From the NCBI RefSeq assembly GCF_001618385.1, contig NZ_BDCR01000004.1, forward strand, positions 682,001-746,000: a stretch of 64,000 bases of DNA. Direction: 5' to 3'. The stretch's first letter is position 1. Each line of letters begins with the position of its first letter. Origin of the DNA: Paludibacter jiangxiensis. Lineage in GTDB: Bacteria; Bacteroidota; Bacteroidia; Bacteroidales; Paludibacteraceae. Below are positions 1 through 64,000 of this stretch, in pieces. A model generated the notes under the pieces. It was not told the DNA's origin. It searched no databases and saw only the letters and a program-made list of their open reading frames with translations. Made by a program: the position numbers and the translations under genes.

Positions 1-353
1 CATAACCGATAATACGAGACAACCAGTCCCAACAACTTACAGCCCAACCGTAGTCAGGAGTCCATTCATGATAGTGAAAATTCCGGTATCCCTTATTATC
101 ATACCAGTTACCGCCGCGAGCGGGCAATATGGCTTCATCGCTACTAAGCTCAGTTACAAAATAATAATCCATCGCGTAGTTGCCTCTCAAAGCAGCATAC
201 ACAACACCTGCAGACGCTACAAACTGAGCGGAATCTTTCGGATATGTATCCGGAGTAATCTGGGTTGTGACAGGCACATCCAAATCATAACATGATACCA
301 GAAGAGTCGACATTAAAGCCGAAAACAATATGTATTTAAATCTCTTTTTCATG
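1..353 (-). CDS. SusD/RagB-family glycan-binding lipoprotein, N-terminal part (gene runs off the window)
   Basis: Only the first 117 codons are in the window. The protein starts MKKRFKYILF and has a lipoprotein signal ending in LLVSC, with Cys21 as the lipidated residue, followed by the typical early SusD stretch (PVTTQITPDTYPKDSAQFVA). SusD proteins sit on the outer surface and hand glycan or other nutrients to the SusC channel. It lies 45 bases after the SusC stop on the same strand, so the two are surely one operon. The start ATG at 351-353 is the first in frame. The substrate cannot be told from this fragment. Family assignment is firm because of the pairing and the N-terminal motif; the rest lies beyond base 1. 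Confidence 0.9.
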
Positions 354-398
354 TGTTTATATTTTATTTTTATACTAATGCCACAAGGACTTCATATA

Positions 399-3300
399 TT
401 AAAAATTGACATTGACTCCAAACAAAATGGTTCTTGTTTTAGGATAGAAGTTGTTAGAATCAATACCCGGGGACATACCACCCATATTTACTTCAGGATC
501 CACTCCTGTGTATTTGGTGATCACAAACAGGTTGTTTACAGTGCTGTAAAGACGAACATTTTCGATATATTTTATCGGTTTTTTGAAGGTATATCCCAAT
601 GTCAGGTTTTCCAAACGCAGATAGCTGCCACTTTCAATAAAGCGGGAAGAATATCTGAACGCATTTCCATCTTTTGCCGATTCATTTGCGGCGTCAACCA
701 AAATATTGGTGTAAGCTGCGGTTGAAGGACGGAACAAATCTGCACGTGTTGCATTGAATATTTTGTTGCCATAAACACCACGGAGGAAGATACTCAAATC
801 AAAGTTTTTATAGGTAAAGCTGTTAGACCAACCATAGTTCAGCTTCGGTTGAGGACTGCCGGCATAACGATAATCTGATGTAGTAGGATTCGTTGTCAAC
901 GTTCCATCTTTTGCAAGGTATTGAGATACTCCGGCACTGTTTTTACCCTGATAAATGAGTGTAAAGAACTGTCCCAATGGATATCCTACCTTACGAATCT
1001 GCAAAGTACTTCCTGTTTGTCCGCCACCATCAGGTTGTGTATAACGAATTGAGTCGCCACCTGAGAAATAGGGATTAGACAGACCTGTAATAGTATTTTT
1101 GTTGTGAGCCAGGTTAAGGCTTGTTTTCCATGTAAACGTTCTTGTTTTAACCGGAGTAGCCGAAATACTGAATTCAATACCCTTGTTATTAATACTACCA
1201 CCATTAGCCCAAAGGCCAGCAGCAGGAACAAGAAGAATATCTGCATCATACCAGTAAATCATGTCGGTAGTATTTTTGTTATACCAGTCAAAGGTGAAGC
1301 TCAACTTTCCTTGTAAAAGGGAAGCATCTAATCCAAAGTTTGTTGTTGCTGTTTTTTCCCATTTCAAATCAGGATTAGCCGCCTTGTTAGGACCGTACGA
1401 CATCATTGAACCGCCGTTGTAATTGAAGCTACCCATTGGTCCGGAAAGGAACTGTGCTGTATAAGCACTGAACCCTGTTGAGTTACCGGTTACACCATAG
1501 CTACCTCTGAATTTCAGGTCATAGAAGATATTCATTTTCTGAATAAAGCTTTCCTGACCGGCTCTCCAGGATACACCCACTGATGGGAAGTAACCCCAAC
1601 GGTTGTTTTTGCCGAATACAGATCCACCATCACGACGCAATGACCCTTGCAGATAATATTTGTCGTTGTAGTTATAGTTCAAACGGGCAAAATTTGAAAT
1701 CAAACGAGTCTTAGAGTAAGCCTGATCATAGCCAAAATCAACTCTGTAGCCATTAATTGTAGAATAGTTACCAAGTGCAAGGTTGTTAAAGCTCATGTTG
1801 TTTACAGGGAAATTTGCATTTGTTGCCTGAAAACCATCACCGTAAATATCATTCTGGAAAGAATACCCCAAAACGGCATTGATAGAATGAGCGCCAAAAG
1901 TACGATTCCATGTCAACCAGTTTTCAAATACAGTGTTCGTGGTCTGATAATTATTTCTCATCGCTGAGCCACCCGGTTGGAATGTTACAATTGTACGTGT
2001 GCTGGGGGGATCCGGGTTGTTGTAGAATACAGAACCATTGTACTGATACAAATAGGAATTGTAGTATTCACCGTACAGTGCATTATAATTCTGGTATGAC
2101 AAGCTCATGTCATAAGTAAGGCCGAAAGGTAATTTTGCATTGATAGTAAATGCGGCAATCAGGTTGTTGTTTTTAGATTGGCTCTGAGCATTATTAATAA
2201 TAGCTGAAGGGTTGAAATAGCCATTCTTCGTAAAGTTTTCAAAATAAGAACCGTCTGCATTTTTTACCGGAGAAGTTGGCAAGTGATAAGCCGTTTGGTA
2301 CAATACAGCACCCAACAATGGTACATAATCAGACACCACTCTTGCGTTTGCAACTGACAAACCGAATTTTACCTTGTCATTGAAAGCATATTGGTCGAAG
2401 GTCACGCGGGCCACAACCTTGCTTTGGTTACTTGTCTGGATAATACCCTGTTTGTTAGAGTAGTTCAAACTTGCACTGTAACTGTTATGCTCACTACCGC
2501 CGTTAAATGAAAGGTTGTGATTGGTAGAGTAAGCTGTGCTACGCTGAATGGACTTTTGCCAATCGGTGTCGGCCCCTGTATCTTCGGTCAGGTTCTGATT
2601 TGTTGTTTTACAAAAATCACGCAGTTGAGCTCCATTCATCAGTTTCAGGCTGTTGGTCACATTTTCGATACCGGCATAGCCATTGTATGAAATATGAGTC
2701 ACACCCTTTTTTCCTTTTTTAGTGGTTACCATAATAATACCATTGGCAGCACGGTTACCATAAATAGAAGTAGCAGCAGCATCTTTCAATACGTCGATAG
2801 TTTCAATATCGTCAGGTGCTACCAGCGAAATATCTGCACCGGGAATACCATCAATTACGTAGAAAGGCTCCATAGAACTGTTCAATGTTGATGTACCACG
2901 CAGAATTACGCTTGATTTGCGGGTCGGGTCACCACTTACCGTTACGTTCAAACCTGCAGCTTTTCCCTGTAACAATTGACCGACATCGGTAATTGCTCCT
3001 TTGTTCAGTTCGTCTGTCTTCACCGAAGTAACAGATGACACAAGGCCTTTTTTGGTAGTTGTTCCATAACCTACAACTACTATTTCATTCAGCTTGGTAT
3101 CCATTTCTTTCAGGGAAACATTCACTATTGATTGCGAGCCAACTTTTACACTTTGGTTGGTCATTCCCACAAAAGAGAATTCCAGAATAGCACCGGCCGG
3201 CACTTTGTTCATCTCGTAATGTCCGTTCACGTCCGAAATTGTCCCCGCAGAAGTACCTTTTACCATTACCGTTACGCCCGGCAACAGATTCCCTTTTTCA

Positions 3301-3671
3301 TCGGTGATTTTTCCTGATACTCTTCGGGGTTCTCCGAAAGCCTGTGATTCGGAGGCTTTTTGAGATTGTGCATTTACTTTTGTAATGACAATATGGTCGT
3401 TCTTCACTTCGAAACGAACATCTTGTCCCTGTAGAATCACTTTTAATGCTTCGTCAACCGATTTACCGTTTACGTTGACTGAAACTATTTTTTGCATATT
3501 GACATCGTTGGCATCAAACCAGTACGACAGTCCACTCTGTGATTTCAAAGCTTCTAAAGCCGCTTTTACTGTCACTTTTTCAAGCGAAAGCGTTACTTTT
3601 TTTTGCTGAGCAAACGCAGATGTTGCCATAACGAGCACCAGCAAAAATAAAAAATACCTGAGTTTTTTCAT
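399..3671 (-). CDS. SusC/RagA-type TonB-dependent outer-membrane receptor with STN signalling domain
   Basis: A 1090-residue receptor that imports a ligand, probably an oligosaccharide, across the outer membrane using TonB energy. Domains in order: signal peptide (1-21), STN domain (about 24-97), carboxypeptidase-regulatory-like beta domain (about 115-190), a TonB-box-like EIVVVGYG near 196-203, plug domain (about 205-320) and a beta barrel ending in the aromatic residue Phe. The STN domain is the mark of receptors that signal through a FecR anti-sigma factor, and the genes upstream are exactly an ECF sigma and FecR. The 395-base gap upstream holds no TAnnTTTG promoter facing this gene, which fits transcription by the ECF sigma. 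A likely antisense RNA lies in the same gap. Mechanism is inferred from the family; the ligand is unknown. Confidence 0.96.
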   Translation of the reverse strand: MKKLRYFLFLLVLVMATSAFAQQKKVTLSLEKVTVKAALEALKSQSGLSYWFDANDVNMQKIVSVNVNGKSVDEALKVILQGQDVRFEVKNDHIVITKVNAQSQKASESQAFGEPRRVSGKITDEKGNLLPGVTVMVKGTSAGTISDVNGHYEMNKVPAGAILEFSFVGMTNQSVKVGSQSIVNVSLKEMDTKLNEIVVVGYGTTTKKGLVSSVTSVKTDELNKGAITDVGQLLQGKAAGLNVTVSGDPTRKSSVILRGTSTLNSSMEPFYVIDGIPGADISLVAPDDIETIDVLKDAAATSIYGNRAANGIIMVTTKKGKKGVTHISYNGYAGIENVTNSLKLMNGAQLRDFCKTTNQNLTEDTGADTDWQKSIQRSTAYSTNHNLSFNGGSEHNSYSASLNYSNKQGIIQTSNQSKVVARVTFDQYAFNDKVKFGLSVANARVVSDYVPLLGAVLYQTAYHLPTSPVKNADGSYFENFTKNGYFNPSAIINNAQSQSKNNNLIAAFTINAKLPFGLTYDMSLSYQNYNALYGEYYNSYLYQYNGSVFYNNPDPPSTRTIVTFQPGGSAMRNNYQTTNTVFENWLTWNRTFGAHSINAVLGYSFQNDIYGDGFQATNANFPVNNMSFNNLALGNYSTINGYRVDFGYDQAYSKTRLISNFARLNYNYNDKYYLQGSLRRDGGSVFGKNNRWGYFPSVGVSWRAGQESFIQKMNIFYDLKFRGSYGVTGNSTGFSAYTAQFLSGPMGSFNYNGGSMMSYGPNKAANPDLKWEKTATTNFGLDASLLQGKLSFTFDWYNKNTTDMIYWYDADILLVPAAGLWANGGSINNKGIEFSISATPVKTRTFTWKTSLNLAHNKNTITGLSNPYFSGGDSIRYTQPDGGGQTGSTLQIRKVGYPLGQFFTLIYQGKNSAGVSQYLAKDGTLTTNPTTSDYRYAGSPQPKLNYGWSNSFTYKNFDLSIFLRGVYGNKIFNATRADLFRPSTAAYTNILVDAANESAKDGNAFRYSSRFIESGSYLRLENLTLGYTFKKPIKYIENVRLYSTVNNLFVITKYTGVDPEVNMGGMSPGIDSNNFYPKTRTILFGVNVNF

Positions 3672-3886
3672 ACGAAAATGATTTTGTGTTAATGGAAGAT
3701 TGAAATACTTATCGCTTTATCGGTATAAAAAAAGTTGATATGATAAGAATTTCGCTACCTAATCAATTAATAGACTGAAATTTAATTATTCATCCAGATA
3801 CTTACCTGATCACTTCGGAATAGGCAAGGAGATACCAGTCCGTTTCAGGGAGAGCCCCTGTCGGATAATCCAATAAATTGATGTTG

Positions 3887-3916
3887 ATTGAGTTTCGGAA
3901 AGTTTTTGTAGCTTTG
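3887..3916 (+). promoter_or_regulatory. Promoter of the candidate antisense RNA
   Basis: TAGCTTTG at 3909-3916 matches the Bacteroidetes -7 element TAnnTTTG. ATTG at 3887-3890 serves as a -33 element with an 18-base spacer. It points rightwards, against fecR and susC, and the only thing it could drive is the short RNA ending at 3989. Confidence 0.6.
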
Positions 3917-3921
3917 CGGAA

Positions 3922-3989
3922 TCTAAAACAACAATCGTTCGCCAGAACGAGCCTGCCGGGGGATGCTGCAACATCGTCCGGCATTTTTT
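3922..3989 (+). ncRNA. Candidate cis-antisense small RNA between fecR and susC
   Basis: A transcript of about 68 nt is predicted from a TAnnTTTG promoter just upstream. It would fold into two hairpins: CGTTC/GAACG with loop GCCA (3936-3949), then TGCCGG/CCGGCA (3954-3959 with 3978-3983) with an inner GATG/CATC stem, followed directly by six T (3984-3989), a Rho-independent terminator. It lies opposite the susC leader. In Bacteroides fragilis, sigma/anti-sigma-controlled loci are known to carry such antisense RNAs near susC that repress it (DonS-type), and position and size agree. Expression is inferred. The rest of the 3672-4066 gap is AT-rich; a weak 60-codon leftward frame at 3802-3984 overlaps the RNA and is not called. 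Confidence 0.6.
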
Positions 3990-4066
3990 ATGAGGAAGGG
4001 TTATGTTTTAGGCATAAATTGAGTGTTTTATAAGGTTAGTATTCAATTATAAGGTTGTTAATAAAG

Positions 4067-5089
4067 CTATTTGGTAACAGTAATCACGCTTTCTTTAAAT
4101 TTATAATGAAACTGATTACCGGCTGTCATAATATCAAAGATTTCCTGTATTGACTGTGCCTTGCGGAAATCACCGTAAAATTTACGATTCAGCAAATCAC
4201 TGTCTTTTACATTGATACTTACATTGTATTCTCGTTCCAGACGACGGATAATCTGACCAAAGCGCTCTGCGTCAAACACCAGCTTGCCGCGTGTCCATTC
4301 GCTCCAATCGGAAGCTTGTACTTTTTCAATCGTCATCTGCCCGTTTTGTTTATTCAGCGTCGCCTTCTCATTCGGTTTCAGCAAACAGGGGACCGTATTG
4401 TCAGCCAAATGGTTTGTAAGACTGATGGACCCTTCGAGCAATGTAATATCCACCGTAGGATCTTCCTTGTATGAACGTACATTAAACTTTGTTCCCAGCA
4501 CTTTCACTGCCATTTCTTTTCCATTCACCGTAAAAGGCATATGTGGATTTTTTGCCACTTCAAAATAAGCTTCTCCTTCGAGCGAAACCTTACGGCTGCG
4601 TTTTGCAAAATCCTGTGCGTAGCTCAATTTACTGCCGGCGTTAAGCCATACCGTTGTATGGTCGGGAAGTTCTATTTTCGATTTAGATCCTAAAGGTACA
4701 GTTACAGAATAGAGATTGGTACTCTGAGCATACCTGTTTAACACATAAACACTTACACTCCCCAGTACAAACGCAATAGCTACTGCTGCAGCCCACCGTG
4801 TAAAACGGGCAAATGCAAACGATTTTTTCTTATCTGCTGACATTTCCTGTGCTGCCACTCGGGTTTTGAATCTGCGATACGCCGTGTCTTTATTGAACAA
4901 TACCGTATCGGCAGCCGTACTGTCCCAAATGTCACGCATCTGCATATAATAGCTTTGGTTGGCATTACTTTGCGCCATCCATTGCCGTAAAGATTCTTCT
5001 TCGGCAGCATTTGCAATTCCACCCAATACATTAATAATGAGGGAATCAATCTGATCTTGTGTCAATTCGGAATTATTCATGATTTGCAT
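4067..5089 (-). CDS. FecR-family anti-sigma factor
   Basis: A 340-residue inner-membrane regulator that holds the neighbouring ECF sigma factor until the receptor signals. It has a cytoplasmic N-terminal segment (1-97) that would bind the sigma factor, one transmembrane helix (about 98-117), a periplasmic FecR domain (about 125-235, with the conserved VPLGSKSKIELPDHTTVWLN region) and a C-terminal domain like DUF4974 (about 268-340) that would contact the STN domain of the receptor. An alternative start, Met4, would shorten it by three residues. It follows the sigma gene by 96 bases and precedes susC by 395 bases. No promoter of its own was seen, so co-transcription with the sigma gene is likely. 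Confidence 0.94.
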   Translation of the reverse strand: MQIMNNSELTQDQIDSLIINVLGGIANAAEEESLRQWMAQSNANQSYYMQMRDIWDSTAADTVLFNKDTAYRRFKTRVAAQEMSADKKKSFAFARFTRWAAAVAIAFVLGSVSVYVLNRYAQSTNLYSVTVPLGSKSKIELPDHTTVWLNAGSKLSYAQDFAKRSRKVSLEGEAYFEVAKNPHMPFTVNGKEMAVKVLGTKFNVRSYKEDPTVDITLLEGSISLTNHLADNTVPCLLKPNEKATLNKQNGQMTIEKVQASDWSEWTRGKLVFDAERFGQIIRRLEREYNVSINVKDSDLLNRKFYGDFRKAQSIQEIFDIMTAGNQFHYKFKESVITVTK

Positions 5090-5185
5090 TCTAATAGTAA
5101 AGACAAGTAAAAAAATGGTTCGGGTAGTCCATAAATGTTAAAAAACAACGGGTATCGTTATTTTTTTCTTCAACGAAGAATCACC

Positions 5186-5758
5186 TCAAAAGAACAGGGT
5201 CATGTATTCCCGCAGGTTCGTGCGCAGAGTGGACAGCGCATTTTTAATATGGTAACGCACCGTATTGGAAGAAATGTCAAGACGTTCGGCTATCTCATCA
5301 TAGCTAAGATTTTCGAACCTGCTAAGCTTAAACACATTACGACATTCCACAGGTAAATGTTCTATAGAATCGTTGATCTTCTGTTCCAATTCCTTCTCGA
5401 TAATAACACCCAAAGGAGAGCTTTCGGGTTCAACAGACATATTTTCGAGCATCTCGGTTGCAGTGGATGGCAAACGTGCTTCGTGTACCACACTCGATTG
5501 TTGCAGATAATTGAGACAACGGTTGCGGATAGAGGTAAACAGGTAAGAACTGAGAGAAGAGTGAATGGAGATGCTTTCGCGGTTTTCCCAAAGATAAAAG
5601 ACAAGATCCCCCACGAGGTTTTCTGATACATAATTATCACCCGTGTAGAGTTTGGCTACGCGACACAGCCTCACGTAGTATTTGTCGTAGAGATACCTGT
5701 AGGCACTCTCGTTTCCCTCTTTCAGCTGGGTTATTATGAACTCTTCGTGTTCAATCAT
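5186..5758 (-). CDS. ECF RNA polymerase sigma factor (Bacteroidetes FecI-like)
   Basis: A 190-residue sigma-70 family factor with region 2 (about 22-90, including SSYLFTSIRNRCLNYLQ) and region 4 (about 130-180, with LSYDEIAERLDISSNTVRYH as the helix-turn-helix). It would direct RNA polymerase to the susC promoter when released by the FecR protein downstream. The length is normal for this family. Its own promoter is a standard housekeeping one (TATCTTTG at 5800-5807), so the regulator pair is made at a basal level while the transport genes wait for the signal. The target promoter sequence cannot be derived from this single locus. Confidence 0.94.
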   Translation of the reverse strand: MIEHEEFIITQLKEGNESAYRYLYDKYYVRLCRVAKLYTGDNYVSENLVGDLVFYLWENRESISIHSSLSSYLFTSIRNRCLNYLQQSSVVHEARLPSTATEMLENMSVEPESSPLGVIIEKELEQKINDSIEHLPVECRNVFKLSRFENLSYDEIAERLDISSNTVRYHIKNALSTLRTNLREYMTLFF

Positions 5759-5799
5759 GGAATCTTAAAAATACAAAAACGCTCTTATTGGAAAGCGCA

Positions 5800-5830
5800 C
5801 AAAGATAATCTTTATAAACTCTAAAGACAA
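5800..5830 (-). promoter_or_regulatory. Promoter of the ECF sigma gene
   Basis: Read leftwards, TTG (5830-5828), a 20-base spacer and TATCTTTG (5807-5800) form a very good Bacteroidetes -33/-7 promoter. The predicted start near 5793 leaves a leader of about 35 bases before the ATG at 5758. Confidence 0.7.
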
Positions 5831-5948
5831 CCCCTGAAATTACATTTTCATTAAAAAAGAGCACCACAAAGGCCATTTTAGTCAAAATTACAAAAAAGGA
5901 AAGCCATTGAGCCTCCCTTTCAGTTAAATTTTGACTATAAAAATACCG

Positions 5949-6242
5949 CTATTTTGCCCTGACGGCTTCTATCTTGTGATTCATCTGCCCCGTTTTTCCC
6001 GGCTTATTGTCAAACTTGGCGGTACAATAAATCCGATCTGCAACAGTTTCAAGCAACGAATTGGCTTTGGCAAGCACGTCCAGACATTCTTCCATGGTAT
6101 CGCATTCCACAATAGTACCCATGGCTGTTAACTGACTTTGAAAAGGCAGTGCATCTACCATCTCCACCACCCGTTTCACATACTGACTCACATGCGCCCC
6201 TTTATCCATGGGGAACATGGCAAATTCCATTATTACTGACAT
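5949..6242 (-). CDS. Thiamine-binding-like protein (MTH1187/YkoF-type, DUF77)
   Basis: A 97-residue cytoplasmic protein with the features of the MTH1187/YqgV family: an opening of MEFAMFPMDKG, then VSQYVKRVVEMVD and MGTIVECDTMEECLDVL, which form a ferredoxin-like fold. Members bind thiamine or its hydroxymethylpyrimidine part, but a biological role is not settled. The start could be Met1 or Met5; Met1 is kept. The gene follows the SGNH hydrolase gene by 12 bases, so they probably share a transcript, though no thiamine gene is nearby to support a role in that pathway. Confidence 0.8.
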   Translation of the reverse strand: MSVIMEFAMFPMDKGAHVSQYVKRVVEMVDALPFQSQLTAMGTIVECDTMEECLDVLAKANSLLETVADRIYCTAKFDNKPGKTGQMNHKIEAVRAK

Positions 6243-6254
6243 AGTCGTTCTTTT

Positions 6255-7112
6255 TTATTTTTCCACAAAGGTAGAGGGTAATGACAGCAATTGATACTGA
6301 ATGGTCTTTGCCAAACGATAATCGCCTGCCGCATTGGGATGCAAACGGTCGGTATCCGCATTATGGAAATACTGCGCCTGTGCATCTGCCAACGGATAAA
6401 GGCCACTCAACGAGTAAAGGTCGATAAGCGGTACTGCCCAATAGGAAGCTGACTGCTTCAGCACATCAATATAGCTGTCAATATACAATCCGAGTCCGTT
6501 GCAGTAATTTTCGTCAGGTTGCACGTTCTTTTCACCGAATTTGGCATATCCTCTGTGAATGGGTGTCATGATAACAATTTGCTGCTGCGGGTAATTTGCT
6601 TTGAGATACGACATTACTTTGTTGATACGACCGCAAAAGGTGGTATCGTTAACTACCGGTGTACGGTATTTCCGAGTCACCACATTACCATTATGATTGG
6701 TCTGCTTCATGGTTTCGGTAAAAAACTGGCCGATCGGGGTGTTGTGATTATAATCGTTAGTTCCCGCAAAAATCAGGATAGCATCCACATCAGTCCCTTT
6801 CTCTTCGTGCAGTTTCAGAGCTTGCCGGTAAATGCCGTCCCACATATTGCCGCTAATGCCGTAAACCGACGGTTCAACACCCAGCAATTCGGTGAGATAT
6901 TCCCAATAGACGCAGGTAGTACCCACACGGCGTTTGTCAGTCATCGAGTCGCCCAGATAAGCCACCCGTTTGCCCTGCCACTGGGAATGAAGCGTTTTTT
7001 CACTATCAGCCACCACCACTTTTGGGGCATCTTTCGGCGCCATTTGCTGTGCCGACACGTTCACGCCTGCCATCAACACAACAAAACAGGCACTTGCAAT
7101 CATTTTTTTCAT
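6255..7112 (-). CDS. Secreted SGNH/GDSL-family hydrolase (esterase)
   Basis: A 285-residue protein starting MKKMIASACFVVLMAG, a clear signal peptide ending near VSAQQ, so it acts in the periplasm or outside. The SGNH blocks are visible: block I GDSMTD (nucleophile Ser), block II Gly in the VYGISGNMW stretch, block III GTNDYN and block V DRLHP (catalytic Asp and His). Such enzymes remove acetyl or other acyl groups from glycans. An upstream in-frame Met at 7142 would add ten residues and break the signal peptide, so the later ATG at 7112 is chosen. Substrate unknown; its nearness to a SusC/D locus only suggests glycan deacetylation. Confidence 0.85.
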   Translation of the reverse strand: MKKMIASACFVVLMAGVNVSAQQMAPKDAPKVVVADSEKTLHSQWQGKRVAYLGDSMTDKRRVGTTCVYWEYLTELLGVEPSVYGISGNMWDGIYRQALKLHEEKGTDVDAILIFAGTNDYNHNTPIGQFFTETMKQTNHNGNVVTRKYRTPVVNDTTFCGRINKVMSYLKANYPQQQIVIMTPIHRGYAKFGEKNVQPDENYCNGLGLYIDSYIDVLKQSASYWAVPLIDLYSLSGLYPLADAQAQYFHNADTDRLHPNAAGDYRLAKTIQYQLLSLPSTFVEK

Positions 7113-7205
7113 ATCAATCAAATATCCAATTATATATATCACCAGAATCTACTGATCCAAAATCAGTTTTTAATCAATCCTTTCGCATCTTACGTCGATA
7201 ACACC

Positions 7206-7856
7206 CTACCCGATCACCTCATCCAGTCCTATAGCAAGCGAATCGACAATCTGATCGGCTGCGGACAATTTTTCTGCGGGAAAACTGGTTGTCAGCGCCA
7301 GACAGCGGGCTCCGGCAGCTTTGGCGGCGGTCACCCCACTCACGGCATCTTCCACCACCAGGCATTCGTCGGGCGATACACCAACCTTCTCCGCTGCCAG
7401 TAGGTAAATATCCGGAAACGGCTTTTTACGTTCCACCTCTTCGCCGCTCACTATCGCATCGAACGTACCAGCTGGCACGCCGATCTCCCGCAGGTTGATC
7501 TCGATCTTCACACTATCTGCGCTACTGGCCACCGCCAGTTTCAGCCCGCGCTGACGGCATTGTTGTATAAAGGTTGCGGTACCGGGCAGTGATTTCAGTT
7601 TACCGTGGGTTATCTCACCATACAGCTGATAAGTGCGTGCCTTGTCGCGTTCTATCTCCACCTCAAAACCGTTGGCTCTGCCGATACCGGCAATATAGCT
7701 GTTTTCGCCCGTCCCCACGAACGGAAGGGCATCTTCGGGTTTCACCTGCACATCGTGTTCGGCGAACATCATGCGGGCAGCCGCGAAGATATACTCCTCC
7801 GAATCCACCAACACTCCGTCCATATCGAACAGTATTGCTTTTATCTGTTTATTCAT
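7206..7856 (-). CDS. HAD-superfamily phosphatase / beta-phosphoglucomutase-like
   Basis: A 216-residue cytoplasmic HAD hydrolase. Motif I is DMDGVLVDSEE (nucleophile Asp and acid/base Asp), motif II Ser lies in VASSADSVK, motif III Lys is in VERKKPFPD and motif IV is VVEDAVSGV. The alpha-helical cap between motifs I and II and the overall pattern match beta-phosphoglucomutase and sugar-phosphate phosphatases of subfamily IA. The exact substrate cannot be assigned. It sits alone between the SGNH hydrolase (93 bases downstream) and the restriction operon (78 bases upstream); the latter runs the same way, so read-through is possible. Confidence 0.85.
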   Translation of the reverse strand: MNKQIKAILFDMDGVLVDSEEYIFAAARMMFAEHDVQVKPEDALPFVGTGENSYIAGIGRANGFEVEIERDKARTYQLYGEITHGKLKSLPGTATFIQQCRQRGLKLAVASSADSVKIEINLREIGVPAGTFDAIVSGEEVERKKPFPDIYLLAAEKVGVSPDECLVVEDAVSGVTAAKAAGARCLALTTSFPAEKLSAADQIVDSLAIGLDEVIG

Positions 7857-7934
7857 GTGTCTTTTTATTCTTTATTACTTGTCGCAGACAAAATCGACGC
7901 TTCATCATTTACTATCACTAAAGAACTATGATAA

Positions 7935-9887
7935 CTACTTCTCAATCACCGATCCCCATCCTGCCGGAATAATATTATTTCCACGCATCCAATCCAGAGC
8001 GCTATCCAGACGGTCTGTGTACTTTTGTTTACGTGGATCCCAATTCAAAAAGTCCTGTTTCAATGCCAGATCGTTAATGATTTGCCCCTTTATGATACGA
8101 TTGTTCCAAACGGCATAAAGGGTAGCCACTATTTCGCACTGCTCCCATTTGGCTTTTTTGAAGGTGCTAATAATCGATTCTATCTGCTCTTTTTCGCCCG
8201 AGAACTTTTCTTCAAACAATTCATCGACTGTCGCAACGCCCATCATTTCGTGGTAACGTACATGATTGTCTATTTTGTTTTTCCGGGCATCGTATATGCC
8301 ATACCTTCTGAGTTTCGATTCTATCTCTAATATCAATTCGTCATAAGGCCCGGCTACATTGACTACATATTTCGATTCAAAATCGATTTGGCAGATATAC
8401 TCTACCAGAAACAAGAGCTTCATCATCATCACACGGCCAAAACCATCCGAGTTGAAGCGACGGATAAGGTAAGCCGCCAAAATGGTGCGCTCGCTGATAT
8501 TCGATTTTCGGGTAGCCGACACCGTCTGCAGAACCGGTTCCGCTTTTTTCTCCTCCAACGCCTCCCGCAACACCTGTTGCAGCAGCATTTCATTTTGCTG
8601 TTGACTAGCGCGGATGCTGGCTTCCAGTTCGTCGCAGGTGCGCATTAGCTCGTCAAGCTTGCTGACAATTGCTTGCTGCTCGGAGAGAGGGGGAAGAGGA
8701 GAAATAATATTCTTTAGCTTAGTTCCATTAAAATTTGCTTGACCATTTTGTTGAATAATATGTGGCTCAAGTTGAGATTCTCTACAAAAACTAGAATTTA
8801 TGTAAGAGTTGATGAAATCAACTGAAATCTGTTCAATAAATTGGATACGTATTAAATATGAAGCAAAAGTCATTACTGAATTTTGGCCTTTATATACACC
8901 AGATTTCCCAACTAGCTCCCAACTATTTGTTCTATTGAATAGTAAATCATTATTGAATAGATATAATCTGGGTAAATCTTTAATTGTGTCTTTTACGTAT
9001 TTCAAGTTATCCAAAACAATTTTCCCATTTTGAATATTATTCATTCTTAAAACTGGTATGTTTACTGAGTTTAAGTCTGCCTTTTCAGATGTTCCATATT
9101 CTATGTTATATGCTATCTCCCCCAATCTACACCACGCCCAGCCCTCTGGAATTTCAAAAGGAATTTCATCCTCACCAATCGGTGCTAATTCTTTCTCCTT
9201 TTTTAGTTTTCCATCTTTGATGAGTTGTTTCTTTTCCGCCTTTATCTTCTCCAACAAGGCCTGAGCACTATTTTCCCCTTCTATCAGTTCGGGGTGTGCG
9301 CTGCGGAAGTCGGCTGTGAGCTTGCCCTGCATGGCTTCGCGCAAAAAGGATTGGCGAAGTTGTCTGACAAGATCGAGTTGGTGGGTGAGTTCCGTTGATA
9401 GAGAATCACTTTGCAACTGATTTTTTTTGTATCTATCAATTATTTCTGTCTGTTTATCGTAGTCGGGTAGAGTAACTTCTATCCTGCATAGATCTTCAAA
9501 ACGTAATGCCTGCCTTACTGTGCCTCTGGCATGTTGTTTTATCTGACTTAAACCCTCTGAAGATTTAAGAAACGTTAAAAGTAATTGAGGTAGTACTTTA
9601 TTCGGTTTTACTTTAAATAACACATAAGCAGGACTAATCAAACCTTTAATATCCTCTTCTACATATGCTATCGAACCGACATTTATTCTATAAGGATTAT
9701 ATGCAAAGCAACCCTTTTCAATTATTTTATAGTCATCACCTTTTTCCTCAGCTGCATATTTTGATTCCGTTATTCCTTTTTCATTACTAACTCCTAGAAA
9801 CGGTAAATTTTCAGAACCACCTAGGTCTTTAGCTCTAACAGAGAATGACTCCACCAGCTCTTTTAGTTTATATATGCGGGAACTCAT
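7935..9887 (-). CDS. hsdS: Type I restriction-modification specificity subunit with an extra C-terminal domain
   Basis: HsdS chooses the DNA target of the type I complex. The 650-residue protein has two target-recognition halves: the first about 1-180 ending in the coiled segment LTHQLDLVRQLRQSFLREAM, the second about 245-445 with WAWCRLGEIAY and the helical PLPPLSEQQAIVSKLDELM. The first half begins without the usual leader and is shorter. Residues about 455-650 are not part of normal HsdS (usually 400-480 residues); this extension begins SERTILAAYLIRRF and contains MMMKLLFLVEYI, which resembles Panacea/SocA-like (DUF4065) sequences. Its ATG overlaps the hsdM stop by four bases, so translation is coupled. 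It is the last gene of the operon. Confidence 0.92.
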   Translation of the reverse strand: MSSRIYKLKELVESFSVRAKDLGGSENLPFLGVSNEKGITESKYAAEEKGDDYKIIEKGCFAYNPYRINVGSIAYVEEDIKGLISPAYVLFKVKPNKVLPQLLLTFLKSSEGLSQIKQHARGTVRQALRFEDLCRIEVTLPDYDKQTEIIDRYKKNQLQSDSLSTELTHQLDLVRQLRQSFLREAMQGKLTADFRSAHPELIEGENSAQALLEKIKAEKKQLIKDGKLKKEKELAPIGEDEIPFEIPEGWAWCRLGEIAYNIEYGTSEKADLNSVNIPVLRMNNIQNGKIVLDNLKYVKDTIKDLPRLYLFNNDLLFNRTNSWELVGKSGVYKGQNSVMTFASYLIRIQFIEQISVDFINSYINSSFCRESQLEPHIIQQNGQANFNGTKLKNIISPLPPLSEQQAIVSKLDELMRTCDELEASIRASQQQNEMLLQQVLREALEEKKAEPVLQTVSATRKSNISERTILAAYLIRRFNSDGFGRVMMMKLLFLVEYICQIDFESKYVVNVAGPYDELILEIESKLRRYGIYDARKNKIDNHVRYHEMMGVATVDELFEEKFSGEKEQIESIISTFKKAKWEQCEIVATLYAVWNNRIIKGQIINDLALKQDFLNWDPRKQKYTDRLDSALDWMRGNNIIPAGWGSVIEK

Positions 9888-11320
9888 TTAAGGACCTCCT
9901 TTAATTTAGCCAACAATCCCGCACTTTTCTCAAACGATTTATCCAGCATCTGCATCAGTTCGGCACTACTATATTCAATGGCATCTTCCTGTCGGTTGGG
10001 GTTTTTAATATCCAGGTCGTAGCCCCGTTCTTTCAGGGTATCGATAGATACTTTCCAGCACAGGTCGGATTCCTGGCGGTGGTTCCACCATTTCTTGATG
10101 GGAGCAAACTCTTTGAGTTGTATGGTTTTGGTTTTGCTGTACGATTTTTGTCCTTCGGGCAGGCGGTGTTCGTAGTACCAGACTTCCTTCGTCGGTTCTC
10201 CTTTGGTAAAGAAGAGCAGGTTGGTAGCCACCGTGGCATAGGGCTGAAATACCGAATTAGGCAGGCGGATAATGGTGTGAAGGTTGCAATCTTCGAGCAA
10301 CTTTTGGCGTACCCGCTGTTTAACGCCGTCGCCGGTGAGTGAGCCGTCGGGCAACACAATACCGGCGCGTCCACCCTGTTTCAGCAGGTGTATCATCAGC
10401 ACCAGAAAGAGGTCGGCGCTCTCTTTGGTACGGAAGCTTTGCGGAAAGTTGTTCTCGTTATTGTTGGCCACAATGCCACCAAAGGGCGGGTTGGCCAGTA
10501 TGGCATCCACACGGTGCCGGTTGGTATAATTGCTTAGTGGTTGGTCCAGCGAATCTCGATACGAGATTTTGGGCACTTCAATGTCGTGCAAAATCAGGTT
10601 GGTAGTCGCCAGCAGATAAGGCAGTGGTTTGTATTCCCATCCTATAATATTCTCGGCGATACTTTGGCGCTCTTCCACGCTATTGGCCTGTTTCTTCAAG
10701 TGCTCGATGGCAGCCGTGAGGTAACCACCCGTTCCGCAGCTCGGATCCAAAATCTTTTCGCCCAGTAGCGGATTTACCATTTCGCAGATAAACTCGGTAA
10801 TGGCGCGCGGGGTATAAAACTCCCCGCTCTTGCCCGCGCTTTGCAGTTCCTTGAGAATGGTTTCGTACAACTCACCAAAAGCATGACGGTCTTTGGCTAT
10901 GTTGAAGTCTATCTCATTCAGCTTGTTCAATACCTTGCGGATATTGATGCCGCTTTTCATGTAGTTGTTGTTGCCTTCAAACACCTCGCGTACAATGAGC
11001 GCCCGTTTGTTGCGCAGGTCGTCGGTGCTGTTTACCGGCAGGTTGCGCAGATCCTGAAACAGTTTTCGATCCACAAATTCCTGCAATTCATCACCAGTAA
11101 TTCCCTCGTCATTGCCAGCCCAGGCATCCCAGTGCAGTTCGTCGGGGATAGGACTTGTATAGTTGTCGTTGAGTAGTTCAAGCTCTTTGTCTTTGTCGGA
11201 GAATATTTTGAAAAACAGCATCCATCCCAGCTGTTCGATGCGTTGCGCATCGCCGTTTAGGCCGGTATCCTGCCACATTATCTTGCGGATGCTATCGAGG
11301 GTTCCTTTTAGGTTTGTCAT
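9884..11320 (-). CDS. hsdM: Type I restriction-modification DNA methyltransferase subunit
   Basis: A 478-residue N6-adenine methyltransferase that modifies the host site and forms the core of the complex with HsdS. An N-terminal HsdM helical domain (about 5-135) is followed by the catalytic domain with the SAM-binding motif DPSCGTGGY (192-200) and the catalytic NPPFG (277-281). Length and motifs are normal, so the enzyme looks active. The gene overlaps hsdS by four bases and lies 180 bases after the DUF559 gene; that gap holds one copy of the cassette repeat. It belongs to the hsdR-DUF559-hsdM-hsdS transcription unit. Confidence 0.97.
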   Translation of the reverse strand: MTNLKGTLDSIRKIMWQDTGLNGDAQRIEQLGWMLFFKIFSDKDKELELLNDNYTSPIPDELHWDAWAGNDEGITGDELQEFVDRKLFQDLRNLPVNSTDDLRNKRALIVREVFEGNNNYMKSGINIRKVLNKLNEIDFNIAKDRHAFGELYETILKELQSAGKSGEFYTPRAITEFICEMVNPLLGEKILDPSCGTGGYLTAAIEHLKKQANSVEERQSIAENIIGWEYKPLPYLLATTNLILHDIEVPKISYRDSLDQPLSNYTNRHRVDAILANPPFGGIVANNNENNFPQSFRTKESADLFLVLMIHLLKQGGRAGIVLPDGSLTGDGVKQRVRQKLLEDCNLHTIIRLPNSVFQPYATVATNLLFFTKGEPTKEVWYYEHRLPEGQKSYSKTKTIQLKEFAPIKKWWNHRQESDLCWKVSIDTLKERGYDLDIKNPNRQEDAIEYSSAELMQMLDKSFEKSAGLLAKLKEVLK

Positions 11321-11352
11321 TATTATTGCTTCTTTTTTTTATTCTTTTTTCG

Positions 11353-11514
11353 CCCCTAAATCCCCTGAAGGGGACTTTGGGTAAGTGCGGTTTCAGAGGT
11401 TTGTATCGTTAAGTATGCTTTTTCTTATCTTAATTACGAGAATACTTTTGTATATTTTGCGATCAGAAGTCCCCTTCAGGGGAATCGAAGATCAGCGCAG
11501 CTAATTAGGGGTAG
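11353..11514. repeat. Cassette repeat, copy A (3' side of the DUF559 gene)
   Basis: A stretch of about 160 bp that recurs at 11935-12152 with few changes. It opens with the palindrome TCCCCTGAAGGGGA (11361-11374), continues through an AT-rich middle and closes with the same palindrome reversed (11470-11483) plus the segment ending in CTAATTAGGGGTAG, which covers the last codons and stop of the DUF559 gene. The two outer palindromes can pair with each other, so the transcript could form a long stem. Confidence 0.85.
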
Positions 11515-11893
11515 CCAGCTTAGCAACACCTAAATAACGTTTAATACTATCTACTACCTTTTCAATATCATTCAGAACCTCTTCATTTGTAAACCGGATA
11601 ACGGTTAATCCCCATTTTTCCAGTTCCGCAGTTCTTCCATCGTCGTATGCTTGTTGATATTCGTGAATACCTCCATCTATTTCAATCACTAATTTGAATT
11701 TGTGACAATAAAAATCAGCAACAAAAATATCAATCGGATGTTGTGCCTTAAAACGGACTCCCAACTGGGATTTATTCAGATTTTCCCAAAGTTTTGTTTC
11801 TGCCGGAGTCATATTTTTTCGTAATAACTCAGCATTCTGAAATATAGTACGCTTTGCACCATAAAACATTGCGGGTTGTTCGGTTCGTTGCAT
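11501..11893 (-). CDS. DUF559 endonuclease-like protein
   Basis: A 130-residue protein of the DUF559 family, related to very-short-patch-repair-type and other PD-(D/E)XK nucleases. Visible are the N-terminal helix MTPAETKLWENL, the QHPIDIFVADFYCHKFKLVIEIDGGIHE core with the expected acidic residues (Asp of ADFYC, Glu and Asp of VIEIDG) and the closing VIRFTNEEVLNDIEKV. The motifs are intact, so it may cut DNA, but no role is established for the family. It lies between hsdR and hsdM, which normally adjoin, and is flanked by direct copies of a palindrome-bearing repeat, so it was probably inserted into an existing operon. Confidence 0.88.
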   Translation of the reverse strand: MQRTEQPAMFYGAKRTIFQNAELLRKNMTPAETKLWENLNKSQLGVRFKAQHPIDIFVADFYCHKFKLVIEIDGGIHEYQQAYDDGRTAELEKWGLTVIRFTNEEVLNDIEKVVDSIKRYLGVAKLATPN

Positions 11894-11934
11894 GGCTTTA
11901 TTTTTCTCGTCTTACTTTTCGCTCTTTTTTCTGT

Positions 11935-12152
11935 CCCTAAATCCCCTGAAGGGGACTTTGGGTAAGTGCGGTTTAGGAGGTTTGTATCGTTAAGTATGCT
12001 TTTTTCTTATCTTAATAGCACGAGAATATCTTTATATATCTTGCGATCAAAAGTCCCCTTCAGGGGATTTAGGGGCAGATTTAGTTCTTGCGTTTTTCGA
12101 TCAGAAGTCCCCTTCAGGGGACTCGAAGATCAGCGCAGCTAATTATGGGTAG
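11935..12152. repeat. Cassette repeat, copy B (5' side of the DUF559 gene)
   Basis: Second copy of the repeat at 11353-11514. It has the same opening palindrome (11942-11955) and AT-rich middle, but its right end is longer by about 54 bases because the reversed palindrome occurs twice (12054-12067 and 12108-12121). It ends in CTAATTATGGGTAG, nearly the same as the DUF559 stop region in copy A, as if the tail of a second, lost DUF559 gene remained here. It fills the 315-base gap between hsdR and the DUF559 gene. Confidence 0.85.
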
Positions 12153-12208
12153 TACACCGAGGGCAGTCACGAGCCGCAGAATCCCTAAGATAAACTAAAA
12201 ACAAATTA

Positions 12209-14656
12209 CTACCCTATACTCTGATACAATTCCTTTTCCAACTCTTTTATGGCTCTCATATAATTGGCTTTACTACCAAATTCATTGATAATTTCCACCG
12301 GCGAACCATATTCGGTAAAGGGTTGTACCCGCAAAACATCCATGTTTTCGATATTGGTAATTCCTTCGTCGGCATATTTATCTAATAAAGCTTCCAGTAC
12401 TTTACGGGCTTGTTCGCCGTATTTTGCAAAGTAGTTGCGCTTCTTTACATTATTGGCTCTTTCTTTACGCGTTAATGGCGGCTGCCCGTAAGCTACGTGG
12501 CATATCAGATCGAACAAATCAACCTCTTTGTTTACCGCATTTTCGAGTGCTTCTACCATCACCCCCTGCTCTTCCAGCTCCTGAACAAGGATTTCTTTTT
12601 TGTCTGCACTATTCCATGATTTCAAAAAGTCATCGAGCGATGCATAGCGTCCCATAACAACTTCGCGGGTATAATCCTTCAGACTAACAGTAATAGGTTT
12701 GCCATTGTTATCGAAATACAACTCGCGACTTATCAAAGCAGACACGTCGACTCCATTAACATACACTTTAGTCTTGCGGATGGGAGTATCCCACATAGTT
12801 TTGTCCTCATCTTCCGGCTCCGGGTATCTGACAACCGGATTGATTACAATTTCTTCTCCCGTTTCTTCATCTTCAATTGAAGCATGATCATTCTCTTCTT
12901 CGCTAATAATATCAGTTAAATCGGCATTTCCTGAAACAGGTTTTACGCGTATCGGATCACCGTCAAACTCTTTATCAGCAAACAAATCGGTTACGTTACG
13001 AAAATCAAGGATGGTAAAATATAGCTTATTGAATTCTTCATTAATGCGCGTACCACGTCCGATTATCTGCTTGAATTTGGTCATGGATTTAATTTCGGCA
13101 TCCAGCACAATTACTTTGCAGGTTTGAGCATCAACACCTGTGGTCATTAATTCTGACGTAGTTGCAATCACCGGATAGCGTTCTTCAGGGTTGATAAAAT
13201 TATCCAGCTCCCGTTTACCTTCGTCATTATCGCCGGTAATCTGCATGACATACTTATAATTATCGGCAGCCAAATCGGCATTGCAATTGGCAATAGCCGT
13301 TCGCATACGGTTAGCATGGTCAATATCGGTACAGAACACAATCGTTTTGGCAAAGCGATCGTAGCCATTCAGAAACTCCGTCAATTTTTGAGCAACAACT
13401 TGGGTACGCTCATCTATAACGAGATTTTTATCAAAGTCTTTACGGTTATAGATGCGGTCTTCCACCATATCTCCGTCTTTATCGGTTTTGCCCTTTTCGG
13501 GGCGCCATCCTTCGGCATCGACATTGATCGTAACCCTTACAACCCGATAAGGAGCCAAAAAACCATCGTCGATGCCCTGTTTTAATGAATAAGTATAAAC
13601 GGGATCGCCAAAATACTCGCTATTGGATACTTCACTGGTCTCTTTAGGAGTAGCAGTCAAACCGATATGAGTAGCTTTATTGAAATAGGTTAAGATTTCA
13701 TGCCAGGCACTATTCTCTTTTGCACTTCCACGATGACACTCATCAATAACAATCAAATCGAAAAATTCCCGGGAAAATTGCTTATAGGCATTCGCCTCTT
13801 CGTCAGCTCCTGATAACCCTTGATACAATGCCAGATATACTTCGTAGCTTTTATCTATCATTCGGTTTTTTACAACCGTCATTTTATCCTTGAAATGTTT
13901 GAAATCACCCCGCTTTGTCTGGTCAATCAGTGCATTACGATCGGCCAGAAACAAAATACGCTTTTTTGCTCCGCTTTTCCATAGTCGGTGTATAATCTGA
14001 AAAGCCGTGTATGTTTTGCCTGTACCGGTTGCCATTACGAGCAAAATGCGGGGCTGTCCATTCGCAATAGCTTCTACCGTACGATTAACGGCAATTTGCT
14101 GGTAGTAACGAGGACTACGTCCGCTACCATCAAAGAAATAGGTTTGTGAAGCAACTTTTTCGGCTTCGGGAGTATTAATGCCTTTGTATTGTTTGTACTT
14201 TTTCCACAACTGTTCGGGTGAAGGAAAGCTATTGTTATCAAGAACTGTTTCAATGTTTCCATCCGTCGCGGTTCGGTCGTGGAAGAGAAAACCACTTCCA
14301 TTGCTGCTAAACACACAAGGTATATCCAAAATTTGGGCATAATCTAACGCTTGTTGTATGCCATCTCGAATGGAATGTTTATTGTCCTTTGCTTCTATAA
14401 TCGCAATGGGTATATTGGGCTTGTAATAAAGGATATAGTCAGCCCGCTTTTTTGCACCACGAGCCGTAAGTTTACCACGTACATAGATTTTCCCATCAGT
14501 AAAACTGACTTCTTCAAGCATTTGGGTATTTCTATCCCAACCGGCATTCTCTATAGCAGGCGTAATAATTTTTGTACAAATATCTCTTTCTGAAAGTGAT
14601 TTAAGATTAAGCATTACCATTGCATTAGAATATTTACTTAGGGAATCAATTTTCAA
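12209..14656 (-). CDS. hsdR: Type I restriction endonuclease subunit R (DEAD-box translocase/nuclease)
   Basis: The 815-residue motor and nuclease of the type I system. The nuclease domain (about 20-150) shows Asp73 and Glu88-x-Lys90 in the RADYILYY...IAIIEAK stretch. A superfamily 2 helicase follows: Walker A ATGTGKT (209-215), DECH box (305-308), the GLTATP motif and a C-terminal helicase half with QIIGRGTRI. All catalytic parts are present. The start is not certain: the first Met at 14656 is kept, but Met13 or Met15 (14620 or 14614) are possible. It is the first gene of the restriction operon. A weak AATATTTG about 95 bases upstream is the best promoter guess. Confidence 0.95.
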   Translation of the reverse strand: MKIDSLSKYSNAMVMLNLKSLSERDICTKIITPAIENAGWDRNTQMLEEVSFTDGKIYVRGKLTARGAKKRADYILYYKPNIPIAIIEAKDNKHSIRDGIQQALDYAQILDIPCVFSSNGSGFLFHDRTATDGNIETVLDNNSFPSPEQLWKKYKQYKGINTPEAEKVASQTYFFDGSGRSPRYYQQIAVNRTVEAIANGQPRILLVMATGTGKTYTAFQIIHRLWKSGAKKRILFLADRNALIDQTKRGDFKHFKDKMTVVKNRMIDKSYEVYLALYQGLSGADEEANAYKQFSREFFDLIVIDECHRGSAKENSAWHEILTYFNKATHIGLTATPKETSEVSNSEYFGDPVYTYSLKQGIDDGFLAPYRVVRVTINVDAEGWRPEKGKTDKDGDMVEDRIYNRKDFDKNLVIDERTQVVAQKLTEFLNGYDRFAKTIVFCTDIDHANRMRTAIANCNADLAADNYKYVMQITGDNDEGKRELDNFINPEERYPVIATTSELMTTGVDAQTCKVIVLDAEIKSMTKFKQIIGRGTRINEEFNKLYFTILDFRNVTDLFADKEFDGDPIRVKPVSGNADLTDIISEEENDHASIEDEETGEEIVINPVVRYPEPEDEDKTMWDTPIRKTKVYVNGVDVSALISRELYFDNNGKPITVSLKDYTREVVMGRYASLDDFLKSWNSADKKEILVQELEEQGVMVEALENAVNKEVDLFDLICHVAYGQPPLTRKERANNVKKRNYFAKYGEQARKVLEALLDKYADEGITNIENMDVLRVQPFTEYGSPVEIINEFGSKANYMRAIKELEKELYQSIG

Positions 14657-15357
14657 CCTTCAAATCTACAAATTCCCTTTGAAAACAGCCGCCTCTTTGT
14701 TAATTTTTTCAGGCTTCAGTTTCTATTAAAAGGCTTCTTGGATCGAATCAAATATTCTTATCAGCACCACACTAAGAACAATCAGTGAAATTTGATTACC
14801 TTTATTCACCACAAATCATAAAATTGACACACCAATTTACCACATCAATTTATCCATCAGAATATTAATTATGGCAATAAGCATTACAAATCAATAATTT
14901 TAATCGTTAAAGTTTCATTTTCCGAAACACCAACGAATATCTATTTTCATCTTTAGAAACATATCACAATCAAATACACGTATTTAGAAACAAACAATTC
15001 AATACAAAAAAGTTATGTTTGTATAAAGTTACTCAATTTCGTAATCGCGCGTTTTTTATTGGAAATCCAATAATCAGAATATTGTCAGCAAACTAAACGT
15101 ATCAATCCCAAACCTCCAACAGAGGGCACTAACAAAGAAGCATCATTGAAAAAAAGCAGCGTAAACAGTCAAGTTAAATTGTGATCGACTCAGGCGATAA
15201 TAATTACGTTTATTTATACGCATTATCATGAATAAGTTTATTAGTTTTGCATAATGGTTTGCTGGGCGTATAGTTTCCAAACCAAAAATTTCGACGATCA
15301 TTCGCATATAAAAAGCTTCATATAAAGAGAAAAAGCAAGAAAAAAAGAATCGAACTC
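14657..15357. other. AT-rich gene-free stretch between two divergent genes
   Basis: About 700 bases without a credible coding frame, richer in A and T than its surroundings. It must hold the promoters of hsdR (leftward; weak AATATTTG at 14750-14757) and of the regulator at 15358 (rightward; TAGTTTTG at 15242-15249 is the best candidate, without a clear -33 element). No strong hairpin or repeat was seen. The composition suggests a transfer boundary of the restriction region. Confidence 0.4.
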
Positions 15358-16332
15358 ATGAAAAATTTACTCAACAAACGACTGATATCTGCTATCGAAG
15401 AGTGTATTCCCGAGGGACAAAGTACGGCGTCTTTCCTTGCCGACATATTGTCGACTGGCAAAGAAGCTGTTTACCGTCGATTAAGAGGTGATGTTTTGTT
15501 TTCGTTTGATGAAGTAGCCAAAATATCACGTACACTCAACCTCTCGCTCGACAATATCGTGGGCGCTAATAACGCCGACAAGGTTCTGGTCGAATTAAGC
15601 ATCATGAAAAGCCCGAATATGATCGAAAATTTCAAACAAATGATGCTCAATACAACCCGTCATATAGAACGGATAAGTACATATCCGAATTCGGAGTCGA
15701 GAGTTGCATTCAATATCCTGCCCTGGAGCTTTTATCTGAATTATGACAATCTTGCCCGTTTCAGCATTTACAAGTGGGTGTATCAGAGAAATATAAATTC
15801 TGACACGCTTCATTTCTCTGACTTCTCTCTTCCTTCCGGAATCAAAGAATGCAACCAGAAATATGTTTTTGCATTCCGGGAGATTAAAAATTCCTGCGTT
15901 ATCTTAGACTGGAGTGTTTTTATTGCCTTTATCAAAGACATTGATTATTTTGTAAAGCTGGGTCTCATCGCCCGCCCTGATCTGTTACTCATCCAGGAAG
16001 AACTTTTGTCATTATTGAATGAGATAGAAGGATTTACAGTTTCAGGTCGCTATGCCAACGGCAATACTATATCTATCTACCTCTCCAATATTGAATTTGA
16101 GACTCCCTATGTACACCTGAAATCAGATAGCTACGAATGTTGCCACATCCGCATATTTTCTATCAATGGTATTAATTCTGAAAACAGCGAAATATGTCAG
16201 GAGCAAAAACGCTGGATCGAAACTCTCAAACGCTATTCGACACTAATTACACAAAGCGGAGAAATACAAAGGGCTGAATATTTCAAGACACAAAGAGAAC
16301 ATATCAAAAAAATGAGTACTGTTCTTGCGTAA
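15358..16332 (+). CDS. Helix-turn-helix transcriptional regulator of unknown target
   Basis: A 324-residue protein with an N-terminal HTH (about 22-70): TASFLADILSTGKEAVYRRLRGDVLFSFDEVAKISRTLNL is arranged like the BetR/XRE-like domains common in Bacteroidetes. The remaining 250 residues have no recognisable domain; they contain aromatic-rich segments and no transmembrane helices. It stands alone, with long gene-free stretches on both sides, next to the restriction operon and ahead of the glycosidase genes, so its target cannot be told from context. HTH assignment is good; function is open. Confidence 0.75.
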   Translation: MKNLLNKRLISAIEECIPEGQSTASFLADILSTGKEAVYRRLRGDVLFSFDEVAKISRTLNLSLDNIVGANNADKVLVELSIMKSPNMIENFKQMMLNTTRHIERISTYPNSESRVAFNILPWSFYLNYDNLARFSIYKWVYQRNINSDTLHFSDFSLPSGIKECNQKYVFAFREIKNSCVILDWSVFIAFIKDIDYFVKLGLIARPDLLLIQEELLSLLNEIEGFTVSGRYANGNTISIYLSNIEFETPYVHLKSDSYECCHIRIFSINGINSENSEICQEQKRWIETLKRYSTLITQSGEIQRAEYFKTQREHIKKMSTVLA

Positions 16333-16492
16333 ATTTCTAAACAAATCTGTATTGCGCATTAAACAGCCATCTCTTTACACTATTTAGTTCAATTTTCTTC
16401 AAATGACAAAAACCCATATTAAGTTACCGAAATAGAAAAACGAGACAGAATGATTTGTCGAAATTGACACCATCGGTTTGAAACCTTCCCAT

Positions 16493-16500
16493 TACCTTTG
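16493..16500 (+). promoter_or_regulatory. -7 element of the structured RNA locus
   Basis: TACCTTTG matches TAnnTTTG. No TTTG lies at the ideal distance upstream (the nearest are 12 and 26 bases away), so it is a partial match. It precedes the hairpin-rich region that ends in the terminator at 16777-16813. Confidence 0.5.
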
Positions 16501-16505
16501 TGCCG

Positions 16506-16813
16506 TCGTGTTGGTTAGGAAGCTATTAAAAGATTAAAAGGAAAACAAAAACCACAAGAAAGTTCGGGGCAAAGCCTCGTTTGTTTTCATAGAAAAACAC
16601 ATAATACTTCAGTTGTAATGTTCGCTCTGGAAAGCTTAAGGCGAACGAATTTTTGAAAGAATGGAGCGACGTGATGTCGCTCCTTCAAAATATAGCACAA
16701 TGACAATCAACAAGAAAAAAAATGATCCTGAGTTTAATATAAATTCAGGACAGTAATCTAAAGAGAAAGTGAAGAGCCGTGACCAGAAGTAATTTCAGGT
16801 CACGGTTTGTTTT
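16506..16813 (+). ncRNA. Candidate structured RNA, about 300 nt, with a tiny reading frame
   Basis: Between a TACCTTTG element and a strong terminator lie three further clean hairpins: CGGGGC/GCCTCG (16565-16579), GTTCGC/GCGAAC (16620-16646) and a perfect 8-bp GGAGCGAC/GTCGCTCC (16663-16683). After them an 18-codon frame (16700-16756, MTINKKKNDPEF...) could encode a peptide. The density of stems and the bracketing promoter and terminator suggest an expressed RNA, either a small RNA or a regulated leader left without its original gene. I do not recognise a known RNA family. Confidence 0.45.
16777..16813 (+). terminator. Rho-independent terminator
   Basis: Stem CCGTGACC (16777-16784) with GGTCACGG (16798-16805), then TTTGTTTT. 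The opposite strand also has a run of A and T, so it may serve the leftward glycosidase cluster as well. Confidence 0.75.
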
Positions 16814-17189
16814 CAGAGTAATAACACGATCGCAGGCACAGAAAACTCCGGATCTTTCCATTTACCCATGCAGTAACCATACTCGCCGGTCAGACAGAGA
16901 TGAAGTTCGCCGGAGATATTTGCTTTGTGGAATGCCAAGGCATAGTTGATACTGTAACGAATATTCCACAAAATCAGTCTTTTTTGCGGATTCTTTTCCC
17001 GCCAAACCTTTTCCATTCGCCAATTCCGACTGGATCAGGTATCACCTGCTAATCGCCGTTCAGGCTCGTTTTGTGTCGGTTTGACACATTCACCATAGCA
17101 GTTTGAGCATGCAAGCCGCCTGTAAAACACATCAGGCAAAGAAGAGCAACTATCTGAATGCTGAATAGCTTTTCTTTAACGACAATCAT
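16813..17189 (-). pseudogene. Remnant of a GH2 glycosidase gene (5' end only)
   Basis: Read leftwards from the ATG at 17189, a signal peptide (MIVVKEKLFSIQIVALLCLM) leads into VNVSNRHKTSLNGD, then a TAG at 17051-17049 where GH2 enzymes have Trp of the SLNGxWQVIPDP motif. After the stop the same frame continues QVIPDPVGIGEWK, and a shift of one base gives KVWREKNPQK, another shift KTDFVEYS. These are N-terminal features of secreted Bacteroidetes GH2 enzymes. The rest, up to 16813, reads as 67 codons (MEKVWREKN...) whose later half I cannot place. About 90 percent of a full gene is missing, so it is dead. It lies just downstream of three intact glycosidase genes. Confidence 0.75.
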
Positions 17190-17202
17190 TTTATATTGCA
17201 TC

Positions 17203-19278
17203 TTATTCGGTTATCACATCCACTTCGGCATACCCCGCCACATTATCGCCGGAAGTGTTCTTCAACGCACGGAGTTTAATATACCGCGCCGTTACCGGAG
17301 CAAACTTTTTAGTCTGCAACAATGGATTGTTTTTGATATTCGAAAATTCGCCTTTATCTGTCAATTTCCAGTTCATATTATCGTCCGACACATAAAATTC
17401 GTAAGTGGTGATGATGCCTGAGCTCCACCGGTTTTGATCCGGCAGGTATTTGATGCCGGACACGTTGTACTTATTCCCCAAATCGATCACCAAATCAACG
17501 GGCATTTTTCCGTCGCCCTTTTGATGACATACAGTGGCCGGATCGCCGTCAATAATTGCGTCGCTCTTTTGGTCATTGATTCCCACTATTTTCCAGTTCT
17601 TTTTAGAGACATCAAATTTTTCGATACTCACAGGACTGCTTTTGCCCGAAGTCGGGTCATAGCAGATTGCTTTTATTTCCACTTTTCCGTCAGCAGAAAA
17701 AGCACCCGAATATTTATTTGATTTTGAGGTAGGAGTGCTACCATCCAAGGTGTAATAAAAAATCGGTCCGATATCATTTGTGCTTATTGTCACCTGACCT
17801 GCCTGATTACGCATAATAACCGGTGCATTGAGAAATACCGGAGCGTTATAAATGCCAATGTTAGAGATGGCCGGACTACATTTTGAATCGGCAATAGTGA
17901 AGCGTACATGAGTTGCCTTTACGGCCGGGAAACGCAATATCCGTTTGTAACCAATCGTAGTTCCTTTGGCCAATTCTTTCCAGGCTCCATCCACAAACGC
18001 TTCGACTGTAAATGCCTTAACACGCTGTCCCAAGCGGATATATTCCTGTGTCAGAAAACGGTTGAACAAAGTCGGCTTACCCAAATCAATTGTCAAAGAG
18101 GCGGCTTTTGTATTGTCATCGGTAGCCCAATAGGTATTTTTGTTTCCATCGACTGCCATTGCTGCCGCAAATCTGCCCGATTTACCACGAATATTGGAAG
18201 CTGTAACTTTCTTATTCAATGCCAGATTAACGGCAAACGATTCGTTCACCGCTTTGGCAAATGCAAGGGCATTTTTTTCGTCGGTCGGATGTATCAATCC
18301 ATTGGGCATGATTGGGAAATTGAGCAACATGGAGCCGTTGCGCCCCACAGAATTGTAGTACAGATCCATTAGTTGTGGAACGGTTTTCACCTTGCCGTCT
18401 TCACCCGGATGATAGAACCACTCGGGACGAATGGACGTGTTTACTTCGGCTGCCACCCACGCATTTCCGTTTTCCACACCAAAATGCAACATATTCCAGG
18501 GCACTTCGCCGGTAGCGTTCAACAAGCTCCAGTTAGTCTCGCCCACATAACCGTCTTCCGTTCCTACCCAGCGAAGATCGCCACGATCACCACCATCGTT
18601 CCAAATCACACATTTAGGCTGCAACTTGTGAATCAATGCATAGGTATTTTTCCAGTCGTAGTAGGTGGTGCGGTCGATCGTACGGGTTTCGTTTGCACCG
18701 CCATAATATCCATTACCGCCATTGGCACCGTCAAACCACACTTCAAAAATTTCGCCATAATCGGTTAATAGTTCGGCCAACTGATTGCGGAAATAGGTAA
18801 TATACTCCGGCTTGCCGTAATCCTTGCTATTTCTGTCCCAGGGAGACAGGTAAATTCCAAGTTTCAGACCATATTCTTTGCAAGCATCTGCCATTTCGCG
18901 CACCATATCGCCTTTCCCGTTTTTCCAGGGAGCGTTCTTGACCGAATATTCGGTATATTTCGATGGCCACAGGCAAAAGCCACAGTGGTGTTTTGCCGTA
19001 ATGATAATTCCCTTCATTCCAGCCCCTTTGCAAATACGCGCCCATTGGCGACAATCCGATTTCTCGGGATTGAACAATTTCACATCCTCATTTCCAAATC
19101 CCCATGACTGGTCTGTGTAAGTATTCAACGAGAAATGGATAAACGCGTATCGTTCCATTTCCTGCCACCTCATCTGATTCTCTGTCGGAACCGGGCCACA
19201 TGGAGCCGGAGCTTTTACCTGAGCATTCATGCCTATTATTAGAACGGAAAATGCAATCACACAGAATATTTGCTTCAT
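17203..19278 (-). CDS. Secreted GH29 alpha-L-fucosidase with discoidin-type binding modules
   Basis: A 691-residue enzyme that releases alpha-linked fucose. Signal peptide 1-19, then the GH29 domain (about 25-345) with the substrate-binding ITAKHHCGFCLWPS (93-106) and WFDGANGGN, whose Asp183 is the expected nucleophile. After it come a F5/8 type C (CBM32-like) module (about 350-475), a short chitobiase-like C-terminal module (about 480-555) and a second F5/8 module (about 560-691). Such modules bind galactose-type sugars. It follows the GH2 gene by 13 bases, which argues for one operon stripping fucose and galactose from side chains. Confidence 0.93.
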   Translation of the reverse strand: MKQIFCVIAFSVLIIGMNAQVKAPAPCGPVPTENQMRWQEMERYAFIHFSLNTYTDQSWGFGNEDVKLFNPEKSDCRQWARICKGAGMKGIIITAKHHCGFCLWPSKYTEYSVKNAPWKNGKGDMVREMADACKEYGLKLGIYLSPWDRNSKDYGKPEYITYFRNQLAELLTDYGEIFEVWFDGANGGNGYYGGANETRTIDRTTYYDWKNTYALIHKLQPKCVIWNDGGDRGDLRWVGTEDGYVGETNWSLLNATGEVPWNMLHFGVENGNAWVAAEVNTSIRPEWFYHPGEDGKVKTVPQLMDLYYNSVGRNGSMLLNFPIMPNGLIHPTDEKNALAFAKAVNESFAVNLALNKKVTASNIRGKSGRFAAAMAVDGNKNTYWATDDNTKAASLTIDLGKPTLFNRFLTQEYIRLGQRVKAFTVEAFVDGAWKELAKGTTIGYKRILRFPAVKATHVRFTIADSKCSPAISNIGIYNAPVFLNAPVIMRNQAGQVTISTNDIGPIFYYTLDGSTPTSKSNKYSGAFSADGKVEIKAICYDPTSGKSSPVSIEKFDVSKKNWKIVGINDQKSDAIIDGDPATVCHQKGDGKMPVDLVIDLGNKYNVSGIKYLPDQNRWSSGIITTYEFYVSDDNMNWKLTDKGEFSNIKNNPLLQTKKFAPVTARYIKLRALKNTSGDNVAGYAEVDVITE

Positions 19279-19291
19279 ACTATTCGGAAAT

Positions 19292-21712
19292 TTATTGTTT
19301 ATGTGTTTTGATCATGAACGTAGCTTCAGCCAAGTCCTGTGATTTTATGGTTAACTTTATGGCACCTGCATTATGCGAACTCTTCAGTACAACCAGAGCA
19401 CGCCCTTTCCATGCTTTGCGGGAATTGCCCACATACGGATCGCAATCTTTCATATCGGCATTGCCAACGCCCGCTATTGATCCCTCGCCTTCCACTGTAA
19501 ATGTCAGGCGATTATTGGCATTAGGCTGGAAAATCCCATTTTTGTCTGTGATGTCAACTGTTACAAAGGATAAATCCTGACCGTTGGCAAGCAGTTGGCT
19601 TCTATCAGCAGTCAGCTTTATCCGGGCTGCCTGATCGGCTGTTTGCAGAATAGATGATTCCATCTCCTTCTCATTTTCAACACCTACAGCCTTTAGTGTA
19701 CCGGCAACATACGGAACGGCAAAAGTAGCTTTGAATAGTTGCTCACGGCCTGTAAGCTGCTCGCCAATAAGCTTATCATTGATATAAAGCCGTACTTTGG
19801 GATATTTTGAATACACCTCCACCTGCACATTTTCACCCTCAAATCCGGGCCATGTCCAGCTTTCCCAGGTTGGCCAAACCGACCAAAGGGTCTCTTTAAT
19901 TTCGATGGGTTCGGGAGCCGGTTCGCGAACGGCCATGTACAATTTCTCGGTATTATTGTACAACATACTACGGTAGTGCGAGATAGGCTTACGCCAACCG
20001 GTCAGATCAACATCGCCACAATAAGCACCATGCCACGGAAAGAAATCGTGTTCCCAGTGTTCGCCGGGAAAATCACCCGAATAATACCAGCGGCCGATAG
20101 ACGATTCGCCAAAATAGTCGAGAGCCGTCCATACAAAATCGCCAATAATATATTTGTTATCCTGCACCAATTGCCAGTTGGAGAAAGCGTCGCGGGGATA
20201 TGATTCGGTCTGAACGATAATGCGTGAAGGCACCCGTTGATGATCGTCGGCGGCGCGGTTCAACTGGTAATTGTACCCGCACACATCATGCGCTGCCATC
20301 AGCGGGTCAAACATGCTCCATTCATTGTCCCATGTGGTCATGGCCGAAGTTACCGGACGTGTCAGATCGATCTTTTTTATAGCATTTGCCAGCATTTTTG
20401 CGGTTTCCACAGCGGCAGGCTCTTTCCTTTCAATTATTTCGTTCCCGATACTCCACATGATTATGGAAGGACGATTGCGATCACGTAACACCATAGCATT
20501 CAGGTCGCGTTGCCACCAGGTGTCGAAATGTATCGAATAGTCAAACTTAGTTTTGGACGTTCGCCAGCCATCAAACGCTTCGTCAATTACCAACAACCCC
20601 AGGCGGTCGCAGGCTTCGAGAAATGCCTCCGATGGTGGATTGTGCGATGTTCTTACAGCATTAAACCCGGCAGCTTTGAGCAATTCAATGCGGCGTTCTT
20701 CGGCACGATCGTATGCAGCCGCACCAAGGCAACCATTATCATGGTGAACGCATCCGCCATTGATTTTTATTGCTTTACCGTTCAACTGAAAGCCATTTTC
20801 AGCCGTGAATTTCAGCGAGCGAATGCCAAAAGTATTTTTGCTCTCATCGACCACCTGTTTCCCATTTGCGACTTCTATTTCAGCCTTGTATAAATTGGGT
20901 GATTCAGGCGACCAAAGCAAGGGATTGGAAACTGCCACGGTTTGAGCGACATCTTTTTCACTGTTTGCCGCAAGTTCGATGCTGGTTTGCTGAATGCCTG
21001 ATTTTCTCCCATTCTTGTCCACCAACACCGTTTTCACAGTAACTTTTTGAGGCAAAGAAGTTTCATTTTTCACCACCGTCTTTATCTGAACTTTGGCTTT
21101 TCGCGCAGAAACCTCGGGAGTGGTAATGCCGACGCCCCACCGGGCAATATGCAAGGGGTTGTCCACCATCATCCAAACATGGCGATAGATACCCGAACCG
21201 CTGTACCAACGGCAATTTACTTGCTGCGAATTATCGACCTTCACAGCAATCACGTTTTCCTGTCCGGCACGAAGGTAAGGCGTAAGATCATAGCTGAAGG
21301 AGGAATAGCCGTAGGGATAAACACCCAGCGATTTCCCATTGAGAAACACTTCGGAATTCATGTAAACCCCTTCAAAATAAATAGAAACGTTCTTATTTTT
21401 CCATTCGGCAGGAACTTTGAACGATTTACGATACCAGCCAATGCCCGCCGGGAAATACCCACCAGCGCTCCCGGTTGGATTCTTTGAGCTAATCTTTCCC
21501 TCTATACTCCAATCGTGGGGCAAGTCGAGGTTGCGCCAGGCGGCATCGTTGAAATCTACATTCTTTGCACCTTGTGCATCTCCCAAAAAGAACTTCCAGT
21601 TAAAGTCGAAAAGTTGTTTCTTCTCCTGATTGTTTTGCGCAAAAATGGAGAAAGAGCATGCAAACAACAGGCAAATCAATGCCTTGATTTTGAGAATAAT
21701 AAGTTTATTCAT
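19292..21712 (-). CDS. Secreted GH2 beta-galactosidase
   Basis: An 806-residue glycoside hydrolase of family 2. Signal peptide 1-25, sugar-binding jelly-roll (about 35-190), immunoglobulin-like domain (about 195-295), catalytic barrel (about 300-600) with NGGCVHHDNG, RTSHNPPS, WSIGNEI (acid/base Glu) and IIVQTESYP (likely nucleophile Glu), then DUF4982-like and invasin-like C-terminal domains. This architecture is usual for Bacteroidetes beta-galactosidases; a beta-glucuronidase or mannosidase is less likely but not excluded. It is placed 13 bases before the GH29 gene and 421 bases after the GH42 gene, all leftward. Confidence 0.92.
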   Translation of the reverse strand: MNKLIILKIKALICLLFACSFSIFAQNNQEKKQLFDFNWKFFLGDAQGAKNVDFNDAAWRNLDLPHDWSIEGKISSKNPTGSAGGYFPAGIGWYRKSFKVPAEWKNKNVSIYFEGVYMNSEVFLNGKSLGVYPYGYSSFSYDLTPYLRAGQENVIAVKVDNSQQVNCRWYSGSGIYRHVWMMVDNPLHIARWGVGITTPEVSARKAKVQIKTVVKNETSLPQKVTVKTVLVDKNGRKSGIQQTSIELAANSEKDVAQTVAVSNPLLWSPESPNLYKAEIEVANGKQVVDESKNTFGIRSLKFTAENGFQLNGKAIKINGGCVHHDNGCLGAAAYDRAEERRIELLKAAGFNAVRTSHNPPSEAFLEACDRLGLLVIDEAFDGWRTSKTKFDYSIHFDTWWQRDLNAMVLRDRNRPSIIMWSIGNEIIERKEPAAVETAKMLANAIKKIDLTRPVTSAMTTWDNEWSMFDPLMAAHDVCGYNYQLNRAADDHQRVPSRIIVQTESYPRDAFSNWQLVQDNKYIIGDFVWTALDYFGESSIGRWYYSGDFPGEHWEHDFFPWHGAYCGDVDLTGWRKPISHYRSMLYNNTEKLYMAVREPAPEPIEIKETLWSVWPTWESWTWPGFEGENVQVEVYSKYPKVRLYINDKLIGEQLTGREQLFKATFAVPYVAGTLKAVGVENEKEMESSILQTADQAARIKLTADRSQLLANGQDLSFVTVDITDKNGIFQPNANNRLTFTVEGEGSIAGVGNADMKDCDPYVGNSRKAWKGRALVVLKSSHNAGAIKLTIKSQDLAEATFMIKTHKQ

Positions 21713-22133
21713 TTTTTATTGTATGATCATTTTTTTATCGCTATTCCAACACAAAACCATATTGATACGACTGACTACTTAAAATTGTATACTTATCCAT
21801 TGCCATTAGAACAAATTACCCTTCTGCCATGCAATAGCCTGTTTCTGCCCAAAGTGTTCCCTTTTTCACTCAGGTATAAATATTCAGACAAACATCGGAT
21901 GTAGCTGTGTCGGCCAATTGAGGTAAAAGTCATTGATGGAGGTTATTCCATCCGGCTCAACTCTAACAACGCGCACTATGGCATTGTCACCTTTGTGAAA
22001 CTACGAGCTGAAGTCAAAAATCTCCCATAGACCTATTTGAATCAGATGGCTCATGCGCATAAGAACTGATCGCAAAAAACAATAGAAAAAAAACACAATG
22101 GTTCCTTTGATTGAGATTTTGTCAAATGGAAAA
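21713..22133. other. Gap between the GH42 and GH2 genes
   Basis: About 420 bases without a full gene. A short rightward frame near 21925-22014 (PIEVKVIDGGYSIRLNS...) has a protein-like composition and may be a scrap of a lost gene, but it is bounded by stops and has no start. No good TAnnTTTG promoter facing the GH2 gene was found, so read-through from the GH42 gene or an unrecognised promoter must drive it. Confidence 0.35.
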
Positions 22134-24173
22134 CTATTTGGTTTCGATAAATTCCGGTTCGTAAGGTGCAACTGTAAAGCTGCCGTTATAATCCTTATCA
22201 AACAGGATACTTCTGGATTTCCCTTTCAACGGAATTTCTTTGGCTTCTCCACTTACATTCAGGTACAAAAAGTGCGTTTTATCAATCTGACGCGCCATGA
22301 CACCCGATGGTACTTCGGGTCCCTTCTTTATGTTCAACTGAACAATCAGTTCATCAAGCAAAGGATTGAGTACGCTGGCATCTGCCGGCAAACCGACATA
22401 GATTGCGCGCCCTTTGCCGTACTTGTTCGAGGTGATGATGGGATAATCCTTATCAAGACTGGTAATACTTCCGATTACCTCGGCACCTTTCGGTTCGATA
22501 ACGTCAAATCGTGTTGATTCGGTATCGACCGCTTTTCCTTTGTAGGTAAGTTCAAGTTTTTTCCCTTTGTATGATTTGCGGGATATTTCGTTATATGCTT
22601 CCGTTTCTTCAAAATTTGCAATCCGGATTCCGAACACATCACTCAAACGGCCGGGACGCGTTTCTGAGAATACTTTTCCGGTTTCGTCGACAAAGGCTGA
22701 GTTGCTTGTCATGACAACGGTACCCCCATTCTTCACAAATTCACGAATTTTATTGGCTGTAAGGTCATCCATAACCGTAATGCCCGGAACAAAAAGCAAT
22801 TTATAGGTCAATGCACTTTTACTGATTTCCACAACATTTGCATCCATATTGCGCCAGTAAAATAGATTCCAACAAGCTTGTAGCTGGTTTTCCTGTTGTT
22901 CGGGGAAAGCGCTACTTGCTATCTGGCTCGAAAACGAAAATGCCAACCCAACTTCCGGTTGTGGTTTGTACGGGAAATATTTTCCGATCTTATTAAATTC
23001 GGTGGCTATTTTCTTATATTCTTCGTACTTACGATTGGGCATTCCATCCCAATCCAGCATTCCTTCCAGATATTGTTCTTCTCCACCCCACATGCTTTGC
23101 CATGTCCAGCCACAGACCATTTGATTACCGTACATTAAAGAGGCATACGCCGATTTACGGATGGAATTCGGTACCGCATTGTGCGTTGTAAATTCACTAC
23201 ACCAGAATGGATTAGTACTCTCGAACTGAATTCTTGACATTCCGAATGCTGCATTCATTACTCCCCAGTTTGTGGTCAGGGAATTTCCGGGATAAAAACC
23301 ACAGCCTTCACGCGTCATTTTGCCCGAATATGCAATTTCAGACCAGTCGATATATTTCAACGGACTATAGTACCAGGCATTTGTATTTGTGAGGACACCT
23401 GGTGCATTGGTATTGACTTTATCCAACACTGTCAACAAAAAATTGTTCACTTCAGCGGAAACGAAAGTACGGAAATCGAGGATTTTTTCGGGAGCACCGT
23501 TTTTTTGACCTTCGGTTGGCAAGCCAACTTCTTCGAACTGATTTAACCGGCGCGACCAGCGTTGGGTTGCCCATGCTTTATTGAGAGCTTCAATCGTGCC
23601 GTACTTCTTGTGCAACCACTCTGCAAATCGCAGCCGCACCGTTTCCGAATACGAAATGGGGCCATCTCCCGACTCATTATCAACACCAAAAGCCAGTAGA
23701 GCGGGATGTTTGGCATATCTTTTTGTCAGCATGTCAGTATATCGAAGCGCATACTTCTGGAAATTGGGATCTCCCGCATCGTCCATATAGCGGTGATTGG
23801 GGTACAACTGGTTGCCTGTCGCACTGACAACGTCAATGGAAGGGAATTTCTTGTGCAACCATATAGGGGCAGGATGCACGGCAATATCCAGAATCACTTT
23901 AATTCCGGCTTCGTTCATCCTATCCATCATCTTATCGAACCATCCAAAGTCAAACTGTCCCTCTGAAGGTTCATAGCTATCCCAAGCCAAATGACCCATG
24001 CGCACCACCGTAAACCCTGCGGCTTTCATCAATTGAATATCACTCTTGATTTTTTCGATATTCTTATCATCGTGAGGATGATAATTGGTACCGACATAAA
24101 GTCCTTGCGCGTTCAATACACAACTAAACGAAAATACGACCGCAATAAGCAGTAGAAATTTGGCACTTTTCAT
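22134..24173 (-). CDS. Secreted GH42 beta-galactosidase
   Basis: A 679-residue enzyme of family GH42. Signal peptide 1-22; catalytic barrel (about 24-395) with GTNYHPHDD, VRMGHLAWDSYEPSEGQ and FGVDNESGDGP, where Glu167 is the acid/base; the nucleophile Glu is probably in FWCSEFTTHN. A trimerisation domain follows (about 400-590, LLFVPGITVMDD and GGTVVMTSNS are typical), then a small C-terminal beta domain. GH42 enzymes cut terminal beta-galactose from short oligosaccharides. With the GH29 and GH2 enzymes it forms a set suited to fucosylated galactosides from plant or host glycans. The lack of a SusC/D pair beside it is notable. Confidence 0.93.
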   Translation of the reverse strand: MKSAKFLLLIAVVFSFSCVLNAQGLYVGTNYHPHDDKNIEKIKSDIQLMKAAGFTVVRMGHLAWDSYEPSEGQFDFGWFDKMMDRMNEAGIKVILDIAVHPAPIWLHKKFPSIDVVSATGNQLYPNHRYMDDAGDPNFQKYALRYTDMLTKRYAKHPALLAFGVDNESGDGPISYSETVRLRFAEWLHKKYGTIEALNKAWATQRWSRRLNQFEEVGLPTEGQKNGAPEKILDFRTFVSAEVNNFLLTVLDKVNTNAPGVLTNTNAWYYSPLKYIDWSEIAYSGKMTREGCGFYPGNSLTTNWGVMNAAFGMSRIQFESTNPFWCSEFTTHNAVPNSIRKSAYASLMYGNQMVCGWTWQSMWGGEEQYLEGMLDWDGMPNRKYEEYKKIATEFNKIGKYFPYKPQPEVGLAFSFSSQIASSAFPEQQENQLQACWNLFYWRNMDANVVEISKSALTYKLLFVPGITVMDDLTANKIREFVKNGGTVVMTSNSAFVDETGKVFSETRPGRLSDVFGIRIANFEETEAYNEISRKSYKGKKLELTYKGKAVDTESTRFDVIEPKGAEVIGSITSLDKDYPIITSNKYGKGRAIYVGLPADASVLNPLLDELIVQLNIKKGPEVPSGVMARQIDKTHFLYLNVSGEAKEIPLKGKSRSILFDKDYNGSFTVAPYEPEFIETK

Positions 24174-24189
24174 GTAAATATACTTGATT

Positions 24190-24840
24190 TTAAGGAGTTA
24201 ACAAAAAAACTACGCTTCTGTATTCAATTTCACGATCCTTTCCTTTCAAACTAAGTCCTTCTTCATAATCGAACCAATCAAAAACAGGCAGGATTGGTGT
24301 TCTCCGACCCAATTCCGGAAACACACATACCAACGATACGCTCCCGTACAGCACCTCCTCCAAGTGTATATATTTCAAAGCACTTGATAGCAATTTCTAT
24401 TTTCTGCACTTTATCAGGATCAAAGCGCATTGGAAGAGATTCTATTTTATTTTTCTTTATAAACAGCTATTGGTTGGTGAAACCTACCTGTTTATATTCA
24501 CACTTTACATATCGGCTGAAGTAAATCGCCGTTAGTAAAATAGAATGCAATCAGTTTATCATCATATTCGAATGTGAACTCGTATGTTTGTTCCTATGAT
24601 CAATCCGGAAATTTATGGCCATACCACAACGAATCAACTTCAAAAACCCGTTTGACCACTCTCAGGACATCTCTGAACAAAAATTTTCTGCTGGTAAAAA
24701 GTCAAATTTCCTGTTTTATTATTGTTCACTGATATTATAGACTTCCCGTTGCTGATAGAAACTACAAAATTTGCACGGCCAAAGATACCACTAAATCTAT
24801 CACTTGCTCAGGCAAAACAGGAATAAAACAGCCGTTTATG
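24190..24840 (-). pseudogene. Decayed gene of unknown family
   Basis: Leftward frames broken by stops and shifts add up to a plausible protein: GRANFVVSISNGKSIIS and NLTFYQQKIFVQRCPE (24780 to about 24660), a shift to VVKRVFEVDSLWYGHKFPD, two stops near 24602, then EQTYEFTFEYDDKLIAFYF and NGDLLQPICKV (about 24595-24510). A further 67-codon frame (24190-24393) may be its tail. No start or intact frame survives and I do not recognise the family. The 940-base stretch from 24174 to 25114 otherwise holds nothing I can support. Confidence 0.55.
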
Positions 24841-25114
24841 TTTCCTATTACATGCACTTATGGTCTTTTAGTGTAAGCAACAACGAGTCAAGTTTCAAAT
24901 GTGCCTTTTGGGGGTTATCTATTTTACTGGTAATTATCCTATGAATTTATCAGAAGAAGCATGCATTATTATTGTAATGCAGAGTTATTGTTTACAAAGT
25001 CCATCCATCAGTGTGAAGGCAAACGCAGGAAGATATTCTGTTGGTTTTAGCCTTGAGAAACAAATCACTCAGGACTAAAGCTCAAGTGTTGACAAATAAG
25101 ACTTACAACACAAC

Positions 25115-25630
25115 TTATTTTTGACTTTTCAGCCAAGATTGCACGATATTATCCGAATCGGCCACTACTCCGCCTCGAATAGCAATACCCGGAAGCACAA
25201 TTGCATTAGGGCAAAGTCTTTTAATATCCCGTTCGCCACACATTCCGCTACCTTCATGTGTGCAGAAAGGAATAATGGTTTTCCCTGTAAAGTTGTACGA
25301 TTCTAAAAAAGTACAGACTGCCATCGGGAAAGCTCCCCACCAGTTGGGATAACCAAGATAAATAGTATCGTAATCGTCCATATTCTTAACCGTTTCAGTT
25401 AATTCAGGACGTTCATTTTGCCGCAATTCCACTTTTGCCACATCCGTTGTTTCCATATAATCAACCGGATAAGGCTTAATTGTGTTGATATAAAACAAAT
25501 CGCCTCCGATGATGGCTTGTATTTGCTTTGCGACAACTTCGGTATTGCCGACTGGCAGGTTTGTAATTTTTCCGTTTACATAGTTTTGACCCCGACGGGA
25601 ATAATATGCTATTAAAGTTTTCTCTTCCAT
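25115..25630 (-). CDS. Flavodoxin
   Basis: A 171-residue cytoplasmic FMN protein that carries electrons or reduces quinone-like compounds. It shows the phosphate-binding N-terminus (LIAYYSRRGQNYVN...GNTEVVAK), the LGYPNWWGAFPMAV flavin loop and the FCTHEGSGMC loop, all typical of the flavodoxin_4 type. It has no signal peptide, unlike its neighbour. It is the last gene of the leftward redox operon and follows the second flavodoxin by 33 bases; the two share the same motifs and are diverged paralogues. Confidence 0.9.
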   Translation of the reverse strand: MEEKTLIAYYSRRGQNYVNGKITNLPVGNTEVVAKQIQAIIGGDLFYINTIKPYPVDYMETTDVAKVELRQNERPELTETVKNMDDYDTIYLGYPNWWGAFPMAVCTFLESYNFTGKTIIPFCTHEGSGMCGERDIKRLCPNAIVLPGIAIRGGVVADSDNIVQSWLKSQK

Positions 25631-25663
25631 ATACTCTATTTTGTTGAATTCTAGCAGCGTCGC

Positions 25664-26227
25664 TTAATTAATGAATTTCATTTTCCTGAGCCAAATTAGC
25701 ACTTTAGCATTATCACTATTCACACTCCTGCCCCAGATGGCTAACCCTTCCAAATGAGTTGATTTGGGACAAAGTTTTTTAATATCATCGGTGGCACGAC
25801 CCAACTCGCTGCCTCCGTGAGTTATAAAAGGTACAATTGTTTTGCCATCGAAATTATACGACGAAAGGAAAGTTGCCACAGGCGGGGCAATAGTTGACCA
25901 CCAATTGGGCGACCCAATGAGAATAATATCGTAATTCGATATGTTTGCAACCTTATTTTTTAACGGTGGTCTGTATCCTGCTTTTATCTCCTTCTTGGCT
26001 TGATCAACCACTGTTCTATAATCCGTAGGATAGTCTTTTACCGGCTTTATCTCAAAGATGTCGGCTCCTGTAGCTTTTTGTATTTGCTGAGCAACTACAC
26101 GGGTATTTCCGCTATGCGAAAAATAGGCTATCAGAATCTTTTTCTTACTTACAGGAGTCTGTCCATGGACACTAATCATTGAAACAATGGCAACTAAAAT
26201 GCCGAATAGAATTAATCTTGTTCTCAT
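25664..26227 (-). CDS. Exported flavodoxin-like protein
   Basis: A 187-residue flavodoxin with an added N-terminal signal peptide (about 1-22, MRTRLILFGILVAIVSMIS). The flavin-binding parts are intact: KKILIAYFSHSGNTRVVA, LIGSPNWWSTIAPPV and FITHGGSELG. A periplasmic or membrane-tethered flavodoxin is unusual, though such copies are seen in Bacteroidetes and Clostridia. It ends 33 bases before the cytosolic flavodoxin and starts six bases after the CMD-family gene, so it is firmly in the operon. It may take electrons in the cell envelope; this is inference. Confidence 0.87.
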   Translation of the reverse strand: MRTRLILFGILVAIVSMISVHGQTPVSKKKILIAYFSHSGNTRVVAQQIQKATGADIFEIKPVKDYPTDYRTVVDQAKKEIKAGYRPPLKNKVANISNYDIILIGSPNWWSTIAPPVATFLSSYNFDGKTIVPFITHGGSELGRATDDIKKLCPKSTHLEGLAIWGRSVNSDNAKVLIWLRKMKFIN

Positions 26228-26233
26228 AATTAT

Positions 26234-26569
26234 TTATTTTTCAGGTAAAACTTCATTTAAGCAAGCTAATGCATTCAGGGTGCGTGGGTAGCCGATGTAA
26301 GGCAAAAGCTGGGTAGTAATACCAATCAATGTTTCTCTATTGTTACCCACATTCAGGTTCCCTTGTATATGCCCCCTCACTTGAGAGTCAGTACCACCCA
26401 TACTGATGAGCATAGAATAAGTCAGCAACTCCCTTGTTTTCATATCTAAGCCATTGCGGGTGTAGTAATCGCCAAAGCAGTTTGAAGCCAGATAGTCCTG
26501 AATGTGTTTTTGGTCGTCTGGGGCATTTTTACGCATTTCATCAATTTGCTCGCCAAAGGTTTCTTTCAT
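26234..26569 (-). CDS. Carboxymuconolactone-decarboxylase-like (AhpD-type) protein, second copy
   Basis: A 111-residue alpha-helical protein of the CMD family, which includes gamma-carboxymuconolactone decarboxylases and AhpD-like peroxidase partners. TRELLTYSMLISMGGTDSQVRGHIQGNLNVGNNRETLIGI shows the usual helical core, but the CxxC pair of AhpD is absent (Gly-Gly-Thr at that place), so disulfide chemistry is unlikely. Its ATG overlaps the stop of the gene before it by one base (TGATG), so the two are translationally coupled and probably act together. Confidence 0.83.
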   Translation of the reverse strand: MKETFGEQIDEMRKNAPDDQKHIQDYLASNCFGDYYTRNGLDMKTRELLTYSMLISMGGTDSQVRGHIQGNLNVGNNRETLIGITTQLLPYIGYPRTLNALACLNEVLPEK

Positions 26570-26994
26570 CAGCCCAAACCTTTTGCTTGACGATTTTCGG
26601 GCGTTGTGGTGGACTGTCTTTCCAAAGGAAGTTCGATGCTTCGTTCTTTAAAGATCTCGTTGGTTGCATACAGACAGTCGATAACCTTTGCCACGCCTGC
26701 ATAGGCCACCGATTGGTAAAGTACTTCCTTCACCTGAACCGGACTAACACCAATATTTAATGCTGCATTAACAAACATTTTATATTCGGTTAAAGCGCCC
26801 TGAGCAATACACGAACCCATTATCATCATGGTGCGGGTTTTGGTGTCGATATTTCCGTGGCTTACAACTTCATCAAACGCCCAATTATCGAAAATTTCAA
26901 TCAGCTCAGGATCGGTTTGGGCTGCCCTCGATTGGTAGTTTGGCCAAAGTTCTTCGTGATTTTTAATGGCCTCAGCAGACACATTTACTTTCAT
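26569..26994 (-). CDS. Carboxymuconolactone-decarboxylase-like protein, first copy
   Basis: A 141-residue CMD-family protein with the core KTRTMMIMGSCIAQGALTEYKMFVNAALNIGVSPVQVKEVLYQSVAYAG. A single Cys stands where AhpD-type proteins have CxxC. It is coupled to the next CMD gene. In many Bacteroidetes and Firmicutes, such pairs travel with aldo/keto reductases and flavodoxins in stress or aromatic-compound operons, as here. The precise reaction is unknown. Confidence 0.83.
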   Translation of the reverse strand: MKVNVSAEAIKNHEELWPNYQSRAAQTDPELIEIFDNWAFDEVVSHGNIDTKTRTMMIMGSCIAQGALTEYKMFVNAALNIGVSPVQVKEVLYQSVAYAGVAKVIDCLYATNEIFKERSIELPLERQSTTTPENRQAKGLG

Positions 26995-27023
26995 CTCTTA
27001 TTATTTTTCAAATTTACAAGCGC

Positions 27024-28013
<990 letters not shown>

Positions 28014-28022
28014 TTAGTTGTT

Positions 28023-28547
28023 TTATTTCAATTCCGTTTTCTCTGTCCAGGTGAAGTTCGATTGTCTTTTGGCAATGAGCCATTTGCCATTTTGTTTTAC
28101 ATACGTGTCGTGGTAAATAACCCCCATCGTATTTTTCATTTTCTTACCGTTTTCGTTGCCTATAAGCGTTACTAAACAGTATGAAGTGCCTGTTGCATGG
28201 TCTCCATTCAGGGTTAGCACTTGCTGTCCATTGATATGATACACAACATCAAAAAGCTGTAAAAAGCCCGCAAAAGCATCACCAATTTGCTTCCGGCCGG
28301 TCAGAAGCCCCGTCGATTTTCCATCCATAAAGCTTTCTACGGTTGCGTCTTCGGTAAAAAGAAAGGTTTGTTTCTCCACCTCTTTTTGGTCGGCAAGTAC
28401 TGAAAATACATCGACCAATTCTTTAAGAGCAAGTTTATCTTGCATTTCTATTACTTGTTTGTTTGATTCCATTTTTTTCGTTTTTTGAGCTTCGGCAGCA
28501 AAGCCAAATGCGATTACTAAAAGTAAAATAACAAGAAGTTTTTTCAT
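28023..28547 (-). CDS. Exported NTF2-like (SnoaL-type) protein
   Basis: A 174-residue protein with a signal peptide (about 1-20) and a cone-shaped NTF2-like domain: KLALKELVDVFSVLADQKEVEKQTFLFTEDATVE, then GRKQIGDAFAGFLQLFDVVYHINGQQ and VTLIGNENGKKMKNTMGVIYHDTYVKQNGKWLIAKRQSNFTW. Such domains bind small ligands or act as isomerases and dehydratases. No specific reaction can be read off. It is within the redox operon. Confidence 0.82.
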   Translation of the reverse strand: MKKLLVILLLVIAFGFAAEAQKTKKMESNKQVIEMQDKLALKELVDVFSVLADQKEVEKQTFLFTEDATVESFMDGKSTGLLTGRKQIGDAFAGFLQLFDVVYHINGQQVLTLNGDHATGTSYCLVTLIGNENGKKMKNTMGVIYHDTYVKQNGKWLIAKRQSNFTWTEKTELK

Positions 28548-28583
28548 CGTAGCTTTTATTTAGAAGTTTAATTTTCAGGTCGT

Positions 28584-29447
<864 letters not shown>

Positions 29448-29455
29448 CTATGTTA

Positions 29456-30016
29456 TTAGTTCAATCGTTTGAGCACTCTGGCCGGATTACCGCCAACCAC
29501 CACATTGGGTTCTACATCCTTGGTCACTACAGCTCCACCTGCAACAACAGAATTTTCACCAATCGTAATACCGGGTAAAATGGTAGCTCTAGCCCCAATC
29601 CACGCATTGTTTTTAATATGAATTGTCTTGCAAACCAAAACATTATGATCGTTTAAATCATGGTTAGCTGTAAGTAAGGTTACTTGTGGGCCAATCATAA
29701 CACCGTCCTCAATTATGATAGTTCCTGCTGTCATACAAGTACAGTTATGATTGATAAACACTCGTTTACCAAGTTTCAATTGCGATCCAAAATCAATATA
29801 AAAAGGAGACATTATTGCGGTTCCTTCCTGAAAGGGTTCGCCTAAAAGTTCAGCAAAAAGAGTTGGTAACTCATCCAGCTCATGGAATTCATTGTTTATC
29901 TTCTGCAATATTCTTCTGGAAGTTACCATATCTGCAATAGCAGGTGCAAAATCAGGATCGTACATATTAAGTGGTTCACCACTGCTTAGTCGCTGATACA
30001 AATTGTTTGTTTCCAT
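29456..30016 (-). CDS. Maltose/galactoside O-acetyltransferase-like (left-handed beta helix)
   Basis: A 186-residue CoA-dependent acetyltransferase with hexapeptide repeats forming a left-handed beta helix (about 70-180), including [34 protein letters not shown] with the catalytic His, and the closing [29 protein letters not shown]. The N-terminal mac domain (about 5-55) is present. It is the first gene of the leftward operon; GAACTTTG on that strand near 30060 is an imperfect promoter. Divergent from the AraC gene 187 bases away. Confidence 0.9.
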
Positions 30017-30166
30017 TGTTCTGTTCTAAATCCGTTTATAATCATATCATTAACTTCGGTGCAAAGTTCATACATTTTACAAGGAATTGTTTTATACAGA
30101 TTCCGGTAATAGCTACCATTTTTACGGAATCATGCTATTTAATAATAGATTCCTTATAAGCATGTT

Positions 30167-30174
30167 TATATTTG
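30167..30174 (+). promoter_or_regulatory. -7 element of the AraC gene
   Basis: TATATTTG matches TAnnTTTG and lies 28 bases before the ATG at 30203. No close -33 match. The 186-base gap shared with the divergent redox operon is the likely site of AraC binding. Confidence 0.55.
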
Positions 30175-30202
30175 CACAAAAGTTCTTCAAACAGATATTA
30201 AG

Positions 30203-31105
30203 ATGGAAGATATTTACAGACTGGAAACAGTTACCGATTACAACAATTTGTTGGGAGTTGAAACTAAATACCCTTTGGTGAGTGTAATCGATTTATCTAC
30301 AACTCAAAGCTCCAACAAGAGTTATACTCATTTGAATTTTGGCATATATGCTATTTATTTTAAAGAAGCAATATGCGGGCAAATGATATATGGAAGGAAT
30401 TCATATGATTATCAAGAAGGAACATTGTTATTCATATCTCCGGGTCAAGTTGTGAAAATCATAAAAAACGAACAAGTTACCGTAAGAAAAGGATGGGTTT
30501 TAATTTTTCATCCGGATTTGATTCATGGCACCAATTTGGGTAAGCATATTAATGACTATAACTTTTTTTCTTATGAAGTGAATGAAGCTCTACATATTTC
30601 AGAAAACGAAAGAAAAATTTTCTTTGAATGTTTATCGAAAATTTCATACGAAATTGACCAACGGATTGATAAGTATAGCAGGAAATTAATCGTCAGCAAC
30701 ATTCAACTTTTATTAGATTATTGTGTTCGGTTTTATGACCGGCAATTTATAACCAGAGAAAGCATTAACAAGGGAATTATCGAAAAATTTGAGAAACTGA
30801 TGCTTGATTATTTCCGATCAACAAATCCCCAGCAAGATGGGTTGCCATCGGTTGGATACTTTGCGGATAAATTGAATCTATCGTCAAACTATTTTGGGGA
30901 ATTAGTCAAAAAAGAGACAGGCAAAACTGCACAAGAATATATACACCTAAAAATAATTGACCGGGCTAAAAACAGGATTCTGGAAGACTCAAAATCAATC
31001 AGTGAAATAGCTTACGAATTAGGATTTAAATATCCGCAGCATTTTACCCGGATGTTTAAGAAGAGTACGGGTTATAGTCCGAACGAGTATAGGTTGCTTA
31101 ACTAA
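30203..31105 (+). CDS. AraC-family transcriptional regulator of the divergent redox operon
   Basis: A 300-residue regulator with an N-terminal cupin-like sensor domain (about 35-170) and a C-terminal double helix-turn-helix (about 200-300): GLPSVGYFADKLNLSSNYFGELVKKETGKTAQEYI and SISEIAYELGFKYPQHFTRMFKKSTGYSPNEYR. This is the usual local regulator placed head to head with an aldo/keto reductase or flavodoxin operon. The inducer is unknown. It ends at the strong hairpin terminator at 31138-31171. Confidence 0.93.
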   Translation: MEDIYRLETVTDYNNLLGVETKYPLVSVIDLSTTQSSNKSYTHLNFGIYAIYFKEAICGQMIYGRNSYDYQEGTLLFISPGQVVKIIKNEQVTVRKGWVLIFHPDLIHGTNLGKHINDYNFFSYEVNEALHISENERKIFFECLSKISYEIDQRIDKYSRKLIVSNIQLLLDYCVRFYDRQFITRESINKGIIEKFEKLMLDYFRSTNPQQDGLPSVGYFADKLNLSSNYFGELVKKETGKTAQEYIHLKIIDRAKNRILEDSKSISEIAYELGFKYPQHFTRMFKKSTGYSPNEYRLLN

Positions 31106-31137
31106 TTTGGCACGCTTGAAGATATTCACAAAAAGTA

Positions 31138-31171
31138 AAAGCTCGCAAAATCAATGATTTGCGAGCTTTTA
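31138..31171. terminator. Bidirectional terminator
   Basis: AAAAGCTCGCAAA pairs with TTTGCGAGCTTTT across an 8-base loop. T runs follow the stem on both strands, so it ends the AraC transcript and also the leftward tRNA-Ser transcript. Confidence 0.8.
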
Positions 31172-31193
31172 TTCATTTTTGAAATTTTCATTG

Positions 31194-31280
31194 CGGAAAG
31201 CGAGGGATTCGAACCCCCGGTACAGTTACCCGTACACCGCATTTCGAGTGCGGCCCATTCGACCACTCTGGCAGCTTTCC
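31194..31280 (-). tRNA. tRNA-Ser (CGA anticodon)
   Basis: Read leftwards: acceptor GGAAAGC/GCTTTCC with discriminator G, D arm with GCCAGAGTGGTCGAATGG, anticodon stem CCGCA/TGCGG with loop CTCGAAA (anticodon CGA, reads UCG), the long variable arm typical of class II serine tRNA, and the T arm with GGTTCGAATCC. CCA is not encoded. The 87-base length fits. Confidence 0.95.
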
Positions 31281-31298
31281 CTGGTCGATTTGCGAATG

Positions 31299-31328
31299 CA
31301 AAGGTACACTTTTTTATTTTTTGTCCAA
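31299..31328 (-). promoter_or_regulatory. Promoter of tRNA-Ser
   Basis: Leftward TTG (31328-31326), 19-base spacer, TACCTTTG (31306-31299). Excellent match; transcription would begin about a dozen bases before the mature 5' end. Confidence 0.75.
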
Positions 31329-31349
31329 GATATTTTTACGCAAAATAAA

Positions 31350-32387
31350 TCAGGCGTTATATTCTTCAAGCGCTTTGAGCAGTAAATCATTTTCTGTCTC
31401 CACGCCCACTGTAATACGAAGGCATCCCTCGCACAAAGTAACGGTATTACGGTTACGAACAATAATGCTTTTTGTAACCAGATAACGATACACGGCATTG
31501 GCATCTGCTACTCTTACCAGCACAAAGTTGGCATCCGTCGGAAAGACTTCCTGCACCATCTCCATTTTGCTCAGACTATCAATCAAACGTTTCCGTTCTT
31601 TCAGCAGTAATGACACCCATTCGGCCTTGCGGTCGACCTGCTCCAGTTCATCCAGCACCAGGCGCTGCGTTAACACGTTGATGTTATAGGGATATTTTAC
31701 TTTGTTATAGAGATCAATGATCTCTTCGGATGCAAAGGCCATTCCCAAGCGAACACCGGCCAATCCCCAGGCTTTAGAGAATGTCTGTAATACAATGAGT
31801 CGGGGGTATTTCTGCAATTCGTTCAGCCAGCTCGGTTCAGAAGAAAAATCAATATAAGCTTCGTCAATTACCGTAATGCCCTTGAAACCATGTACAATCT
31901 TGAGCATCTCCTTACGGTTAAGCAGGTTGGCTGTAGGATTATTCGGAGAGCAAAGAAAAATCGCTTTGGTATTTTCATCCGCAGCATCGAGTACCCGCTG
32001 AGCATCGAGCGAATAATCGGCATTGAGGCGCACTTTGCGGTATTCCACATCATTAATATCGGCACTTACCTGATACATACCGTAAGTAGGATCGATAGCT
32101 ACCACGTTATCCTGACGCGGTTCGCAAAACACACGAAACACGAGGTCGATCGCCTCATCGCTACCATTACCCAAAAACACCTGTCCCGGATGGATGCCTT
32201 TTATCGCAGCAATACGTTCTTTTACTGTCCATTGCAATGGATCCGGATAACGATTATACGGATAATTCAATGGATTTTCGTTTGCATCGAGATAAGCTTC
32301 GGCTTCTCCTTTGAATTCGTCGCGGGCACAGGAATAAGGCTTGAGCGACAAAATGTTCTGACGGACTAATGGAGTAATTTCTGACAC
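31350..32387 (-). CDS. hisC: Histidinol-phosphate aminotransferase
   Basis: A PLP-dependent class I/II aminotransferase that makes histidinol phosphate in histidine synthesis. Motifs: YLDANENP near the N-terminus, RYPDP, FLGNGSDEAIDL, CSPNNPTAN, VIDEAYIDF and TFSKAWGLAGVRLG with the PLP lysine. A frame open to an ATG at 32432 exists, but the promoter TAACTTTG (32451-32444) would leave almost no leader there; a GTG at 32387 (giving SEITPLVRQNI) is the better start and yields 345 residues, the family norm. No other his gene is in the window. Confidence 0.9.
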   Translation of the reverse strand: MSEITPLVRQNILSLKPYSCARDEFKGEAEAYLDANENPLNYPYNRYPDPLQWTVKERIAAIKGIHPGQVFLGNGSDEAIDLVFRVFCEPRQDNVVAIDPTYGMYQVSADINDVEYRKVRLNADYSLDAQRVLDAADENTKAIFLCSPNNPTANLLNRKEMLKIVHGFKGITVIDEAYIDFSSEPSWLNELQKYPRLIVLQTFSKAWGLAGVRLGMAFASEEIIDLYNKVKYPYNINVLTQRLVLDELEQVDRKAEWVSLLLKERKRLIDSLSKMEMVQEVFPTDANFVLVRVADANAVYRYLVTKSIIVRNRNTVTLCEGCLRITVGVETENDLLLKALEEYNA

Positions 32388-32443
32388 GGCAATAATTATC
32401 TGTGTTAATATTCGGTTGGATAGCATAAACATCTATCCGAATG

Positions 32444-32451
32444 CAAAGTTA
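32444..32451 (-). promoter_or_regulatory. -7 element of hisC
   Basis: TAACTTTG on the lower strand, about 57 bases ahead of the GTG start. It helps to reject the upstream ATG at 32432 as the start. Confidence 0.6.
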
Positions 32452-32504
32452 CGAAATATAGAATAGAATCAAACTTTTGACGGTCACACTGACGAAAAAA
32501 GTCC

Positions 32505-32512
32505 TACTTTTG
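32505..32512 (+). promoter_or_regulatory. -7 element of the HMA/AraC regulator gene
   Basis: TACTTTTG, 14 bases before the ATG at 32527, so the leader would be under ten bases. A TTTTG lies 25 bases upstream, further than usual, which may hint at regulation. Confidence 0.5.
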
Positions 32513-32526
32513 TCAATTGCAAGACG

Positions 32527-33087
32527 ATGAAAATCTACATCAAAAATATGGTCTGCCTCCGCTGTAAACTGGTGGTGGAAATGGAGCTGAAACAACTCGG
32601 CCTGCATCCTGTTTCAGTGGAGTTAGGTGAAGCCAACATTCAAGAAGAGCTATCGTCGGTTCAACTGGCTCGCTTCAACGACCAACTCCGCCTATGCGGT
32701 CTGGAACTGATGGACGACCACAAAAGTATTCTGGTGGAGAAAATCAAGACCCTGATTATTGATCTGGTACAGGAACATAACGTCGAACTCTCCACCAACC
32801 TTTCCGATTACCTGAGCGACCGGCTAAACCACGACTACACCTACCTTGCCAACCTTTTTTCAGAAGTAAAAGGCACTTCCATCGAGAAATTTTTTCTTGC
32901 CCACAAAATAGAACGTGTAAAAGAGCTATTGGTGTATGAAGATCTGACGCTTTCTGAAATTGCTGATATGCTCCACTATAGCAGCGTTGCCCACCTCTCC
33001 GGGCAGTTTCACAAATTGACGGGACTTACACCTTCTCATTTCCGCCAGCTGAAAGACAAACGGCTGAAGATGCTCGACCAGGTGTGA
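32527..33087 (+). CDS. Short AraC-type regulator with an N-terminal metal-binding-like domain
   Basis: A 186-residue protein. Residues 1-70 look like a heavy-metal-associated (HMA) ferredoxin-like domain: the start KIYIKNMVCLRCKLVVEMELKQLG carries MxCxxC (Met8, Cys10, Cys13), then a beta-strand pattern. Residues about 80-182 are an AraC double helix-turn-helix (ERVKELLVYEDLTLSEIADMLHYSSVAHLSGQFHKLTGLTPSHFR). This suggests a small metal-responsive or redox-responsive regulator. Similar short forms occur across Bacteroidetes. No metal transporter is adjacent. Two-domain reading is confident, the ligand is inference. Confidence 0.82.
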   Translation: MKIYIKNMVCLRCKLVVEMELKQLGLHPVSVELGEANIQEELSSVQLARFNDQLRLCGLELMDDHKSILVEKIKTLIIDLVQEHNVELSTNLSDYLSDRLNHDYTYLANLFSEVKGTSIEKFFLAHKIERVKELLVYEDLTLSEIADMLHYSSVAHLSGQFHKLTGLTPSHFRQLKDKRLKMLDQV

Positions 33088-33173
33088 AAGTTGTAATATT
33101 TTACCGGAAATGTATTAACCCGTTCGTTGGGAAAACCTCACTTTTGCATACAGTTTAACCAACACAACACGAT

Positions 33174-33296
33174 ATGTCAAAGGATAAAGAAGGTCATGTA
33201 AAAGACCAGAAAAAAGCGCCTCAGAAAACGCTGAAAGAAAAAAGAGCTGAAAAAGCAGCCAAACGTATGGAAAAAGGAAAAGCTGAAGTTCAGTAG
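33174..33296 (+). CDS. Small highly charged protein (40 residues)
   Basis: ATG at 33174 opens a frame of 40 codons, MSKDKEGHVKDQKKAPQKTL and onward, with about 30 percent Lys and Arg and many Glu, ending EVQ. It is helical and without a domain I know. A CACTTTTG close to the -7 consensus lies about 35 bases upstream and a strong terminator follows at 33318-33350, so it looks like a self-contained gene. Small basic proteins of this type occur in many Bacteroidetes but have no known role. Confidence 0.6.
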   Translation: MSKDKEGHVKDQKKAPQKTLKEKRAEKAAKRMEKGKAEVQ

Positions 33297-33317
33297 CCGA
33301 GACTACTTTCCAAGATG

Positions 33318-33350
33318 AAAAAAGCCCTGCAAAAAAATGCAAGGCTTTTA
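33318..33350 (+). terminator. Terminator after the 40-residue gene
   Basis: AAAGCC-TGCA pairs with TGCA-GGCTTT around an A-rich loop and ends in TTTTA. It can work for both strands, so it also closes the leftward flavoprotein gene ending at 33375. Confidence 0.7.
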
Positions 33351-33374
33351 TGATTTAAAGGGGCTGTTATCTGT

Positions 33375-34502
33375 TTAAGCTACTGCTTCTGCAGCCAACT
33401 CTTTAGTCGATACACTTCTTTTCATAATTTCAGCATTATATTCGCCTACAATTTCGTCAACAACTTCCTGTACATGCGAAATCTTTGTAGCGCGGTAACC
33501 GTTGGATCCCGAGAAAGCAAAACCCTCGTGCATTCTGCCCTGCGACGCATTGTACAAGGCAAGTGCTATGCAATATGGAGCTTCTTTGTAGTTGCACGAG
33601 CTAAGGCAGTTCCATACGCATTTGAACGGTTTGGTATTTCCTTTCAGAATTTCGCCTACAAATTCGTTACGAATAACCCTTCCCGGCAATCCCACAGGAC
33701 TTTTGATAATGGTTATATCTTCTTCTTTACAGGCAAGATAAGTTTCTTTGAATGCCAGCGCCGCATCACATTCGTGTGTAGTAACAAAACGTGTTCCGAA
33801 TTTAACACCCTTGGCTCCCACCTGCATTATTTCATACATGTCTTTGCCGGTATAAACACCTCCGGCCGCAATCACAGGAACTTCTTTGCCGAATTTTTCC
33901 TCAAAAGCTTTCACTTCTGCAACGGTGTCTTCAATCAACTGACGCAAAGGAACCACATCGCCTACCACTTGGTCGGCTTTGAATCCGAGATGACCTCCGG
34001 CAAGTGGTCCTTCAACCACTACTGCATCCGGTATGCGGTTATATTTATTCGCCCAATATTGGAAAATGAGTTTGGCAGCCTTGCCAGATGACACTTTTAC
34101 TGCAAGCTTGGTGTGAAAATCGGTAAAGCCGGCTTCTGCCAACATTCCGGGAATACGCAAAGGCAATCCGGCACCCATAATTACAAGATCCACTTTTTCT
34201 TCAACAGCAACCTGAATCAACGCTTCGTGATCGGTAAGCGCCATCATTATATTGACTCCGATTAAGCCATTGGTAAGACTTCTGGCCTTTCTGATTTCTC
34301 TTTGTAACGCTCTTTTGTTTGCAGCACGGTAGTTACGCATGTAGTCTGGTTCGGTCATTCCGATGGCCGCAGCCGAGATTACTCCGATTCCACCCGCATT
34401 GGCAACAGCCGACGCTAATCCTGACATTGAAATGGCTACTCCCATTCCACCTTGTATAATCGGCAAACGTGCCTCAATATCCCCTATTTTCAATGGTTTC
34501 AT
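33375..34502 (-). CDS. Nitronate-monooxygenase-like / FabK-like FMN flavoprotein
   Basis: A 375-residue FMN barrel protein of the 2-nitropropane dioxygenase family (MKPLKIGDIEARLPIIQGGMGVAIS...). FMN-binding parts: VISAAAIG, GPLAGGHLGF, VIAAGGVYTG and VKFGTRF. It also has a cysteine cluster C-x3-C-x3-C-x7-C (CVWNCLSSCNYKEAPYC), which ordinary members lack. Whether it detoxifies nitronates or acts as an enoyl reductase cannot be told. The ATG at 34502 is preferred over one at 34526 because the TACTTTTG promoter element covers 34531-34524. Repeats fitting LytTR binding lie upstream of that promoter. Confidence 0.88.
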   Translation of the reverse strand: MKPLKIGDIEARLPIIQGGMGVAISMSGLASAVANAGGIGVISAAAIGMTEPDYMRNYRAANKRALQREIRKARSLTNGLIGVNIMMALTDHEALIQVAVEEKVDLVIMGAGLPLRIPGMLAEAGFTDFHTKLAVKVSSGKAAKLIFQYWANKYNRIPDAVVVEGPLAGGHLGFKADQVVGDVVPLRQLIEDTVAEVKAFEEKFGKEVPVIAAGGVYTGKDMYEIMQVGAKGVKFGTRFVTTHECDAALAFKETYLACKEEDITIIKSPVGLPGRVIRNEFVGEILKGNTKPFKCVWNCLSSCNYKEAPYCIALALYNASQGRMHEGFAFSGSNGYRATKISHVQEVVDEIVGEYNAEIMKRSVSTKELAAEAVA

Positions 34503-34523
34503 AACTGATTTTGAAATTTCGTA

Positions 34524-34531
34524 CAAAAGTA
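34524..34531 (-). promoter_or_regulatory. -7 element of the flavoprotein gene
   Basis: TACTTTTG, leftward, 22 bases before the chosen ATG. No TTG stands at the right distance upstream, as expected for a promoter that needs an activator. Confidence 0.6.
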
Positions 34532-34559
34532 GAGGCAGATAAAATCACTCTGAAAAAAT

Positions 34560-34633
34560 AGGGTCGATCAAAAGGTAAATAGGGGTCAAAATTAGTTTTA
34601 GGGACGAATTTTATTCGTTTAGGGACGAATTTT
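34560..34633. promoter_or_regulatory. Direct repeats with 21-base period, possible LytTR operator
   Basis: AGGGACGAATTTT occurs at 34600-34612 and 34621-34633, exactly 21 bases apart, and two weaker copies (AGGGTCGATCAAAA at 34560, AGGGGTCAAAATTA at 34581) precede them. LytTR proteins bind direct repeats spaced about two helical turns apart. The block lies 30-100 bases upstream of the flavoprotein promoter and beside a LytTR gene. Confidence 0.45.
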
Positions 34634-34639
34634 GGCGGC

Positions 34640-34671
34640 AAAAAAAATGCCCGAAATGATTTATTCGGGCA
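34640..34671 (-). terminator. Terminator of the LytTR gene
   Basis: Leftward stem TGCCCGAA/TTCGGGCA (34671-34648) followed by eight T. Lies 20 bases after the stop at 34692. Confidence 0.85.
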
Positions 34672-34691
34672 CTGAAGCTGGCAAAAAGGAG

Positions 34692-35546
34692 CTAAATCAA
34701 CTCCTGTAATTTTGCTACCGATGGTTTAGAGACCGGAATCGGCGAAGATAAGTTTTCAATAAAGAGTTTGTAGCCCTGAGAGCTTCCTTCTATGCGGTCA
34801 ATAAAATTGATGTTTACCAGATATGAACGATGGCATTTTACAATAAACTTATATTCCTTCAGAAGATTTTCGGCATAAACCAAACTGCATCGTACCATTT
34901 GGTTTTTTATATTTTCGCCCTCTTTCCAAAAAACTTCTACGTAATTATTTGCAGAACGAATAAACAACAGCAGGCTTACTTTTACGGCCAGACTATCTTT
35001 CTGATAATCGGAATTAAAATAAACAATCTTGTCCTGAATCAACTTATGATCTTTCAGTTTCTTGCTCAATTCGTCAGCCACTTTAAGGTGCGAGCGGAGC
35101 ATCTTGTTATGATTCAACACAATAACAAGCGTAATTGGAATAACAGCCACCAATACAAGCTTCACCACCAGATCGAAACCTACCTTAAGAACACCCAGCA
35201 TATTGTTGAGTATAAAATAAGAGGCCAGAATGGTAAACAAGATCCAAACATTCCACAACACCTCTTTCCCGATATTCCATTTGGACGATGCAAAAAATTT
35301 CGGAAAGAACGAGGGCAATAACAGCAAGTGAAAGCTCAACGACAAAAATGTCACAATCGACAAGCCGGCAATCAGATACAACTTTGGCTTAGCCGGCAAC
35401 AAACTGATATTAAACGGTTGAAAAAGCCACAGGAAGCCAAGAATAACAATGCTTATAAAAAAGACAATCTTGCTATTGTAGCTTAAATCGTCATTAAAAG
35501 GATATGGTTTTTTGAAAATATTCTGCATGTAATGGTTGTATCGCAA
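34692..35546 (-). CDS. Membrane-anchored LytTR-family DNA-binding regulator
   Basis: A 284-residue protein with four predicted transmembrane helices (about 27-43, 56-77, 95-115, 121-145) and a C-terminal LytTR DNA-binding domain (about 185-284: LLLFIRSANNYVEVFW, VRCSLVYAENLL, FIVKCHRSYLVNINFIDRIE). It has no receiver domain, so it is a one-component regulator that would sense through its membrane part. This layout is common in Bacteroidetes. The start could also be Met7 (MQNIFKKPYPF), 18 bases in. Its likely DNA target is the repeat block just beyond its terminator. Confidence 0.88.
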   Translation of the reverse strand: MRYNHYMQNIFKKPYPFNDDLSYNSKIVFFISIVILGFLWLFQPFNISLLPAKPKLYLIAGLSIVTFLSLSFHLLLLPSFFPKFFASSKWNIGKEVLWNVWILFTILASYFILNNMLGVLKVGFDLVVKLVLVAVIPITLVIVLNHNKMLRSHLKVADELSKKLKDHKLIQDKIVYFNSDYQKDSLAVKVSLLLFIRSANNYVEVFWKEGENIKNQMVRCSLVYAENLLKEYKFIVKCHRSYLVNINFIDRIEGSSQGYKLFIENLSSPIPVSKPSVAKLQELI

Positions 35547-35603
35547 AGGACACCGTTATAAATCAATATTAAGACGTCACGCTAAACGAAAACAAAATCC
35601 GAT

Positions 35604-36485
35604 TTAGCGAAGAACCTGAACCAATTTGCGGATATGTTCCGGTGTGGTACCGCAACATCCACCGATTATATTGGCACCTGCAGCAGCAAGACCGGGTGCA
35701 ACGGCTGCCATCATGTCCGGCGTTTCAGGAAACGAGGTGCACCCATCTTTGAATACCGGCATACCGGCATTGGCATGAATCAGCACCGGAATATCCTTAT
35801 CTACCGCGCGAATCTCTTCCGTAATTTTTACCATCCCTTCAATACCGTTACTACAGTTGGCGCCAATAATATGAGCACCGGCCTCTTTCAGGGCTTCTAC
35901 CATTTCTGTCGGCGAAACGCCCATCATCGTACGGTATTCGTCGGTAACGGTTTTATCGAATGTCATGGTACAAATCACTTCGCAGGGAGTATTTTCACGG
36001 GCTGCTTTTACGGCAATCGTGGCCTCGTCAATCGCAGTCATCGTTTCAATAACGATAGCATCTGCTCCACCTTCATACAACGCTATCGACTGCTCTTTGA
36101 AGGCTTCGTATAATTCTTCTTCGGTTACATCGCCCATCATCAGCATCTTTCCGGTAGGTCCAACGGAACCCAGCACATATTTGTCCGCGCCCGCCGCTTT
36201 GCGTGAAATTTCGGCAGCCTTACGGTTGATTTCCGTCACATGATCTTCCAAACCGTAATTTTGCAATTTGAAACGATTGCCTCCGAAGCTGTTGGTTTCT
36301 ATCATATCAGCACCTGCAGCAATGTAGCTCACAGCAATATCCAGTACGTCGTCCGGACGATCAATATTCCATTGTTCGGGACATTCGCCCGGTTTCAGAC
36401 CCTTTGCCTGCAAAAAAGTACCCCAGGCGCCGTCTGAAATCAGCGTTCTGCCTTCTGCCACAAGTTGAGATAAAGATTTTTTCAT
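35604..36485 (-). CDS. Homocysteine S-methyltransferase-type protein (single domain)
   Basis: A 293-residue zinc protein matching the N-terminal domain of cobalamin-dependent methionine synthase or BHMT. Zinc ligands are in GANCSNG and GGCCGTTP. It carries only the homocysteine-binding barrel; no folate or cobalamin domains are fused. It may transfer a methyl group from S-methylmethionine-like or betaine donors, or work with separate corrinoid proteins. A frame open to 36566 exists, but the promoter TACTTTTG at 36522-36515 places the start at the ATG at 36485 (MKKSLSQLVAEG). Confidence 0.88.
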   Translation of the reverse strand: MKKSLSQLVAEGRTLISDGAWGTFLQAKGLKPGECPEQWNIDRPDDVLDIAVSYIAAGADMIETNSFGGNRFKLQNYGLEDHVTEINRKAAEISRKAAGADKYVLGSVGPTGKMLMMGDVTEEELYEAFKEQSIALYEGGADAIVIETMTAIDEATIAVKAARENTPCEVICTMTFDKTVTDEYRTMMGVSPTEMVEALKEAGAHIIGANCSNGIEGMVKITEEIRAVDKDIPVLIHANAGMPVFKDGCTSFPETPDMMAAVAPGLAAAGANIIGGCCGTTPEHIRKLVQVLR

Positions 36486-36514
36486 GAGTGATGCTGTCGT
36501 TTTTAAAGCGTGTG

Positions 36515-36541
36515 CAAAAGTACGATAAAAATAGAAGCCAA
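36515..36541 (-). promoter_or_regulatory. Promoter of the homocysteine methyltransferase gene
   Basis: Leftward TTG (36541-36539), 16-base spacer, TACTTTTG (36522-36515), 30 bases before the ATG. Confidence 0.6.
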
Positions 36542-36550
36542 AAAATAGTG

Positions 36551-36558
36551 TAACTTTG
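36551..36558 (+). promoter_or_regulatory. -7 element of the small membrane protein gene
   Basis: TAACTTTG, 20 bases before the ATG at 36578, back to back with the divergent promoter at 36515-36541. Confidence 0.55.
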
Positions 36559-36577
36559 TCGTTCAATAAAAAGAAAC

Positions 36578-37033
36578 ATGGAGACCAATATAGCAGCCGT
36601 CAATCGCCGTAATTTTTTTGAAATAAAAGAATCGCGTAAGAAATTCCTTTTTCTGGGCTGTGGTGCTTCCGTTGTAGGCGCCTTTTTGCTGGCATTCACG
36701 CCACGTTTCTTCTCTGTTGTCACACTGATCGGTGCTCTGATTCTGGGCGTGGGACTATTAATGATCTACAAAGGGTTCAATATCAAAACCCTTTTAATCA
36801 TTAGCCGCGAAGGCATCCGAACCCGCAAACAAGGACTGATTCTCTGGGAAAATATCGAAACGTACTCCTTTGATAATGTCTCGAAAAGTGCTGTCTTTTC
36901 GCTACAGTGTAAGGCTCCACACGAATCGCTGCTCATAGACCTCTCGATGAGCGACCTGAATCACATCCGTCAAATCAGAGAAGCCATCGACACATTTACC
37001 GAGGGCTTCGAGATCAAAGAAGAGAGCAAATAA
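36578..37033 (+). CDS. Small inner-membrane protein with PH-like domain, function unknown
   Basis: A 151-residue protein with two hydrophobic helices (about 24-42 and 47-66) forming a hairpin, then a soluble beta-rich tail (FNIKTLLIISREGIRTRKQGLILWENIETYSF) that resembles bacterial PH-like domains of the YdbS/DUF304 kind. A full-length family member would be similar in size. It stands alone, divergent from the methyltransferase gene, and ends five bases before the stop of the convergent dipeptidase gene. I cannot assign a role. Confidence 0.7.
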   Translation: METNIAAVNRRNFFEIKESRKKFLFLGCGASVVGAFLLAFTPRFFSVVTLIGALILGVGLLMIYKGFNIKTLLIISREGIRTRKQGLILWENIETYSFDNVSKSAVFSLQCKAPHESLLIDLSMSDLNHIRQIREAIDTFTEGFEIKEESK

Positions 37034-37038
37034 GGCTC

Positions 37039-38424
37039 TTATCTGACCGGCGTTTGAGCGGCAACTTCACGATAGAATTCAACGATGGCGGTTATTCCTT
37101 TGAAATAAAGATCGACAGGGAAATTTTCGTTCGGCGAGTGAATCGCATTCGACTCTAGCCCGAATCCCATCAACACGGTTTTAATGCCCAACACCTTTTC
37201 GAATGTGGCAATCACAGGAATGCTTCCTCCACGGCGCACCGGGAGCGGCTTTTTACCAAATGCTTTTGTGTAACCGGCTTCTGCGGCTTTATACCAGGGC
37301 ATATCCACCGGACAAACATAACTATCCCCTCCGTGAATTGGGGTCACATCTATAGTAATTGACTTCGGAGCAATACTTTCCAGATGCTTTTTCACCAACA
37401 ATCCAATCTGCACGTGATCCTGATGCGGCACCAAACGGCAGGAAAGTTTGGCATACGCTTTTGAGGGCAACACTGTTTTGGCACCTTCGCCGGTATAACC
37501 TCCCCAGATACCACATACATCAAAGGTAGGACGGATGCCGGTACGTTCGAGAGTAGAATAACCTTTTTCTCCCTGAACCTGTTCAATTTTCAACGATTGC
37601 TTATAGGCTTCCTCGTCAAAGGGTATTTGAGCCATTGCGGCCCGTTCATCCGGAGATACGTTTTCCACATCATCGTAAAAACCGGGCACGGCAATACGTC
37701 CCTGTTCGTCGGTCATGGAAGCAATCAGTTTGCACAGCTCGTTAATCGGGTTAGCCACAGCACCGCCAAAAATACCGGAGTGCAAGTCTCGGCAAGGCCC
37801 TGTTACTTCTACCTGCCAATAAGCTAAACCGCGCAAGCCAGTAGTAATGCTCGGCATATCTGACCCCAGCATACTGGTGTCCGACACCAGAATCACATCC
37901 GCTTTGAGCAATTCTTTGTTGGCCTGACAAAATGCTTCGAGGCTACCGGAACCGATCTCCTCTTCACCCTCCAGAATAAACTTGACATTGCAGGGAAGCG
38001 TGTTGTCCGAAAGCAGGTACTCTACCGCTTTGGCATGCATCAACGACTGACCTTTATCATCATCCGCACCGCGCGCCCATATTTTCCCGTCCTTAACCAC
38101 CGCTTCAAAAGGATTGGTATTCCACAATTCCAGCGGTTCTACCGGCATTACGTCATAGTGTCCGTAAATCAATACGGTGGGCACTGCTTCCCCCACCCGT
38201 TTTTCGGCAAAAACAACCGGGTTCCCTTCGGTCGGCATTACTTCTACCCGATCCATACCCAGTTGTTTCAGCAATTCCTGCCAGCGTTTGGCACACTTCT
38301 GCATATCCGGTTTATGTTCGCTTTTAGCACTCACCGAAGGAATAGCAATCAGTGAAAAAAGCTCGTCAAAAATTCGCTGCTTATTCTTCGAAAGATATTC
38401 TGATAATTCCATTCTATAATTCAT
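37039..38424 (-). CDS. M20-family dipeptidase
   Basis: A 461-residue di-zinc peptidase. Metal ligands and catalytic residues are visible: YGHYDVMP (His and Asp), GADDDKGQ, EGEEEIGS (catalytic Glu) and DTSML. The dimerisation lid (about 210-370) is present. Closest to the M20 dipeptidase (PepV/CNDP-like) group acting on short peptides in the cytosol. Met5 is an alternative start. A TATCTTTG promoter element lies leftward at 38506-38499, some 75 bases upstream. Confidence 0.92.
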   Translation of the reverse strand: MNYRMELSEYLSKNKQRIFDELFSLIAIPSVSAKSEHKPDMQKCAKRWQELLKQLGMDRVEVMPTEGNPVVFAEKRVGEAVPTVLIYGHYDVMPVEPLELWNTNPFEAVVKDGKIWARGADDDKGQSLMHAKAVEYLLSDNTLPCNVKFILEGEEEIGSGSLEAFCQANKELLKADVILVSDTSMLGSDMPSITTGLRGLAYWQVEVTGPCRDLHSGIFGGAVANPINELCKLIASMTDEQGRIAVPGFYDDVENVSPDERAAMAQIPFDEEAYKQSLKIEQVQGEKGYSTLERTGIRPTFDVCGIWGGYTGEGAKTVLPSKAYAKLSCRLVPHQDHVQIGLLVKKHLESIAPKSITIDVTPIHGGDSYVCPVDMPWYKAAEAGYTKAFGKKPLPVRRGGSIPVIATFEKVLGIKTVLMGFGLESNAIHSPNENFPVDLYFKGITAIVEFYREVAAQTPVR

Positions 38425-38498
38425 TTTTCTTATTTAATACTGCACCACAACTAATTACACCGACATAAAAAGACAGCATAAAAATTGAAACCATCAGG

Positions 38499-38506
38499 CA
38501 AAGATA
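38499..38506 (-). promoter_or_regulatory. -7 element of the M20 dipeptidase gene
   Basis: TATCTTTG on the lower strand; no good -33 element. Leader of about 70 bases. Confidence 0.5.
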
Positions 38507-38624
38507 AACAAATCAACAACAGAAAAGCTACACTTTCAAAAAGGAATATTCTACAGGCTTATTTAGGGAGTATCCGTATAGCAATAAAACTAACACTTTA
38601 ACTTAAAAACACCATTCAGAACAG

Positions 38625-38654
38625 TTGCAAAAAACAACTAAATCACTATCTTTG
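38625..38654 (+). promoter_or_regulatory. Strong promoter far upstream of the lipoprotein gene
   Basis: TTG (38625-38627), 19-base spacer, TATCTTTG (38647-38654): near-ideal Bacteroidetes promoter, 360 bases before the next gene. Confidence 0.75.
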
Positions 38655-38659
38655 CACCT

Positions 38660-38722
38660 GTAATTTTACAAACCAAAAGATAAAGCTACATCTCTCCACT
38701 GACGCTTATCCTGTCAGTTTTT
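38660..38722 (+). ncRNA. Candidate short RNA or attenuated leader
   Basis: From the promoter above, a transcript of about 60 nt would reach the hairpin ACTGAC/GTCAGT (38699-38717) and a T run, a modest terminator. Either a small RNA ends here or the leader of the lipoprotein gene is attenuated. The rest of the 38425-39013 gap is AT-rich and has no other credible feature. Confidence 0.4.
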
Positions 38723-39013
38723 ACTCTGGATGACAACCCTCAAAGTCTCCTAAAAGAGAAAAATATCAAAAAAGCTTTGTACAAAAGCCAGTTACTTCAT
38801 TTTTGAATAAAAAGGCTCAACAAATCTGAAAGACGAATACGATCAGTCATCCTCATTGATCTAAAGAAAAAATCACACAATCTTTCCGGTGATGGAATTA
38901 TTAAAGCAATGAAACCATCAATTGCATATCCTAATCTATTGATTGGGAGATTTATGCCATTTTCAAACGTACTCTATCAGGTCAAGAATATTAATAAAAC
39001 ATAGACTTATATT

Positions 39014-40648
39014 ATGATCGCCAAAACAAAATTCAGGTATCTGTTAACAGTTATCGCTTCAATTGCCTTGTTCTCTTCCTGCATCAACGATATTGATTTA
39101 AAGGATGTTGACGACACTATTTCAATGAATGGAGCAGCAGTATTTCCATTAGCGCAATCGACCATTACGCTGAAGGATTTTATCGACAAGCTCAATATTG
39201 ACAACATGACGGTGAACAGCAATAACGTCTTAACCGTAAACTACAAGCCAAGTACAAGCTATAGTTTCAACCTGAACATTTCGCCCTCCGACGTTTCGAT
39301 AAACACGACTACCCCGACCACTTTGTCGTCTAAAGCCGGAACAACCATTTCTGCCGCCACGTTTAACTCGTTAAGTCCTTCACAGGTTGCAGAGATTGAC
39401 CTGCGCTCACTGGCCTCCACTAACATTACTCGACTCGACAGCATTTACATAAGCAATGCTACTTTAAGTTTCACGCTCAACACCAACATCAATTTCGCTG
39501 TCAACCAATTACAACTGACCGTTACTCCTACGCCGACCTGTTTCCCGAGCCTCTCGCCAACGACGTTTACAAACGTAAGAAATGGTTCGGTTTGCACCAT
39601 CTCGCTCACTAATTGCTGGATTAAGCCGCAATCTTCAAAAATATCGCTTTCAATCGCGACACAAGCCACTTCCGGCAATATTTACGTTCCGGCATCTCCT
39701 TCCCTGAATAGTTCTGCGGCGCTAAAGAATATCAACTTTAAGTATGCATTCGGACAATTTGCCTATAACCTAGCCTCTCAGACCGGCACATTCGATTTAG
39801 GATTTCTGAACGATGTAATATCTCCAACCAGCTATCTTCCGTTTAAGAATCCGGCTTTCAAGCTAACCTGCTATTCCAACGCCCGCATTCCAATGCAGCT
39901 GAATATCGACTACATTAAAAGCTACAACAGCAGCTCTCCGTCAAATGTCCGTTTCGCATCGTTCAGCGGATCGACAAGCACCTCTCAAGCATTCACAAAG
40001 ATGCCATCCGCACCCGGGAAAAGCGCTGTTGACTCTTTGATCTTCAACAAAACAAACGGCAATATCGACAATCTTTTCACCTTGCCGGGCATCAACACCA
40101 TTGCCTATTCATTTGGTGCACAATCGCAAACCGGCGGTATCTCCAATCAATTCATAATGAGTAAGGATACGTTCACGATTTCTCCTTCGGTGAATATCCC
40201 GTTTGCATTTAACGCGGGAGTAAATGTACAAATGACTGACACCCTCTCATTAGGCAATTCATTTACCGATTTCCTGAACAAAAACGACCTGCAAAACGTC
40301 AAACTCTGGTTGATTGCCAACAACTTTACATCTACTAAAATAGCCATTGGATTAACCCTGCTTGATGCGAACAAACAGCCTTTTTCTACGACACAAAACC
40401 TGACGCTCAACACAACCCTGAATATCGACAACACGACAGGGCAAGCAACTCAGACTTCAGCCACGACGGATCAGCAACTAAGTCTGGCATATTCGGCAAC
40501 AGACCTCAAAAAAGCGCAGTATATCAAACTAAGTTATTCGCTTGCGGGGAAAGATCTCACAACGCCTCTCACGCTAACCTCTACCGATTTCATCAAAGTC
40601 AAGCTATGTGCTTACGTAAAAGGCAGTGCAAAATTAAATGATAACTAA
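39014..40648 (+). CDS. Large surface or periplasmic lipoprotein, unknown function
   Basis: A 544-residue protein with a lipoprotein signal (ALFSSC, lipid on Cys23) and the acidic DIDLKDVDD after it, which may serve as a surface-export signal. The remainder is rich in Ser, Thr and Asn with alternating hydrophobic residues, typical of repeated beta-sandwich modules; no catalytic motif is visible. It lies 58 bases before a gene for an outer-membrane beta-barrel protein and they probably form one unit. I do not recognise the family. Confidence 0.75.
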   Translation: MIAKTKFRYLLTVIASIALFSSCINDIDLKDVDDTISMNGAAVFPLAQSTITLKDFIDKLNIDNMTVNSNNVLTVNYKPSTSYSFNLNISPSDVSINTTTPTTLSSKAGTTISAATFNSLSPSQVAEIDLRSLASTNITRLDSIYISNATLSFTLNTNINFAVNQLQLTVTPTPTCFPSLSPTTFTNVRNGSVCTISLTNCWIKPQSSKISLSIATQATSGNIYVPASPSLNSSAALKNINFKYAFGQFAYNLASQTGTFDLGFLNDVISPTSYLPFKNPAFKLTCYSNARIPMQLNIDYIKSYNSSSPSNVRFASFSGSTSTSQAFTKMPSAPGKSAVDSLIFNKTNGNIDNLFTLPGINTIAYSFGAQSQTGGISNQFIMSKDTFTISPSVNIPFAFNAGVNVQMTDTLSLGNSFTDFLNKNDLQNVKLWLIANNFTSTKIAIGLTLLDANKQPFSTTQNLTLNTTLNIDNTTGQATQTSATTDQQLSLAYSATDLKKAQYIKLSYSLAGKDLTTPLTLTSTDFIKVKLCAYVKGSAKLNDN

Positions 40649-40706
40649 TTATTATACTGCCGTATATCAACTCAAATAAATTTACGTCAAAATAAAATCC
40701 TCATAT

Positions 40707-42158
40707 ATGCATTCTCTTAAAAAAGCCGGAATATTTCTCTTTGTCCTGTCAGTTTTTCTCACAGATTCCCCTCTGGCCCGTTCTCAAGGCAATACCCTGT
40801 ATTTCATGGAAAACGTTCCATTCCGAAACTCGCTCAACCCGGCTTTTACACCAACACAAAAATGGTATCTGGATCTGCCAATATTATCCAGCATCAACAT
40901 TTGGGCAGGCAATAATTCGGTTTCTGCCTCAGATCTCTTTTTTAAGCAAAACGGCAAATTAATTACTCCTTTTCACCCCGATGCAGACAGAGATGCTTTT
41001 CTGAAAGTTCTGCAACCCACCACAGACATCAACCTGAATTATGATCAACAGCTGCTGGGCTTCGGTTTCAAAGCCCGTAACAACTACTTTACATTCGGCG
41101 TCAACCAGCGAATTGAAAGCTCCGTCGGCATTCCCAAAGACTTACTGAAACTATTACTGAAAGGCACGCCCGACACCATCGGAGTCAACAACTTCAATTT
41201 ACAGTCGCTACGGGCAAACGTGACGGCTTATCTTGAAACTTCAGTGGGATTTACGCGGTCTGTCAACAGCCGGCTGTCAATTGGAGGCAAAGTGAAATTC
41301 CTGTTAGGCGAAGCCCATGCAGATGCAAAATTCAGCAAACTGCATCTGAGTGTCGACAAACAATCGGCAATACTCACGGGTAACGGTTATGGAAGGATTA
41401 CAGCGCCATACGATATTTCGCAAAACTCAGACGGCACTCCTAATGAATTACTAACAAAAGAAGCATTGCAAACACCCATTGGATGGGGTTTGGCAACCGA
41501 TTTGGGCGTCGTGTATAAGCTACAGGATAACTTCACACTTTCTGCATCTCTTTCCGATCTGGGATTTATTCATTGGAAAAAGACCAGCTGGAAAGCGGAC
41601 ATGACGTACAAAGCCACGTTTACCGGAATGGATTTCAAAATCAATGGAGACAATAATGACTATGGCAAACAGATGGAAGATTCGCTCAAGAATGCATTTA
41701 CCTATTCAGGAAACGGAGCCGGATACACCACTTATCTGACGGCCAAAGCTCGTGTGGGTGCCGAATATGGTCTATTGAAAAACAAAATCAGTCTCGGACT
41801 TCTTTGGGAAAACACCCTCGGCGGAAACTACAAATATTCCGAGTTAACGGGCTCTGTCAATTTTCGTCCGTTCTATTTCTTCAACACCTCGTTTAGCTAT
41901 GGAGCGATTAATGGTAGATTAGGCACCTTTGGACTTGGAGTAAACCTGATTGGCGGTCCATTCAACCTATACTTTGCCAGCGATTACGTACCTGCCTACT
42001 TCACAAAAGATGGCATCCCGTACAATTCTAAATATGTTGATGCACACATTGGGTTGGTACTTACTTTCGGACACGGCAAAAAGGCAAAAAAAGAGAAAAT
42101 TCACAATCAAATCATAGATATACGCCAAAGTGACTCAATTCCATCACAAAGTCTGTAA
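40707..42158 (+). CDS. Outer-membrane beta-barrel protein (DUF5723-like)
   Basis: A 483-residue protein with a signal peptide (about 1-27) and a pattern of amphipathic beta strands with Gly and aromatic residues (FGFKARNNYFTFGVNQRIE, LSIGGKVKFLLGEAH, FNLYFASDYVPAYF). The opening NTLYFMENVPFRNSLNPAFTP fits the DUF5723 family of Bacteroidetes. The C-terminus has a charged tail (KKAKKEKIHNQ) after the last strand. Paired with the lipoprotein before it; perhaps a secretion or cell-surface system. Role unknown. Confidence 0.78.
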   Translation: MHSLKKAGIFLFVLSVFLTDSPLARSQGNTLYFMENVPFRNSLNPAFTPTQKWYLDLPILSSINIWAGNNSVSASDLFFKQNGKLITPFHPDADRDAFLKVLQPTTDINLNYDQQLLGFGFKARNNYFTFGVNQRIESSVGIPKDLLKLLLKGTPDTIGVNNFNLQSLRANVTAYLETSVGFTRSVNSRLSIGGKVKFLLGEAHADAKFSKLHLSVDKQSAILTGNGYGRITAPYDISQNSDGTPNELLTKEALQTPIGWGLATDLGVVYKLQDNFTLSASLSDLGFIHWKKTSWKADMTYKATFTGMDFKINGDNNDYGKQMEDSLKNAFTYSGNGAGYTTYLTAKARVGAEYGLLKNKISLGLLWENTLGGNYKYSELTGSVNFRPFYFFNTSFSYGAINGRLGTFGLGVNLIGGPFNLYFASDYVPAYFTKDGIPYNSKYVDAHIGLVLTFGHGKKAKKEKIHNQIIDIRQSDSIPSQSL

Positions 42159-42180
42159 ATTATAAAAATGAATAACAAAA

Positions 42181-42215
42181 GAGCCGGAAAATCGATTGAA
42201 TTTTCCGGCTCTTTG
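42181..42215. terminator. Bidirectional terminator
   Basis: Perfect 12-bp stem GAGCCGGAAAAT/ATTTTCCGGCTC with loop CGATTGA, T run rightwards and A run leftwards. Shared by the convergent outer-membrane protein and msrBA genes. Confidence 0.9.
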
Positions 42216-42219
42216 TAGT

Positions 42220-43128
42220 TTAGAATATCTTGCGATAAATATGGCAATAAGGCGTTGTACCCTTGTGGTCGTAGTAGTCCTGATGGTAATCCTCGGCCGG
42301 CCAGAAAGGTGCTGCGGGACGCAACGTGGTAGCCACTTTATATCCTTTTTCTGTCAATATCCGAATATATTTTTCCGCGATGGCTTTTTGCTCCTCATTG
42401 GCATAAAAGATAGCCGAAAGATATTGCGACCCGATATCAGGCCCCTGACCGTTTGTTTGTGTGAAATCATGTGTTTCAAAGAATAATTTCACCAACTCTT
42501 CGTAACTGGTTTGTTGCGGATCGAACACAATTTCGGTCGTTTCCAGATGTCCCGTTTCGCCGGTGCACACCTGTTTGTATGACGGATGATCGACATGTCC
42601 GCCCATAAAACCAACCGTGGTTTCCATCACTCCTTTGGCCTTGTTGAAGTGATACTCTGTGCCCCAGAAACAACCGGAAGCAAACCACGCTTTTTGAAAA
42701 GCCTGCTTATCGTCAGGGATAAAATTCATAGAAATGGAGTTAACGCAATGACGGGTGTTTTTTGCGGTAAAACCTTCATTCAAGAATACGTGCCCGAGAT
42801 GCGCTCCGCATTTGGCACAGGTTATTTCTGTACGTTGACCGTCGGCATCGGGTGTACGCAGAACAGCTCCGGGAATCTCATCATCAAAACTGGGCCATCC
42901 GCAATGCGATTCAAACTTACTTTCCGATCGGTAAAGCGGAGCCCCGCATTGTTTACACACGTAAGTACCTTTCGCCTTCACATTCAATAGTTTGCCCGTA
43001 AAAGGGCGTTCCGTTCCCTTATGAAGAATCACATATTGTTCTTCAGGAGTTAAATCTTTATGTTGCATAACTGAAGATTGTAACAGTAAACAAATAGAAA
43101 TGAATAATATAGTTCTCATACCAAACAA
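42220..43128 (-). CDS. Exported MsrB-MsrA fusion methionine sulfoxide reductase
   Basis: A 302-residue repair enzyme that reduces both stereoisomers of methionine sulfoxide. After a hydrophobic N-terminus (about 1-21, probably a signal peptide) comes MsrB (about 24-140) with zinc cysteines 58, 61, 104 and 107 and catalytic Cys128 in RHCVNS; then MsrA (about 145-300) with GCFWG (catalytic Cys153). The B-A order is the reverse of the PilB type. An envelope location would protect exported proteins. Promoter TATATTTG at 43183-43176 with TTG 21 bases upstream. Confidence 0.93.
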   Translation of the reverse strand: MFGMRTILFISICLLLQSSVMQHKDLTPEEQYVILHKGTERPFTGKLLNVKAKGTYVCKQCGAPLYRSESKFESHCGWPSFDDEIPGAVLRTPDADGQRTEITCAKCGAHLGHVFLNEGFTAKNTRHCVNSISMNFIPDDKQAFQKAWFASGCFWGTEYHFNKAKGVMETTVGFMGGHVDHPSYKQVCTGETGHLETTEIVFDPQQTSYEELVKLFFETHDFTQTNGQGPDIGSQYLSAIFYANEEQKAIAEKYIRILTEKGYKVATTLRPAAPFWPAEDYHQDYYDHKGTTPYCHIYRKIF

Positions 43129-43540
43129 GCATTAAAGTAAAACACTCCCATAAAACATGTTTCGTAAAAGGGCTACAAATATACCATCACGGCATGAGCG
43201 TTTCCAAAAAATCAGCTACAATAAAGCATAAATAGTTAGCAAGGTGAAAAGTATAAGGTAAAAGAAAACGGAGATACTGTATACAAAGGTGATTTTGATG
43301 AAAGTAAAATTAAATAGTTTGGACATTAATCATCATTGATTCGCGTTTAATAAACGTATTGTATAATCAGTTGCCGATTTATGGCCACAAGGCAATTATA
43401 GAGAAGCAAGAATCATAAGTTTATCGTAAGTTTATCGTAACTCTTCGACAAACTACTTGCAATACGTGTAAAGTACAAATACCTTTGTATTTCACATAAA
43501 TAAAGCTATACGATTAACATTAAACAAAACAGTAATACCT
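43129..43540. other. Gene-poor stretch with a coding scrap
   Basis: A rightward frame at 43243-43317 reads GEKYKVKENGDTVYKGDFDE and ends with a normal stop, but has no start and is preceded by a stop, so it looks like the tail of a lost gene. A tandem AAGTTTATCGT repeat lies near 43417-43438. The msrBA promoter (43176-43207) and the promoter of the zinc-ribbon gene (43457-43487) occupy the ends. Confidence 0.5.
43457..43487 (+). promoter_or_regulatory. Promoter of the zinc-ribbon gene pair
   Basis: TTG (43457-43459), 20-base spacer, TACCTTTG (43480-43487); leader of about 48 bases. Confidence 0.7.
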
Positions 43541-43777
43541 ATGGAAACAAAACAGCAAATAAGACTGATTTGTGCTACATGTGGAAGTGATTCCCATTTT
43601 GAGTTCAACGAGAAGAAATCGCACATTAAATGTACAAATTGTAACAGAGAATATAGTGGCGGGTATAACGAACTACTTGAATTGAATAAAGATAGGATAA
43701 GGCAACAAATGGCACAAGAAGCTAAATCGGAAATTCTCAACCATCTAAAAGAAGCATTTAAGACAACAAAAACATAA
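43541..43777 (+). CDS. Small zinc-ribbon protein
   Basis: A 78-residue protein with two CxxC pairs (Cys11/Cys14 in CATC and Cys31/Cys34 in CTNC) separated by 16 residues, a classic zinc ribbon, followed by a charged helix (LLELNKDRIRQQMAQEAKSEI). It could bind nucleic acid or act as an adaptor. It is followed after 13 bases by a membrane protein gene on the same strand. Low GC content and isolation suggest a recent arrival. No family name can be given. Confidence 0.75.
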   Translation: METKQQIRLICATCGSDSHFEFNEKKSHIKCTNCNREYSGGYNELLELNKDRIRQQMAQEAKSEILNHLKEAFKTTKT

Positions 43778-43790
43778 AAGTCAAATAGTT

Positions 43791-44225
43791 ATGGAAAACG
43801 CAAGCTTAATACTGCCAATTCTGGCAATTTTAGTTCCTATATATATCTATGTCCGCCATGATAGAAAAATTAAAAATCAGGAAAAGAAACTCAATGATTA
43901 CCAATTGAAGAAATTTGAATTAGAAGATATTGAAAATAAAAAAGCTCAAATCAAAGGTAATATAATTACCAATGGAGGAAGAGGAGTGCTCAAAGTTTTT
44001 AATACAGGAAAGTCTACTGCTCATAATATTAGATTAGAGCTATTAAGTAAACCTGAAGGAATCATTGGTTTAGAATTTGATCCATTCGCAATGTTGAATT
44101 CTCAAGAATCTACAGAAACTTCATTCTTCCTTGCAGAAGGACATACTTCTACATTAAAAGTAAAATACACTTGGAATAATAGCTATAAAGAGGACAATGA
44201 ATTTATTCAAGTACTAACAATATAG
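43791..44225 (+). CDS. Small membrane-anchored protein, unknown function
   Basis: A 144-residue protein with one N-terminal transmembrane helix (about 5-21, LILPILAILVPIYIYV), a charged coiled-coil (22-50, KIKNQEKKLNDYQLKKFELEDIE) and a C-terminal immunoglobulin-like beta domain (IITNGGRGVLKVFNTGKSTAHNIRLELL). The last part looks like a protein-interaction or sensing fold. With the zinc-ribbon gene it forms a two-gene unit of AT-rich composition. No catalytic motif. Confidence 0.7.
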   Translation: MENASLILPILAILVPIYIYVRHDRKIKNQEKKLNDYQLKKFELEDIENKKAQIKGNIITNGGRGVLKVFNTGKSTAHNIRLELLSKPEGIIGLEFDPFAMLNSQESTETSFFLAEGHTSTLKVKYTWNNSYKEDNEFIQVLTI

Positions 44226-44274
44226 ATTTTAATGATTGGAGTAGGTCGATTTTGTCTATCACTACAAATCTGTA

Positions 44275-44382
44275 GGGAAACACCTGACGGCGTTTCTGCT
44301 ATGCGTTCCAACGCTCTTCCACCCCGATGAATCCGGGGGAAGAAACATAAGCAAACGCAACAGAACGCCGTAGGTGTTACCC
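44275..44382. repeat. Long imperfect palindrome (possible MITE or REP-like element)
   Basis: Left arm GGGAAACACCTGACGGCGTT (44275-44294) is the near inverse of the right arm AACGCCGTAGGTGTTACCC (44364-44382). Inside, GCGTT/AACGC and CTTCCxCCCCG/CGGGGGAAG form further stems. The whole 108 bp folds into one long hairpin between the zinc-ribbon pair and lysS. No gene is inside. Confidence 0.75.
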
Positions 44383-44480
44383 GATCGGATCACATGCTAC
44401 AACATCACTTCTATAATACGATTGCAGTACGATTCCAGCACATTGTAGCCCAATTCCATCCGCTTTTGCCCAAAAAATTG

Positions 44481-44488
44481 TATCTTTG
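44481..44488 (+). promoter_or_regulatory. -7 element of lysS
   Basis: TATCTTTG, 31 bases before the ATG. A TTTTG is only 12 bases upstream, so the -33 part is poor. Confidence 0.55.
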
Positions 44489-44518
44489 CGCAACTAATAT
44501 TGACTGACTTATAAACCT

Positions 44519-46243
44519 ATGGAACTTAGCGAACAAGAGCAACTGCGCCGTGAAAGCTTAAACGGACTCAGAGCTCTGGGAATAGAACCCTACCCCGCCG
44601 CAGCTTATCAGGTTACGGCTCTTTCGGATAACATCAAATCTACCTATCAGGATGATGCACCGCAACGTGAAGTAACTATCGCCGGCCGTATCATGAGCCG
44701 TCGCATAATGGGAAAAGCCTCATTTGTAGAACTTCAGGACTCTGCCGGTCGCATTCAGATATATATTACCCGCGACGATATCAGCACCGACGAAGAGAAA
44801 ACCATGTACAATGTCGTTTTCAAAAAACTGCTTGACATCGGTGACTTTATCGGCATCAAAGGGTATGTTTTCCGTACACAAATGGGCGAAATTTCGGTTC
44901 ATGCTCAGGAATTGACTGTCTTGAGCAAATCGCTTCGTCCGCTTCCTATCGTTAAATACAAAGACGGCGTGGCTTACGATGCTTTCGAGGATCCCGAGCA
45001 ACGCTACCGTCAACGCTACGTCGACCTCGTGGTAAACGACGGCGTAAGAGATATTTTTCTCAAACGTACCAAGGTATTCAACTCCATGCGTAACTTCTTC
45101 AACGAACAGGGTTACGTAGAAGTGGACACTCCGGTACTGCAACCTATTCCCGGCGGTGCTTCGGCGCGTCCGTTCATCACGCACCACAACGCACTGGATA
45201 TTCCGTTGTACCTGCGTATTGCCAACGAGCTCTATTTGAAACGTCTTATTGTAGGTGGTTTTGAAGGTGTCTACGAATTTTCGCGCAACTTCCGTAACGA
45301 AGGTATGGACCGCACTCACAACCCTGAGTTTACGGCCATGGAAATCTATGTTTCCTACAAGGATTACAACTGGATGATGGATTTCACCGAAGCCATGATC
45401 GAAAAGATCTGTCTGGACGTAAACGGCACTTCTGAAGTAACGGTGGGCGACAAAACCATCAGCTTCCAACGTCCGTTCAAACGCATCACTATGATCGACG
45501 CCATCAAGGAACATACCGGCATCGACATCAACGGAATGAACGAAGAACAGTTGCGCGACGTATGCAAACAACTGGGTATCGAAGCCAACGACACTATGGG
45601 CAAAGGCAAACTGATCGACGAAATTTTCGGCGAGAAGTGCGAAGGCAACTACATCCAGCCTACCTTTATCACCGACTATCCTATAGAAATGTCACCACTC
45701 TGCAAACGCCACCGCAACAATCCTGAACTGACAGAACGTTTCGAATTGATGGTAAACGGCAAGGAGCTGGCCAACGCATATTCAGAGCTGAACGACCCGA
45801 TCGATCAACGCGCCCGTTTCGAAGAACAGTTGCGACTGAGCGAAAAAGGCGACGACGAAGCGATGTTTATCGATCAGGACTTCCTGCGTGCCCTCGAATA
45901 CGGTATGCCTCCCACATCAGGTATGGGTATCGGCATGGATCGTCTGGTGATGTTGATGACCAATCAGGTGGCTATTCAGGAAGTATTGCTCTTCCCGCAA
46001 ATGCGCCCCGAAAAGGTGATTCGCAAAGACAGCGCCGAAACTTTCATGTCAATTGGCATTCCGGAAGTATGGGTAGAAACTGTCAACAAAGCAGGTTTTA
46101 TAACCGTTGCAGCTTTGAAAGATCAAAACCCGAACAAACTTCATCAGGATTTGTGCGGACTCAATAAAAAACTCAAATTAGGACTGACCAACCCGACCAA
46201 AGAAGAAGTAACTTTGTGGGTTGAAAACGCTAACAACCGTTGA
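44519..46243 (+). CDS. lysS: Lysyl-tRNA synthetase, class II, with C-terminal extension
   Basis: A 574-residue enzyme that charges tRNA-Lys. The OB-fold anticodon domain (about 50-150, [24 protein letters not shown]) is followed by the class II core with motif 1 (near [20 protein letters not shown]), motif 2 ([15 protein letters not shown]) and motif 3 ([14 protein letters not shown]). Residues after about 505 ([21 protein letters not shown]...) form an extra helical tail of roughly 65 residues, like a helix-hairpin-helix, seen in Bacteroidetes LysRS but not in E. coli. It ends one base before the gpsA start. First gene of the lysS-gpsA-pgi unit. Confidence 0.97.
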
Positions 46244-46244
46244 T

Positions 46245-47270
46245 ATGGCGACCGATAGTGAAAAACAGTGCTCCGAGTATTCTCCCGGACGAATTGCCGT
46301 CTGCGGAGGTGGAAGTTGGGCAACTGCCATAGCTAAAATTCTCTTAAGTTCTCAGGATAGCATCAACTGGTACATGCGTCGTCAGGATCAGATTGACGAG
46401 TTTTTGCGGTTGAGCAAGAACCCTTCATACCTGACGGGGCTCAAATTTGAGACCGACCGCATCAACTTCACAAGTAAGATAAACGAAGTGGTAAAAAACT
46501 CGGACACGCTGATTTTTGCCACTCCGTCGCCATTTCTGAAGATGCACCTGAAGAAGTTACGTCAGTCGTTGAAAACCAAGACCGTCGTTACTGCTATCAA
46601 AGGAATTGTGCCGGATGAAAACTTAATCGTCACCGATTATTTCCAGCAATTTCTGTCGGTTCCGAAGGATAATCTGGTAGTTCTTGCGGGTCCGTGTCAC
46701 GCTGAAGAAGTCGCACTGGAACGTTTGTCATATCTGACAATCGCATGCAGCAACCGTGAGAAAGCGCGTAAACTGGCCTGCGTATTTACCAACAATTACA
46801 TCAAAACCAGCACAACAGACGATGTTACCGGCATTGAATATGCTTCGGTACTGAAAAATGTTTATTCTATTGCCGCCGGTATTTGCCACGGCTTGAAATA
46901 TGGTGACAACTTCCAGGCTGTTCTTATTTCGAATGCCATTCAGGAAATGCAACGCTTTTGCAACGCAGTTCACCCATTGCACCGCAGCATCGACGAATCA
47001 GCCTATTTGGGCGACCTGCTGGTAACTGCCTACTCCAAATTCAGCCGCAACCGCACCTTCGGAACCATGATTGGCAAAGGCTATTCGGTTAAAACGGCTC
47101 AACTTGAAATGGAAATGATTGCCGAAGGTTATTACGGCACAAAATGTATCAAGGAAATCAACGAGTGCTACCACGTAAAGATGCCTATCATGGAATTTGT
47201 TTATAATGTACTATACAACAGAGCATCTCCCATTCTTCAGGTAAGAGCACTCACTGAATTGATCCGTTAA
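46245..47270 (+). CDS. gpsA: Glycerol-3-phosphate dehydrogenase [NAD(P)+]
   Basis: A 341-residue enzyme that makes sn-glycerol 3-phosphate for phospholipids. N-terminal Rossmann motif is RIAVCGGGSWATAIAKIL; the catalytic Lys is in YASVLKNVYSIAAGI. The frame is open to an ATG at 46221 inside lysS, but the ATG at 46245, one base after the lysS stop, is the natural start. The domain order and length are normal. Downstream gap to pgi is 39 bases, so they are co-transcribed. Confidence 0.96.
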   Translation: MATDSEKQCSEYSPGRIAVCGGGSWATAIAKILLSSQDSINWYMRRQDQIDEFLRLSKNPSYLTGLKFETDRINFTSKINEVVKNSDTLIFATPSPFLKMHLKKLRQSLKTKTVVTAIKGIVPDENLIVTDYFQQFLSVPKDNLVVLAGPCHAEEVALERLSYLTIACSNREKARKLACVFTNNYIKTSTTDDVTGIEYASVLKNVYSIAAGICHGLKYGDNFQAVLISNAIQEMQRFCNAVHPLHRSIDESAYLGDLLVTAYSKFSRNRTFGTMIGKGYSVKTAQLEMEMIAEGYYGTKCIKEINECYHVKMPIMEFVYNVLYNRASPILQVRALTELIR

Positions 47271-47309
47271 TTCATTTTACACACATCAATTTCAAATAAC
47301 ACACATCAA

Positions 47310-48653
47310 ATGGGAAACATCAGCATTAACATTGACAAAACCTTTGGATTTATCTCCAAAGAGGCTGTTTCGGGCTACGAAGCAGCAGTAAAAGCAAGCA
47401 ATGCTGCTTTACATGCCGGAACCGGCAAAGGAAATGACTTCTTGGGTTGGCTCAACCTACCCTCGTCAACGACAGCAGAACATCTGGCTGACATCGAAGC
47501 CACTGCCAAAATCCTAATCGACAACTGCGAAGTAGTGGTTGTGGTAGGTATCGGCGGCAGCTACCTCGGAGCAAAAGCCGTGATCGATGCTCTTTCCAAC
47601 AGTTTCGACTGGTTGCAAACCGAACGTAAATATCCGGTAATCGTTTATGCCGGTCAAAACATCGGCGAAGATTACCTCTTCGAATTGCAATCGTTCCTGA
47701 AAACAAAAAAATTCGGTATCATTTCCATCTCGAAATCGGGAACCACGACCGAACCTGCTCTGGCTTTCCGCCTGTTGAAATCACAATTGGAAGCACAACA
47801 AGGCAAAGAAGCTGCTAAAAAACTGATTGTTGCTATCACAGATAAAGCCCGTGGCGCGTTGCGTACATTAGCTACACAGGAAGGTTACAAAACATTCATC
47901 ATTGAAGACAATATCGGGGGTCGTTACTCATTCCTGACACCGGTTGGTTTGTTACCAATCGCTACTGCCGGTTTCGACATCAAACAATTAGTTGCCGGTG
48001 CTGCCGACATGGAAAAGATAGCCGGTATGGATACTCCGTTTGCGGAAAATCCGGCTGCCATCTACGCTGCAACACGTAACGAACTCTACAAAAACGGCAA
48101 GAAGATCGAAATTCTGGTGAACTTTCACCCGAAACTTCACTTTGTTGCTGAATGGTGGAAACAGCTCTACGGTGAAAGCGAAGGCAAAGAAAACAAAGGC
48201 ATTTTCCCTGCTGCTGTCGACTTCACTACAGATCTTCACTCTATGGGTCAATGGATTCAGGAAGGCGAACGCACTATTTTCGAAACTGTTATCTCGGTAA
48301 AAGAACCGAACCACAGCGTTAGTGTTCCTTCTGACGATGCAAACCTTGACGGCTTGAACTTCCTCGTTGGCAAAAGCGTTGATCAGGTAAATAAAATGGC
48401 AGAACTGGGTACCATGTTGGCTCACGTTGACGGTGGTGTTCCCAATATCAAAATTGAATTGCCTAAGCTCGATGAGTACAACCTCGGACAATTGCTCTAT
48501 TTCTTCGAAAAAGCATGCGGTATCAGCGGTTATGTTCTCGGTGTGAATCCGTTCGACCAACCGGGCGTTGAAGCATACAAAAAGAATATGTTTGCACTGC
48601 TCGACAAACCGGGCTACGAAGCCGAAAGCAAAGCGATTAAAGCAAAATTATAA
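47310..48653 (+). CDS. pgi: Glucose-6-phosphate isomerase
   Basis: A 447-residue glycolytic enzyme that interconverts glucose 6-phosphate and fructose 6-phosphate. It has the two SIS domains: [19 protein letters not shown], the [17 protein letters not shown] phosphate-binding loop, and VTGGRYSF-like [14 protein letters not shown]; catalytic Glu lies in [16 protein letters not shown]. The short form (about 450 rather than 550 residues) is the type of Gram-positives and Bacteroidetes. Third gene of the lysS unit. Confidence 0.97.
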
Positions 48654-48666
48654 GCACTTATTTTTC

Positions 48667-48732
48667 AACACAAAGACTCAAAGACACTAAAATGATAAAA
48701 TAATTTGATTTGTGTCTTTGTGCCTTTGTGTT
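48667..48732. repeat. Inverted repeat rich in CACAAAGAC
   Basis: Left half 48667-48691 (AACACAAAGACTCAAAGACA...) and right half 48709-48732 (...TGTGCCTTTGTGTT) are inverse copies with few mismatches. Fills most of the 100-base gap between pgi and coaD. Could act as a terminator or be a dispersed repeat common in Bacteroidetes. Confidence 0.65.
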
Positions 48733-48753
48733 TGAATCCAAATTGGAGATTGT

Positions 48754-49206
48754 ATGAAACGTGCCATTTTTCCCGGAACATTCGACCCATTCACTATCGG
48801 TCATTACGACATTGTGAAACGCGGATTAAATCTTTTCGATGAGATTATTATCGGTGTGGGTGTAAATCAGGCAAAGAAGACTTTCTTTACCGTTGAAAAG
48901 CGAGTGGAAATAATCAGGATGGCATTTAAGAACGAACCTCGCATCAAGGTGCAGGAATATAACACATTGACCGTCGATTTCGCCAAAGAAGTGGATGCCC
49001 AGTTTATTTTGCGGGGATTGCGCTCGGTAAGCGACTTTGAATACGAACGTACCATCGCTGATGCCAACAAACATCTGGAAGGTATTGATACTGTTATTCT
49101 CAACACCGATCCGGCCTATTCGTTTATCTCATCAACAGTGGTACGCGATTTGCTGGCTTACGGGAAAGACATTTCTGCCTTTTTACCTCCCGATACCAGT
49201 TTATAA
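48754..49206 (+). CDS. coaD: Phosphopantetheine adenylyltransferase
   Basis: A 150-residue enzyme for the fourth step of coenzyme A synthesis. [14 protein letters not shown] carries the nucleotidyltransferase GH signature, followed by [27 protein letters not shown] and [12 protein letters not shown]. Length is typical (150-165). It may be read from the pgi transcript or from a promoter within the repeat; none is clear. Convergent with tatA, 13 bases apart. Confidence 0.96.
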
Positions 49207-49219
49207 GTTTATCGGGAAA

Positions 49220-49420
49220 TTACTTTGTGGTTTCGTCCTTCACCTCATCCACACTTTTTTTCACTTCTTCTTCAACGTCCTTCATACCGGATTTGAAGCT
49301 TTTCACTCCTTTGCCAAGGCCGTGCATCAATTCAGGAATTTTCTTCCCGCCAAACAACAGCAACACAATCAACGCAATAATGAGCAAATGCTCGTAGCTA
49401 AGAAATAATAAAGTAGTCAT
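49220..49420 (-). CDS. tatA: Twin-arginine translocase subunit TatA/TatE
   Basis: A 66-residue membrane protein with one N-terminal helix (about 8-23, LLIIALIVLLLFG), the conserved FGGKKIPEL hinge, an amphipathic helix (GLGKGVKSFKSGMKDVEEE) and a charged tail. It forms the pore of the Sec-independent export system for folded proteins. The tatC partner is not in the window. A solitary tatA copy is usual in this phylum. Confidence 0.92.
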   Translation of the reverse strand: MTTLLFLSYEHLLIIALIVLLLFGGKKIPELMHGLGKGVKSFKSGMKDVEEEVKKSVDEVKDETTK

Positions 49421-49586
49421 ATAAATATTTACGATTAAATCATTTACGATTTACAATTGAGCCTGTTTGCTCAGTTGCCTGACAGTATTTTAACCCCATC
49501 ACACAACTCTACAAAGTTAATACATTTATCGGGTTTGAATAGTTGCAACCTGCAAATATTTTCCATCCAAAACAGGTCGTTTCCGA

Positions 49587-50504
49587 TTAATGAATATCCT
49601 GAGCGTTGAAAGGCGTGGCCTGATACACAAAGTAGTTCAGCCAATTGGAAAACAGCAAATTAGCATGACCTCTCCAACGCACCAGCGGTGCTTTTTTCGG
49701 ATCGTTATCCCGGTAATAATTTTGAGGCACTTCAATAGATGCCCCTTTGGCAATATCGCGCTTATATTCCTGATCGAGAGTATTTGGAGCATATTCAGAA
49801 TGGCCGGTGATAAAGAACTCGCGACCATTGCGCGCCATCACCATATATACGCCTGCCTCTTCCGACTCAGACAGAATGGTAAGATCCGGGCACTTCTCAA
49901 TATCTTCACGTTTAATTTCGGTATGACGGCTGTGAGGGGCATAAAACACATCATCAAAACCTCTAAAAATTGAATTCAGAGGATCGTTCAATGTATGTTC
50001 GAATACACCGAATTTTTTCTGATCCAATTGATATTTGGGAATATCGTAAAAATGGTACAAACCCGCCTGAGCCGCCCAACAAATGTAAAAGGTCGATGTC
50101 ACATGCGTACGGGCCCAATCAAATATTTTAGTGATTTCAGGCCAATAACTTACATCTTCATACTCAAACTGCTCTACAGGCGCTCCCGTAATAATCATCC
50201 CATCATACTTCTGATCCTTAATCTTATCGAAGTTCTTATAAAAGGCAATCATGTGCTCGATGGGCGTATTCTTGGAAGTATGCCCTTTGATCTTGATAAA
50301 ATCGATCTCGATCTGAAGCGGCGAGTTCGACAGCAAACGAATCAAATCGGTTTCCGTCGTTATTTTGAGAGGCATCAGGTTAAGAATGGCAATCTTCAAA
50401 GGACGAATATCCTGCATGGAGGCCTGAAGTGAATCCATCACGAAGATATTCTCACGCTTCAACTGCTCAATGGCAGGCAACTTATCAGGAATATTTACAG
50501 GCAT
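49587..50504 (-). CDS. metA: Homoserine O-acetyltransferase (MetA family)
   Basis: A 305-residue acyltransferase that activates homoserine in methionine synthesis. Catalytic Cys is in FYICWAAQAGLYH, His in APHSRHTE and Glu in GREFFITGHSEY. Position 111 is Glu (ITGAPVE), where the succinyl-CoA users such as E. coli have Gly; a published analysis of the family links Glu at this site to acetyl-CoA use, so the acetyl form is predicted despite the traditional name. It is placed 99 bases after the glutamate racemase gene, with a palindrome in between. Confidence 0.95.
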   Translation of the reverse strand: MPVNIPDKLPAIEQLKRENIFVMDSLQASMQDIRPLKIAILNLMPLKITTETDLIRLLSNSPLQIEIDFIKIKGHTSKNTPIEHMIAFYKNFDKIKDQKYDGMIITGAPVEQFEYEDVSYWPEITKIFDWARTHVTSTFYICWAAQAGLYHFYDIPKYQLDQKKFGVFEHTLNDPLNSIFRGFDDVFYAPHSRHTEIKREDIEKCPDLTILSESEEAGVYMVMARNGREFFITGHSEYAPNTLDQEYKRDIAKGASIEVPQNYYRDNDPKKAPLVRWRGHANLLFSNWLNYFVYQATPFNAQDIH

Positions 50505-50512
50505 TTTTCTAT

Positions 50513-50550
50513 TTACAATTTATCCCGATAGCTATCGGGGTTACAATTTA
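50513..50550. repeat. Perfect 16-bp palindrome flanked by 10-bp direct repeats
   Basis: CCCGATAGCTATCGGG (50524-50539) is an exact palindrome. TTACAATTTA occurs directly on both sides (50513-50522 and 50541-50550), as a target duplication would. It lies between murI and metA and could form a hairpin in the transcript. Confidence 0.8.
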
Positions 50551-50603
50551 CGTTTGAAAGCGGCTCACCTTCTCTCCACCTCACTTTATCACTTTCTCAC
50601 TTT

Positions 50604-51449
50604 CTATAACTGTATCTGTCGGGCATTGATGTTCTCGGCCATGAAAACAGATGCCGAAGCAGCAAATTTCTCTTCAGCCTCCGTTGTAAGAAAACGGCAT
50701 TTCCCACCCTGCGAACATTTTTGCTCCATTTCGGGATGGCGGCTCAGATAGTCGGCAAGACTATCGGCCACTATGTCACCCTGAATAACCAATGCTACAT
50801 GCTTGGGCAGGTATTTCTGAATTTTATTCACCAGTAACGGATAATGCGTACAACCCAAAATCAGGGTATCTATTGCCGGATCGACCGAAAAGAGATGATC
50901 CAGATTTTTCTTTACAAAATAGTCAGCTCCGTCCGAGTCATACTCTCCGTTTTCAACCAGCGGCACCCACATAGGACACGCTTCACCAGTCACCACAATA
51001 TCGGGAAACAGCTTGGCTATTTCAAGCGGATAGGATTGCGATTGAATAGTACCAGTCGTGCCTACCAGACCAACATGACGTGTTTCTGTCAGACTACCGA
51101 TAGCTTCAACCGTAGGGCGGATAACACCAAGAACACGCCTGTTTGGAGCCAAACCGGGAAGATCGCGTTGCTGAATGGAGCGCAAAGCCTTTGCCGAGGC
51201 TGTATTGCAAGCCAGAATAACCAGATGGCAATCCAGTTCAAACAGCTTTTTCACACACTCCAATGTATAATGATAGACTACCTCAAACGAACGTGTTCCG
51301 TAAGGAGTACGGGCATTATCGCCGAGATAGAGATAATCGTATTGAGGCAAGCGTTGACGGATGGCATTCAAAATAGTCAACCCTCCGTACCCCGAATCGA
51401 AAACCCCGATCGGACCTATTCCTTTATGAGATAATTCTGTCTGAGACAT
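50604..51449 (-). CDS. murI: Glutamate racemase
   Basis: A 281-residue enzyme that supplies D-glutamate for peptidoglycan. The two catalytic cysteines are in LACNTASA and LGCTHYPLL; the N-terminal IGVFDSGYGGLTIL motif holds the other substrate contacts. Length is normal. It runs leftwards, 58 bases after the C69 peptidase stop does not apply since that gene lies upstream on the same strand, so the order is ribE, C69 peptidase, murI, metA. No own promoter is clear. Confidence 0.96.
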   Translation of the reverse strand: MSQTELSHKGIGPIGVFDSGYGGLTILNAIRQRLPQYDYLYLGDNARTPYGTRSFEVVYHYTLECVKKLFELDCHLVILACNTASAKALRSIQQRDLPGLAPNRRVLGVIRPTVEAIGSLTETRHVGLVGTTGTIQSQSYPLEIAKLFPDIVVTGEACPMWVPLVENGEYDSDGADYFVKKNLDHLFSVDPAIDTLILGCTHYPLLVNKIQKYLPKHVALVIQGDIVADSLADYLSRHPEMEQKCSQGGKCRFLTTEAEEKFAASASVFMAENINARQIQL

Positions 51450-51507
51450 TTTTTAGCTTCAAGATTCTCTCTGCTCACTGTGTACTGAATACTGGAGACT
51501 GAGAACT

Positions 51508-53169
51508 TTATTTTCTCTGATCCAGTTCTTCTTTGCTTTTCACTCTGAATTTATCCGGTTCCGGGTCAACAATCTGGTGTTTGTATGCATCAGGATAACC
51601 AACTCTGTTGATTTTGGAAGGAATACCAAATTCGTTTTGCTCGAATTTGCCATCTTTTTCAATCTTGATATTTCCATCCATATATTTCACCATCATGTAT
51701 TCTCCCAGTTCTTTCCAGGATGCAGTGACAGCCTCAGCCTGTTTATTGCTAAAATCGGTAAGGTAAGCTCTGGCAGCAACCGGATCTTTGGCATACATTT
51801 CGAGAGCTGTTTTATCAATAGCAGGCACACTATCCGAGAATTGTTTTTCCCATTTTGTCTGCAACTTGCGGATATCTTCAATCATGTACGAATATTTGGT
51901 GTATGCCATGTTCGATACCCAGTTGAAAATCCAGAACGAAGATGTCCAGGAAAATTTCAGCAAACTACCGTTATGTTCGTCAAAGCACAGAGGTACTTTG
52001 GTGATTCCGCAATACATCGGCACATATTCCGAACATGCAGCATCGTCAACTCCGAACCAAAAAATTCCGCCCACAGGGTCAGGCATCCAGTGACGCATTT
52101 GTGCAATAAACGAGAATCCGGTCTGATAAGTTGCTGTCGGACGTTCGTGTACATACTCTTTGCCATCGAGTTTCCATGTCAACGGGCTACAACGCATAGG
52201 CGATCCGTAAGGGCCGGCCCCTACTCCTTTTGTAATATCCAGTTCGGTGCCTTCATAACGATCTCGCATGGCAAAAATCAGATCTTTCAATTCTACTTTT
52301 TTCGTCGGTTTTATCCACAATGGCATCCGTTCTTTGGTTTCACCTTTCACATACGAAAGATATTTGTCCATTGCCGGATCCATTTTGCGGAAGAACGACC
52401 ACACGCGGGCTTCGCAGGCACGCAAGGCTACATAATCGAGCGGTGCGTATGTATCAGAAAAGCTGAATTCCGTATTATTACCATTGAAATAACCCTTTTC
52501 CCGTGCAAAAGAAATCACATCGGGAGAGAACAAACACTCATCCGGTTTGTCGAGAGGAAAAGTTGTAATACGAGCCTGATTGGCATGAGCACTCACGCAA
52601 TCGTCGGGAATACGACGGGCAACCCAAACGGCACCTTTGCCCTTCGGTCCTTTGCCAACCATCTCCATAATCCATATCTCTTCCGGGTCTGCAATCGAAA
52701 ACGATTCTCCTTCGCTTGCATAACCATATTCTTCAACCAGCGAAGTCATTACCTTAATCGCTTCACGAGCCGTTTTTGCACGTTGCAAAGCAGTATATAT
52801 CAAGGTTCCGTAATCCATTACCGAAGTGGTATCTACCAATTCTTCCCTACCGCCAAAAGTAGTTTCACCGATAGCCACCTGATATTCGTTCATATTGCCC
52901 ACCACAGAATAGGTATGAGCAACTTGTTTGATTTTGCCCATATATTTACCGGTATCCCAATCGTGCACATCCACCATTTCACCGGGCGCATGGTCGGCAG
53001 CCGGCCGAAACGCCAGTGCTCCGAACAAGAAATAGGAGTCGGCTGCATAAGAAATAAAGGTAGAACCTGTAGTAGAAGCATTCTTGCCCACTAAAAAGTT
53101 GGTGCAGGCATACGAAAAACCGAACAAAGTTTCGGCTATCAAAAAGAGGGAGATAAAAATCTTCTTCAT
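51508..53169 (-). CDS. Secreted C69-family dipeptidase
   Basis: A 553-residue Ntn-hydrolase of the peptidase U34/C69 family. A signal peptide (1-21) ends just before Cys22 of ACTNFLVGKNAS, so the mature enzyme would begin with the nucleophile Cys, as the family requires. Further family marks are TYSVVGNMNEYQVAIGETTFGG, GYASEGESFSIADPEEIWIMEM and ARITTFPLD. It cleaves short peptides in the periplasm. It starts seven bases after the ribE stop, so the two are probably co-transcribed without a functional link. Confidence 0.93.
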   Translation of the reverse strand: MKKIFISLFLIAETLFGFSYACTNFLVGKNASTTGSTFISYAADSYFLFGALAFRPAADHAPGEMVDVHDWDTGKYMGKIKQVAHTYSVVGNMNEYQVAIGETTFGGREELVDTTSVMDYGTLIYTALQRAKTAREAIKVMTSLVEEYGYASEGESFSIADPEEIWIMEMVGKGPKGKGAVWVARRIPDDCVSAHANQARITTFPLDKPDECLFSPDVISFAREKGYFNGNNTEFSFSDTYAPLDYVALRACEARVWSFFRKMDPAMDKYLSYVKGETKERMPLWIKPTKKVELKDLIFAMRDRYEGTELDITKGVGAGPYGSPMRCSPLTWKLDGKEYVHERPTATYQTGFSFIAQMRHWMPDPVGGIFWFGVDDAACSEYVPMYCGITKVPLCFDEHNGSLLKFSWTSSFWIFNWVSNMAYTKYSYMIEDIRKLQTKWEKQFSDSVPAIDKTALEMYAKDPVAARAYLTDFSNKQAEAVTASWKELGEYMMVKYMDGNIKIEKDGKFEQNEFGIPSKINRVGYPDAYKHQIVDPEPDKFRVKSKEELDQRK

Positions 53170-53176
53170 AAAATCA

Positions 53177-53782
53177 TCAATGGTTTATATTCATCATACG
53201 ACTCAGGTATTTTCCGATAATATCGAATTCGATATTAACAACCGAACCTTCCACGATTTGGTCGAAGTTGGTATGTTCGCGTGTAAAAGGGATAATAGCA
53301 ACAGAAAAACCGTCGGTCTTCGAGTTGACCACCGTAAGGCTTACTCCATTCACACATACCGAGCCTTTTTCAACAGTAACATAACCCTGAGCTGCCATTT
53401 CGGGAGCCACCGAATATGAAAATGTGTAGTACCAGCTACCATTATTTTCCTGAACCGATGTACAAACGGCTGTTTGATCTACATGTCCCTGCACAATATG
53501 TCCGTCCAGACGACCATTCATAATCATGCTGCGTTCAAGATTCACCTTACTGCCAATCGTCAGCAAACCCAGATTTGATTTATCCAGCGTTTCTTTAATG
53601 GCAGTGACAGTATACACATCACCGGCAATATCCACAACAGTGAGACAGACACCATTATGTGCAACACTTTGATCAATCTTTAATTCACCTGTAAATGAGC
53701 AGCGTAATGAAATATGCAGATTATCCTGATCTTTTTGCAGGCCAACTACAGTCGCGGCTTCTTCTATAATACCTGAAAACAT
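53177..53782 (-). CDS. ribE: Riboflavin synthase, alpha chain
   Basis: A 201-residue enzyme that makes riboflavin from two lumazines. The start MFSGIIEEAATVVGL is the family signature and two repeated lumazine-binding halves follow, 1-95 and 98-195 (SVAHNGVCLTVVDI and EKGSVCVNGVSLTVVN). Promoter: leftward TTG (53870-53868), 20-base spacer, TACATTTG (53847-53840). Standalone gene, not part of a rib cluster, as is common in this phylum; no FMN riboswitch was seen in its short leader. Confidence 0.96.
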   Translation of the reverse strand: MFSGIIEEAATVVGLQKDQDNLHISLRCSFTGELKIDQSVAHNGVCLTVVDIAGDVYTVTAIKETLDKSNLGLLTIGSKVNLERSMIMNGRLDGHIVQGHVDQTAVCTSVQENNGSWYYTFSYSVAPEMAAQGYVTVEKGSVCVNGVSLTVVNSKTDGFSVAIIPFTREHTNFDQIVEGSVVNIEFDIIGKYLSRMMNINH

Positions 53783-53839
53783 AAATTATTCTTCAAATTA
53801 TACAATTAATATCCTGACTTCATTCATTTTTAAGGAATG

Positions 53840-53870
53840 CAAATGTACAAAAATTGCAGTTCACGAGCAA
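53840..53870 (-). promoter_or_regulatory. Promoter of ribE
   Basis: TTG, 20-base spacer, TACATTTG, leftward; leader about 52 bases. Confidence 0.65.
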
Positions 53871-53879
53871 CTTAATAAA

Positions 53880-53911
53880 AACAAACCCCCCGCCACAAAA
53901 GTGACAGGGGG
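53880..53911 (-). terminator. Terminator of rpsT
   Basis: Leftward stem CCCCCTGTCAC/GTGGCGGGGGG with loop TTTT, followed by TTTGTTTTT. Ends the transcript of rpsT, 27 bases after its stop. Confidence 0.9.
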
Positions 53912-53937
53912 CATATAGGACTTTAATTAAAAAGCGA

Positions 53938-54195
53938 TTACTTCGACAACTTATTCACATGCTTTGCCAATTTCGATTTCAAATTGCTGGCTTTGTTTTT
54001 GTGAATCATGTTGCGTTTTGCCAATTTATCCAACATTGCAGCCACCTGAGGCAACAATGAAGCAGCCGCATCAGCTTCTTTCGTAGCACGCAAAGTTCTT
54101 ACGGCGTTGCGAGCAGTTTTAGCATAATAACGGTTGTGCAAACGATTTTTTTGCGTTTGACGTATTCTTTTGACAGATGATTTGTGGTTTGCCAT
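53938..54195 (-). CDS. rpsT: 30S ribosomal protein S20
   Basis: An 85-residue basic protein of the small subunit. The pattern [21 protein letters not shown], then [36 protein letters not shown] is typical. It lies 27 bases after tRNA-Glu on the same strand, so the two are likely made from one precursor, with the promoter upstream of the tRNA. Confidence 0.97.
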
Positions 54196-54222
54196 AGTTA
54201 TGTTTCAAAAAGTATATCTTAG

Positions 54223-54294
54223 TAGCCCATAGGGGAATCGAACCCCTCTTTCCAGAATGAAAATCTGGCGTCCTAACCGATAGACGAATGGGCC
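54223..54294 (-). tRNA. tRNA-Glu (UUC anticodon)
   Basis: Leftward cloverleaf: acceptor GGCCCAT/ATGGGCT (one G-U pair), D arm TCGTCTATCGGTTAGGA, anticodon stem CCAGA/TCTGG with loop TTTTCAT (anticodon TTC), T arm AGGGGTTCGATTCCCCT. CCA is not encoded. Directly before rpsT. Confidence 0.94.
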
Positions 54295-54317
54295 ATGTGT
54301 CTCTCACAAAAGCGGTG

Positions 54318-54348
54318 CAAAGGTAAGGGACTTATTTCAATCTTCCAA
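54318..54348 (-). promoter_or_regulatory. Promoter of tRNA-Glu and rpsT
   Basis: Leftward TTG (54348-54346), 20-base spacer, TACCTTTG (54325-54318). Confidence 0.75.
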
Positions 54349-54483
54349 ATATCCTGAGCATTTTTTTCGCATTTTTCTTCACTTTTTTTGTAACAAACTC
54401 ATTATCAACACTGAATTTCATCACTTTTTTCACCTCTCCAATTTGGCACATTTTGGCACAGCTATTGTAACAAACGGCAGTCA

Positions 54484-54514
54484 TTGTTTTGTAATATTAT
54501 TTATACTATATTTG
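54484..54514 (+). promoter_or_regulatory. Promoter of lon
   Basis: TTG (54484-54486), 20-base spacer, TATATTTG (54507-54514), leaving a leader of about 105 bases. Within the 333-base gap before lon there is also a direct TTGGCACA repeat near 54443-54459; nothing else is seen. No CIRCE-type heat-shock repeat was found. Confidence 0.65.
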
Positions 54515-54627
54515 GATGGGATTTTCCAATTGGAAACCAACGAATTAATATAAATAATTACAAAGAAAAAATTTTATCGACCCAGACAAGGCTGCTGCCA
54601 AACTGACAACGCAACTAACATTTTGAC

Positions 54628-57045
54628 ATGGATATTATCATCAACAACCTTCAGGAAGAACTTTCTGACGAGCAACCGGGGTATCTCTCGATCGTAGCGG
54701 ACAGCAATGATTTACCGGCCATCAATATAAAACCGGACGAATTAGTTCCTGTTTTACCCTTACGAAACACTGTAATGTTTCCAAACATTGTAATGCCGAT
54801 TGCCGTAAGCCGCAATAAATCGTTACGCCTTATCCGGGAAGTGTATCAAAAAAACGGGATACTAGCAGCTGCCACACAAAAAGACGCAAAGGTTGAAGAC
54901 CCTGCAACCAATGATATCCAGCAAATAGGTACGATTGCCCGCATCGTACGTATTCTTGAAATGCCGGATAACAGCACGACAGTTCTTCTTCAGGGCATAC
55001 AACGCTTCGAATTAAAAGAAATAGTGACATCAACTCCTTACCATCAGGGATTGGTAACACTCTTGGAGGATAAAGTGCCTTCGGAAGACAATCGTGTATT
55101 CAATGCTCTGATTGAAGCTATCAAAGAACTGGCAATAAAAATTATCCAGAATTCGGGAATGATTCCACCCGAAACCTCTTTTGCTATCCGCAATATTGAC
55201 AGCTCTGAACAGCTCGTCAACTTCATTGCCGGTAATTTTGCTTTGAAAGTTGCCGAAAAACAGCGCTTACTTGAAATTGAAGACCTTGAAGAAAGAGGCT
55301 ATCAGTTGCTTGAAATCCTGAACAAAGAGTCGCAATTACTTGAAATAAAAGCTTCCATACAATCCAAAGCTCGCGAAGATATTGACCAGCAACAGCGCGA
55401 ATACTTCCTACAACAACAGATGAAAACCATTCAGGACGAATTGGGTGGCGGCATCAACGAGCAACAAATCAAAACAATGCGTGAAAAAGCGCAGGAAAAG
55501 AAATGGGGCAAGGAAGTTGCCGAAGCATTCAATTCTGAACTGGAAAAGCTGGAACGTATGCATCCGCATTCTCCGGAGTATCCAACCCAGATGAACTATG
55601 TGGAAACCATGCTGGCATTGCCATGGAACGAGTATTCTAAAGATAATTTTGACCTGAAACGGGCACAAAAAATACTTGATCGCGACCATTTCGGATTGGA
55701 GAAAGTAAAAGAACGCATTATCGAACATTTGGCTGTATTGCGACTGAAAGGTGATATGAAGTCTCCAATCATCTGCCTGTACGGCCCTCCGGGTGTCGGA
55801 AAAACGTCTTTGGGCAAATCCATTGCCGAATCGCTGAACCGTAAATACATACGAATTGCGTTAGGTGGTTTGCATGACGAGGCCGAAATTCGCGGACACC
55901 GTCGTACCTACATCGGTGCAATGCCGGGACGTATCATTCAAAACCTGAAAAAAGCAGGCACGGCAAACCCCGTCATGGTACTGGACGAAATTGACAAAGT
56001 GAATGCCGACTTCAAAGGCGATCCATCATCTGCCCTGCTTGAAGTGCTTGACCCGGAACAAAACTCAACTTTCCACGATAACTATCTTGATATTGATTTC
56101 GACCTGTCGAAGGTGCTGTTTATTGCCACTGCAAACACCACTCAAACAATCTCACAGCCCCTACTCGACCGCATGGAGATGATTGATGTAAGTGGTTACA
56201 TTACAGAAGACAAAATAGAAATTGCACATCGACACCTGGTTCCGCGTCAACGCGACAATCACGGTATAAAGAAAGATCAGATCACAATTCCGAAGGTAAC
56301 GCTTAAACACATTATCGAATCGTATACACGTGAATCGGGAGTACGTGATCTGGAACGCAAAATTGCCAAAATCATGCGTCAGGTTGCGAAAAAGATCGGT
56401 ACAGAAGAACCGTACGATCTCATCGTTCAACCGGATGCACTGAAAGAATATTTGGGCACCCCACCTTTCAGTCGAGACATTTACGAAGGCAACGACTATG
56501 TGGGCGTAGTTACAGGCTTGGCATGGACATCGGTAGGTGGAGAAATCCTCTTTATCGAAACCAGCTTAAGCAAATCGAAAGCACCCGCTTTGACGCTCAC
56601 CGGCAACCTAGGAAATGTAATGAAAGAGTCTGCCATCCTTGGCCTGGAATACATCAAATCGCATGCCGCACAAATCGGCATCGACGAGAGCAAATTCGAA
56701 GAAATGAGCGTCCATGTTCACGTTCCGGAAGGCGCCATCCCTAAAGACGGTCCTTCGGCTGGTATTACCATGGTAACGGCTTTGGCTTCGGCATTTACGC
56801 AACGGAAAGTCAAAAAAGCGTTGGCCATGACCGGCGAAATGACCCTGAGAGGCAAAGTATTACCCGTTGGCGGAATCAAGGAAAAAATTCTTGCCGCCAA
56901 ACGTGCCAACATAAAGGAACTTATTCTTTGTGAAGACAACCGGAAAGATATTGAAGAAATCAAACCGGCTTATCTGAAAGGGCTCACCTTCCATTATGTA
57001 ACCGACATCAAAGAAGTTCTTGACATTGCTCTTTTGAAGAAATAA
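54628..57045 (+). CDS. lon: ATP-dependent protease Lon
   Basis: An 805-residue protease that degrades misfolded and regulatory proteins. Lon N-terminal substrate domain (about 38-245, [17 protein letters not shown]), central helical part, AAA+ domain with Walker [10 protein letters not shown] and Walker B MVLDEIDK, and a Ser-Lys protease domain with [10 protein letters not shown] (catalytic Ser) and the Lys in [16 protein letters not shown]. All key residues are intact and length is normal for Bacteroidetes. It runs towards eno with no terminator of note in between. Confidence 0.97.
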
Positions 57046-57074
57046 TGAAGAAACGGCGTTTATAATCAAAACTC

Positions 57075-58481
<1,407 letters not shown>

Positions 58482-58508
58482 TTTTTAAGTTTAATTTTCA
58501 CCTTTCGA

Positions 58509-58548
58509 ATATCGGGGTTTCTTCACAAAGTTTCCCCGATATTTTTTT
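58509..58548 (+). terminator. Terminator of eno
   Basis: ATATCGGGG (58509-58517) with CCCCGATAT (58534-58542), then a run of T. The T run merges with the next gene's TATTTTTG promoter element (58548-58555). Confidence 0.85.
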
Positions 58549-58555
58549 ATTTTTG
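58548..58555 (+). promoter_or_regulatory. -7 element of the thioredoxin-like gene
   Basis: TATTTTTG, 19 bases before the ATG at 58574; no TTTG at the expected distance. Confidence 0.5.
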
Positions 58556-58573
58556 CTCAAAATTTAATTGGCA

Positions 58574-60076
58574 ATGAAGCACAACAAACTCTTTTCCATA
58601 ATTCTTCTAATCAGCTGTCTTTCTGTTACCGCATACTCTAAAAGTGGTTATGAGATTAAAATCAAAGTCTCCGGTCTGAAAGACTCTACCGTAGTTTTGG
58701 CACACTATTTTGCGAAAGAATCTCTCACTTTCATAAAAGACGACTCTACCAAACTGAACAAGAAAGGAGAAGCTGTCTTTGCAAATACCAAACCGTTGAC
58801 CGGAGGAATGTACATAGTCATTCTCCCGCAAAAGAAATACTTCGACCTCTTTATTGGCAACAACCAGCAATTCAGCGTGGAAGCTGACACCGCAGATCTG
58901 GTTCGGAGCGTTAAATTCAAAGACTCGGAAGAAAACACTTTATTCTACAACTATCGCAATCTGATTACCGGCAAAACCAAGGAGATGAAGCATCTTAACG
59001 AACAGTTTGCCAGCGCTAATAAGGCTCAGAAAGACTCCATTACCAAAGCACGTACCACTCTCAACACTGAGGTTAAAAGCTATATCCGTCAATCAATAGA
59101 TCAACACAAAGGAACCTTTTTCGCCACATGGCTACAGGCTTTACAGGAAATAGATATTCCTCCATTGCCGCGGGATGCCAAAGACAATGTGACCGACCCG
59201 AATTTTCAGTACAAATACTGGCACCAACATTTCTTCGACAATTTTGATCTGTCGGACATCAGACTCCTGCACACGCCTTTCTACGAACGCAAAGTCATTG
59301 ACTATCTTGACAAAGCTGCCATACAGCACCCGGATTCTATTCAAAAAGAGACTGATCGGCTAATGACAATGATCGGAACAAATGAAGAAGTTCGTCGTTA
59401 CCTACTGGGCACTATCTACAACCATTTGGCAGAAAAGGCAAATCAATATGTAGGTATGGACAGTCCGTTTGTATATTTTGCCGAGAAATACTATCTACCG
59501 CAAGCAACGTGGGCCGATCAAAAATTCAGAGACAACCTGCAAAAAGACATTACCAAAATCAAGCCCAATCTGATTGGAAAAGAAGCCCCGAATTTGCCGC
59601 TTGCCGAAATTCCGGCGGAGCATTTTATAACTTCAAAAACAGATACGGTTGCCCGCAAAAGCCTTCAAATAGGGCGAATGATGAAGTTACAAGATGTCAG
59701 GGCTAAATTCACCGTCCTTGTATTCTGGGAAGTCGATTGCGGCCATTGTCAGAAAGAGATGCCCTTGCTCTACGACTCCATCTACCCCATTATCAAAAAT
59801 AAAGATGTAAAGATTGTTGCTATCCATATGCTTACCGGAGCAGATGCTAAAGCAAAATGGGTAGACTTTGTAAACGACCACAAACTCTACGATTGGATCA
59901 ATGCAACTCCGCTCGAGTATACTTACAAAGACACCTACAACATCATCTCCACTCCCACCGTATACCTGTTGGACGAAAACAAGCGCATTCTATCCAAACG
60001 CATTGGCATCAAACAACTGCCAGAGGTAATTGAGAATGAGATAAAAAGGCAACAAGCCCAACAATCATCTCATTAA
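58574..60076 (+). CDS. Periplasmic TlpA-like thiol-disulfide oxidoreductase with DUF4369/DUF5106-type front
   Basis: A 500-residue exported protein: signal peptide (about 1-22), a beta-rich DUF4369-like domain (about 25-120), a helical DUF5106-like middle (about 125-330) and a C-terminal thioredoxin fold (about 335-495) with the redox motif CGHC (Cys389 and Cys392) in FWEVDCGHCQKEMP and the cis-Pro in ISTPTVYLL. It would handle disulfides in the periplasm. The ATG at 58574 is preferred over the TTG at 58568. This three-part layout is special to Bacteroidetes; the partner protein is unknown. Confidence 0.88.
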   Translation: MKHNKLFSIILLISCLSVTAYSKSGYEIKIKVSGLKDSTVVLAHYFAKESLTFIKDDSTKLNKKGEAVFANTKPLTGGMYIVILPQKKYFDLFIGNNQQFSVEADTADLVRSVKFKDSEENTLFYNYRNLITGKTKEMKHLNEQFASANKAQKDSITKARTTLNTEVKSYIRQSIDQHKGTFFATWLQALQEIDIPPLPRDAKDNVTDPNFQYKYWHQHFFDNFDLSDIRLLHTPFYERKVIDYLDKAAIQHPDSIQKETDRLMTMIGTNEEVRRYLLGTIYNHLAEKANQYVGMDSPFVYFAEKYYLPQATWADQKFRDNLQKDITKIKPNLIGKEAPNLPLAEIPAEHFITSKTDTVARKSLQIGRMMKLQDVRAKFTVLVFWEVDCGHCQKEMPLLYDSIYPIIKNKDVKIVAIHMLTGADAKAKWVDFVNDHKLYDWINATPLEYTYKDTYNIISTPTVYLLDENKRILSKRIGIKQLPEVIENEIKRQQAQQSSH

Positions 60077-60174
60077 AAACAAAAAACATCATATTCATTT
60101 TCAAGTCTATAATACCGACAAAATTCATTACTGCTCTTCATAAAACTCTTAGCAATATCCTCTTCAAATCGTAA

Positions 60175-60182
60175 TAACTTTG
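60175..60182 (+). promoter_or_regulatory. -7 element of the DedA gene
   Basis: TAACTTTG, 76 bases before the ATG at 60258; -33 element unclear. Confidence 0.5.
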
Positions 60183-60257
60183 CAATAGTTCCACTCTAAT
60201 TTTGCATGTGTAAAAAGGCAATCAACGCTTCGGCGGGTTGCTTAAAACAAACAACAC

Positions 60258-60881
60258 ATGCCCGACGATTTAGTCTTTTATATCAGTCAATACGGCTATC
60301 TGGCCATTTTCCTTTTCATCTTCCTGCAAGAGATCGGGGCTCCCACCCCTCTGCCCAACGAACTTATTCTTATCTTTTCCGGCTATCTGGCTTTTACCGG
60401 GATTCTGAAATTGCTTCCGCTGGTTCTTACAGTGGCTGGTGCCGATTTGCTGGCAGCTACCACTCTCTACGTAATTTTCAACCTTTTCGGAACTTTCTTG
60501 CTTAGTGCAAAAGCACGATGGATTCCTATTTCTCAGCAAAGCATTCACAAACAATCGCAAAAAATAGCCCGCCTTGGATTTAAGGGGATCGTCATCGGAC
60601 GGTTATCTCCCTTTATCCGGGGCTATGTGGCTGTTATCTGTGGCCTGCTGCACATCAACCCGAAAAAATACGGAATCACTATCATAGCGACCTCGGTCAT
60701 CTGGAGCTCATTCTACATTGGTGCAGGTTATCTTTTGGGACCGTACTGGAAACATATCGATATGCATCTCGAAGAATTCAAATACATGCTAATGGCAATA
60801 CCTGCCGGAATTTTCCTTTGGATTGTTACCCGGTATGTAGTCGGCATACTATACAAGAAACACGCACCAAACACATTATAA
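60258..60881 (+). CDS. DedA-family membrane protein
   Basis: A 207-residue inner-membrane protein of the DedA/VTT (SNARE-associated) family, thought to flip lipids such as the undecaprenyl carrier. The amphipathic entry YLAIFLFIFLQEIGAPTPLPNELILIFSGYLA and the family motif FKGIVIGRLSPFIRGYVAVICGL are clear, plus about five hydrophobic segments. It starts after a spurious longer frame at 60206. It is 50 bases ahead of a glycosyltransferase gene, so they may be co-transcribed. Confidence 0.92.
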   Translation: MPDDLVFYISQYGYLAIFLFIFLQEIGAPTPLPNELILIFSGYLAFTGILKLLPLVLTVAGADLLAATTLYVIFNLFGTFLLSAKARWIPISQQSIHKQSQKIARLGFKGIVIGRLSPFIRGYVAVICGLLHINPKKYGITIIATSVIWSSFYIGAGYLLGPYWKHIDMHLEEFKYMLMAIPAGIFLWIVTRYVVGILYKKHAPNTL

Positions 60882-60931
60882 CGAAGCACGTCCGCATAGT
60901 TACATATAACAACCAATTCAAAATAGTTAAA

Positions 60932-61984
60932 ATGAAAGTACACGTAGTATCCGAAACCGCCTACATGATTAAGGGCAATGGAGTACACACCGCATTTGTA
61001 GATCATGTGGAACTCCTCAAGGCAAATCAGGATCTTGAAACCGTAGTAAACAATGAAGAGAGAGGCGATGTGATGCACAGCCACACATACGGTCCCTTCT
61101 ATTTCTGGAAAGGTCTCCGATACAAACATAAAAGAGTATTCACGGCTCACGTTATCCCCGATTCAATCAAAGGTTCGCTGCCTGCATGGAAACTGTGGAT
61201 GCCTTTTGTAAAGTGGTATTTCAAACAGGTCTATTCGTATGCCGATGTCTGCATTGCCATTTCGCCGCGAGTGGAAGAAGCTATCCTTGAAAGCGGAGCC
61301 AAGACTAAAATAGAACGGGTATACAACCCGATTCCCGTTGACCGGTGGAAATGCTCTCCCGAAAAACGCCGTCAGGGGCGTGAGATATTGGGGATCAAAG
61401 AGGACGAATTTGTTGTTTTGGGCGTGGGACAGCTGCAAGCCCGTAAAGGGGTGGAAGACTTTATGGATGTGGCTGCCTCCATTCCGGAAGCACGCTTTGT
61501 GTGGGCAGGCGGTCGTCCTTTCGGCCCGATGACAGAAGGCATCACTCGTATAGACACCCGCATTGCCGAAAGCGAAGGCTCCAACATACAGTTTACCGGC
61601 ATGTTAGATTTAGACAAAATGCCACTTATTTACGCTGCCGCCGACCTGATGCTCTTTCCGTCGTATCAGGAAAATTGCCCGTTGGCACCCATTGAAGGAG
61701 CTGCCTGCGGACTACCGGTAGTTTTCCGCGACCTTGCAGAATACACTACGCTTTACGAACGCCCGTACCTGAAAGCCTCGACCACCGACGAATTTATCCG
61801 ACTGACTCGCGAAATGATGTCGGATTCCAAAAAATTAGAGGAAGGGAAATCCATTTCGCAGGCACTAATACGGCAATTCGACAAGCATGAAATACGCGAA
61901 AAGCTGTTGAATATTTACCAATACCTCTACGAAAGCGACCTGCAACGAGCTGCATCAAAATTTCCTTCATTCCAGACAACCTGA
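60932..61984 (+). CDS. Glycosyltransferase (GT4-type, GT-B fold)
   Basis: A 350-residue cytosolic glycosyltransferase. N-terminal acceptor half (MKVHVVSETAYMIKGNGVHTAFVDH, then SHTYGPFYFWKG) and a donor half with VLGVGQLQARKGVEDFMDVAASIPEARFVWAGG and the signature SYQENCPLAPIEGAACGLPVV (retaining GT4 motif with Glu). The ATG at 60932 gives the standard start; the frame is open further upstream inside dedA. Probably acts on a glycolipid or polysaccharide. Ends before a strong terminator. Confidence 0.9.
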   Translation: MKVHVVSETAYMIKGNGVHTAFVDHVELLKANQDLETVVNNEERGDVMHSHTYGPFYFWKGLRYKHKRVFTAHVIPDSIKGSLPAWKLWMPFVKWYFKQVYSYADVCIAISPRVEEAILESGAKTKIERVYNPIPVDRWKCSPEKRRQGREILGIKEDEFVVLGVGQLQARKGVEDFMDVAASIPEARFVWAGGRPFGPMTEGITRIDTRIAESEGSNIQFTGMLDLDKMPLIYAAADLMLFPSYQENCPLAPIEGAACGLPVVFRDLAEYTTLYERPYLKASTTDEFIRLTREMMSDSKKLEEGKSISQALIRQFDKHEIREKLLNIYQYLYESDLQRAASKFPSFQTT

Positions 61985-62003
61985 TTTTTCTATCTCTTTT
62001 CCG

Positions 62004-62036
62004 GAAGCGGATACTCATTCGGGTATCCGCTTTTTT
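62004..62036 (+). terminator. Terminator of the glycosyltransferase gene
   Basis: Stem AAGCGGATAC/GTATCCGCTT with loop TCATTCGG and six T. Perfect 10-bp stem. Confidence 0.9.
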
Positions 62037-62084
62037 GCCTTATTTCAACATCATATTGTTTATAATAAACAGATTACCGTTATT

Positions 62085-62115
62085 TTGGAAGGAGTAAGGC
62101 AAAAACGTATCTTTG
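62085..62115 (+). promoter_or_regulatory. Promoter of thrA
   Basis: TTG (62085-62087), 20-base spacer, TATCTTTG (62108-62115). The leader of about 127 bases to the ATG at 62249 holds no clear attenuator or riboswitch. Confidence 0.75.
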
Positions 62116-62248
62116 TACTGAGATTTATCCGAAGCCATTAGTCTGCATTTATTCTTTGCGCAGGCCGGGGAATGGATTTGTAACCATTTCCTTGTTGGAA
62201 GAAGAAAATCATCACCAAATCTATTTATTTACTTAAAAAACAAAACAA

Positions 62249-64000
62249 ATGAAGGTCTTAAAATTTGGTGGAACATCCGTAGGTTCCATCGAAAGCATTC
62301 TGGAGGTAAAAAAAATCGTTGAAGCCCAGCAGGAGCCGGTAATCGTAGTAGTTTCCGCACTGGGTGGTATCACCGATCAACTCTACCATGTTTCTAACTT
62401 AGCCGCTAATGGCGACCCGACCTACATCGATGCCATGCAGGCAATTGTAAAAAGGCATATCGATGTGGTAAATGGCGTTGTTCCTGCCGAAAAACGAACT
62501 CAGGTCACAACAACTATCACCGACTTACTGGAAGAACTCACCAACATTATGAAAGGTATCTTCCTGCTTCAAGACCTTACCCAAAAAATCACCGATTCTA
62601 TTGTAAGTTATGGTGAACGTGCCTCTTCGACCATTGTCGGACAGGTGATTGACAATGCCGTTACGTACGACTCTCGTAAATTTATCAAAACTGTTCCGCA
62701 GTTTACCAAACATATCGTCGATTTCCATACCACCAACACGCTTATCAAACAGCAGTTTGCCAACGAGCAGAAAGTGGTTGTGTGCGGAGGTTTCATCTCT
62801 TCCGACACCCGCACCAATGTGGTGACCAACCTCGGTCGCGGCGGTTCCGACTACACGGCGGCTATTCTGGCGGCTGCTTTGAAAGCTGACGTGCTGGAAA
62901 TATGGACCGACGTAGACGGTTTTATGACTGCCGACCCGCGCATTATCAGCAACACTTACGTTATTGATAAACTGTCGTTTATCGAAGCCATGGAGTTGTG
63001 TAACTTCGGTGCAAAAGTGATCTATCCGCCGACTATCTATCCTGCTTATCACAAAAATATTCCCATCCGGATCAAAAACACGTTCAATCCGTCTGCTCCG
63101 GGAACTTATATCTCCAACGACCGCACCACCGATACGGTAAAAGCAATCAAGGGTATTTCATCCATCAACGACACCTGTTTGATTACCGTTCAGGGATTGG
63201 GCATGGTAGGTGTAATCGGCGTGAATTATCGCATTTTCAAAGCACTGGCAAAAAATGGAATCAGTGTATTCCTCGTTTCGCAGGCAGCTTCGGAAAACAA
63301 CACCTCGTTTGCCGTTAAAAACAGCGATGCCGACCTGGCCGTGAAAGCGCTCGACGAAGAGTTTGCCCGTGAGATCGAACTGGGCGAAATGAATCGTGCC
63401 GTGGCAGAAAGAGATCTGGCTACCGTGGCCATCGTGGGCGAAAATATGAAACGCATTCCCGGTATTGCCGGAAAACTGTTCGGCACACTGGGGCGCAACG
63501 GCATCAACGTGATTGCCTGTGCGCAGGGTGCTTCGGAGACAAATATTTCGTTCGTTACCGACCTGAAATCGTTGCGCAAAGCGCTGAACGTAATCCACGA
63601 TTCGTTCTTCCTTTCCGACTATCAGGTGCTCAACGTATTCCTCACAGGTACGGGCACCGTGGGTGGTAGCCTGCTCGACCAGATCCGTCAGCAGCAACCC
63701 AAACTGATGGCAAAAAAAGGCTTAAAGCTTAACGTGGTAGGTATTGCCAATGCCGAAAAAGCGCTCTTTACCCGCGAAGGCATCGATCTGGAAACTTACA
63801 AGGAAGAAATCGAAGCAAAAGGCAAACCAACCTCTCCGCAACTGTTGCGCGACGAGATTCTGGGCATGAATATCTTCAACTCGGTATTTGTCGATTGTAC
63901 GGCGAGCCCCGAAGTGGCAACCATCTACAAAGATCTGTTGTCGAACAACGTTTCGGTGGTGGCTGCCAATAAAATTGCTGCTTCGTCGGAATACGAAAAC
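62249..64000 (+). CDS. thrA: Bifunctional aspartate kinase / homoserine dehydrogenase, N-terminal 584 residues (runs off the window)
   Basis: ATG at 62249 (MKVLKFGGTSVGSIESI) opens a frame that is unbroken to the window end. The aspartokinase part (about 1-300) has KFGGTSVG, NLGRGGSDYTA and TDVDGFMTADPR; two ACT-like regulatory domains follow (about 310-455, LITVQGLGMVGVIG and VAIVGENMKRIPGIAGKLF); then homoserine dehydrogenase begins with the NAD-binding FLTGTGTVGGSL (about 468). It catalyses the first and third steps from aspartate to threonine and methionine. Usual length is about 810, so roughly 230 residues are missing beyond the edge. thrB and thrC are often next. Confidence 0.96.
   Translation, partial: MKVLKFGGTSVGSIESILEVKKIVEAQQEPVIVVVSALGGITDQLYHVSNLAANGDPTYIDAMQAIVKRHIDVVNGVVPAEKRTQVTTTITDLLEELTNIMKGIFLLQDLTQKITDSIVSYGERASSTIVGQVIDNAVTYDSRKFIKTVPQFTKHIVDFHTTNTLIKQQFANEQKVVVCGGFISSDTRTNVVTNLGRGGSDYTAAILAAALKADVLEIWTDVDGFMTADPRIISNTYVIDKLSFIEAMELCNFGAKVIYPPTIYPAYHKNIPIRIKNTFNPSAPGTYISNDRTTDTVKAIKGISSINDTCLITVQGLGMVGVIGVNYRIFKALAKNGISVFLVSQAASENNTSFAVKNSDADLAVKALDEEFAREIELGEMNRAVAERDLATVAIVGENMKRIPGIAGKLFGTLGRNGINVIACAQGASETNISFVTDLKSLRKALNVIHDSFFLSDYQVLNVFLTGTGTVGGSLLDQIRQQQPKLMAKKGLKLNVVGIANAEKALFTREGIDLETYKEEIEAKGKPTSPQLLRDEILGMNIFNSVFVDCTASPEVATIYKDLLSNNVSVVAANKIAASSEYEN

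Follow-up and report, generated by a model that had tools for sequence, protein, structure and literature searches.

Why does a small DUF559 gene stand between hsdR and hsdM of a type I restriction operon, with palindromic repeats on both sides of it? We think that the gene and the repeats are probably parts of a selfish mobile unit, which would consist of a Vsr/EDxHD-like DUF559 nuclease gene and hairpin palindromic ends, and which has REPIN-like mini-elements made of the ends only. The existence of a mobile unit of DUF559 and palindromic ends is well supported by the comparison of sequences. That the nuclease itself drives the movement of the unit is the best inference from the same material, and this includes the cutting and the transposition.

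The DUF559 gene and its palindromic blocks

The window is the whole 64-kb stretch of DNA that was analysed. The operon lies on its minus strand in the order hsdR, DUF559, hsdM, hsdS, and the features of the locus are:

7935-9887, minus strand: hsdS of the host operon
9884-11320, minus strand: hsdM, on one side of the insertion site
11345-11514: block A, which follows DUF559 and precedes hsdM; an inverted pair of REPIN-like form
11361-11374: hairpin palindrome TCCCCTGAAGGGGA, hsdM-side end of block A (G000:C4:693361-693374)
11470-11483: hairpin palindrome, DUF559-side end of block A
11501-11893, minus strand: DUF559 endonuclease-like gene, 130 aa (PF04480, E 6.4e-34; 3hrl and 3r3p by sequence and fold)
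11926-12152: block B, between hsdR and DUF559, a direct repeat of block A with an extra hairpin end (12093-12152)
11942-11955: hairpin palindrome, DUF559-side end of block B
12054-12067: hairpin palindrome, middle of block B
12108-12121: hairpin palindrome, extra end of block B on the hsdR side
12209-14656, minus strand: hsdR of EcoAI/FtnUII type, on the other side of the insertion site

The first-pass annotation of this DNA had described a DUF559 gene that parts hsdR from hsdM, with near-identical blocks on both sides, and this is borne out. The protein scores 116.6 bits against PF04480, with a curated cut-off of 20.6, and the paired segments of the blocks are 90-95% identical (11345-11423 and 11926-12004, 94%; 11436-11483 and 12020-12067, 90%; 11455-11514 and 12093-12152, 95%). 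The 48-nt end is present in three copies with spacings of 584 and 54, block B having one more hairpin end. Each block is an inverted pair of palindromic ends with a spacer of about 90 nt, for instance in block B, where the arms 11930-11959 and 12050-12079 are 97% complementary. The palindrome of the window has a stem of 6 plus a mismatch. The pattern CCCCTNNAGGGG occurs five times in the window, all within 11362-12120, that is in blocks A and B, where 0.02 would be expected, and none of 100 shuffles of the window reached that count. The two outer ends of the window copy read GGGTAG; the eight ends found by pattern at loci of the same genome varied, with GTAG once, and the ends of the in-frame copies described below differ.

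The last codons of the DUF559 gene and its TAG stop lie within the end of block A. Block B was earlier read as a tandem unit that had kept the surroundings of a DUF559 stop codon and lost its gene. The sequence around the stop codon is indeed present (from 12131), but the lost gene is not supported and was dropped as an explanation, since the same type of element end is found without a whole DUF559 nearby, at G000:C4:59509-59559 and at more than ten places in the genomes G078 and G114. This part of block B is therefore an element end of the kind in which the stop of the gene lies, and no proof of a lost gene. In the search for intron RNA, the window gave only two tRNAs, and no intron was found around DUF559. 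In HsdS (650 aa, 7935-9887) the C-terminal part of about 200 aa past the specificity domain has no Pfam match at E 0.001.

The hsdR-hsdM junction in relatives

The hsd operons within the genus (8 genomes) have at most 52% HsdM identity, and empty junctions were therefore taken from other families of the order, in the ten closest HsdM relatives (77-85% identity). The genes hsdR and hsdM are directly joined in four of them (G398, G334, G205, G226), which confirms the expectation that junctions without the cassette exist; the statement that the two genes usually adjoin holds for these four but not for the other six, which carry other cargo. A tblastn search with the window DUF559 found it at this junction in none of the ten. 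The cargo genes, named by eye from the translations (L152-L161), are GIY-YIG-like, four-helix, ATPase-like, RhuM-like and others. The direct junctions and the varied cargo mean that there are junctions without the cassette and that inserts in general can land here; going by gene content, the junction is a hot spot for various small genes. Palindromic GGGAC/GTCCC repeats stand beside the four-helix gene of L134.

Palindromes and DUF559 across genomes

The genome of the window (3.66 Mb in 4 contigs) has two PF04480 matches and 40 occurrences of CCCCTNNAGGGG, against 0 for the reversed pattern. Its second DUF559 gene, at C4:809257-809565, likewise stands between direct copies of a palindromic pair, and there is no hsd gene among the ORFs within 1.5 kb of it. 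Isolated palindromes and gene-free inverted pairs are found at other places. At C3 (about 48045-48313) a mini-element is followed by just the first part of a DUF559 gene, where the genus member G078 has a whole DUF559 between two mini-elements; from its sequence, this is a decayed DUF559 copy. One part of the neighbourhood of the second DUF559 gene (L108:4617-4902, contig C4) matches dozens of other places in the genus, and its repeat pieces of about 120-140 bp belong to a different dispersed repeat family, which lacks the C/G palindrome.

The family survey covered 120 genomes, 57 of them with a PF04480 match; matches of at least 60 bits were regarded as strong, which gave 84 matches in 43 genomes. 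The pattern CCCCTNNAGGGG has a median of 11 and a mean of 34.4 in these 43 genomes, compared with a median of 0 and a mean of 1.6 in the 77 genomes without strong DUF559, and the reversed-pattern control gives 0.9 and 0.5. At least five occurrences are found in 27 of the 43 and in 8 of the 77 genomes (Mann-Whitney p 6e-10, Spearman 0.59; the genomes are related and p is thus not that of independent samples). The link is not complete in either direction: the pattern is absent from nine of the 43, and two genomes without strong DUF559 are rich in it, G114 with 32 occurrences and G023 with 16, G114 having no PF04480 match at all.

A search of named genomes with a profile built from six window-type proteins gave 111 relatives, of which the best 80, all Bacteroidota by title, were kept. 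The first-pass annotation had proposed to look for the palindromic block beside DUF559 genes at unrelated loci, and the same kind of block is there at many. Among these best 80 of the 111, 52 have CCCCTNNAGGGG within 400 bp of DUF559, and its density is 2.34/kb in the flanks (144 in 61.6 kb) compared with 0.069/kb more than 1 kb away (29 in 420.8 kb). Grouped by common flanking genes, the 80 loci form 47 neighbourhood clusters, a number in which the singletons are inflated by short contigs; the largest cluster has 15 loci, whose one common neighbourhood may be inherited. No relative of the window hsdM or hsdR was found in the flanks, taken up to 4 kb, of any of the 80. Direct repeats on both sides, searched for without N stretches, exceed the 99% control level at 43 of the 67 testable loci and in the window (3 of 269 controls were above), which makes the bracketed layout a trait of the window-type DUF559 group; 19 of the 67 exceed the highest control, and 24 of the 67 testable named loci have no direct repeat above the control level.

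In the phylum as a whole, DUF559 was found at E 1e-12 in at least 163 of the 395 genomes. Frames of at least 350 aa make up 47 of 150 among the phylum matches listed, and the hosts at phylum loci again include LeuS and a B12 enzyme (by eye MetH), with palindromes around the DUF559 domain. Relatives were also found in 3 phage and 36 plasmid records, and ten records were inspected. The cyanobacterial loci L352-L354 have C/G-run hairpins on both sides, in L352 and L353 of the form AAATCCCC(C)..GGGG(G)ACTT, hairpins of the AGCTCCCCC type stand on both sides in L357, and the phage record L356 has a mix. The hairpins are on one side only in L355, L359 and L360, and none of this type was found in L358 and L361. 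Control windows with hairpins were 5/7 for L355, 3/6 for L359, 3/7 for L356, 2/7 for L354 and 1/7 for L358, and there were none for the other five. Five of the loci (L352, L353, L354, L360 and L361) are from cyanobacterial plasmids. In two of L352-L354 the hairpins have the AAATCCCC..GGGGACTT form that is also seen in Bacteroidota, and in L352, L354, L360 and L361 the DUF559 gene adjoins DUF1156 or PglX methylase genes.

DUF559 in frame inside larger proteins

The window copy is intergenic, unlike a large part of the family: 41 of the 84 strong matches lie in open frames of more than 200 aa, and the remaining 43 are solo genes. The host proteins were named by sequence motif, and a Pfam check of ten of the 41 agreed and added an Eco57I-type methylase. 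Eleven sites in nine proteins account for 38 of the 41 cases, with LeuS 9, IleS 6 (three sites), MetH 5, ValS 5, PurL, UvrA, a SpoIID protein and DegT-type aminotransferases 3 each, and PrmC 1. LeuS, IleS, ValS, PurL, UvrA, MetH or PrmC is the host in 32 of the 41. The flanking palindromes are translated as peptide, e.g. PPKSPKGDLGG, and typical ends are AGCCCCCTAAATCCCCCnnAGGGGGACTT with its inverse or CTCCCCTAACCCCTCTCCnnGGAGAGGGG with its inverse. As far as sequences can tell, no other evidence for mobility is as strong as these in-frame insertions inside essential genes, which the first-pass annotation had not foreseen.

Both sides have a hairpin scoring at least 17 within 250 bp in 33 of the 41 in-frame cases and 23 of the 43 solo genes, with such a hairpin in 223 of 1029 single control windows (22%); 20 of the 43 solo genes are without one on at least one side. 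This scored test replaced a stricter one with perfect stems of 7, which missed the window's own palindrome and which was positive on both sides for 16 of the 41 copies in frame and for 12 of the 43 solo genes (control windows 56 of 1040). Compared as inverted repeats, the left and right 200-nt flanks of the 41 in-frame cases have a median score of 22, and 36 displaced controls have a median of 8 and a maximum of 11.5. The inverted match beats the direct one in 36 of the 41, and just 13 of the 41 left ends find their best partner in their own right end. Inverted and direct matches win 18 times each in 40 solo genes, a tie that is expected where a whole mini-element sits on each side. The moving unit had been proposed to be the gene plus a palindromic 3' segment. 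This has to be revised, as the clearest cases show the gene between two hairpin-bearing ends.

At two loci where a large frame contains DUF559, L074 and L097 (by Pfam an Eco57I-type methylase), the left palindrome is present two or three times in tandem, and this arrangement suggests repeated insertion at the same end. In genus g20, six genomes have a near-identical solo DUF559 (L022, L024, L025, L027, L028, L031) without C/G-run palindromes on both sides, two having one on the right; this is perhaps a settled, domesticated copy. Inteins and introns were considered and rejected: no Hint domain was found in ten host proteins at E 1e-8, and no Rfam match to group I/II introns at gathering score in six loci.

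Signs of movement

The ileS gene of the draft genome G042 has DUF559 at two sites, in copies that are 97% identical in amino acids. Two contigs each hold a part of the gene. Their ends overlap, but at the outermost part the frame is not the same, so that a single gene is likely, not certain. The two copies are alike from CAGACCCCCC to GGGGGnTCTG and unrelated beyond these points, and the ends of the unit are thus revealed. Within the genus of the window, one of eight genomes (G060) has an ileS insert and seven are empty; compared with G000, G114 and G078, the insert replaces a native 11-residue loop and does not split it. At ileS sites 1, 2 and 3 there are short inserts without nuclease but with similar ends in other genomes (G024, G072). 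No target-site duplication was evident at the few sites compared, the two G042 copies and the IleS of G060.

The in-frame DUF559 domains group by host site, with 15 changes on the tree compared with a mean of 26.7 and a minimum of 24 in 200 shuffles, and not by genome, with 32 changes (mean 32.0 and minimum 30 in the shuffles); the tree rests on few columns, and many of its forks are open. Such grouping, which is read from the sequences, would suit site-bound homing lineages, and also vertical descent. Among 17 pairs of sequences (13 embedded, 4 solo), dS was computable in 13 (10 embedded, 3 solo). Their dN/dS is 0.05-0.20, with dS above 1 in eight, which is purifying selection, and the nuclease thus seems to be kept working inside the host proteins.

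The nuclease

Residues that are invariant in 27 diverse members of the family include E32, D60, E71, D73 and H77. The family profile matches the structures 3hrl (E 3.7e-33) and 3r3p, the homing endonuclease I-Bth0305I (E 3.3e-7), and the window protein alone matches 3r3p at E 0.018. A single-sequence AlphaFold model of the window protein was discarded (pLDDT 44), and a model from a 32-sequence alignment (pLDDT 81) was used for the fold search. Foldseek gave the same two best structures, 3hrl at E 2e-6 and 3r3p at E 3.1e-4, and Vsr (1cw0) was weaker at E 0.1. The best PADLOC model is "homing endonuclease" (E 2.2e-5). The likeness to homing endonucleases that was suspected from the start has thus been strengthened by both profile and predicted fold. 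I-Bth0305I is described as an example of the EDxHD family (PMC3943268).

Alternative explanations

The palindromes could be ordinary REP or MITE elements moved by another enzyme, with DUF559 as a passenger or as a gene that merely tolerates them. REPs with RAYT transposases are known, REPs are reported inside genes of several species (PMC3733652), and G114 and G023 have their many palindromes without strong DUF559. We nevertheless consider this unlikely: presence of DUF559 is strongly linked with palindrome number over the 120 genomes, the domain stands between two inverted ends in most in-frame cases, and the two G042 copies with the same ends both carry it. Slightly less probable still is that DUF559 is an accessory defence nuclease, carried as cargo by the type I restriction operon with the repeats incidental. 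The other cargo genes at the junction in six of the ten relatives would fit, as would the DUF1156 and PglX genes beside the cyanobacterial relatives, but DUF559 itself is at that junction in none of the ten, the 80 nearest DUF559 loci are without relatives of the window hsdM or hsdR in their flanks of up to 4 kb, both copies in the window's genome are flanked by palindromes with no hsd gene among the ORFs within 1.5 kb of the second, and the best PADLOC match is a homing-endonuclease model.

A housekeeping role as a Vsr-like mismatch-repair endonuclease, with the palindromes as terminators or regulatory hairpins, has some precedent in the Caulobacter DUF559 protein VsrA, for which repair at methylated sites is proposed (PMC12907096), and in the weak structural match to Vsr. 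The patchy presence and the multiple copies per genome are unlike a fixed repair gene, however, and the residence in frame in unrelated enzymes and the paired inverted ends speak against it as well, so that we regard this role as improbable. Finally, it is very improbable that the in-frame cases are domain fusions kept for the function of the host, with no insertion of a mobile unit. Purifying selection on the embedded domains, and several domains at the same site in different genera, could be explained in that way, but eleven labelled sites in nine different proteins with the same kind of bracketing hairpins could hardly be, and there are empty orthologues in close relatives (IleS, seven of eight genus members) and nuclease-free inserts at the same IleS sites.

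How the unit may move, and what it resembles

In our hypothesis the palindromic ends, or a resident mini-element, are what the nuclease would recognise and cut, and repair would then copy the nuclease-bearing unit in, as in homing. Mini-elements could be left behind by internal deletion. Within genes, survival would be limited to copies that are in frame and in tolerant loops, and an essential host gene would shield the insert from sloppy deletion. The window copy could be a unit that landed in the hsdR-hsdM junction, which takes varied cargo in relatives.

Free-standing or intron-borne EDxHD homing endonucleases (I-Bth0305I, 3r3p) are like the DUF559 unit in their nuclease domain, which is homologous by profile and fold, and in that the gene is lodged in conserved genes with lineages grouped by site; unlike them, the unit has ends that are REP-like hairpins, and no intron or intein was found with it. 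Inteins with a homing endonuclease share with it a nuclease domain translated inside essential host proteins, but the ten DUF559 hosts have no Hint domain and the palindromic ends are read as host protein. With REPs and REPINs and their RAYT (TnpA_REP) the unit has in common the dispersed hairpin palindromes in inverted pairs, here as short-spacer pairs in the blocks of the window and at isolated loci of its genome, the gene-free pairs elsewhere, and a gene flanked by palindromes. The element end supplies a stop codon, which REPs also do, and REPs are found inside genes, including uvrA and tRNA synthetase genes (both from PMC3733652). The gene between the palindromes is however a PF04480 gene and not an HUH (Y1) transposase, many copies are inside genes, and the outer letters do not seem to be a constant GTAG, whereas the REP tag is defined as constant GTAG (or CGTC) in the same paper (PMC3733652). 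Rickettsia palindromic elements are likewise palindromic units translated in frame in conserved proteins (PMC2229807, PMC10969869). Inserts of that kind are seen in 41 of the 84 family copies and in the short inserts, but the Rickettsia elements, at 105-146 bp, are too short for a DUF559 gene, while the full DUF559 units encode a nuclease and have hosts in Bacteroidota and perhaps beyond.

It is a tentative idea, with somewhat less than an even chance in our judgement, that this is a new class of autonomous element, in which an EDxHD homing-type nuclease would act on its own hairpin ends, insert in frame into essential proteins, remain there without splicing as a translated and functional internal domain, and leave non-autonomous REPIN-like mini-elements. 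We found no link between DUF559 and palindromes in the open-access literature, a search mostly without subscription papers, and this is no proof of novelty.

Since 2000 it has been known that proteins can contain small palindromic repeats inserted in frame. The ends on either side of the nuclease gene are of the kind seen in these repeats, and the related copies, scattered even in essential proteins, look like an undescribed kind of jumping gene. A review of in-frame palindromic repeats leaves to future work how they are mobilised (PMC2229807), and this becomes directly testable with full sites, empty sites and nuclease-free short-insert sites in one family. If our explanation is true, DUF559 gains a biology, that of a selfish gene which persists within enzymes such as leucyl- and isoleucyl-tRNA synthetase as an internal domain translated with them, and many "domain fusions" in the annotation of Bacteroidota would be insertions. 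Should the unit also be a new class of element, its nuclease would fill the place of the enzyme so far missing for the protein-coding palindromic repeats of several phyla.
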